A stretch of 40,853 nucleotides of DNA from positions 1 to 40,853 of the forward strand of contig CAMWLY010000010.1 of NCBI GenBank assembly GCA_947175145.1. The letters run 5' to 3'. Below the pieces are notes generated by a model. The model was not told the origin of the DNA. It worked only from the letters and a program-made list of their open reading frames with translations, and did no database searches. The translations under genes and the position numbers were made by a program. Shown piece by piece: positions 1 through 40,853 of this stretch. This stretch comes from an uncultured Muribaculaceae bacterium. GTDB taxonomy: Bacteria; Bacteroidota; Bacteroidia; Bacteroidales; Muribaculaceae. Positions within the stretch are counted from its first letter, which is position 1. The number at the start of each line of letters is the position of its first letter.

Positions 1-11
1 AAACAGAAATA

Positions 12-305
12 ATGGATAATATACAATCACTCGACCAACTGAAAAACAAATATTACGGAGAAATCGGCACTCCCGAACGTGATAGTTTGGAAAACGAACT
101 TGCAGCTCTCCGCATATGTTATAAAATCAAGATTGCACGCGAAAGACTTAATCTCACACAGGAGCAGTTAGCAGAACGTGTGGATAAAAAACGCCCATTC
201 ATTTCTAAGATAGAAAACGACGGCGAGAATATCACTCTCCGCACCCTATTTGACATTGTAGAGCGAGGATTAGGGGGCCATCTGAGAATCAGTTTTGATT
301 TTTAG
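12..305 (+). CDS. XRE-family HTH protein, HigA-like antitoxin (putative toxin partner would lie left of the window)
   Basis: 97-aa ORF with helix-turn-helix segment ...IKIARERLNLTQEQLAERVDKKRPFISKIENDGENITLRTLFDIVERGLG... Confidence 0.75.
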   Translation: MDNIQSLDQLKNKYYGEIGTPERDSLENELAALRICYKIKIARERLNLTQEQLAERVDKKRPFISKIENDGENITLRTLFDIVERGLGGHLRISFDF

Positions 306-331
306 ACCCTGCGCCCTGATATTGAATAATT

Positions 332-361
332 CCCCAAAAGTTATGTGTCTAACTTTTGGGG
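332..361. terminator. Perfect 12-bp stem hairpin between convergent genes (candidate bidirectional terminator)
   Basis: CCCCAAAAGTTA-tgtgtc-TAACTTTTGGGG; lies between the + strand HTH gene and the 3' end of the - strand R-M operon. Confidence 0.65.
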
Positions 362-489
362 TTATCAATGTATTGGTCGAGGTCGGTATCATCAAAGAGA
401 CCCGACAACTCGCCGGTGTTCTCGTTATAGTCGAAGTCCACCCAGCCATCATGCACAGGGTCTCCATTGTAGGTGTCTAAATCGTCCAT
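349..489 (-). CDS. 46-aa hyperacidic small protein at the 3' end of the R-M operon
   Basis: Manual translation: MDDLDTYNGDPVHDGWVDFDYNENTGELSGLFDDTDLDQYIDNPKS*. ATG is 2 nt after the Res stop (TAG TT ATG); 14 D/E versus 1 K. Confidence 0.6.
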   Translation of the reverse strand: MDDLDTYNGDPVHDGWVDFDYNENTGELSGLFDDTDLDQYIDNPKS

Positions 490-491
490 AA

Positions 492-3194
492 CTATATAAG
501 TTTTGCTTGTTGTAGAATGTAGTTAAAGGAATAACTGCGATCTGCGAGGGTGTGCGGGATAATAATATATTTCCAGGGTTTGCCGCCGTTTTGAGCGGTG
601 AATTCCGTTGCTCTACGGCAAAACTCACGAGCGGCTTCTGCCTTGGCTTGCACTTCTTCCGAATTTACTTGGTCTTCTCGTTTTGTTTCGCACATATAGA
701 TAGCGTCAGCGGTCTCCACTATGAAATCCGTCTCATATTTCTTTGCGCCATTTTTCCAGTAGATATTCAACTGATCCGGAACAGGACGAATCCATTTGAG
801 GACTTCATTATTGGTTTCGAGAATAAAAGAGAAGTCAAGCTCGGTCGAACTGTCAAAACGATATTTTGTGTAATAGGATTTTTTGAAGCCTACATATACA
901 TATTTCTTAACTTCTGATTTGGAAGTTGGAGCAGGTTCGTGAAAATCACGATACCCCCAGTCATTAACAATGACATGTTGGTCGAGAATTTTAGAGAACG
1001 GAAGCACTTTGTTAATTTTGAACTCTCCCGGAATTATGCGGTAGTGTTCTTTCATCTGCTTATAGATGTTGTCCGAAATGCTTTGCTTGTAAGCGTGAAC
1101 CCTCTCGTTCAAATCATCATCTGAAATACCGGGAGCATTTCTACGGATAGCGTCAATAGCTTGTCCGACAAGTTTATAAAGCAGGTCGGAAATTTCGTCA
1201 TAATCTATATCATCAAAGTCAATCAGCGAGACAATAAGTTGTTCTATGGCGGGTCGTTTTGAACTTCCGGATTTACCGGCAATAACCTCGAACTCTGTTG
1301 AATCATGCAGACCCTGACGGATAAGTTCACGATGTAATTCATCAAGATTATACCCGGTTGTGGTGTCAAGGTCGAAGTCCTCAAAAATGGCTTTGACATT
1401 CTGCTGTTCAACAACGATGCGTGGTATCTCGATAACATTATTTTTGTAGTCCTCAACTACAATATTTATAATCTCGTCGACCTGAGCAATTTGTTCGGCA
1501 GCATCTTGTTCAGCAAATAGGGAGTCTTTAATGCTCTCCTTAATTGTTTCAATAGCCTTTTCGCGCAACTTTTGTTTTACCTCTTTCTTTTGGAGGTCTC
1601 CAAAAGAAGCAACACCCTCGGAGGCAATGTTTGAAATGGCTGTCTCTACAGCCTTGCCAACCTGTGTAACATACGCTTTCGATTTCTCGGTTATTTCACC
1701 CTTGACTTTTTCAATTTGCTTCTGAATCTTCTGCTCGGTAGAGGTCGGAGTAGTTTCCACACGACCTCCCTTATCGCGCTCATCGGCTTCGTCAAGTTCG
1801 ATAAACGAAACACGTTTGAGCAGTGAATTGCCCTTGTTTGCTTCGTCGATAACTTTCTGGAATTTGTCGTGAGCAATTACAGTTAGGGTATCAACATCCT
1901 TATTCCCGGTGCGCTGTCCTCCGTATGGCAAGCGCAGACCGCGTCCGATAGTTTGCTCAATGAGGATAGCCGCATTGGAGGCGCGTAGTGGAATAATCGT
2001 ATAAAGATTATTCACGTCCCAACCCTCTTTGAGCATATTGACGTGGACTACAATTTCTATCTTATTATCGGGTGATTCGAGAGCCACAAACTGACGCTCG
2101 ATGTCTTCGTCCTTTTTAGATGTGCTGTCAATGCGTAGAACCTTTCCTTTGTACGCTCCGTGATAAATGCGATCGCTCTGCAATAAATCTTCTATCTCTT
2201 TTGCATGATTGATGTCGCGGCAAGCAACGAGTATAAAAGGTTTGACTACTGGCAATCCGTTCTGCTTGGCATACATCTCAATAGCAAGCCTGGTCCGCTC
2301 ATGTACTGTAATTCCATCTTCAAGTTTGATAATTTCAATTTCCTCGGGAGTGAAATTATCTTTGTTGAAATTACGGGCTTTTGCAATCGCCGGATTTTTG
2401 ACATATAATCCATTGTCGAGTGCTTCGGCGAGATTATATTCAAAAACGATATTCTTAAAGGCTTTCCCTTTTTCATCGAAAGGTGTAGCAGTCATCTCAA
2501 AACCAAGAATAGGACGAAGCTCATTGATCGCTTTTTTTGAAGCGTCTCCGTGATAGCGGTGTGCTTCGTCCATCAAGATTACAAGGTCAGGAAGCGATGC
2601 GAGATAATCAAAGTATGATTGACCGAGATATTCAGACAGTCGACGCATACGCGGTAACCCTTTTTTACTCTCTTTACTATCCTTGTTGAACTTCGAGATG
2701 TTGAAGATATTGATTTCAAGGTCTGAGAAAAGAGAGCCTGTGCGTTCCTGATAGTTCTCGCCAGTAACGATTCTTGGTGGCCTTCCGACAAATTCACTGA
2801 TACCCTTGAACACATATTTTGAATATGACTCATCGCCGAAGTCTTTTATCAACTTCTCGTAAAGAGTAAGATTGGGAGCAAGCACAAAAAAGTGCTTGAT
2901 GCCTTTCTTGAGATAAAGGTATGCGATGATTGCACCCATCAGTCGCGTTTTACCGATACCGGTGGCAATAGAAAAAGCAAGCGAAGGGAAATCCCGGTCA
3001 AACCCTTTCACCGTCGGCACAATAGACTTTACCTTTGCAAGTTCAGCTGTGATAAACATTTCAAGCATATCCGGGTCAGTCGGCGGTTTTTGCAAGGAAA
3101 GCTTATCGGTCAGTTGAGCGGTAAGCTCTAACGCTTTCGCAAGAGGCTTGCGAAGCGATAGACGCTGACGTATGTAGTTAGCTTGTGAGTCCAT
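492..3194 (-). CDS. Type III restriction endonuclease subunit Res (DEAD/DEAH helicase plus PD-(D/E)XK nuclease)
   Basis: Walker A-like TGIGKTRL, MDEAHRY, helicase C-like QTIGRGLRLP, C-terminal YETDFIV...YMCETKRED (D..ExK); TGATG overlap with mod. Confidence 0.88.
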   Translation of the reverse strand: MDSQANYIRQRLSLRKPLAKALELTAQLTDKLSLQKPPTDPDMLEMFITAELAKVKSIVPTVKGFDRDFPSLAFSIATGIGKTRLMGAIIAYLYLKKGIKHFFVLAPNLTLYEKLIKDFGDESYSKYVFKGISEFVGRPPRIVTGENYQERTGSLFSDLEINIFNISKFNKDSKESKKGLPRMRRLSEYLGQSYFDYLASLPDLVILMDEAHRYHGDASKKAINELRPILGFEMTATPFDEKGKAFKNIVFEYNLAEALDNGLYVKNPAIAKARNFNKDNFTPEEIEIIKLEDGITVHERTRLAIEMYAKQNGLPVVKPFILVACRDINHAKEIEDLLQSDRIYHGAYKGKVLRIDSTSKKDEDIERQFVALESPDNKIEIVVHVNMLKEGWDVNNLYTIIPLRASNAAILIEQTIGRGLRLPYGGQRTGNKDVDTLTVIAHDKFQKVIDEANKGNSLLKRVSFIELDEADERDKGGRVETTPTSTEQKIQKQIEKVKGEITEKSKAYVTQVGKAVETAISNIASEGVASFGDLQKKEVKQKLREKAIETIKESIKDSLFAEQDAAEQIAQVDEIINIVVEDYKNNVIEIPRIVVEQQNVKAIFEDFDLDTTTGYNLDELHRELIRQGLHDSTEFEVIAGKSGSSKRPAIEQLIVSLIDFDDIDYDEISDLLYKLVGQAIDAIRRNAPGISDDDLNERVHAYKQSISDNIYKQMKEHYRIIPGEFKINKVLPFSKILDQHVIVNDWGYRDFHEPAPTSKSEVKKYVYVGFKKSYYTKYRFDSSTELDFSFILETNNEVLKWIRPVPDQLNIYWKNGAKKYETDFIVETADAIYMCETKREDQVNSEEVQAKAEAAREFCRRATEFTAQNGGKPWKYIIIPHTLADRSYSFNYILQQAKLI

Positions 3195-4807
3195 CAGTCA
3201 AAAAGATTTGGTTCGTTTTGTGATGTTTTTTCATCATGAAGATACTCTCCGTATGGGTCAAGATCTTCCCGTTCCTCATATTCAATATCGGGAACCGACA
3301 CGATATTGAGAGAATAATCGTCGCGGGCGAACTCGCAGGTGTCGAGAAGAACTTTGGGGATTTTCTTAATGGTGATGTTTGAGTACTTGTTACGGCACTC
3401 AGGCTGGAATTTGGTGCAGCATATAAGCAATGATTCATCTTCGCCCAACTGATCGTGAATGGTTTCGAGCATTTCAGCGGTAATGAGTTGGGTGGTAGTG
3501 AAGATAAAGTCATGCTCAGAACTGCTACCTTGCTTCCAATAAACTTCCGTGTCCGGAGAATAGGTAAAGCCCTGATGCTTTGCCATAGCAGCGGCAAGCA
3601 TATCGGCATTGTAATCCTTGTTGATTACAAGGTTACCATACTTATCCTTATTGAGAAGACTCGGCGCAAGTTCGTAGAACTTAAATCCTCCTCCGCCTTG
3701 CCAATTCAAAGGAATAGTCATTCCGCTTTTATCGGTTCCAGTTATAACATTTTTCAATCTCGGCGAACAATGTGAAAATGCATGATCCCCAAGCTCAACT
3801 CCAATCCAACGACGTCCCATTTTATGGGCAACAGCAGCAGTTGTTCCACTTCCGAGGAAACTGTCTAAAACTAAGTCGCCAGGTTTAGTAAATAAGGATA
3901 GTACACGGAATAGTAAGGCCTCTGGCTTCTTGGACGTTGGAAAGTCAACACCGCCCTCATTTTGAGTGTTTTGAAAATCGATATCTTCCCAAAAATCACA
4001 AAGAAGCATTCCAAGGTCTTCCGTAATATCTCGGTTCCAAACCACGGTTTGAATACCGGCACTTAATAATGATATTACACGACCATTATAATATAAATCA
4101 TCTTTTGAGCCATCTTTCGAGCGGAAAGAGACTACTTCATTGAAATGTTCTAAAGAATATTTTCTAGCATCCTCATTTTTATGTGACTGTGTTGTGCAGA
4201 TTTGATTTCGATGACAAAGATAAAATTCTTTGAATTTTTTATCTCGAATATTTATATCTTTTAATGTGGATTTCGGAGGAAGTATTCCTTTTTCAATCAG
4301 AACATCCAATAAATTAATGAGAATTTTTGTCCCATTTTTCTCTGTTATAAAATAGGAATAATGGGTATCGTATGTTTCTCTTTTAACATATTGAGGAAAA
4401 ATTTCAAGTTTATCGGACTTTTTATACACCAACATTAAGTCTTTTTGCTTGATAATTTTTTTCCCTCGATGTGCAGTCTTGACTCCACTTGGAGTAGAAG
4501 AGCGAATAGCAACAGAGGCAATGAAATTAGATCGTCCAAAAATCTCATCACAAATTACTTTGGCATAATGCACTTCGCCATCGTCGAGGTGCATACATAG
4601 TACACCGTCATCGCTTAATAATTTATAAAGAGATTGAAGACGGTAATACATTAAGTTGAGCCATATAGAATGCTCTAAATTATCATCGTAATGCTCGAAA
4701 GCGTTACCGGTATTGTATGGAGGGTCTATGTAGATACACTTAACTGCGCCTGAAAAGTTTTCTTCGAGAGCGCGAAGAGCGAGAAGATTGTCGCCGTGAA
4801 TGAGCAT
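3194..4807 (-). CDS. Type III (beta-class) adenine DNA methyltransferase Mod, main reading frame as sequenced
   Basis: GDNLLALRAL, IDPPYNTG (motif IV) followed later by DSFLGSGTTAAVAHKMGRRWIGVEL (motif I); motif order is beta-class. The N-terminal 54 codons are out of frame upstream (next feature). Confidence 0.88.
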   Translation of the reverse strand: MLIHGDNLLALRALEENFSGAVKCIYIDPPYNTGNAFEHYDDNLEHSIWLNLMYYRLQSLYKLLSDDGVLCMHLDDGEVHYAKVICDEIFGRSNFIASVAIRSSTPSGVKTAHRGKKIIKQKDLMLVYKKSDKLEIFPQYVKRETYDTHYSYFITEKNGTKILINLLDVLIEKGILPPKSTLKDINIRDKKFKEFYLCHRNQICTTQSHKNEDARKYSLEHFNEVVSFRSKDGSKDDLYYNGRVISLLSAGIQTVVWNRDITEDLGMLLCDFWEDIDFQNTQNEGGVDFPTSKKPEALLFRVLSLFTKPGDLVLDSFLGSGTTAAVAHKMGRRWIGVELGDHAFSHCSPRLKNVITGTDKSGMTIPLNWQGGGGFKFYELAPSLLNKDKYGNLVINKDYNADMLAAAMAKHQGFTYSPDTEVYWKQGSSSEHDFIFTTTQLITAEMLETIHDQLGEDESLLICCTKFQPECRNKYSNITIKKIPKVLLDTCEFARDDYSLNIVSVPDIEYEEREDLDPYGEYLHDEKTSQNEPNLFD

Positions 4808-4848
4808 ATTACCCGGCCACGGTTTGCCATTAGGGAGTATTCCGACTT

Positions 4849-4968
4849 CTACCCCCCCGCATAACTAAATTGTTGATTCTCAATAAGTAAACGTGGTTCA
4901 ACAGCAAAAGTCTCCTCTTCCTTGCCAATCCACGTCAGCTCCAGTTTATTTATCTTGTTATGTGCCAT
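4849..4968 (-). pseudogene. Out-of-frame 5' portion of mod, separated from the main frame by a G7 tract
   Basis: Translation MAHNKINKLELTWIGKEEETFAVEPRLLIENQQFSYAGG* (stop TAG at 4849-4851). With one added G it continues ...YAGGVEVGILPNGKPWPGN-MLIHGDNLLALRAL... Confidence 0.85.
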
Positions 4969-4969
4969 T

Positions 4970-5800
4970 TTACTTTTTCTTTTTAGGAAGGATTTTCTTT
5001 TCGTCTGCTTTCAGGCGTCGTTCCACTTTCTTGACATCTTCTGCAGGAGGGAGTGCTTCAGGGCGGATATCTCGGTCAAGCAGCATATTGCGAACGGCAG
5101 AATTATTGTCAATGTGTTCGCGTTCAATGTTGCCTTGTCCTCTAAGATCTTTCTGCAGTACGTTTACGGAGGTCATTTCTGCAGCAAAGTCTTTTGCTTT
5201 GATAGCTAAAGTGGATAGGAAGTCGGCAAGAGGTCTTTTCTCCGGCGCACCTACTCTTCGTTTCATCATGGAAGTATTAAGGCCGAAAAGTGCCTGATCT
5301 CCTTTAGCACGTATTACAGCAAACCCTTTATTATCTACCCCTCTTTCATAAAGTACCCCTGAAAGATGATGTTCTGTTTCGGCAAGTTTAGCACGAGCCT
5401 GTACCCTCTCGTAATCAAGGAGTCGTTGATGCACAAGTTCGGCACGACGAGTTTGCACGGCGAAATAGTTTTGTGCAAATGCAATCTCCGGTTTGCGAGG
5501 GTCACCATTTTGAGCCACAAGATAGCACGCATAGCGTGTAAGCATTACGTCATCAATCTGACGCTGAGCGCCTTTGGCGAGGTTTATCATTTTCCCGGCG
5601 TCGGCAAAATGATCGGAGATTTTTTCCCCTGCGTTTTCACAAGATTCCTTAGCCCGCGCGAGAACATCCTTAAATCTTTCCCATTTAGCATATCCTAATA
5701 AAGGATAGAGTTCGCGGGCGCTCCAACATTCCAGTCCTTCATATTCTATGGCGATAGATTCAAAGCTATTAAATAGTTTATTTATTTCTTCGGCTTTCAT
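4970..5800 (-). CDS. DinD-like protein (DNA damage-inducible protein D family)
   Basis: [47 protein letters not shown]...[38 protein letters not shown]...; the track start at 5821 is a TTG, ATG at 5800 seems more likely. Stop is 1 nt from the mod ATG at 4968. Confidence 0.85.
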
Positions 5801-5805
5801 AATAG

Positions 5806-8721
5806 TTAAATTATCCTCCAATGAAAGGTTATTAACTTGGTTTGCTCAATCTTTTGGGCGAGCATGGCTTCTACTTTTGAGAGCAGTTCTTCTTTCTGAG
5901 AATCCACATCATCCTGTGCCTGATAAAGATTGAGGCGTTTTTTGCTACGTTCCTTTTCAAGGTCTTTGATAAGACGTTGCAGACGTACTTTTTCGTCAAG
6001 GCGCGAAGTCTTTTTGCTCTCGCTTTTGCGGAGCTTGATTTCAGCGTCAAGGTCGCGCAATTCTTTTTCCAACCCGGCTTTCACATCGTCAGCCCAGTTG
6101 TCGAGTTTTTCCATTTCTTCCTCGAAGAAAGTATTATTGCGCTCGGCATTAGCGGCTGTAATCTCCGCACGTTGGGCGGTGATTGCATCAGCGAGTGCAA
6201 CTGCAACGGTTTGGGATAGTTCCGCATTCAGCGGATCTTCCGAACCGGGAAGTCGTAGCATGTACTCGGCAATGTCGGAAGGAATGGGTTCTCCTTTAGC
6301 AGTAATACAAGCGTGGAGAAGAATATCCTCTTTCTCGAACGAGTCTATAGTAAGTTGCTCGACAGTGAGCCAACCTGAATGACCGACAAGCTGCTTGATG
6401 AAAGCAACGTTGAGCGGTGAGTTACTGTAATCGAGTGTAACTTCGGAGACAGGAACAGGCGCAGCTTTAAGACCGGTGAGCATATATTGAGCGAGCGGAT
6501 CGCCAATGCGGTAAGGTCGTACACCATCTGCTAATTTAGCGGTACGCCTATTCTCGGAGCTTACCATCATATATTCGCCGGGGAAACGACGATACCAGCT
6601 CACGGCTCCGTTATCCACAAACGGATGGACGATAAACGAATGGTCTGTATCGTTGAAATCGGCATAGTCAGCGAAATAGTTTCGCGTAAGTTGCCAAAGC
6701 GTTTGCTCAAATTGATTGAGATTATCGCGGGTTTCGGCAAGGTCGCTCCGAAGTTTCTGCTTAACGGATTCATCGAAGTTCTCTAAAAGAGTGGTACGGG
6801 CTTTAAGCATCTTGTCTGAAATCTGCTCTTGCAGTTCCTCTTGGAGGGCGTCGAAAGCCTCTTTAATCTCTTTTGGCGAGCGGCAAAGTTGATAAATCTG
6901 CGCTATGCGCTTTTCAAAATCAACGCCATTGCCGATTGCCCCGAGAACTTCATCGGAGGCTCCGAAAACTCCGTTGAAAAGCTGAAACTTTTGGTCGAGC
7001 AATTCATAGACGCGGATATCGGCTGCATTTGCTTTATTGAGGAAGTTGATAACCACTACATCGAAATTCTGACCGTAGCGGTGGCAACGACCAATGCGCT
7101 GCTCGATGCGCTGTGGATTCCACGGCATATCATAGTTGACCACAAGCGAGCAGAACTGAAGATTGATACCTTCGGCAGCAGCCTCGGTAGCAATCATAAT
7201 GGTAGCTTCATCGCGGAAGTAGTCAACGAGAGCAGCGCGTTTATCGGCGGTTGCCGGGCCTGTGATTTTTGATGTACCCTTATGCTTTTCTTTCCAAGCC
7301 TTGTAAATGGCTGTGGATTGCTTGTCGGAATTAGAACCATTGAAAAGTACCACTTTCCCCTTGTAGCCTCTCTTTTCGAGCAAGTCGAAAATGAAATCTT
7401 GAGTACGGCGCGATTCAGTAAAGATAAGAGCCTTTTTGGGCGCACCGAGTTCTTCAAGTTGAGCAAATCCCTGATTTAAGCCTTCAAAAAGCTGTTCAGC
7501 TTTTGAGTTGCGTTTAATTTTGAAGGCGACGTCGCGGAATTTTTCAAGGTCTTTAATTTCTGCTTCCACTCGCTCGATGTCTTCGGGCGAGAGCATTTCT
7601 TCTTCGTCCGGCTCATCCTCGTCTTCTTCATCATCAAGCCATTCTTCGGTTTCGCTCTCGTAGTCCTCATAGTCATACTTGAAAAGTTCATCATCGGAAT
7701 GCTCAACGCCCTGACGTTTGAGCTTAGTCTCCAACTTTTCAATTAGTGCGCAGAGAGTCCCGTATATAGCGTGGGTTGAAGATGCAAGAAGTTTGCGGAG
7801 GATTAGCGTCATAAGCTGACGCTGACTGTTAGGGAGCGCATAAAGGCGTGGACGTTGCAGATACTCCGAAACAAGGTCGTAAAGTTCCTGTTCTTGTTTG
7901 GTCGGGAAAAACTCTTGCAGTATAGCGATACGCTTTGTGTATCGTACATATTCCAATACCTGTCGGCGAAGTGTACGCTTACATAACGGAGCAAGACGGC
8001 GACGCAGGTTGGTATAATCGGCTTCGTCAAGATTCCGGTTATACTGCATCTTGAAACTTTTGATGTCTCCAAACGCATAATCATCTATTATTGTAGTCAG
8101 ACCGTAAAGTTCAAGAATAGAGTTTTGGAGCGGAGTTGCTGTAAGGAGAATTTTCTTCCTATCCGCAAGCGCATTTTTTATAGTGTTGGAGATTTTGTTG
8201 GTAGGCTTATAGACATTGCGTAGACGGTGAGCCTCATCGATTACCACCAAATCCCAATTTGTTTGCTTTAGATATGGAGCCTTTGTTTTTGCGAATTGAT
8301 ATGAGCAAATGACAATTTCTTCGCAGTTGAATGGGTTAAGCTTCCCGGCCTCAATGAAGCGGTTAAAAGTCTTTGCTTCGAGAATACGAGACGGCAGAAA
8401 GAACTTCTCTTGAAGTTCAGCTGCCCACTGTTTGCGGAGGTTAGCCGGAGCGATGATCAGCAGGTGGCGGCGATGTTCTGCCCAGAACTGAGAAAGAATA
8501 ATCCCTGCTTCAATAGTCTTGCCAAGTCCTACCTCGTCGGCGAGTATTGCACCCTTAGAAAGCGGAGACTTGAACGCAAAAAGAGCTGCATCTATCTGAT
8601 GCGGAGTTAAATCAACCTGCGCGTCTTGTAATGAAGCTGTGAGCTTACCGAGACTGTCGGAAGGCAGACTCCGTGTAAGCCAATAGGCAAAATATTTCTG
8701 TTGCGCTGCTGTCAGCTTCAT
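5806..8721 (-). CDS. SNF2-family DEAD/DEAH helicase
   Basis: [43 protein letters not shown], and helicase C segment [33 protein letters not shown]. Confidence 0.9.
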
Positions 8722-8762
8722 ATTTAGGTCAGTTCAGTTCAGAAGATAGTGCTCTATATGTG

Positions 8763-8770
8763 CAAATTTA
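8763..8770 (-). promoter_or_regulatory. Candidate -7 element for the helicase-dinD-mod-res operon
   Basis: TAAATTTG on the minus strand (TAnnTTTG), ~42 nt upstream of the helicase ATG; no convincing -33 box. Confidence 0.4.
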
Positions 8771-8875
8771 GATAAAAAAATATGAGATTTCTACACCGGA
8801 GTTATAAAATTACGAAATCATTTCTACCCTTGATGTGCTGCGTTTATATGATATATAATGAAGTGTATATACATT

Positions 8876-8915
8876 CAGCGGAGATTGTCAGGTTAATTAC
8901 TGACAACCTCCGCTG
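8876..8915. terminator. 16-bp stem hairpin downstream of the LRR gene
   Basis: CAGCGGAGATTGTCAG-gttaatta-CTGACAACCTCCGCTG, one mismatch. Confidence 0.55.
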
Positions 8916-8941
8916 CTATTATTTGGTTTTATAATTTAAAA

Positions 8942-10015
8942 TCAGAATAAATCCCAGTTCTGATATCCAATCACATTTCTCAACTGCGGATCCATCTCTA
9001 CACGCAGATCATTGAGCATGTTATTATTGGAAACATTGACAGTTGTCAGCAACGGGTCGTTGATAAGCTGTAATGTAATCAGCTGATTGTTCGATACATT
9101 CACACGCTGCAGGAAGCTGAGATTTGAGAGATTCAGATAAGTAAGATCATTCCATTCCACATTTACAAATGCCAATGACTGAGCATCTCCAACTTCAAGT
9201 GTGGTCAGGTCATTATACGGAGCCCAGATTTCATTGATCGACGGACAATTGTTAAATGCCAACGCAGTCATGTGGTTGTCGCTGCAAAGCACACTCGACA
9301 GAGCCGGAAGATCCTGAAGATATAGTTTCTGAATCTTATTACCATTCAGGTTCAGGTTCTGAAGTTTCACACACCCGGCAAGTTCCATGCCTGTCAAATC
9401 ATTATAACCGGCATAAAGAGTCTTAAGAGCCTGACAGCCGCTGACATTGAGTGTCTCAAGACGATTACCGCTGCAATTCAGAATCTCAAGATTAGGAGCG
9501 GCAGTTACGTCGAGAGCTTCAAACACATTGTCAGAAATATTGAGTCGCTTAAGCAGTGGCACTCCATATAGGTCAAGAGCAGCCAAGCGGTTATGCTGAA
9601 GCTTAAGAGTCTGAATCTGAGGGCAGCCACTTACTTCAAAATCAGAAATAAGATTGCGGCTTACATTAACCTCTACAAGAGCGGGATTATTAGTTATCTT
9701 GACTGTTGCCAAGCGATTTCCGGACAAATCCACTTTCTCCAGAGCAGGAAAATTAGAAATATCCAAAGTGCCTGCAAGCTTTTTACCGTGCCAGTCAATT
9801 TCGGTCACATGGCCATTAGATACTTTGACACCCTGCACTCCGACAAGATCGGATTTGGGTGATAGACCAAGTATCGATGCATTTGTCTCACCTGAAGGAG
9901 AACTCTGTGCAAGAAATGTACGAAGACTTTTTGTTTCCTGTTTGCTGATGGATTGAGCAAACCCACACGATGCAACTGCCAGCAAAGCAGACATCAGAAA
10001 TATGGTTCTTTTCAT
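8942..10015 (-). CDS. Secreted leucine-rich repeat protein
   Basis: Signal peptide MKRTIFLMSALLAVASCGFAQ; about 12 repeats of 21 residues such as NFPALEKVDLSGNRLATVKIT / GCPQIQTLKLQHNRLAALDLY. Confidence 0.85.
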   Translation of the reverse strand: MKRTIFLMSALLAVASCGFAQSISKQETKSLRTFLAQSSPSGETNASILGLSPKSDLVGVQGVKVSNGHVTEIDWHGKKLAGTLDISNFPALEKVDLSGNRLATVKITNNPALVEVNVSRNLISDFEVSGCPQIQTLKLQHNRLAALDLYGVPLLKRLNISDNVFEALDVTAAPNLEILNCSGNRLETLNVSGCQALKTLYAGYNDLTGMELAGCVKLQNLNLNGNKIQKLYLQDLPALSSVLCSDNHMTALAFNNCPSINEIWAPYNDLTTLEVGDAQSLAFVNVEWNDLTYLNLSNLSFLQRVNVSNNQLITLQLINDPLLTTVNVSNNNMLNDLRVEMDPQLRNVIGYQNWDLF

Positions 10016-10196
10016 AATATTTCGCTTTATAATTTTCTCTTATTAACACTTTGCAACATCAGTTTGTTCATATTTTTTCGGTGTTTATCAAACCATTTGC
10101 AGGTTTATATTGTTTAAATAGTGAAATAAATAGAATTTTAATAATAAGAGAATCGGCTGTCGCATCTTGGCTCAGCATCGAAACCCTAAATAGATT

Positions 10197-10424
10197 ATGA
10201 CTATAACAGTAATAAAAACCCTGCTTATAATCCTGATTCTTGTGGTGATGGTTATATTGCTGCTCAGCATGGATCATTTGTTTAATGGCAAATTTCACGC
10301 TGATAAGGAAGATGCCGATGAGTTGCGTCATGATATAGACAATTCATCAGATGTGATTACCAATCAGAATCTGCTCAGTGAGCTGGTTGAGGTAAGCCGC
10401 CCCGGTTCCCGCAATAGAAAATAG
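10197..10424 (+). CDS. Small membrane-anchored protein of unknown function
   Basis: 75 aa: N-terminal hydrophobic helix (VIKTLLIILILVVMVILLL) and acidic soluble tail; followed by a hairpin. Confidence 0.5.
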   Translation: MTITVIKTLLIILILVVMVILLLSMDHLFNGKFHADKEDADELRHDIDNSSDVITNQNLLSELVEVSRPGSRNRK

Positions 10425-10447
10425 AAATTACAAGTATATACCCGGTT

Positions 10448-10487
10448 GTTAGCGGGAGTATCGAAACAATACGATACTCCCGCTAAC
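10448..10487. terminator. Perfect 16-bp stem hairpin between convergent genes
   Basis: GTTAGCGGGAGTATCG-aaacaata-CGATACTCCCGCTAAC; no strong T-tract on either side. Confidence 0.6.
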
Positions 10488-10524
10488 TATGTTATAGCCT
10501 TATCTTTCTCAAACAATCATTCTG

Positions 10525-11196
10525 CTACAAAGCCAATTGATTGGATAGAGTAAGACGCTGGGTTGGATAAGTTTCGCTTATAGCCTTGAGCACAGGCAAA
10601 AGATTTGTATAGGCATGAACCAGAACCACAAAATTAAATTCCGTCTGACTGCGCTCATAGTTATACTCTATGTAATATGTGGATAGATGAATGTCGAATT
10701 TTCTGAAGGTCTGCCGATACGGTTCTATATCATCGACTATATCTTGCACTATTACATTGATAACTTTAGCTTCCTGACCTAATTTGCGTCTCTTTTCATA
10801 CTGTTCGAATGTGATGAGTGTAAGCAGAATCAGCAGCGTAGCACCCAAGGAGCACATATACATGCCTATGCCGACTGCCATGCCGATTATAGCAGTCATC
10901 CATATTCCGGCGGCTGTGGTAAGTCCTCTGACCGCACCTTTCATGTGAATCATAGCGCCACCACCCAGGAAACCGATGCCGGTGATTACCTGCGCGGCTA
11001 TACGCCCCGGGTCACCGTTTTTCAAGCCGAGGTAAACCTGAGGCACATAAATCGAGAGCAACATGGCAAGACAGGCACCCATGGAAATGAGGGCAAATGT
11101 GCGTATGCCTGCTATCTGCCCCTTGCGTTTGCGCTCCGCGCCCACGGTCATGCCGAGCAACATGCTGAGCAAAAGCCGGAACATACTGTTGATCAT
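10525..11196 (-). CDS. MgtC/SapB family protein
   Basis: SMLLGMTVGAERKRKGQIAGIRTFALISMGACLAMLLS...ITGIGFLGGGAMIHMKGAVRGLTTAAGIWMTAIIGMAVGIG. Confidence 0.9.
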   Translation of the reverse strand: MINSMFRLLLSMLLGMTVGAERKRKGQIAGIRTFALISMGACLAMLLSIYVPQVYLGLKNGDPGRIAAQVITGIGFLGGGAMIHMKGAVRGLTTAAGIWMTAIIGMAVGIGMYMCSLGATLLILLTLITFEQYEKRRKLGQEAKVINVIVQDIVDDIEPYRQTFRKFDIHLSTYYIEYNYERSQTEFNFVVLVHAYTNLLPVLKAISETYPTQRLTLSNQLAL

Positions 11197-11268
11197 ATTG
11201 ACCTCCAGCGAGTTGATTTGCTCAATAATATATGCTGCCGAAGTTGTTATGATTTGCCAGATGATGCT

Positions 11269-12123
11269 TTACTTATTATTGGAATCAGTATTATCCGCAT
11301 TTTGCAACTTAGCGCTTCCTGCCGGTTCATCATCATCTTTTTTATCCCCTTGATTTGCCACAAAAGCCTTGAAAGCGTTGACAAAACTTGCATTATATGA
11401 TGCCTGTTTGCTGCGCTTGGTAATCAGATTGGTAACATAGACAGTAAAGATGGGGAACATCATCATGCCCAGAGCGGCAAGCAGCACAGAGAGCACTCTG
11501 CCCATCGGGGTGACAGCTACTATGTTCGAGCCCACGGTGGTGACATCCATAGCAGCCCACCAAAGCGCATCTGTATAATCCTTGACTCCGCTGTTATGGC
11601 CGTGCTCGAATAAGAAGAATATAAGCGACGCAAAATAAACTGTAGATATCAGAGTGATAATATATGACCAGAAAAGACCGGTAGCACGATTGCTTGTGAA
11701 CCAGGCCACAACAATCGCCATGGCATATCCTCCTCTGATTAGCGGAATATATCGGACCACATAGCTGACCTCCGGGCTCAGATGCCAACCAAACCTGTAT
11801 ATTATGTATTGATATGGCACTGCAACCAGAAAGAAAAGCCAGCGTGTCAATAGATAGTGTTTCCGGTTTTCCGATAAGATCCATTCAATAAAGAAATCAG
11901 CCATGAAAACTATGCAAATCCAGAACTGATATTTCTCAAACCTCGGCTGGATATAAAATTTCACACCCTGAAAGGTATCTATGGAAATCATGATAATCAG
12001 CCATAGAGAAAGAGCAAGTATCAGGATATGCAATATCATGAATACCCCTTTATGCCTAAAAAATCTGCCAAGCAAATCCAACTTGTTCATCACTGTCAAG
12101 ATTCTAATTCTTATTCTTATCAA
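11269..12123 (-). CDS. Voltage-gated-like ion channel, 6TM, with atypical selectivity filter
   Basis: Pore segment ALWWAAMDVTTVGSNIVAVTPMGRVLSVLLAALGMMMFPIFTVYVTNLI; alternative start M at codon 12 (MNKLDLLGRFF). Confidence 0.78.
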   Translation of the reverse strand: MIRIRIRILTVMNKLDLLGRFFRHKGVFMILHILILALSLWLIIMISIDTFQGVKFYIQPRFEKYQFWICIVFMADFFIEWILSENRKHYLLTRWLFFLVAVPYQYIIYRFGWHLSPEVSYVVRYIPLIRGGYAMAIVVAWFTSNRATGLFWSYIITLISTVYFASLIFFLFEHGHNSGVKDYTDALWWAAMDVTTVGSNIVAVTPMGRVLSVLLAALGMMMFPIFTVYVTNLITKRSKQASYNASFVNAFKAFVANQGDKKDDDEPAGSAKLQNADNTDSNNK

Positions 12124-12185
12124 ACGTTAAAATTATCAAATAAGTTTTCACTCATTTCACACTCCCTCCACAATCAGTTTCAATT

Positions 12186-12217
12186 TTTGTAAATTAATTG
12201 AATAATGATTAATTTAG
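12186..12217 (+). promoter_or_regulatory. Candidate Bacteroidetes promoter for the glycosyltransferase
   Basis: TTTG-N20-TAATTTAG (one mismatch to TAnnTTTG). Confidence 0.45.
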
Positions 12218-12266
12218 CAATATTATAAAAGATTATAAAAAAGAATCCCTCTCTTCATATTTTAAC

Positions 12267-13223
12267 ATGAGAAAAAGCCTGAAGAAAGCGATAGCCGGTG
12301 TGGCGAAACTTATGGTGCGAGCGCATCTGATCCGCAAACAGATTATAATAAAGGTTGACGGAGGTATCTGTTCGCAGATGCATTTCTTTCTTGTAGGCCG
12401 TATCTTATCTCAGCATGGAAACCGGATCGTGTATGACCTATCCTGGTTCAAGGACTCCGGAATGGATCTCGACGGTCGCTTCTGTCGCAATTTCGACTTG
12501 CTGAAGCTTTTCCCTAATTTGAAGTTTGATTCCCGCATCTCACCTATACTGCGGAGACTATATATCTCGAGTTTCTACCATTTCAATGACGTATATACTC
12601 AGGAATCATCTGAACAACCCTGGTGGAAGCTTAACGCACCTCTCTTTCTTGACGGTTACTTTAAAGACAATGGACCTCTGAATACCGCATTGAGAAGCGA
12701 AAGTTTCAGACATACATTCAAACCGAAAATTGATGCGGTTGATAGCAAGCGAATCGAACCGGTGCTGAAAAGTATTGAGAATTCGACGCGCCCCACTTGT
12801 GCCATGCATGTTAGAAGGGGCGATTTGGCGAAATATAATAAAGCATACGGATACCCGGTTGAATCCGAATATTTTGTGAAGGCTCTCCGTGAGGTGGAAA
12901 ATTCGGAAGATGGAGCCATCAGCTGCTTTATATTTTCCGATGAGCCGAATTGGTGCAGGCAGGAACTACTACCCCTGCTTGAGAAATCGCGCCTTAATTC
13001 CGACACTAAGATGATGATATGCGATGCCAATGGCTCTGACAAAGGATACCTGGATTTATACTTACTGTCGAGATGCCGCAATGTGATATGTTCGCAGGGT
13101 AGCATGGGAAAATATGGTGCGCTGTTACGAAATCGCAAGCAAAGCGAAGGATTGGTAGTTTTGCCGGCACGCGATTCAAATCTCGAATGGCTACCCCGCT
13201 TCTCATCTTCAATATCGATTTAA
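12267..13223 (+). CDS. Alpha-1,2-fucosyltransferase-like glycosyltransferase (GT11 family)
   Basis: KVDGGICSQMHFFLVGRILSQHGNRIVYDLSWF, HVRRGDLAKY, CFIFSDEPNWCRQ, DLYLLSRCRNVICSQGSMGKYGALL. Confidence 0.75.
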   Translation: MRKSLKKAIAGVAKLMVRAHLIRKQIIIKVDGGICSQMHFFLVGRILSQHGNRIVYDLSWFKDSGMDLDGRFCRNFDLLKLFPNLKFDSRISPILRRLYISSFYHFNDVYTQESSEQPWWKLNAPLFLDGYFKDNGPLNTALRSESFRHTFKPKIDAVDSKRIEPVLKSIENSTRPTCAMHVRRGDLAKYNKAYGYPVESEYFVKALREVENSEDGAISCFIFSDEPNWCRQELLPLLEKSRLNSDTKMMICDANGSDKGYLDLYLLSRCRNVICSQGSMGKYGALLRNRKQSEGLVVLPARDSNLEWLPRFSSSISI

Positions 13224-13227
13224 TTTT

Positions 13228-13259
13228 TTTGGAGATATAAAAAATAGTTTCTAAATTTG
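13228..13259 (+). promoter_or_regulatory. Bacteroidetes-type promoter upstream of the cobalamin riboswitch
   Basis: TTTG (13228-13231), N20, TAAATTTG (13252-13259). Confidence 0.7.
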
Positions 13260-13263
13260 TCGC

Positions 13264-13460
13264 CGTTACGGTTGGCAATCGCCATTAAATGGGAACACGG
13301 GTGCAAATCCCGGACAGTCCCGCTGCGGTGAGTTTCTCAATCGTTCCGGCTCAAACACTCTGAGGGAACTCCTTTTCCCCTCCACCGCCACTGGAGCTGA
13401 TACACACGCCCCGGGAAGGCAGAGCCGATGAACGGAAACAAGTCCGAAGACCTGCCGTGA
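13264..13460 (+). ncRNA. Cobalamin (B12) riboswitch
   Basis: ggttggcaatcgcc...taaaTGGGAACacGGGTGcaaatcCCGgacagtCCCGCtgcggTGA... B12-box GCCACTGgagc...ccGGGAAGGC ... AGTCCGAAGACCTGCC; followed by a TonB receptor ORF. Confidence 0.93.
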
Positions 13461-13502
13461 TATTAATGATTCACCAACTCTTCGAGGAAAGAGCGAACAT
13501 TT

Positions 13503-15539
13503 ATGACACGCAGAAAAGGACACCTCCCTACATATGCGGCTCGAATTGCAATTGCCGCCTCATTCACAGCCTGCAGCCATCTGCAGACACATGCTGCTCC
13601 CGCACTTAATCAGCCCGATTCCACTTCGACACAACTTGATAACCTTGAAGTGGTAGGCAAATCGACTGCACGCGAACTCACCTCAACTACCCCGCTCCAC
13701 ACTCTCGATAGCGAAGATTTACGCCGACAAGGCATCTCGGATATCGGTGACGCACTGCGCCGGTTACCGGGGCTTAATGTGCGCGACTATGGCGGTGCCG
13801 GCGGAATGAAAACGGTCTCTCTCCGCGGACTCGGAGCTAACCACACAGGTGTGATTTATGATGGAATCACTCTTAGCGATTGCCAGGGTGGCAGAATCGA
13901 CCTCTCCCGCTATTCAATATCCACACTTGGCTCCATAGGTGTGCTGGAAGGTGATAACAATGACTTGCTGACTTCGGCCAGAGTGGCCGCTGCTGCCGGT
14001 AATATTATCCTCAATACCCAACCTCTACCCTCTCAAACAGACCGCGCGCCCCATCTGAATTTTATAGCAGAAACCGGTTCGTTCGGACTTGTCAGGCCAT
14101 ATATAAGATATGCGCAAACATATTCCTCAAAACTCACTTTGGGTCTGACAGCAGAATACACACATGCCGATAACCGCTATCCTTATATTTTGGACAATGG
14201 TATTCTCACTGCAAAGGAATATCGCAGAAACAGCCGAATGGATTCGGGCCACACTGACCTGAATGCCATAATACGACCGGATTCAAGATGCGATATTGAA
14301 GCAAAAGGATATTATTATGAATCCCATCGGGAGATTCCGGGGCAGGTAATTCTTTATAATCCACGATGCAATCAAAAGCTTAAGGAGAAAAATTTCTTTG
14401 GCCAGATCATATATACCGACCGTCACTCCGGACCGGTCACTCTGCAATTCGCTACTAAATTTAATTTCGACAACTCCGATTTCCGCGATAAAGATGATAA
14501 ATACCCGGGAGGATTATGGCGCGAGTATTATTATCAGCGTGAAGCTTACGCTTCTGTTGTGGCACTATGGAATATAGATTATCACTGGAGTGTATCTTAC
14601 GCCGGGGATTATGCCTATAATAATCTCAACTCCAATCTGCTCGGTGACATCAAACCGGAGCGACACACCTACCTGCAGGCATTCTCCGGGAGATTTATTA
14701 ACAGCTGGCTTACAGCCACAGCAAAACTACTCTGGTCTATCTATGATAATAAAGTAGTCAATGATGCAAGTGCCAAAGATGCCAACCGCCTGTCACCATC
14801 TATCAGTCTTTCGGCAAGACCCCTGCGCGACACCCGGTTCTACATCAGGCTGAGCTACAAGAATATTTTTCGGATGCCGACCTTCAATGACAACTATTAT
14901 TACAGATCCGGCAGCCGCGAATTGAAACCGGAGGATACGGAATCCTTAAATATAGGATTAACCTGGGGTGCTGATCCTATCGGGATATTATCATCTTTGC
15001 AAGTTACTGCAGACATGTATTGGAACACTATCCGCAATAAAATTGTGGCGATTCCTCAGAATGCATTCCAATGGACAATGGTAAATCTCGATAAAGCACG
15101 CGCTTACGGAGCAGACTTTACACTCAGCGCTACACTTAGTCTTGCAGCGAATCAAGCCCTGTCTTGCGCGGGCAACTATAGTCTGCAGAGAGTGCAACCG
15201 CGCACATCACCCTCGAGACCGGATTACAATAAACAGGTTGCTTACACTCCTATTCACTCGGGAGCTGCTTCGCTATCGTGGGAAAATCCTTGGGTTAATC
15301 TGACTCTGACCGTCAGCGGAGCATCGGAAAGGTTCGGCACTAATTCCAATCTGCCTATGAGCAGACTAAAACCATATTCCGAAATAGGTGCGACTCTATC
15401 AAGAAATGTCATAATTAAAAAAATAACCCTCTACTTTGAAACGGGATTGCAGAACATCTTCAACACTCAATATGAGATTGTGTCTCACTATCCGATGCCG
15501 GGCCGAAGATGGAACTGCAAAATTGGAATCGAATTTTAA
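13503..15539 (+). CDS. btuB: TonB-dependent receptor, BtuB-like cobalamin outer-membrane transporter
   Basis: Plug domain DALRRLPGLNVRDYGGAGGMKTVSLRGLGANHTGVIYDGITL, C-terminal beta-barrel ending ...GRRWNCKIGIEF; directly downstream of a B12 riboswitch. Confidence 0.88.
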   Translation: MTRRKGHLPTYAARIAIAASFTACSHLQTHAAPALNQPDSTSTQLDNLEVVGKSTARELTSTTPLHTLDSEDLRRQGISDIGDALRRLPGLNVRDYGGAGGMKTVSLRGLGANHTGVIYDGITLSDCQGGRIDLSRYSISTLGSIGVLEGDNNDLLTSARVAAAAGNIILNTQPLPSQTDRAPHLNFIAETGSFGLVRPYIRYAQTYSSKLTLGLTAEYTHADNRYPYILDNGILTAKEYRRNSRMDSGHTDLNAIIRPDSRCDIEAKGYYYESHREIPGQVILYNPRCNQKLKEKNFFGQIIYTDRHSGPVTLQFATKFNFDNSDFRDKDDKYPGGLWREYYYQREAYASVVALWNIDYHWSVSYAGDYAYNNLNSNLLGDIKPERHTYLQAFSGRFINSWLTATAKLLWSIYDNKVVNDASAKDANRLSPSISLSARPLRDTRFYIRLSYKNIFRMPTFNDNYYYRSGSRELKPEDTESLNIGLTWGADPIGILSSLQVTADMYWNTIRNKIVAIPQNAFQWTMVNLDKARAYGADFTLSATLSLAANQALSCAGNYSLQRVQPRTSPSRPDYNKQVAYTPIHSGAASLSWENPWVNLTLTVSGASERFGTNSNLPMSRLKPYSEIGATLSRNVIIKKITLYFETGLQNIFNTQYEIVSHYPMPGRRWNCKIGIEF

Positions 15540-15577
15540 GCAAAACATAACAGGAACAACAGAAACATCTAAAGATT

Positions 15578-16699
15578 ATGAAACATCTTGCACTAATTGC
15601 CTTAGCGGCAGCTTCAGCGCTCACGTTTTCTGCATGTGATAAAAATGATGAGCAGAAAAAACCTGTGGAAACTGCAGCCGGATTTTATGTGCTCAATCAG
15701 GGAAACGCTTCTTCAGGAGTACCATCAACTTTGACAGCGTTTGACTATGAAAGCGGAATGGGTTCTGGTTCCAACAGCTGCGCGTTTCAGAATGCCAACA
15801 ATTTCCAACTCGGAAGTAATGCCACTGATGCGATGCAGTATGGTTCAAAACTTTACATAGCTTCATATTCATCAGATGTAATCTGGGTTGCAGACCCTGT
15901 CACTCTTAAAGTAATAAGCCAAATTCAGCCGGGCAATGAACTTGCCGGGCACAATCCGCGACACTTTACAGCCCATAAAGGTAAAGTATATGCATCTATG
16001 TATACCGGATATGTGGCTGAGATTGACACAACTCTTTGTGCTATCACACGCGAAATCAAGGTTGGTCCAAATCCAGAGGGGTTGGCAGTGAGCCGCGGCA
16101 AATTATATGTAGGCAATAGCGACGGCATGAACTGGACCGCCGGATATACCGACAACTCCATCTCAATCATCGACCTTGACAAATGGACAGAAACCCAATG
16201 GCAAGATCACTCGAAATTCTTTAATGTCACCAAATTGATAAGCCGCGGTGATGATCTGTTCGCTCTCAGCATGGGTGATTACGGCGCCATCAAAAGCTCT
16301 GTAAAAAGAATCCGCGATCGAGAAGTGACCGATATCTGCGAAGCGACCACGATGGCTGTATCCGGCAACACTCTATATACAGTGAATTGTGTATATGGTG
16401 ATGTAGCCAACTCCAAATTTCGCGCTTTCGACATAACATCTCTTCAGGAAGTAAGCAACCCCTTTATCAATCAGACCTCATCAGCCGATGCCAAGATTGA
16501 TTATACTACAGCTGTGGGGGTTGATCCGATAACCGGTGATATTGTAATCACCTCAAACTATGTCGACCCGGCTACCGGCTGGGGTCTTTACAGCGACCCC
16601 GGATATGCCAACATCTATGACCGCAATGGTAATTTCAAACAGCGCATTTCTACCGGTGTTGGCCCGGTCGAAATAGTATTCGTGCATTCTTATAAATGA
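15578..16699 (+). CDS. btuG: YncE-like beta-propeller surface lipoprotein, BtuG-like
   Basis: Lipoprotein signal LTFSAC followed by acidic DKNDE; repeated propeller motifs (SKLYIASYSSDVIWVADPVTLKVISQI; GLAVSRGKLYVGNSDG); positioned directly after btuB. Confidence 0.75.
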   Translation: MKHLALIALAAASALTFSACDKNDEQKKPVETAAGFYVLNQGNASSGVPSTLTAFDYESGMGSGSNSCAFQNANNFQLGSNATDAMQYGSKLYIASYSSDVIWVADPVTLKVISQIQPGNELAGHNPRHFTAHKGKVYASMYTGYVAEIDTTLCAITREIKVGPNPEGLAVSRGKLYVGNSDGMNWTAGYTDNSISIIDLDKWTETQWQDHSKFFNVTKLISRGDDLFALSMGDYGAIKSSVKRIRDREVTDICEATTMAVSGNTLYTVNCVYGDVANSKFRAFDITSLQEVSNPFINQTSSADAKIDYTTAVGVDPITGDIVITSNYVDPATGWGLYSDPGYANIYDRNGNFKQRISTGVGPVEIVFVHSYK

Positions 16700-17853
16700 A
16701 AACACTGATTGTCGAAGCTACTCTTAAGCTTATATTGGTATTAGCCTCCATGTTCTCTCTGGCATCATGCCGGGGAGACCATGGTAATACCGGTACCACT
16801 GATTCCCGGGATTCTCTGATTGCAATGCATGATGCCCGACTGCTGGAAATCAGCGAACATAAGGAGTTCACCGAAGTCAGGATTACCAATCCCTGGGATA
16901 CCACCCAGCTTCTTGACAAATATATCCTGGTAGAGCGTGACAAACCGCTGCCCGAAAATTTACCCGATGGAGTATTACTAAGGGTGCCATTAAACAAATC
17001 CTTGGTATATTCATCAGTTCATGCAGGCTTGCTATCCGAATTAGGCAGTGATTCATCAATTGCAGGAGTCTGCAATGCTTCTTACATCAAGGATAAAAAA
17101 CTTAAAACCCGCATTGACGCAGGTCTTGTTGCGGACTGCGGACCCGATTTAAGCCCCGACATAGAGAAAATAATCATGCTCGGACCGGATGCGATACTCC
17201 TTTCCCCATTTGAGAGTAACACTCAATATGGTAAAGTCAAAGGTATCGGCATTCCGCTGGTGCAATGCGCGGATTATATGGAACCCACTCCACTCGGACG
17301 CGCGGAGTGGATTCGCTTCTTCGGAAGACTTACAGGAAAAGCTGCCGAAGCAGACAGCATGTTTATGATCACTCGTCAACGCTACCTTTCTCTTAAGGAT
17401 AAAGCTCAAAAGAGCGCCAACCGACCATCTGTATTGTTCGACCGGCAATATGGTGCTACTTGGGATGTTCCCACAGCACGCTCCACTATTGGGATACTGA
17501 TAGAAGATGCCGGCGGTAAAAATCCTTTTGCTTCGGAACCAAAGCCCGGCTCGGCAACACTTGACCCGGAGCAAGTGCTGGCAAAAGCGCACAATGCCGA
17601 TGTATGGCTCGTGAGATATTACCAGGACAATGAAAAAACATTGGCTGAACTCCGAACAGACAATCCAATCAACAGTCAGTTTGATCCTCTCAAAAAGGGT
17701 AATGTATACGGCTGTAATACCAAAAAGGTAGATTTCTTCGAACAGACACCCTTCCACCCCGATCTTCTGCTTGAAGACCTGATTAATATTCTGCATCCTG
17801 AAAATTCCACGACATCGGCAAATTTGCACTTTTTCAAAAAGATGAACCCATGA
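16696..17853 (+). CDS. btuF: ABC transporter substrate-binding lipoprotein (BtuF-like)
   Basis: Lipobox SLASC; ELGSDSSIAGVCNASYI...GPDLSPDIEKIIMLGPDAILLSPFE; ATGA overlaps with both neighbours. Confidence 0.82.
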   Translation: MKTLIVEATLKLILVLASMFSLASCRGDHGNTGTTDSRDSLIAMHDARLLEISEHKEFTEVRITNPWDTTQLLDKYILVERDKPLPENLPDGVLLRVPLNKSLVYSSVHAGLLSELGSDSSIAGVCNASYIKDKKLKTRIDAGLVADCGPDLSPDIEKIIMLGPDAILLSPFESNTQYGKVKGIGIPLVQCADYMEPTPLGRAEWIRFFGRLTGKAAEADSMFMITRQRYLSLKDKAQKSANRPSVLFDRQYGATWDVPTARSTIGILIEDAGGKNPFASEPKPGSATLDPEQVLAKAHNADVWLVRYYQDNEKTLAELRTDNPINSQFDPLKKGNVYGCNTKKVDFFEQTPFHPDLLLEDLINILHPENSTTSANLHFFKKMNP

Positions 17854-18872
17854 GCAGTCAGTCTGCAACAATCCTGAAATTTTCCATTCTGGTGATTTCG
17901 ATATTGCTTATGATGATAGGCAATATCTATTTCGGCTCTGTGAGAATTGCCGCTTCCGAGGTTTCAGAAATTCTTGCATCGGGCTCTGTTGCCGATTCTC
18001 CATATTCATATATTATATTCAACAGCCGCATTCCGCAGATGCTCACTGCTATACTTACAGGAGCGGGATTAAGCGTATCAGGACTCATGCTTCAGGTGGC
18101 ATTTCGCAATCCGCTTGCCGGACCATCGATTCTCGGTGTGACCTCAGGAGCTTCGCTTGGCGTGGCATTGGTTATTCTCGGTTTGGGAGGCAGCCTTGGT
18201 GCCGCGGGAATGCAATGGGGCGGTTACACTGCAGTGATTGCCGGAGCATTAATTGGCAGTCTGTCGGTTATGGCTGTGCTGCTCATGTTTTCTACCTGGC
18301 TACGCAATGCTCTGCTTCTTCTTATTACCGGCATAATGGTCGGTTATCTCACTTCTTCAATCATCACATTGCTGAATTTCACGGCGACCACAGAGGGTGT
18401 GCATAATTACACCATGTGGGGAATGGGTAATTTTAACGGTGTATCTTGGAATGACATGCCGCTCTTTTCCACCCTTACAATTTTGGGGTTGGTTTTCGCT
18501 ATTCTGATGGTCAAGCCACTGAATATAATTCAACTCGGTCCTCGATACGCCGCCGGTCTCGGTATTGATATGAAACGCGTGAGAAACAAATTGCTTATAG
18601 CCACCGGTATTCTCACCGCAGTGGCAACCGCGTATTGCGGTCCGGTATCATTTATCGGACTCAGTGTGCCACATATAGCACGCATGATCATGCGCACTGC
18701 CAATCAGCGGATACTCGTGCCGGCTTCTATGCTTGGCGGGGCATCTGTTGGACTGCTCTGCAATCTGCTCTGCGTAATTCCTCAATCCACCACTCTCCCT
18801 CTCAATGGAGTGACACCGCTTGTAGGCGTGCCGGTAATAATCTATGTAATTTTAAAGGGAAGAAGAAAATAA
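17850..18872 (+). CDS. btuC: FecCD/BtuC-family ABC transporter permease
   Basis: RIPQMLTAILTGAGLSVSGLMLQVAFRNPLAGPSILGVTSGASLGVAL...CGPVSFIGLSVPHIARMI. Confidence 0.92.
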   Translation: MSSQSATILKFSILVISILLMMIGNIYFGSVRIAASEVSEILASGSVADSPYSYIIFNSRIPQMLTAILTGAGLSVSGLMLQVAFRNPLAGPSILGVTSGASLGVALVILGLGGSLGAAGMQWGGYTAVIAGALIGSLSVMAVLLMFSTWLRNALLLLITGIMVGYLTSSIITLLNFTATTEGVHNYTMWGMGNFNGVSWNDMPLFSTLTILGLVFAILMVKPLNIIQLGPRYAAGLGIDMKRVRNKLLIATGILTAVATAYCGPVSFIGLSVPHIARMIMRTANQRILVPASMLGGASVGLLCNLLCVIPQSTTLPLNGVTPLVGVPVIIYVILKGRRK

Positions 18873-18881
18873 AGCTAAATC

Positions 18882-19667
18882 ATGACACATCAAAATCGGA
18901 TAGAAATAATAGACCTTATAACCGGCTATAAATCACGCTCCGGAACCAAGGTTATTTCCGGTCCTCTCTGTGCTTCGGTTCCTTCCGGCTGTCTGACTTC
19001 CCTTTTAGGTCCCAATGGAGCGGGTAAATCCACACTGCTCCGCACTATAACAGGTTTTCAGCGTCCTATTTCGGGCAAAGTAATCATAGAGGGTGTGGAT
19101 ATTTCTAAATACAATGCTAATTCATTGGCAAAACACATTGCTGTGGTACTTACTGAAAAACCGGAAATAGATGATTTGCGAACAGAGGAGATGATTGCTA
19201 TGGGTCGCGCGCCCTACACCGGGTTTTGGGGTAATCTCAGTGAAGCAGACCATCAGATAGTAGCCAAGGCCATGAATATTACAGGTATCGGCAATTTGGC
19301 CGGCAGATTTATCTCTGACCTGAGTGATGGTGAGCGGCAGAAGGTTATGATAGCTAAAGCACTCGCGCAGCAGACAGATGTAATCCTTCTCGACGAGCCT
19401 ACGGCTTTTCTTGATTTCCCGAGCAAAGTAGATATAATGCGTTTGCTCAGCAACATAGCCCTACAAGAAGGGAAAACCATCATAGTATCCACACATGATT
19501 TGGATATAGCGCTGCATTTAAGTCATAACATTATGCTTCTTGACAGCGAACACGGACTTACTTTCGATTCCCGCGAATCTATAATTTCAAAAGGTGATTT
19601 GCGCCGATATTTCCCTCAATCCGGCATAGATATCGATACCCGCTCGGGGCGAGTTTCGGTGATTTGA
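18882..19667 (+). CDS. btuD: ABC transporter ATP-binding protein (BtuD-like)
   Basis: Walker A LLGPNGAGKSTLLRT, signature LSDGERQKVMIAKAL, Walker B VILLDEPTAFLD, STHDLDIAL. Confidence 0.92.
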   Translation: MTHQNRIEIIDLITGYKSRSGTKVISGPLCASVPSGCLTSLLGPNGAGKSTLLRTITGFQRPISGKVIIEGVDISKYNANSLAKHIAVVLTEKPEIDDLRTEEMIAMGRAPYTGFWGNLSEADHQIVAKAMNITGIGNLAGRFISDLSDGERQKVMIAKALAQQTDVILLDEPTAFLDFPSKVDIMRLLSNIALQEGKTIIVSTHDLDIALHLSHNIMLLDSEHGLTFDSRESIISKGDLRRYFPQSGIDIDTRSGRVSVI

Positions 19668-19677
19668 ATTTGTTTTG

Positions 19678-19685
19678 TAATTTTG
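19678..19685 (+). promoter_or_regulatory. Candidate -7 element immediately upstream of the GT2 gene
   Basis: TAATTTTG, last base only 4 nt before the ATG at 19690; weak -33-like TTTC 20 nt upstream. Confidence 0.45.
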
Positions 19686-19689
19686 GAGC

Positions 19690-20676
19690 ATGATTAGCTC
19701 CGCATCTTCACACTCAGAAAATAAATACGGCAATCAAAATCCTGAATTTACAGTCGTAATTCCTGTATATAATAGAGCGAATCTGATAGAACGCTCTCTT
19801 GACAGCGCATTCGCTCAGACATACCGTCCGCTTCGGGTTATAGTAGTGGACAACAATTCTACAGACAATACAAACGATGTTGTGAGTCGGTGGCAGGCAA
19901 CTCACCGTGACAACCCCGACTTCCGTCTTGACTTATATCACGAGCCGACTCCCGGTGCATGCGCAGCGCGCAACCGCGGGCTGCAAGAGGTAACATCGGA
20001 TTATGTATATTTCTTTGATTCCGACGATGAGATGTGTCCTGATCTGGCCCGGACAGCTATGCGCGAAGCCGCTGAATCCAAGGCCGACATTATCATCTGG
20101 AAGTCGGGCATTATGAGTAGGAGCGGCAAAGCGCGACCCTCAAGAATTACTGCAGAGAGCTATTTAAAACAGCATTTCATTTACTCGATACTATCCACAC
20201 AGCGGTATATGGCCCGCACATCTCTGGTGCGCGAAGTGGGTGGCTGGAATAATGACGCCCGCGTATGGAATGACTGGGAACTCGGCATCAGATTGCTTTT
20301 ATCAAACCCCACTATAAGTATAGTACCAAAAATTCTGGCAATAATCCACCCTCAGAAAGAATCAATCACCGGCACAAGCTATCTGAATAATAAAGGCAAG
20401 TGGGACAATACTCTCGATATTGCGGAGCAAATAATACGCGAGGCTGAATCCGAATCGGGAGAGACCATGTATTCCGCAAGACTTCTGCTGGCATACCGAC
20501 GCGTAAACCTCGGTGCGCATTATCACCGGGAGGGAGATGCGCAGAGAGGCCTAAGTCAGTTCAAGACAGCTCTCGGCGATTCAACATTAAGTAAAAAGCA
20601 TCGCGCGGCCCTGAAGCTGTGCTATCATTACACTCGCTTCGGAGGCCGCGCGGCATATCTTCTGCTTTCGCTCTAA
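19690..20676 (+). CDS. Glycosyltransferase family 2 protein
   Basis: FTVVIPVYNRANLIERSLDSAFAQTYRPLRVIVVDNNSTDNT...PGACAARNRGLQ...YVYFFDSDDEM. Confidence 0.9.
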   Translation: MISSASSHSENKYGNQNPEFTVVIPVYNRANLIERSLDSAFAQTYRPLRVIVVDNNSTDNTNDVVSRWQATHRDNPDFRLDLYHEPTPGACAARNRGLQEVTSDYVYFFDSDDEMCPDLARTAMREAAESKADIIIWKSGIMSRSGKARPSRITAESYLKQHFIYSILSTQRYMARTSLVREVGGWNNDARVWNDWELGIRLLLSNPTISIVPKILAIIHPQKESITGTSYLNNKGKWDNTLDIAEQIIREAESESGETMYSARLLLAYRRVNLGAHYHREGDAQRGLSQFKTALGDSTLSKKHRAALKLCYHYTRFGGRAAYLLLSL

Positions 20677-22833
20677 TTACTCTTCATTCTGAGTAGCAGC
20701 GTATTCCTTGAGGAGCTTATCCTGCACATCGCCTGGCACAAGCTCATAATCGGCAAATTTCATTGAGAAGCTTCCGCGACCACCGGTGATTGAGCTCAGT
20801 GTGGTAGCATAGCTTGACATCTCTTTGAGGGGAACCTTGGCATTGAGTTTCTCGATACCATGCTCGGATTCGGTGCCCATGATAAGACCGCGGCGACCAT
20901 TGAGGTCACTCATCACATCACCCATCATATCGCCGGGAGTCAGAACCTCTACATCATATACCGGTTCAAGAATCTTCGGGTTGGCCTGACGGAATGCTTC
21001 ACTAAACGCATTGCGACCTGCCAGACGGAATGAAATTTCATTGGAATCCACCGGGTGCATCTTGCCGTCATAAATCATCACTCGCACATCGCGGGCGTAA
21101 GAACCGGTCAGCGGGCCCTGCTCCATGCGGTCCATCAGACCTTTTACAATTGCCGGAATGAAGCGTGCATCGATTGATCCACCGACTGTGCAGTCATAAA
21201 CTACCAGCTTACCACCCCATTCCAATGGGATTTCCTGCTTGTCGCGAATCTTAAGCTTGAATTCCTGACTTCCGAATTTGTAACCCTCCGGTTCGGGCAT
21301 ACCCTCAGTATAAGGCTCGATGATCAGATGCACCTCACCGAACTGGCCGGAACCACCGGACTGCTTTTTGTGGCGATAATCAGCGCGCGCGGCTTTGGTT
21401 ATGGTCTCGCGATAAGGAATGCGCATCTCCTCAAATGTGATGGGAAGCTTCTCATTGTTCTCAATGCGCCATTTGAGTGTGCGCAGATGGAATTCACCCT
21501 GTCCCTTCACCAGAGTCTGCTTAAGCTCCTTGCTCTGCTCTACAACCCAGGTCGGATCTTCCTCACGCATTCTGCTGAGTATAGAGGCGAGTTTCTCGGC
21601 ATCACCTTCATTGACAGGCTTGATTGCCCTGACATATTTGGGAGCAGGATATTTTATGAAGTCAAACTGATAATCGCAACCCTTGGCATCGAGAGTATTG
21701 CCGGTGCGCACATCCTTGAGTTTCACGCTTGCGCCTATATCTCCGGCTTCGAGAGTATCGACCGGTGTTCGCATCTGACCGCAAACGGTAAATATCTGTG
21801 CGAGTCTTTCCTTGCCACCGCGTGTCATATTCTCAAGATCCGCTCCGGCCTTAAGTGTGCCGCTCATCACCTTGAAGTAGCTGACCTCACCGATATGCGG
21901 TTCAACCGAGGTCTTGAAGAAGAATACCGAGAGAGGACCATCTGCCAGAGGCTTAACCTCAACACCCGATGTGGTCACAGGTGCCGGCATGTCGCTGACG
22001 AACGGGCAGACATTGCCGAGGAATTCCATTATGCGGCGAACACCCATATCCTTGGCACCCGATACGCATACCACCGGATATATGTCGCGATTCACAAGAC
22101 CCTTGCGGATACCCATGCGCAGTTCATCTTCGGTCAGAGGTTCGTCACCGAAGAATTTCTCCATGAGAGTTTCATCATTTTCGGCGGCAGCCTCTACAAG
22201 CTTCTGGTTCAATTCACGCGCACGATCCATCTCTTCGGCAGGTATATCCGAAATTGTCGGAACACCACCGTCGGGACCCCATTCATACTTCTTCATCAGA
22301 AGCACGTCAATCATCGAGTGGAAACCGGGACCGGATTCCAGGGGATACTGAATCTGAACAACTTTTGAACCGAAGTTCTCCACAAGCTGTTCAACTGCAT
22401 TTTCATAATCGGCATTGTCACCGTCTATTTTATTTACGGCGAAAATCACAGGTTTCTGCAGAGTGGCTGTGGTGCGGAATATATTCTGGGTACCTACCTC
22501 TACACCCTGAGCGGCATCTACAAGAATCAATCCCATGTCGCAAACACCGAGGGCTGTATAGGCATTGCCTACGAAATCATCAGCTCCCGGGCAGTCTATA
22601 ATATTGAGTTTCTTTCCATTGAACTCAGCATTGAAAACAGTGGAGAACACAGAATAACCATATTCCTTCTCTACGGGGAAATAGTCAGACACTGTGTTGC
22701 CGGCATCAATTGTGCCGCGACGTTTTATTACACCACACTCGAAAATCATTGATTCAGCGAGTGTGGTTTTCCCGGAGCCCTTGGATCCCAACAGGGCAAT
22801 GTTTTTGATTTCGTTAGACTTGTAAATCTTCAT
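20677..22833 (-). CDS. Elongation factor G paralog (EF-G2-like) with degenerate GTPase switch motifs
   Basis: P-loop LGSKGSGKTTLAES, G3 IDCPGADDF in place of IDTPGHVDF, NKID, and full EF-G domains II-V (e.g. GGSGQFGEVHLIIEP). Confidence 0.9.
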   Translation of the reverse strand: MKIYKSNEIKNIALLGSKGSGKTTLAESMIFECGVIKRRGTIDAGNTVSDYFPVEKEYGYSVFSTVFNAEFNGKKLNIIDCPGADDFVGNAYTALGVCDMGLILVDAAQGVEVGTQNIFRTTATLQKPVIFAVNKIDGDNADYENAVEQLVENFGSKVVQIQYPLESGPGFHSMIDVLLMKKYEWGPDGGVPTISDIPAEEMDRARELNQKLVEAAAENDETLMEKFFGDEPLTEDELRMGIRKGLVNRDIYPVVCVSGAKDMGVRRIMEFLGNVCPFVSDMPAPVTTSGVEVKPLADGPLSVFFFKTSVEPHIGEVSYFKVMSGTLKAGADLENMTRGGKERLAQIFTVCGQMRTPVDTLEAGDIGASVKLKDVRTGNTLDAKGCDYQFDFIKYPAPKYVRAIKPVNEGDAEKLASILSRMREEDPTWVVEQSKELKQTLVKGQGEFHLRTLKWRIENNEKLPITFEEMRIPYRETITKAARADYRHKKQSGGSGQFGEVHLIIEPYTEGMPEPEGYKFGSQEFKLKIRDKQEIPLEWGGKLVVYDCTVGGSIDARFIPAIVKGLMDRMEQGPLTGSYARDVRVMIYDGKMHPVDSNEISFRLAGRNAFSEAFRQANPKILEPVYDVEVLTPGDMMGDVMSDLNGRRGLIMGTESEHGIEKLNAKVPLKEMSSYATTLSSITGGRGSFSMKFADYELVPGDVQDKLLKEYAATQNEE

Positions 22834-23036
22834 GGATATTATGAATTTTAAGTTCTAAATTTCCGCATTGCATTTTCCGGAGTTGACTTATGTCCGGTCG
22901 GACAATAAGCATTTCTCCGTTTACACTTTGCTTGATTGAGGTTGCAATTTATAAAATAAGGAGCAAAATCAAAACATTTCAATATATGTTGTGCAACATT
23001 TTATTATCATTGTCGGTTCTTAAAGTACTATAACTT

Positions 23037-24155
23037 ATGGCAGGCATTTATATCCACATACCTTTTTGCAGCCGCAAGTGTATTTATTGCGACTTCTATT
23101 CCGTTGGCTCAAGACTTGCCGACTGGTCTGCATATATCGATGCGCTGCTCTCCGAGGCCAAAAACCGAATCAAACCCGCCCGCTATAATACTATATATAT
23201 AGGTGGCGGCACACCTTCATTGATTCCTGCCGAGGAGTTCTCCAGGCTCTTGTCGGGCATTCTGAAACTAAATACCGGAAAGCCGGAGGAAATAACTATC
23301 GAAGTTAATCCCGATGATGTCACTCCGGCACTCGCCCTCAGATGGAAGCAATCAGGTGTGACCCGCGTAAGCATGGGGGTGCAGACCCTGATTGATTCGG
23401 AACTTAACACCATCGGCCGCCGGCACACTGCCGCTCAGGCACGAAACGCATTTAATATTTTAAGGCCTTTATTCAATAATATCAGCCTTGATGTCATATT
23501 CGGATTGCCGGGCCAGACTCTTGATACTTGGGAAGAGACTATTACCGAAATTATCAAAATGCGACCCGAACATATTTCAGCTTATTCTCTGATGTATGAG
23601 GAGCAAACCGCCATAACCCGAATGCTTAATCAAGGCAAAATTTCCGAAACTCCGGAATGCGACTCCGAAAAAATGTTTGAGTTATTATGCACAAGCATCT
23701 CCGGGGCCGGTTATGAGCATTATGAAATATCAAATTATGCTCTCCCGGGCCATCGCAGTCTTCATAATTCCTCATATTGGAGCGGAGAACCATACATTGG
23801 ATTAGGACCGGGTGCTCATTCTTACGATGGCCGGATGAAAAGAATCGCGAACAAACCCGACTTTAGGCAATATATTGCCTATTGGAAAGATCAAACCGGA
23901 GAAATGCCCACGGAAGTTGAAGAACTGACCGGCAATGAACTCCGCGAAGAAATGATTATGACAAGGCTGCGAACACGCGAAGGATTAAATTTGCAGGAAT
24001 TTGGCTCGCAATTTGGAACTGAAGCTGTTGTGGCGCTCAGACGCAAAGTAGCGCCATTTCTGACACTCGGTCATGCAGAACTTGTCAATGACAGATTAGC
24101 TCTCACACAATCAGGAATTTTAATTTCAGACACGATAATCTCGGGATTATTCTGA
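23037..24155 (+). CDS. hemW: Radical SAM heme chaperone HemW (coproporphyrinogen III oxidase-like)
   Basis: MAGIYIHIPFCSRKCIYCDFYSVG (CxxxCxxC), YIGGGTPSL, VSMGVQTL, SAYSLMYEEQT. Confidence 0.93.
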   Translation: MAGIYIHIPFCSRKCIYCDFYSVGSRLADWSAYIDALLSEAKNRIKPARYNTIYIGGGTPSLIPAEEFSRLLSGILKLNTGKPEEITIEVNPDDVTPALALRWKQSGVTRVSMGVQTLIDSELNTIGRRHTAAQARNAFNILRPLFNNISLDVIFGLPGQTLDTWEETITEIIKMRPEHISAYSLMYEEQTAITRMLNQGKISETPECDSEKMFELLCTSISGAGYEHYEISNYALPGHRSLHNSSYWSGEPYIGLGPGAHSYDGRMKRIANKPDFRQYIAYWKDQTGEMPTEVEELTGNELREEMIMTRLRTREGLNLQEFGSQFGTEAVVALRRKVAPFLTLGHAELVNDRLALTQSGILISDTIISGLF

Positions 24156-24281
24156 GCGTAAGCAATCCAACCCCGATACCCAACAATTGTTATTAGGAAA
24201 ATTCATTTTAAATGATATATTTGCAGCAATTCAACAACCAATTCACCTGCATCTTATTAATAAGTAATTGATTTAGAATTT

Positions 24282-27200
24282 ATGAAACGATATTTAACTC
24301 ACACATCAGCGGGGTTGCTGATTGTGGCGAGCGCTGCATTGCATGCAGCTATCGGCAATCCTCCCCCTGTATCCACGCGCTCGGAACGCACGTCAAGTGC
24401 ATCTCTTCCCACGGCACCGGCCGAAAACAGTTTTTTCAACCAATTGCCGGTACTGAGCACCAATGGCATTCAGTCAACCAAATTCAGGGTGTCAGCCCGT
24501 GAAGCCGGACAATCGTCACCGGAGATATATGGTGTCGTGGTTAACGCTTCTGCTCAAACCTCTTACGGCCTCAAGAGAATCCCGACCAGCGAAGGCGAGG
24601 ATTTTATCTCGGTAGCCGGATCGGCAAGCACATACAGCAATGTCACATCAGGCACCGAATCCGACGGCATCATATATTTCAATAACCTTGTGTCACGCTA
24701 TGGCACACTTTATTGCTCATATTACGGTGCTTTTGACATGGACTCAGGCCAGATGCTCGCAAGAAGCCAAAGTCCGGAGATGATATACTCGGCCCGCGAC
24801 ATGGCAACTGACCCTCTCACCGGTGACATGTACGGCTGTTTTATCAAGACTAATGCCGGAGCAAGTTATGTTCTGGCTCGTGTGGAGTATGAGTATTCCA
24901 ACGGCCAGTTTACCGGTTTCAAGAGAGATGCCATCTGCGACCTCGACAACCTGCTGACAGCCCTGTTTTTTACCGCTGACGGCCAGCTGTGGGGCATTGA
25001 CCTCATCACCGACAAGGATGAGAACAATAAGGAGTATACCAAGAGTGCCACTCTCTATAAGATAGACAAGCAAACCGGCGCTATGACAGAAGTCGGGGAA
25101 ACAGGAGCCAAACCCTATTATGTTTCCTCAGCATGCTGCGATGTCTACAACACCGGCACTGTATACTGGTCTGTTAAAGATATCGACAATGTGGGTTCGC
25201 TCTATACTGTCGATACCACAACAGGAGCAGCTACAAAACTTTTCGATTTCCCGAAAAATGAAGAGGTTGTCGGCATGTTCGTGAAAAGCCGCCCCGGTGC
25301 CAATGCTCCTGCCACTCCGGCCAATGCCGCTATGAATTTCCCTGAAGGAGGTCTCTCCGGCACAGTGACATTCGATATACCCGCAGAACTTCAAGGCGGA
25401 GAAGCAGCCAATGGTGAAGTGGACTGGAAAGTCTTCTGCGCCGGCGCTGAACTCGGCAGCGGGAAAGGTGAATACGGAAAACCTGCCGTATGCAACCTGA
25501 CCATAAGCACACCCGGTTACTACCAATTCGATATTCGACTCTATAATGAGGGCGGCAAAAGCTCCAAAGCCAGTGTAACCGGTTATATCGGTTCCGGAGT
25601 GCCTGAAACACCCGATCCTACAGCGAAACTCGCAGATGGCCTGATAAAAGTAGAGTGGGATGCAATAACCAAAGCTGCCTATGACCGAGGCTATGTAAAT
25701 GCCGAGGCCATGACTTATACCGTAACTCGCTATCCTGACAAGACTGTAGTTTGTGAAGGTACCTCAGAGACAAATTACACTGAAAATATTCCGGCTGATG
25801 CTTCTTTCGGCTATTATTCTTATGGTGTTACCGCCAACGATGGCAGAGCTACTTCACCCGAAGGAAAATCGGGCAATGTAGTATTCGGTGTGATAAACCT
25901 CCCTTACCTCGAGCCGTTTGATGATACTTCACTTATCAGTGTTGTAGATAATTTAAGCAAGGGAGTATATCCTGTATTTGATCTTGACGGATCAACTTTA
26001 GGCACCTGGTATGTACATTCAGGCGACATGGCTGCTACATGCTCCACAGGATTCGGCGACGAAAACAGCTGGCTGATAACTCCGGCCATAAGACTTGAAG
26101 CCGGGAAAAGCTATACTCTCAGCTTCGACGCATGGACATCTTTTGTATCAGACAACAAACACTCGGAGCTGAAGATCATGCTCGGTAACGCACAGAACCC
26201 CGATGGCATGACCGAAGTGATTATGCCTGTAACCGAAATACTTGACCTTAAAGCCAACAAAGGCTTCAAGGCTATGGACTTCAATGTGGCTTCTGATGGC
26301 GTGTATTATTTCGGTATCCAATGCTGCACAAAAAATGGTGGTGCGCAAGTATTTATCGACAATCTTCAGATTGAGGAGACTCCGGAGGCAGGCATTCCCG
26401 GCCCGGTAGCCGAGGTTAAACTCACTGCGCCTGCCGGTTCTCTCAATGCCACACTCAGCGGCAAAGCTCCTGTGATCGATAATCGGGGCTTGTCTATGAC
26501 AGATGCCATGACTATTGAGGCTATCTCGAATGGTGAGGTTATCGCCACTCAGAATAATATTGTTCCCGGTGCCAAAGTCAGCTTCAATGTGTCAGGCACC
26601 AAGGGTGGTGAAGCATCATTTGGAATGCGCGCACGCAATCAGAATGGCACAGGTCGCACAGTCTCGGCAAGTTGCTATCTGGGTTTCTACGCTCCGCGTG
26701 AACCGGCCAATGTGAAGATTACACGCAATGATTCAGGTAAATCATTTACCATAAAATGGGATGCACCCACTCAGGATATCAAGTGGAACACTCTCTCATC
26801 ATCTGATCTGACATATAAGATTCTCGGTGCAGCTCAAGATGGCTCAACTGCTGTTTTGGTTGACAATATCCCCGGAAATACTCTTCAGACCACTTTTACT
26901 GACCCCTCGGTTGATTTCAACGGTACACAGAAATTTGTGAACTATGGTGTTGTGGCTGTCAGCAATGGCGGCATGAGTTCGGTAAGCATTTCAAATGTGC
27001 TGCCGGTTGGTGCAGCATACCCGACTCCTTACAAAGATTCTTTCAGCGCAGAACCCACCGGTATATATAATTCAAACATGGGCAGTCCGATGGGCGAATG
27101 GTATAACCTCGATGATGCGATGATGGCTCACAATAATGTTACCTCACAAGATGGTGACAACGGCTATATCGGCTACTTTGCTTCGACATGGGGCACCCAG

Positions 27201-28886
27201 GGCGCTCTTCAGACCGGCATCATCGACTTGGCCGGACTGGAAAGACCGGGCGTGACATTCTATATGTACAATATCTATCAGAACAATGCATTTGATGACA
27301 ATGAGATTTTTGTAGCATTTAATCTCGGAGGTGACCAATATTATATCACAAAAGCGGAACCTGATAATGTCGGCAACTATGGCAAAGCCAATGCATGGTG
27401 CAAATACACAGCTTCACTTGAGCAGGTGAAGGGCCAGAAAGTTTCTCTGCTTATTGTTCCGACCACCAGAGGTTATGTATGGAATTTCATCGATAACCTG
27501 AAAGTAGACAATCTGCCTGAGGTCGACCTGTCGGCCGGTCCGAGTGCCGGCAGCTCACTGATTGAAGATGGTCAGTCAGGCCTGTACATATTTAATATCA
27601 TAAATAATGGTTATAAGAAAGCCGATAGCTACAATTTTGATCTTCTGCGCAATGGTAAATCGGTGAATTCATATCAGCTCCGCAATCTTGAAGCGGGCTC
27701 ATTCCGCCAGATTCAGATTACCGATACTCCCGATGTTGATGCTGATGAAACCAGCGAATATAAAGGTGTTGTAACCGCACAGGGAGATCCTGATTTATCA
27801 GACAATGATTCCGACCCGATTATTACAAGAATCGTGCTTCCTCCATATCCTACTGTCGACGGATTGCAAAGTCAGGTCGAAGAGAGCGGAGAAGTATCTC
27901 TCACATGGAATGCTCCGGATCTCGATTATGTGCCCAATCCTATGACCGAAACATTTGAGAGGGGCAATGCGTGGGATTGCGGATACACAGGTTGGGAGTT
28001 TATCGATGTGGATCAGGCTCCTGTGAACTTAGGATCTGCCAATGGTGCTTTCGGAGATAAAATCGTGACAGGAAGCAAGCAGTCATTCTTTATGATGGAT
28101 ATTACCGCGCTCGACGAGCAGCGCCGGACAAGCACGGCATTTGCAGCTCATTCAGGCACAAAATATCTGATGAAATGCGCACCCTCTGATGCGTACACTT
28201 CGGGCGATGACTGGGCAATTACACCCGAACTCTATGGAGACGCACAGACTGTGACCCTATGGGCGCACAGCCACTCAAGCACAGCTCCTGAAAACATCGA
28301 GGGTCTCTATTCCACAGGAAGCCTTGACCCCGCTGATTTTGTTTCTGTCGGCAAGTATATCGATGTACCGACCGGCTGGACTCAATATAGCTTCGAACTT
28401 CCTCAGGGTGCCAAGCGATTTGCAATCCGCTGCCATTCGAAAGGCACATTCTTTATCCAGGTTGATGATGTGACCTATCAGCCGATGCCACTTGATCTTG
28501 AACTTAAAGGCTATCATCTGTGGCGCAATGGCAAACGTATCACCACTGAACCGCTTGTCAACAGTTCTTATATAGACAAGGATGCCAAGGCAGGTGACTC
28601 ATATAGAGTGACAGCACTATATCATCTCGGTGAATCTGTGCCTTCCGAGACTCACACACCCACCTTCAGTGGTGTGAGCGAGATAGGGGGTGATGATATA
28701 ATTGTCAGAACCGGAAAAGGTATGATTTTTGTAACCGGTGCTTCCGACAAGAATATTGAGATATTCTCTGCAGATGGTCGCATGGTCATGTCGGAAAAAG
28801 GCTTGTTCAGCAATTCAATCGTGATTGAGCCCGGAGTATATCTCGTAAGAATCTCCAATTTCACAACTAAAGTGATTGTGAAATAA
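24282..28886 (+). CDS. Large secreted multidomain protein (choice-of-anchor J-like and Fn3-like modules) with T9SS type A C-terminal sorting domain
   Basis: 1534 aa, N-terminal signal peptide; three adhesin-like jelly-roll segments (YLEPFDDTSL...ENSWLITPAI; PYKDSFSAEP...; PMTETFERG...GDDWAITPEL); C-term KNIEIFSADGRMVMSEKG...IEPGVYLVRISNFTTKVIVK. Confidence 0.8.
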   Translation: MKRYLTHTSAGLLIVASAALHAAIGNPPPVSTRSERTSSASLPTAPAENSFFNQLPVLSTNGIQSTKFRVSAREAGQSSPEIYGVVVNASAQTSYGLKRIPTSEGEDFISVAGSASTYSNVTSGTESDGIIYFNNLVSRYGTLYCSYYGAFDMDSGQMLARSQSPEMIYSARDMATDPLTGDMYGCFIKTNAGASYVLARVEYEYSNGQFTGFKRDAICDLDNLLTALFFTADGQLWGIDLITDKDENNKEYTKSATLYKIDKQTGAMTEVGETGAKPYYVSSACCDVYNTGTVYWSVKDIDNVGSLYTVDTTTGAATKLFDFPKNEEVVGMFVKSRPGANAPATPANAAMNFPEGGLSGTVTFDIPAELQGGEAANGEVDWKVFCAGAELGSGKGEYGKPAVCNLTISTPGYYQFDIRLYNEGGKSSKASVTGYIGSGVPETPDPTAKLADGLIKVEWDAITKAAYDRGYVNAEAMTYTVTRYPDKTVVCEGTSETNYTENIPADASFGYYSYGVTANDGRATSPEGKSGNVVFGVINLPYLEPFDDTSLISVVDNLSKGVYPVFDLDGSTLGTWYVHSGDMAATCSTGFGDENSWLITPAIRLEAGKSYTLSFDAWTSFVSDNKHSELKIMLGNAQNPDGMTEVIMPVTEILDLKANKGFKAMDFNVASDGVYYFGIQCCTKNGGAQVFIDNLQIEETPEAGIPGPVAEVKLTAPAGSLNATLSGKAPVIDNRGLSMTDAMTIEAISNGEVIATQNNIVPGAKVSFNVSGTKGGEASFGMRARNQNGTGRTVSASCYLGFYAPREPANVKITRNDSGKSFTIKWDAPTQDIKWNTLSSSDLTYKILGAAQDGSTAVLVDNIPGNTLQTTFTDPSVDFNGTQKFVNYGVVAVSNGGMSSVSISNVLPVGAAYPTPYKDSFSAEPTGIYNSNMGSPMGEWYNLDDAMMAHNNVTSQDGDNGYIGYFASTWGTQGALQTGIIDLAGLERPGVTFYMYNIYQNNAFDDNEIFVAFNLGGDQYYITKAEPDNVGNYGKANAWCKYTASLEQVKGQKVSLLIVPTTRGYVWNFIDNLKVDNLPEVDLSAGPSAGSSLIEDGQSGLYIFNIINNGYKKADSYNFDLLRNGKSVNSYQLRNLEAGSFRQIQITDTPDVDADETSEYKGVVTAQGDPDLSDNDSDPIITRIVLPPYPTVDGLQSQVEESGEVSLTWNAPDLDYVPNPMTETFERGNAWDCGYTGWEFIDVDQAPVNLGSANGAFGDKIVTGSKQSFFMMDITALDEQRRTSTAFAAHSGTKYLMKCAPSDAYTSGDDWAITPELYGDAQTVTLWAHSHSSTAPENIEGLYSTGSLDPADFVSVGKYIDVPTGWTQYSFELPQGAKRFAIRCHSKGTFFIQVDDVTYQPMPLDLELKGYHLWRNGKRITTEPLVNSSYIDKDAKAGDSYRVTALYHLGESVPSETHTPTFSGVSEIGGDDIIVRTGKGMIFVTGASDKNIEIFSADGRMVMSEKGLFSNSIVIEPGVYLVRISNFTTKVIVK

Positions 28887-28963
28887 GGGTCAATACCGCA
28901 ATGATTTTAATACAGACCGGCTTCGAATTGCGCTAAGCGATTGATTATTGGCCGAATAACCAA

Positions 28964-29025
28964 ATCCGCATATCGGAACTTTTAAGTGAATCTTAAAAAA
29001 TCCGGTATGCGGATCTGATTTTTTT
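28964..29025 (+). terminator. Intrinsic terminator of the T9SS cargo gene
   Basis: ATCCGCATATCGGA-ac-TTTTAAG-tgaat-CTTAAAA-aa-TCCGGTATGCGGAT followed by ctgaTTTTTTT. Confidence 0.85.
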
Positions 29026-29036
29026 GAAACTTATCT

Positions 29037-29066
29037 CTTGAATTTCCGAATTAATTTGTAATTTTG
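29037..29066 (+). promoter_or_regulatory. Candidate promoter for dapF-dapL
   Basis: CTTG-N18-TAATTTTG. Confidence 0.5.
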
Positions 29067-29116
29067 CTGCGTGGAAAATGTTTTCCACAAAGCATCTTTT
29101 TTATCTATCTGTTTTT

Positions 29117-29977
29117 ATGACGGAAATAAAGAAAGAAATCCGATTCACAAAGATGCATGGCGCCGGCAATGACTACATCTACCTGGACGCCACCCAACCC
29201 CTCCCCCTTGATTTTGCTGAGCTTTCGCGCGAGATGAGCGATATTCATTTCGGCATCGGTTCAGATGGTCTTGTGGCCATCATGAAATCAGATGTCGCTG
29301 ATTTTCGTATGCGCATGTTCAACCCTGATGGTTCGGAGGCTGAGATGTGTGGCAATGCATCGCGCTGCGTAGGCAAATATGTTTTTGAAAAGGGTCTTAC
29401 GGATAAAACTACCGTGACTCTTGAAACATTGGCCGGTATCAAGGTGCTTCATCTGCATGTAGTAGACGGAGTGGTTGAATCTGTGCGTGTGGATATGGGT
29501 GAGCCGGTACTCGAACCGGCTAAAGTTCCGGTGCTGTCGGAATCGGCCGAATGTCGCATTTCAGAGCCATTCAGACTTGGTGGCCGAGAATATCTGATTA
29601 CCGGCGTAAGCATGGGGAATCCTCATGGAGTAATCTTTACCGATTATATCGACGATGAACTTGTGCTCGTAGAGGGCCCGAAGTTGGAAGTTGCCGATAT
29701 TTTCCCTCGCAAAGCCAATATAGAGTTTGCAAAGATACTTAATCGCAGAGCTATCGAAATGCGCGTGTGGGAACGCGGCACAGGAGAAACTTTCGCATGT
29801 GGCACCGGAGCCTGCGCAACCGCTGTGGCAGCTGTAATCAATAATCTTACCGATCGCAAGGTAGAATTGCGTCTGCGCGGTGGCACACTCCTCATCGAAT
29901 GGGACGAAGCGAGTAACCATGTCTTTATGACCGGCCCCGCGAAATTTATTTGCGATGGTGTGTTCTATCGTCCATGA
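29117..29977 (+). CDS. dapF: Diaminopimelate epimerase
   Basis: FTKMHGAGNDYIYLDA, FNPDGSEAEMCGNASRCVGKYV, GNPHGV, ERGTGETFACGTGACATAVAA; start chosen at MTEIKKEIRF instead of the track start 29078. Confidence 0.95.
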   Translation: MTEIKKEIRFTKMHGAGNDYIYLDATQPLPLDFAELSREMSDIHFGIGSDGLVAIMKSDVADFRMRMFNPDGSEAEMCGNASRCVGKYVFEKGLTDKTTVTLETLAGIKVLHLHVVDGVVESVRVDMGEPVLEPAKVPVLSESAECRISEPFRLGGREYLITGVSMGNPHGVIFTDYIDDELVLVEGPKLEVADIFPRKANIEFAKILNRRAIEMRVWERGTGETFACGTGACATAVAAVINNLTDRKVELRLRGGTLLIEWDEASNHVFMTGPAKFICDGVFYRP

Positions 29978-29998
29978 CCAAATAAAATCAATCAGGAA

Positions 29999-31234
29999 AT
30001 GCAAATCAACGATAATTTCGAAAAACTTCCCGAGTCATATCTGTTTTCGACTGTAGCCGCCAAACTGCGAGCCTACAAAGAAGCTAATCCGGAGGCAGAT
30101 GTGATCCGCATGGATATAGGCGATGTAACCCTGCCTATTCCTCAGAAAGCTATCACAGCGATGCACCGTGCTGTCGATGACATGGCGGAAAAGACCACAT
30201 TTCATGGCTATGGACCCGAGCAGGGATATGATTTCCTGCGCAAGGCAGTAGCTGAAAATGACTATCACAAGCGGGGAATGGATATCGATGCCAATGATAT
30301 ATTCATTTCCGACGGAGCCAAAAGCGATCTCGGCAATTTAGGCGACATATATTCAGAGGACTCGATTGTGGCTGTAGCTGACCCCGGCTATCCGGTATAT
30401 GTGGATTCCAATGTGATCGATGGTCGCGGAGGTAAACTCATAGATGGCCGATGGAGCCGCTTTGTATATCTGGATTGCACTCCGGCCAATGGTTTCAAAC
30501 CGGTACCCCCGGCCTGTCACTGCGATGTGATATTCCTCTGCTCCCCCAATAACCCGACCGGTGTGACTTTCAATCGCAGTGAACTCAAAGCATGGATTGA
30601 CTATGCGCTCCGCGAGAAAGCGGTCATCATATATGATTCAGCATACTGTGCATACATCACAGATAGCGAACTCCCACATTCAATCTATGAAATAGAGGGA
30701 GCCAAGGAATGCGCCATTGAAGTTCGCAGCTTCTCGAAGACCGCCGGCTTTACCGGTCTGCGATGCGGCTACACGGTGGTGCCTTCTACCCTGTTCGGAT
30801 ATGACCGGGCCGGCAATCCGGTTTCACTGCGCAAACTATGGCTGCGCCGTCAGACCACCAAATTCAATGGTGCAAGCTATGTGATACAGCGCGGTGCCGA
30901 AGCGTTATACACTCCCGAGGGTAAAGAGGAAACCGCTAAAAATGTGGCATATTATCTTGAGAACGCAAGTATGATCAGAACCACCATGACCGAGGCAGGA
31001 TTCACGGTTTATGGTGGTGATAATTCACCTTACATCTGGGTAAAATCTCCGAGTGGCGAAGGTTCGTGGGAATTGTTTGAGAGACTGCTGTCGGAGGCGC
31101 GTATCTCCTGCACCCCCGGTGTTGGATTCGGTCACCTCGGCGAGGGCTATATCAGACTCACCGGCTTCAATACCCACGAAAACACCATTGAGGCCATGAA
31201 GAGAATCCTGGAAATATTCAAGAATAAAAAATAA
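29999..31234 (+). CDS. dapL: LL-diaminopimelate aminotransferase
   Basis: PLP aminotransferase fold; IRMDIGDVTLPIP, CSPNNPTGVTFNR, VRSFSKTAGFTGLRCGYTVVP; adjacent to dapF. Confidence 0.95.
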   Translation: MQINDNFEKLPESYLFSTVAAKLRAYKEANPEADVIRMDIGDVTLPIPQKAITAMHRAVDDMAEKTTFHGYGPEQGYDFLRKAVAENDYHKRGMDIDANDIFISDGAKSDLGNLGDIYSEDSIVAVADPGYPVYVDSNVIDGRGGKLIDGRWSRFVYLDCTPANGFKPVPPACHCDVIFLCSPNNPTGVTFNRSELKAWIDYALREKAVIIYDSAYCAYITDSELPHSIYEIEGAKECAIEVRSFSKTAGFTGLRCGYTVVPSTLFGYDRAGNPVSLRKLWLRRQTTKFNGASYVIQRGAEALYTPEGKEETAKNVAYYLENASMIRTTMTEAGFTVYGGDNSPYIWVKSPSGEGSWELFERLLSEARISCTPGVGFGHLGEGYIRLTGFNTHENTIEAMKRILEIFKNKK

Positions 31235-31246
31235 CAATCCATAATG

Positions 31247-31273
31247 AAAAGGAGGCCGCAACAGCCTCCTTTT
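31247..31273 (+). terminator. Hairpin with T-run between dapL and glnN (terminator or attenuator)
   Basis: AAAAGGAGGC-cgcaaca-GCCTCCTTTT; ends 16 nt before the glnN ATG. Confidence 0.65.
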
Positions 31274-31289
31274 CCAATTCAATTATCCT

Positions 31290-33479
31290 ATGGCAAACTT
31301 ACGATTCAAGAGTGTTGAGGAGGCTACTGCCCGCAAGGCGGTCAAAGTGGACCTGCCCAAAGAGAGAGTTGACGCCTACTATGGCAAACAGGTGTTCAAC
31401 CGTCAGCGCATGTTTGAGTATCTTCCGAAAGAGACCTACGAAGGTCTGGTAGAGGCCATTGACAATCGCAAGCCACTCAGCCGCGAACTGGCTGACAGTG
31501 TAGCTGAAGGCATGAAGCGCTGGGCTCTCGACAATGGAGCTCGCCACTACACTCACTGGTTCCACCCGCTGACCGGAAGCACCGCAGAAAAGCATGATGC
31601 TTTTGTGGAGCATGATGGCAAAGGAGGCGTTGTCGAGAAATTCTCAGGAAAACTCCTCGTGCAGCAGGAACCTGACGCGTCATCTTTTCCCAACGGCGGT
31701 ATCCGCAACACTTTTGAAGCTCGCGGATATTCAGCGTGGGATATCTCATCGCCTGCTTTCATTGTAGACAATACTCTCTGTATTCCTACTGTATTCGTGT
31801 CTTACACCGGAGAAAGCCTTGACTATAAGACTCCTCTGCTGAGATCTCTCAACACCATCGATAAGGCTGCGACCCGCGTGGCACGCTTCTTCAACGATGA
31901 TGTGAAGCATGTGATCTGCAATCTCGGTTGGGAGCAGGAGTATTTTCTTGTAGACGAGGCTCTTTTTGCCGCTCGCCCCGACCTGGTGCTCACCGGACGC
32001 ACACTGATGGGTCATGAGTCAGCTAAGAACCAGCAGCTTGAAGACCATTACTTCGGCTCAATCCCGAGTCGTGTCGAAGCTTTCATGCTCGACCTCGAAC
32101 TTGAAGCTCATCGCCTCGGAATACCTGCGAAAACACGCCACAACGAGGTTGCTCCGAATCAGTTTGAGCTTGCTCCGGTATTCGAAGAAGCCAATCTGGC
32201 CAATGACCACAACCTTCTGCTGATGTCGGTTATGGAAGAAGTCGCCAAGCGTCATAACTTCAGAGTGCTTCTTCATGAGAAACCTTTTGCGGGAATCAAT
32301 GGTTCCGGCAAACACAATAACTGGAGTCTCGGCACCAACACAGGCAAACTTCTGTTTGCCCCCGGCAAAACCGCGCGCGAGAATTTCAGATTCGTGACTT
32401 TTGTAGCCAATGTTATGGCTGCCGTGCATAAGCACAACGGTCTGCTGAAAGCATCTATAATCAATGCCACCAATGCTCACCGTCTCGGCGCCAACGAGGC
32501 ACCCCCGGCTATCATTTCCATGTTCCTCGGTTCTGCGGTAAGCTCGATTCTCGACAAGGTTGTAGCTGCCGAATCTGTAGAGACAATCAGCATCAACGGC
32601 AAGGAGCAGCTTACTCTCGACATCGCTCAGATTCCGGAGCTTACCATCGACAACACCGACCGCAACCGCACAAGCCCCTTCGCCTTCACCGGCAACCGCT
32701 TTGAGTATCGCGCCGTGGGTTCATCGGCCAACAATGCGTCGGCACTCATTGCCCTCAACGCCGCAGTAGCCGACCAGCTCAATCTCTTTGCCGATAAGGT
32801 CGAGGAGCGCATAGCCAAGGGTGAAACCCGCGACATGGCAATACTTGAAGAGGTTAAAAAACTTATCCGCGAATCGCAGCCTATCCACTTCGACGGCAAC
32901 GGATATAGCGATGAGTGGAAAGAGGAAGCTGCCCGCCGCGGTCTCAACACCGAGACTTCAGCACCTCTGATGTATGATATCTACAACACCCCCGAATCTG
33001 TAGATATGTTCGAACGCACCGGAGTGCTCACCCGCAAGGAGATTGAAGCGCGCAATGAAGTGAAGTGGGAAACATACACCAAGAAGATTCAGATTGAAAG
33101 CCGTGTGCTCGGTGATCTGGCTATCAATCATGTGATACCTGCCGCAGTGCGCTATCAGTCTGTGCTTCTCGATAACGTCTATAAAATCCAGCAGCTCTTC
33201 AAGGGAGAAAAAGCCGAAACAATAGCAGCTCAGGATTTGAGAAATATCGAAAAGATTGCGGAACATGTGTCAGCAATCAACACCAATGTGAAAGATATGG
33301 TCAACGCCCGCAAGATTGCCAACAAAATCGAATCCGAGCGCGAGAAAGCTATCGAGTATCATGATGTCGTGGCACCCTACATGGAGACTATCCGCTATCA
33401 TATCGACAAACTCGAACTGATGGTTGACAACGAAATCTGGCCTCTGCCCAAATATCGCGAACTGCTCTTCATACGCTAA
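31290..33479 (+). CDS. glnN: Glutamine synthetase type III
   Basis: 729 aa; HWFHPLTGSTAEKHDAF, NPN-type active-site region LLHEKPFAGINGSGKHNNWSLGTNTG, typical GSIII length. Confidence 0.95.
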   Translation: MANLRFKSVEEATARKAVKVDLPKERVDAYYGKQVFNRQRMFEYLPKETYEGLVEAIDNRKPLSRELADSVAEGMKRWALDNGARHYTHWFHPLTGSTAEKHDAFVEHDGKGGVVEKFSGKLLVQQEPDASSFPNGGIRNTFEARGYSAWDISSPAFIVDNTLCIPTVFVSYTGESLDYKTPLLRSLNTIDKAATRVARFFNDDVKHVICNLGWEQEYFLVDEALFAARPDLVLTGRTLMGHESAKNQQLEDHYFGSIPSRVEAFMLDLELEAHRLGIPAKTRHNEVAPNQFELAPVFEEANLANDHNLLLMSVMEEVAKRHNFRVLLHEKPFAGINGSGKHNNWSLGTNTGKLLFAPGKTARENFRFVTFVANVMAAVHKHNGLLKASIINATNAHRLGANEAPPAIISMFLGSAVSSILDKVVAAESVETISINGKEQLTLDIAQIPELTIDNTDRNRTSPFAFTGNRFEYRAVGSSANNASALIALNAAVADQLNLFADKVEERIAKGETRDMAILEEVKKLIRESQPIHFDGNGYSDEWKEEAARRGLNTETSAPLMYDIYNTPESVDMFERTGVLTRKEIEARNEVKWETYTKKIQIESRVLGDLAINHVIPAAVRYQSVLLDNVYKIQQLFKGEKAETIAAQDLRNIEKIAEHVSAINTNVKDMVNARKIANKIESEREKAIEYHDVVAPYMETIRYHIDKLELMVDNEIWPLPKYRELLFIR

Positions 33480-33506
33480 TCACATAGCCTGATTACCGAA
33501 TTATAT

Positions 33507-33544
33507 CCGCCCGGGGCCTCTGATTTGACCCCGGGCGGTTTTTT
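33507..33544 (+). terminator. Intrinsic terminator downstream of glnN
   Basis: CCGCCCGGGG-cctctgatttga-CCCCGGGCGG-TTTTTT. Confidence 0.92.
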
Positions 33545-33579
33545 ACACTCGTAGCAGGCTACATATTTTTCACTAAAAA

Positions 33580-33611
33580 TTTGGCTTTGAAGCGGTCAAT
33601 TATTAATTTTG
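33580..33611 (+). promoter_or_regulatory. Bacteroidetes-type promoter of the glycine cleavage operon
   Basis: TTTG (33580-33583)-N20-TAATTTTG (33604-33611). Confidence 0.65.
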
Positions 33612-33684
33612 GAAAATAAGCAGGGAATTAAGATTCCATGCACTAAGATAGCAGTTACAAACCTTTTCTAATATATCTGAAAAC

Positions 33685-34779
33685 ATGGCAGAAGAGATCA
33701 AGACGACGTGTCTGCATGACCGTCATGTTGACCTGGGCGCATTGATGTCACCCTTTGCAGGTTACGACATGCCCATACAGTACAAAGGCATCACCGAAGA
33801 GCACAATGCTGTGCGTCAAGAGGTAGGAGTGTTCGATGTGAGCCACATGGGCGAAGTTCGTGTGAAAGGCCCCGATGCTGAAAAATTTGTGAATCATATC
33901 TTTGTCAACGATGTGACCGGAGCACCCGACGGCCAGATATTCTATGGCATGATGTGTCGTGAGGATGGCGGCACTGTCGATGACCTGCTCGTCTACAAAG
34001 TCAATGACAATGAATTTTTCCTCGTGATCAATGCTTCCAATATTGATAAGGATGTGGCCTGGATTATGAGCAATGCCGATGGTTTCGATGTGGAGATTGC
34101 CGATGAAAGTCTTTATTACGGCGAAGTAGCCGTGCAGGGACCCAAAGCTGAAGAGACCATGATAAAGGTACTCGGTATTCCGGTTGAGGATATAAAGTTC
34201 TATAATTTCCGCACTCTTCGTCTTGACGATGAAGATGTAATTGTAAGCCGCACAGGTTATACCGGTGAAGATGGCTTCGAAATCTATGGCAGCCATGATT
34301 TCACACGCAAAGTCTGGGATAAGCTGATGGAAGCCGGTGTGCAACCCTGCGGACTCGGTTGCCGCGACACTTTGCGCTTTGAGGTAGGTCTGCCCCTTTA
34401 TGGCGACGAACTCACCGATGAAATTTCCCCCATCGAAGCGAGCCTGAGCATGTTTGTAAAACTCGACAAGCCTGAATTTATCGGTAAAGAAGCGCTTGCA
34501 CGCCAGAAAGCTGAGGGTGTGACCCGCCGAATCGTGGGACTTGAACTTGAAGGAAATGCAATACCGCGCCACGGCTACCCGGTAGAAGTAAATGGTGAAG
34601 TGGTCGGTGAAATTACCACCGGTTATCGCTCCATTTCTACCGGCAAGAGTGTGGCCATGGCCATGATTAAAAAGCCCTTCGACAAACTCGGCACCGAAGT
34701 CGAGGTGAGAATCCGCAAAAAAACCTTCCCTGCAAAAGTGGTGAAGAAGAGATTCTACGACAAGAGCTATAAAAAATAA
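33685..34779 (+). CDS. gcvT: Aminomethyltransferase (glycine cleavage T protein)
   Basis: HVDLGALMSPFAGYDMPIQYKGITEEHNAVRQEVGVFDVSHMGEVRVKG; first gene of the gcv cluster. Confidence 0.96.
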   Translation: MAEEIKTTCLHDRHVDLGALMSPFAGYDMPIQYKGITEEHNAVRQEVGVFDVSHMGEVRVKGPDAEKFVNHIFVNDVTGAPDGQIFYGMMCREDGGTVDDLLVYKVNDNEFFLVINASNIDKDVAWIMSNADGFDVEIADESLYYGEVAVQGPKAEETMIKVLGIPVEDIKFYNFRTLRLDDEDVIVSRTGYTGEDGFEIYGSHDFTRKVWDKLMEAGVQPCGLGCRDTLRFEVGLPLYGDELTDEISPIEASLSMFVKLDKPEFIGKEALARQKAEGVTRRIVGLELEGNAIPRHGYPVEVNGEVVGEITTGYRSISTGKSVAMAMIKKPFDKLGTEVEVRIRKKTFPAKVVKKRFYDKSYKK

Positions 34780-34853
34780 ACAGTCTTATTAAACAAGCTT
34801 AATAAGCTGAACTAAAATAAATTAATTGACAATTCAAATAAAACGACAATACA

Positions 34854-35237
34854 ATGGCAAAAGTTATGGATGACCGCCGCTATGCGGAGTCTCACGAATG
34901 GGTGAAAATCGAAGGTGATATCGCAGTTATCGGTATTTCAGATTATGCACAGCATGCTCTGGGCGATATCGTATATGTAGACATGCCCGAAGTTGGCGAT
35001 GAGATGCAGGCCGGCGAAGTGTTTGGCGCTGTGGAATCAGTAAAAGCTGCCTCAGACCTGATTTGCCCGGTTTCAGGTGAAGTTGTGGAAATCAACGAGG
35101 CTCTTGAGGATGCCCCCGAAACTGTCAACGCTGACGCATTCGACACCTGGATTATCAAGGTGCGCATGACTGATGCTGCCGAATATGATGCTCTGCTCGA
35201 CGCAGCCGCTTACACTCAGCTTTGCGAAAATGAGTAA
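34854..35237 (+). CDS. gcvH: Glycine cleavage system H protein
   Basis: YAESHEWVKIEGDIAVIGISDYAQHALGDIVYVDMPEVGDEMQAGEVFGAVESVKAASDL (lipoyl-Lys motif ESVKA). Confidence 0.97.
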   Translation: MAKVMDDRRYAESHEWVKIEGDIAVIGISDYAQHALGDIVYVDMPEVGDEMQAGEVFGAVESVKAASDLICPVSGEVVEINEALEDAPETVNADAFDTWIIKVRMTDAAEYDALLDAAAYTQLCENE

Positions 35238-36555
35238 TAGATATATTCCCCACACTCCGGCCGACATCAAACACATGCTCGACCGGATCGGTGCCTCAAG
35301 TGTAGATGAGCTCTATGCCGATGTGCCCGAAGAGGTAATATTCCGTGGCGAATACGCTCTTCCGGAAGGTCTCTCGGAGTCTGAATTGCGCGAGTTCTTC
35401 AACAATCTGGGGGCGCGCAACCGCAGTTTGAAGATATTCGGAGGTCAGGGTTCTTACGATCACTATTCTCCCTCTGTGATCCGCCATCTGCTGGGTCGCT
35501 CCGAGTTCTACACAGCATATACTCCTTATCAGCCTGAAATTTCGCAGGGCACATTGCAATATATCTTCGAATATCAGTCGATGATCAGCGAACTTACAGG
35601 ACTTGAGGCTACTAATGCTTCTATGTATGATGGCGCTACCGCTGCTGCTGAAGCCGCTTTCATGATGGTCGCTTCCGCCCGTAAGCGCAACGCTGTAATC
35701 ATCTCTGCTACTGTGCCCCAGCGGATTCACGATGTGGTGCGCACTTATTGCAAGTTCCACGGTGTGGAGCTGCGTGAAGTTGGTGAAAAAGAGGGCGTGA
35801 CTGATCTCGATGCTCTCCGCGAGATGATAAAGGCCGGTGATGTGGCCGGCGTGATTCTCCCCCAGCCCAACAAGTATGGCATAATCGAGAACCTCGAAGG
35901 TGTGGCAGAAGTAATCCACGCAGAGAAAGCATTGCTTACCCTTTATTGCGATCCATCTACACTGGCGGTGCTTCGTTCACCGGCGGAATGGGGTGCTGAT
36001 ATCGCCTGCGGCGATGGCCAGTCACTCGGCATGCCCATGCAGTTCGGAGGCCCATATCTCGGATTTATGTCGACTACCAAAGCACAGCTCCGCAAAATGC
36101 CGGGACGTGTGGTCGGCGCTACTACCGATGCTCACGGCAAACGCTGCTATGTGTTGACCCTGCAGGCTCGCGAACAGCATATACGCCGCGAGAAAGCGAC
36201 CAGTAATATCTGCTCAAACCAGAGCTTGATGGCTCTTTACGCCACTATTTATCTCGCTCTTATGGGTGAATCCGGCCTTCGCGAAGTCAATGCACTTTCC
36301 GCCACCGGCGCGCGCTATCTTTATGACCGTCTGATAGAATCAGGCAAATTCACCGACCCCTTCAAGAAACCATTCCTCAAGGAGTTCACTCTGGCTACCG
36401 ATATGGATATCGATGCAGTCAATAAGAAACTTGCCGACAATGGAATAATGGGAGGCGTAAAGACCGGTGAAAATCTCATAAGCTTCGCAGTTACAGAACA
36501 AAGAACAAAAGAGGATATCGATAACCTCGTAACCCTAATGCTGAAGGAGGATTGA
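35230..36555 (+). CDS. gcvPA: Glycine dehydrogenase (decarboxylating) subunit 1
   Basis: MSNRYIPHTPADIKHMLDRIGASSVDELYADVPEE...; start chosen at 35230 (8-bp overlap with gcvH) rather than 35173. Confidence 0.95.
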   Translation: MSNRYIPHTPADIKHMLDRIGASSVDELYADVPEEVIFRGEYALPEGLSESELREFFNNLGARNRSLKIFGGQGSYDHYSPSVIRHLLGRSEFYTAYTPYQPEISQGTLQYIFEYQSMISELTGLEATNASMYDGATAAAEAAFMMVASARKRNAVIISATVPQRIHDVVRTYCKFHGVELREVGEKEGVTDLDALREMIKAGDVAGVILPQPNKYGIIENLEGVAEVIHAEKALLTLYCDPSTLAVLRSPAEWGADIACGDGQSLGMPMQFGGPYLGFMSTTKAQLRKMPGRVVGATTDAHGKRCYVLTLQAREQHIRREKATSNICSNQSLMALYATIYLALMGESGLREVNALSATGARYLYDRLIESGKFTDPFKKPFLKEFTLATDMDIDAVNKKLADNGIMGGVKTGENLISFAVTEQRTKEDIDNLVTLMLKED

Positions 36556-36558
36556 AAG

Positions 36559-38028
36559 ATGAAGAACTACGATAAACTGATATTCGAACTTTCGCGTCCG
36601 GGTCGCAAAGGTTATCAACTTCGCCGCAATGAATTCGGCTTCGATGCTCTCGATAATATCCCCGCGGAACTCCGCCGCAAGGATTCACCCGAGCTTCCCG
36701 AAGTGAGCGAAGGTGATGTGGTACGCCACTACACAAACCTCTCGAATAAGAATTTCGGTGTAGACACCGGTTTTTATCCTCTCGGCAGTTGCACTATGAA
36801 GTATAACCCGAAAATCAATGAGGAGTTAGCTTCTATGCCGGAGTTCGCCGGTCTGCACCCCCTGCAGCCGGTTGAAACCGCACAGGGTGCACTTGAGATG
36901 TACTACAATCTGCAGCAGGCGCTTGCAAATATAGCCGGTCTTGCAGAATTTACTCTCAACCCCTATGCCGGAGCTCATGGCGAATTAACCGGCCTGATGG
37001 TGATGCGCCAGTATCACATATCTCGCGGCGACACAAAACGCACCAAAGTAATAATCCCCGATACAGCTCACGGCACTAACCCGGCTTCTGCAATGGTAGC
37101 CGGTCTCGAAGTGGTTGAGGTTAAATCTAAACCCAACGGTTCGATCGATGTAGAGGATCTTAAGCCGCTTCTCGATGACACCGTGGCCGGCATCATGATG
37201 ACAAACCCCAATACCACCGGCATGTTTGAGGCGGAAATCCTCGAGATTGCAAAGTTGGTACATGAAGCCGGGGGTCTTCTCTATTACGATGGCGCTAATC
37301 TCAACCCGCTGCTCGGTAAAGTGCGCCCCGGAGATATGGGCTTCGATATAATGCACATCAATCTCCATAAGACATTCTCGACACCTCACGGTGGCGGAGG
37401 TCCCGGTTCAGGGCCTGTGGGTGTGGCCGCACATCTCACTGACCTGCTCCCGAATCCGCGTGTCCGCAAGATGGAAGATGGCACTTTCACCATCGATACT
37501 GACGATAGAAGCCTTGGCAATGTATCTACATTCCTCGGCAATTTCGGTGTGATGATGAAGGCTTATGCCTACATTCTCTCTCTGGGCTGCGACAACCTCA
37601 AGAATGTCGGACCGATGGCGACTCTCAACGCTAACTACATCAAGGAGTCACTCAAGGATCTCTATAAACTTCCTATAGAGGGTGCATGTAAGCATGAATT
37701 CGTGTTTGACGGGCTTGCTGATAAGTCTACCGGAGTTACCACGCTCAATGTTGCCAAGCGCCTTCTGGATTTCGGTTTCCATGCTCCTACCATCTATTTC
37801 CCGCTTCTTTTCCATGAAGCTATGATGATTGAGCCGACAGAGACAGAAAGCCTCGAGACTATCGATGAGTTTATCGATGTGATGCGCAAAGTAGCTGTAG
37901 AAGCTGCCGAGTCTCCGGAAATTCTGAAAGCTGCGCCGGTGACCACCGAGATTTCGCATCCTGATGAGACCGGAGCTGCCAAGAATCCGATTCTAAGCTA
38001 CCGCTCTCTTAAGCAACAGCAATCATGA
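36559..38028 (+). CDS. gcvPB: Glycine dehydrogenase (decarboxylating) subunit 2
   Basis: GFYPLGSCTMKYNPKINE, DTAHGTNPASA, NLHKTFSTPHGGGGPGSGPVGV (PLP lysine). Confidence 0.96.
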   Translation: MKNYDKLIFELSRPGRKGYQLRRNEFGFDALDNIPAELRRKDSPELPEVSEGDVVRHYTNLSNKNFGVDTGFYPLGSCTMKYNPKINEELASMPEFAGLHPLQPVETAQGALEMYYNLQQALANIAGLAEFTLNPYAGAHGELTGLMVMRQYHISRGDTKRTKVIIPDTAHGTNPASAMVAGLEVVEVKSKPNGSIDVEDLKPLLDDTVAGIMMTNPNTTGMFEAEILEIAKLVHEAGGLLYYDGANLNPLLGKVRPGDMGFDIMHINLHKTFSTPHGGGGPGSGPVGVAAHLTDLLPNPRVRKMEDGTFTIDTDDRSLGNVSTFLGNFGVMMKAYAYILSLGCDNLKNVGPMATLNANYIKESLKDLYKLPIEGACKHEFVFDGLADKSTGVTTLNVAKRLLDFGFHAPTIYFPLLFHEAMMIEPTETESLETIDEFIDVMRKVAVEAAESPEILKAAPVTTEISHPDETGAAKNPILSYRSLKQQQS

Positions 38029-39371
38029 CACACGCCGACCTTATAATAATAGGAGCCGGCCCCGGAGGATATGAGACCGCTCTTCATGCCGCTGCCGACG
38101 GCATGAAGGTGGTACTCTTCAACGGTGGCCAACTTGGAGGCACCTGTCTCAATGCAGGTTGTATCCCCACCAAATGCATGGTGAAAGATGCAGCTGTATT
38201 CGACACACTGCATAATTATGAGGAATGGGGACTCGATAATGTAAGTTACGACCTCAATTTCAATAAGGTTATTTCACGCCGCGACGCAGTGGTAGGCCAA
38301 CTCAGAACCGGTATAGCCACTCTGCTCCAAAAAGCCGGTGTGACTATGGTAGAGGCCAAAGCCTCTTTCAAAGATGCTCACACTGTAACTGCCGATGGTC
38401 AGGATTATTCCGCCGACAATATTATAATTGCCACCGGCTCGGAATCAAAATCACTGCCTGTGCCCGGTGCCGACCAACCCTGGGTACTCGATTCAACCAA
38501 GTTGCTTCAGCTCGAATATGTGCCCGAGTCTCTGACAATAGTCGGTGGGGGTGTGATCGGTCTTGAATTTGCTTCTGTATTCGCGTCTTTCGGCTCTAAG
38601 GTCACAGTTATCGAATTCCTCAAAAACATCGCTCCTACCTTTGATGCCGACATATCCAAGCGACTTAAGCAGGCTCTTTCAAAACGAGGCATCAATATTC
38701 TGACCGGTGCTGCAGTAAAAAACCTGGAACAGACCTCTGATTATCGTATCAAGGCTACTTACGAGTGTAAAGGTAAAGAGGAGAGTATCGAGTCGAGCGA
38801 CCTGCTTATGGCTGTAGGACGCAAACCTAATATCGAGGGACTGAATCTTGAAGCGGCAGGTGTAAACTATTCTCCCCGGGGTATCGCTGTCGATGACAAT
38901 ATGCGGACCAATGTGGAGCATATATATGCAATCGGCGATGTTAATGCACGCATGATGCTTGCACATGTAGCTTCATATCAGGGCTTGAGAGCGCTTAATG
39001 CTATTTGCGGCAAAGAGGATCAAATCCGATTTGATGTGGTTCCGGCCGCTCTCTTCACAGCTCCCGAATGCGCTATGGCCGGCCTTACCGAAGAACAGTG
39101 CAAAGCTGCCGGACGCGCTGTCAAGATCGGAAAAAGTTTCTATCGCGCCAATGGCAAAGCACTTGCCATGGGTGAACCCGAAGGTCTCTGCAAGCTGATT
39201 TTTGATGCCGAAACTGATTGCCTGATCGGTGCTCATATCATGGGTGCAGATGCTGCGCTACTTGCTCAACAATGCTGCGATATGATTACCGCCAATCGCA
39301 CTCGCACCGAGATACGAGAAACCATTTTCGGTCACCCTACCCTTTCGGAAGTTATTCTCGCAGCTCTTTAA
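38025..39371 (+). CDS. lpdA: Dihydrolipoyl dehydrogenase
   Basis: LIIIGAGPGGYETALHAA, GGTCLNAGCIPTKCM redox motif, ATGA overlap with gcvPB. Confidence 0.95.
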   Translation: MTHADLIIIGAGPGGYETALHAAADGMKVVLFNGGQLGGTCLNAGCIPTKCMVKDAAVFDTLHNYEEWGLDNVSYDLNFNKVISRRDAVVGQLRTGIATLLQKAGVTMVEAKASFKDAHTVTADGQDYSADNIIIATGSESKSLPVPGADQPWVLDSTKLLQLEYVPESLTIVGGGVIGLEFASVFASFGSKVTVIEFLKNIAPTFDADISKRLKQALSKRGINILTGAAVKNLEQTSDYRIKATYECKGKEESIESSDLLMAVGRKPNIEGLNLEAAGVNYSPRGIAVDDNMRTNVEHIYAIGDVNARMMLAHVASYQGLRALNAICGKEDQIRFDVVPAALFTAPECAMAGLTEEQCKAAGRAVKIGKSFYRANGKALAMGEPEGLCKLIFDAETDCLIGAHIMGADAALLAQQCCDMITANRTRTEIRETIFGHPTLSEVILAAL

Positions 39372-39403
39372 GCAGAATTAATATCAATAATTTGCCACAC
39401 ATT

Positions 39404-39438
39404 CGGGGGTGCGCCGAGCATTTGCGCACCCCCGATTT
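39404..39438 (+). terminator. Intrinsic terminator after lpd
   Basis: CGGGGGTGCGC-cgagcattt-GCGCACCCCCG-ATTTT. Confidence 0.85.
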
Positions 39439-39455
39439 TATATAATATAATCCTG

Positions 39456-40079
39456 ATGGATATTATAAAGAAATATTTCCCGAATCTGACCGATGAACAG
39501 AAATCAGCGTTTGACAAGATGCTCCACCTCTATCCTGAGTGGAATGATAAAATCAACGTCGTGTCACGCAAGGATATCGCAAACCTCGAAACTAATCATA
39601 TCCTGCACTCACTGAGTATCGCCAAATTCATAAAATTCACACCCGGTAGCAAGGTGCTCGATTTCGGCACAGGAGGCGGATTCCCCGGGCTCCCCCTGGC
39701 CGTGATGTTTCCCGAAGTAAGCTTTCATCTTGTGGACCGGACAGGAAAGAAAATCCGCGTGGCAACAGAAATTGCAAATGCGTGCGGTCTTAAAAACGTA
39801 ACTTTCCAACATGGTGATGTGGCCGAAGTCAAAGAGAAATTCGATTTTGTGGTCAGCAGAGCAGTAATGCCTCAGGCCGACTTGCTCAAAATATGCAGGA
39901 AAAATATTGATACCCTGCATCAGCATAACGCTCTGCCCACCGGCCTGATAACTCTCAAGGGTGGAGATCTGCAACAGGAATTGAAATCATTAAAATCAGA
40001 TTCGAAAGTGGTGCCGGTGAGCAATTGGTTCGATGAAGACGTTTTTAAAGAAAAGTCTGTTGTTTACACCGAAGCCTGA
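39456..40079 (+). CDS. rsmG: 16S rRNA (guanine527-N7)-methyltransferase
   Basis: YPEWNDKINVVSRKDI, HILHSLSIAKF, VLDFGTGGGFPGLPLAVMFPEVSFHLVDRTGKKI, FVVSRAV. Confidence 0.93.
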   Translation: MDIIKKYFPNLTDEQKSAFDKMLHLYPEWNDKINVVSRKDIANLETNHILHSLSIAKFIKFTPGSKVLDFGTGGGFPGLPLAVMFPEVSFHLVDRTGKKIRVATEIANACGLKNVTFQHGDVAEVKEKFDFVVSRAVMPQADLLKICRKNIDTLHQHNALPTGLITLKGGDLQQELKSLKSDSKVVPVSNWFDEDVFKEKSVVYTEA

Positions 40080-40149
40080 ACCCGGTATCCTGAATGGGTT
40101 ATTCGGGTGCTGATACGAACCGACATTACATTTAATCAATGATAATACT

Positions 40150-40791
40150 ATGAAAATTGCAAAATTTGAATTCAGCCTTTTTGGCATCAATACATATATT
40201 GTAGTTGATCCCGATACACTAAAGGCTGCAATTATAGACCCGGGCATGAGTACCGAATCCGAGGAGAAAGCCATCAAGGATTTTATTGCAAAAGAAAATC
40301 TCCGGATTACCCATATCATCAACACTCACCTGCATATAGACCATGCCATTAGTGATAAAATGGCATCCGAGCTATTCGATGCTCCTATATATGCTCACGC
40401 CGACGATGAATTTCTCGGCGAAAGAATCAGTCAGCAATCTCTTATGTTTGGTCTCAACCGCAGGATAAGTGAATTTTCAATATCATCTTATTTATTCGAT
40501 GGCGAGGAGATAAGCATAGGAACCGGCAAGCTAAAGGTGCTTCATGTGCCGGGACACTCGCCAGGAAGCGTGGCTCTCTATGACAAAGAGGATAAATTTG
40601 TGATTACGGGAGATGCCTTGTTCGCAGGTTCAATCGGACGCACTGATTTACCCGGTGGCAATCACAGCCAACTTATCAATTCAATCAAAAGCAAATTACT
40701 GACTCTTCCCGACGACACAATAGTCTATCCGGGACATGGACCGGCCACCACAATCGGCAGGGAGAAGAGAAGCAATCCGTTTCTGCTATAA
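40150..40791 (+). CDS. MBL-fold metallo-hydrolase (GloB-like)
   Basis: INTHLHIDHAISDK (HxHxDH), VLHVPGHSPGSVALYDKEDKFVITGDALFAGSIGRTDLPGG, VYPGHGPATTIGREK. Confidence 0.92.
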   Translation: MKIAKFEFSLFGINTYIVVDPDTLKAAIIDPGMSTESEEKAIKDFIAKENLRITHIINTHLHIDHAISDKMASELFDAPIYAHADDEFLGERISQQSLMFGLNRRISEFSISSYLFDGEEISIGTGKLKVLHVPGHSPGSVALYDKEDKFVITGDALFAGSIGRTDLPGGNHSQLINSIKSKLLTLPDDTIVYPGHGPATTIGREKRSNPFLL

Positions 40792-40853
40792 CAGGAATAA
40801 TATGAAATGCGGCCTTAATAAAAATTATAGGGTCGGAAACATGGCTGAAAATA

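Follow-up and report, generated by a model that had tools for sequence, protein, structure and literature searches.

A small acidic open reading frame behind a type III res gene belongs to an undescribed, selected small-protein family of Muribaculaceae

We analyzed a stretch of 40,853 nucleotides (the window) on contig CAMWLY010000010.1 of an uncultured Muribaculaceae bacterium (assembly GCA_947175145.1). Positions 349 to 8721 hold a minus-strand operon, which begins with a gene for a SNF2-type helicase whose top PADLOC match is DrmD (5806–8721, Pfam and PADLOC). In the same orientation follow a Bro-N domain protein that is the PADLOC candidate PDC-S13 (4970–5821, Pfam and PADLOC), the type III modification methyltransferase Mod of 537 aa (3194–4807; Pfam N6_N4_Mtase, 4.5e-41; PADLOC MTase_III, 2e-143), the type III restriction subunit Res of 900 aa (492–3194; Pfam ResIII, 7e-21; PADLOC REase_III, 3e-157) and, last, a small acidic ORF (349–489). 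Convergent with them, a plus-strand gene (12–305) encodes a helix-turn-helix regulator of 97 aa.

The minus-strand translation of 489–349 gave MDDLDTYNGDPVHDGWVDFDYNENTGELSGLFDDTDLDQYIDNPKS followed by a stop, that is, 46 codons. The product contains 12 Asp, 2 Glu and 1 Lys, and its net charge of −13 over 46 aa makes it the most acidic among the 144 ORFs of 40–60 aa in the window. The ATG lies 2 nt past the TAG of the 900-aa res gene, and the stop codon (351–349) falls within a hairpin at 332–361. The first-pass annotation had described a hyperacidic 46-aa ORF of this composition, with its start 2 nt behind the res stop and its end in the terminator hairpin; our translation and coordinates agree with it. 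The description of an unannotated, strongly acidic protein within a restriction-modification (R-M) operon, placed for translational coupling to res, likewise holds. The strand of the ORF was absent from that description and is supplied here.

The hairpin is formed by a 30-bp palindrome, CCCCAAAAGTTATGTGTCTAACTTTTGGGG (332–361, hairpin fold z = −4.7), which is the core of a widespread intergenic palindromic element of Bacteroidales and occurs at 94–100% identity in the genomes of about two dozen relatives. The copies that we read are about 46 bp long, lie in intergenic DNA and are usually flanked by GAACTGCA and TGCAGTTC; these flanks are absent around the window palindrome. A role of the ~46-bp element as bidirectional terminator or mobile palindrome is possible. 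An insertion-sequence end was considered because in some genomes the palindrome is found close to the ends of contigs, and was rejected because the copies read are intergenic palindromes with no recognised transposase in the stretch fetched. The homology of the helix-turn-helix gene with relatives stops at about 301–309, before the palindrome, and the window junction was absent from the relatives searched.

To place the small ORF, we searched its relatives and found that it is a real gene of an undescribed, Muribaculaceae-centred small-protein family under purifying selection. A tblastn search of 200 relatives returned matches down to E 4e-21 with conserved frames, and a profile search recovered about 110 members in 83 of 397 Muribaculaceae genomes, covering 17 of 30 genera. 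Across 84,980 species genomes, a scan found 65 loci, nearly all in records of Muribaculaceae or other gut Bacteroidales; the remainder lie in a few MAGs that are assigned to Bacilli or Clostridia and may be misbinned contigs. Canonical members have 49–51 aa and end in I.NLNDWD. The family consensus is MxxxDDLDxYNGDxVHDMWVDFDYxENTGELPxLFDExDxDxFIDNLNDWD, with a mean net charge of −0.33 per residue. No match to the family below E 0.02 was found in Pfam, NCBIfam, PHROGs or PADLOC, the top match of a PDB sequence search was an unrelated ubiquitin ligase (E 0.86), and no Rfam match to a structured RNA was found in window positions 1–1500.

The Ka/Ks comparison suggested by the first-pass annotation indicated purifying selection: the median dN/dS of the family is about 0.17, with codon position 3 the most variable, and the window copy compared with its nearest relatives gave 0.04–0.16 over 40 shared codons. 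Loss of the reading frame in relatives had been named as a possible refutation. The frame is conserved, and it is the only stop-free one. In 22 full-length, ungapped members of 51 aa, it contains no stops and has a pN/pS of 0.28, and the other five frames contain 1.5–6.5 stops per copy with pN/pS of 0.45–2.2. A chance or non-coding ORF is ruled out by this six-frame test. The idea of a remnant of a larger gene also fails, since the relatives are stand-alone ORFs of 49–51 aa with conserved start and stop, of which the window ORF is a shortened copy.

This shortening affects both ends. Compared with its nearest relatives, the window copy lacks 9 nt (3 codons) near the start, reading MDD--LDTY instead of MDEYDDLDTY. 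It leaves the family sequence after ...YIDN, at the start of the palindrome, which supplies the last residues PKS and the stop, and the conserved NLNDWD is absent. Judged from its sequence, the copy lacking this tail is probably impaired, with poor or no function. Its low dN/dS over the 40 shared codons indicates that it was under selection until recently.

We investigated the genes beside the family members. The 58 copies with a same-strand upstream gene follow members of 39 unrelated gene clusters. In subfamily A, to which the window type belongs, 18 of 41 copies lie −4 to +6 nt from the upstream stop, 17 of 41 are equally close to the downstream ATG, and 28 of 41 overlap or lie within 6 nt on the upstream or the downstream side. 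The background for adjacent gene pairs is about 25% on one side (p = 0.006 and 0.015 for subfamily A). Because copies overlap or abut the preceding or the following gene, their position would allow translation by termination-reinitiation along with that gene. Nuclease, R-M and helicase genes are frequent among the neighbours with recognised domains, which include HsdR, two kinds of type III Res, N6/N4 methylase, HNH, GIY-YIG (T5orf172), DUF4268 (PDC-S11), REase-ARP, PIN, UvrD-type helicase and KAP NTPase. Many other neighbours have no recognised domain, and many are not DNA-binding, such as SIMPL, Sel1, signal-peptide and membrane proteins. The abundance of nuclease neighbours may only reflect life in defence islands.

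Subfamily B (49 aa), together with Cys-rich proteins that have only the family's tail, occurs in 23 loci 0–350 nt behind a gene of HU type, and in most subfamily B loci HU and the ORF are separated by another small gene. Subfamily B copies are carried, for example, by the cultured strains Muribaculum caecicola NM86_A22 and Paramuribaculum intestinale DSM 100749. With accessory and core-type HU genes divided by identity only, an NLNDWD-tailed gene was found downstream of 9 of 13 accessory paralogues compared with 0 of 17 core-type genes. At these loci, the genes between HU and the ORF and those after the ORF are exchanged in combination. The small Cys-rich proteins (CxCxCHC, eight loci) end in FDESDIDRIIANLNDWD or in a DNLNDWD tail, and most of them lie directly behind an accessory HU gene.

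The family could act as follows. A small acidic protein, largely helical or partly disordered, would be made by translational coupling with the adjoining gene and would bind the DNA-binding surfaces of co-expressed proteins, lowering their DNA binding as DNA mimics do. Its partners would be nucleases and R-M enzymes for subfamily A and accessory HU for subfamily B, and such damping would reduce the harm that the host suffers from defence or nucleoid genes it has newly acquired. This would explain why the gene is of use next to many unrelated genes, yet can be missing next to any one of them. The AlphaFold (AF2) models, with low pLDDT values of 66 and 68, show two helices, and a Foldseek search with one of these low-confidence models matched no solved PDB fold. 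Acidity by itself is not enough for a DNA mimic. The DNA-mimic reading is favoured because, besides the charge, the recurring recognisable neighbours are DNA-acting proteins; doubt is cast on it by the very conserved, docking-like tail and by the many neighbours that have no link to DNA. That a selected, portable family damps co-expressed DNA-binding proteins as an acidic binder is the account that we prefer, at somewhat short of an even chance, and the binding of DNA-binding proteins itself is a tentative proposal. If nucleases or HU are indeed tempered, this would help explain how newly acquired restriction genes and other DNA-acting genes are tolerated.

Known DNA mimics provide a comparison. 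A precedent is given by DMP12, DMP19 and HI1450, three DNA mimics that all bind HU although neither their sequences nor their structures are alike (PMC5722371). Like this family, DMP12 and DMP19 of Neisseria and HI1450 of Haemophilus are small acidic bacterial proteins, and they too have no sequence similarity to each other. Subfamily B adjoins an accessory HU gene, a link that is genetic only. The known proteins have solved structures and measured HU affinities (PMC5722371), whereas the present family is smaller (49–51 aa) and has no confident fold.

The first-pass annotation had pointed instead to Ocr and ArdA. Strong negative charge, aromatic residues and the position of family copies near R-M genes recall these proteins, and the charge was borne out. 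However, kinship was not found by sequence, by profile or in the low-confidence predicted fold. Proteins of the Ocr/ArdA type are carried by phages or plasmids against host restriction, whereas this family sits in the host's own R-M operons. The 50,697 phage and 72,556 plasmid records searched contained no family match, on which ground the reading as a phage anti-restriction gene was rejected, and IMG/VR contained only one contig with a family member, behind a gene resembling one at a bacterial copy. A DNA-mimic mode of action is nevertheless possible, and it would agree with the charge, with the nucleases that recur beside family copies and with the HU genes beside subfamily B.

We then compared the copies and their flanks in pairs. 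About 915 pairs were alignable, and 798 of them have the ORF alone in common. Some ORF-only pairs from different genera (three genera) are 92–94% identical in DNA, with unrelated flanks. In pairs that have one flank in common, homology ends −2 to +17 nt from the ATG in 8 of 8 pairs; on the stop side, it ends 0 to +7 nt from the stop in 15 of 28 pairs and inside the ORF in the rest. Because homology is bounded by the ends of the ORF and identity across genera is so high, the gene moves as a gene-sized module. Such boundaries could result from recombination between copies or from selection for intact genes at the breakpoints.

This pattern could also be explained if the 150-bp ORF persists mainly as homology for the exchange of accessory genes, with crossovers between copies that swap one flank and keep the whole ORF. 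The homology of one-flank-sharing pairs does mostly end at the ORF, and the combinatorial neighbours at the HU loci are of the kind that such exchange would leave. However, a DNA handle has no need of strong protein selection (dN/dS about 0.17), many copies are too diverged for efficient homologous recombination (67–80% identity to the window copy), and gene-precise breakpoints are equally expected if only intact genes survive. As the main reason for the family's persistence we consider this rather unlikely, although the recombination role can coexist with a protein role. If it did predominate, the ORF would offer an explanation of how genes are shuffled in the defence islands of Muribaculaceae.

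The tail itself bears on how the protein would work. NLNDWD is among the most conserved parts of the family, and because synonymous codons vary within it, the conservation is that of the protein and not of the DNA. Conservation this strict points to docking on a specific partner rather than to mimicry by charge in general. Halves of the family are fused to other proteins in a minority of cases; the N-terminal half is found on Zn-ribbon-like and on coiled-coil/membrane proteins (three loci each). Thus NLNDWD might be a docking tag for a host factor (a chaperone, a protease or a nucleoid component), with the acidic body as a spacer, and the family would deliver or mark co-translated proteins. 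The highly conserved tail common to otherwise different Cys-rich proteins, the variable codons behind it and the occurrence of the N-terminal half alone on unrelated proteins are in line with this. However, the candidate tail has no known partner, and it is missing from the window copy and several others. We regard this reading as unlikely.

A DNA-mimic and a tail-docking mechanism may also be covered by one broader proposal, namely an undescribed class of portable ~150-bp acidic micro-genes that are translationally coupled to recently acquired DNA-acting genes (nucleases, R-M enzymes and accessory HU), tame them by either mechanism held in common, and spread between operons and genera with no recombinase of their own. 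In this full form, the proposal is improbable.

The first-pass annotation suggested that such a peptide could restrain Res or the helicase. As a dedicated regulator or inhibitor of the adjoining Res/Mod, the ORF would be well placed by its 2-nt coupling to res. It also speaks for this reading that in three loci the ORF lies 2 nt after the stop of a different type III res family. However, it was found with 0 of 19 orthologues of the window Res that have a readable 3′ end (about 49–93% identical to it); each of these res genes is followed by something else. Because of this, and because the relatives lie behind many unrelated genes, the ORF is not a dedicated Res partner, nor is it conserved beside res as an accessory gene of type III R-M systems would be. 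A specific Res/Mod regulator is very unlikely, and a real protein family that is not specific to res is almost certain.

In the rAID arrays of Bacteroidales, short co-oriented genes are accompanied by a predicted tyrosine recombinase, and the stretches between the genes contain conserved motifs (PMC12247911). These orphan-immunity arrays resemble the present case in bacterial order, in shuffled accessory genes and in the conserved unit between them, but here that unit is a selected protein-coding ORF and not a non-coding intergenic motif, and its recognised neighbours are nuclease-like rather than immunity-like. A cassette boundary like those of rAID arrays or integrons, with a site-specific recombinase to move it, would suit a conserved unit between variable genes, but this reading can hardly be right with a unit that is coding and with no Phage_integrase domain found up to 10 kb from ORF copies on their contigs in 16 genomes, whose contigs are fragmented.

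Like other uncatalogued small-protein families of the gut microbiome, this one is conserved, unannotated and below ORF length cut-offs, but it differs from them in being dispersed, multi-context and modular, with halves on other proteins. It is a new family, and its portable, coupled acidic ORFs are an unusual variant of the small accessory genes of defence islands. An ORF too short for annotation proves to belong to a modular gene family that is under selection and recurs across a major family of gut bacteria. Its function can be tested, because the C-terminal motif is very conserved and the partners (nucleases and accessory HU) recur.

Two observations concern the ends of res operons. At one locus of another genus (L146), an ORF copy (offset 4583, minus strand) is immediately preceded by about 29 nt that look like the final codons of the window res, on a contig with no res gene; to judge by this remnant, a res-ORF junction may have existed more than once. 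A second small acidic family, with an N-terminus MGFW or MKIW, a disordered-looking middle and a tail DDDF or DDDY, is present in 25 of 109 Muribaculaceae genomes. It starts 1–2 nt after the res stop in four orthologous loci, in one of which it is interrupted by a stop, and lies directly after the studied ORF in four other loci. Since it is found both at res ends and after the studied ORF, small acidic genes come to lie at the 3′ end of such operons.
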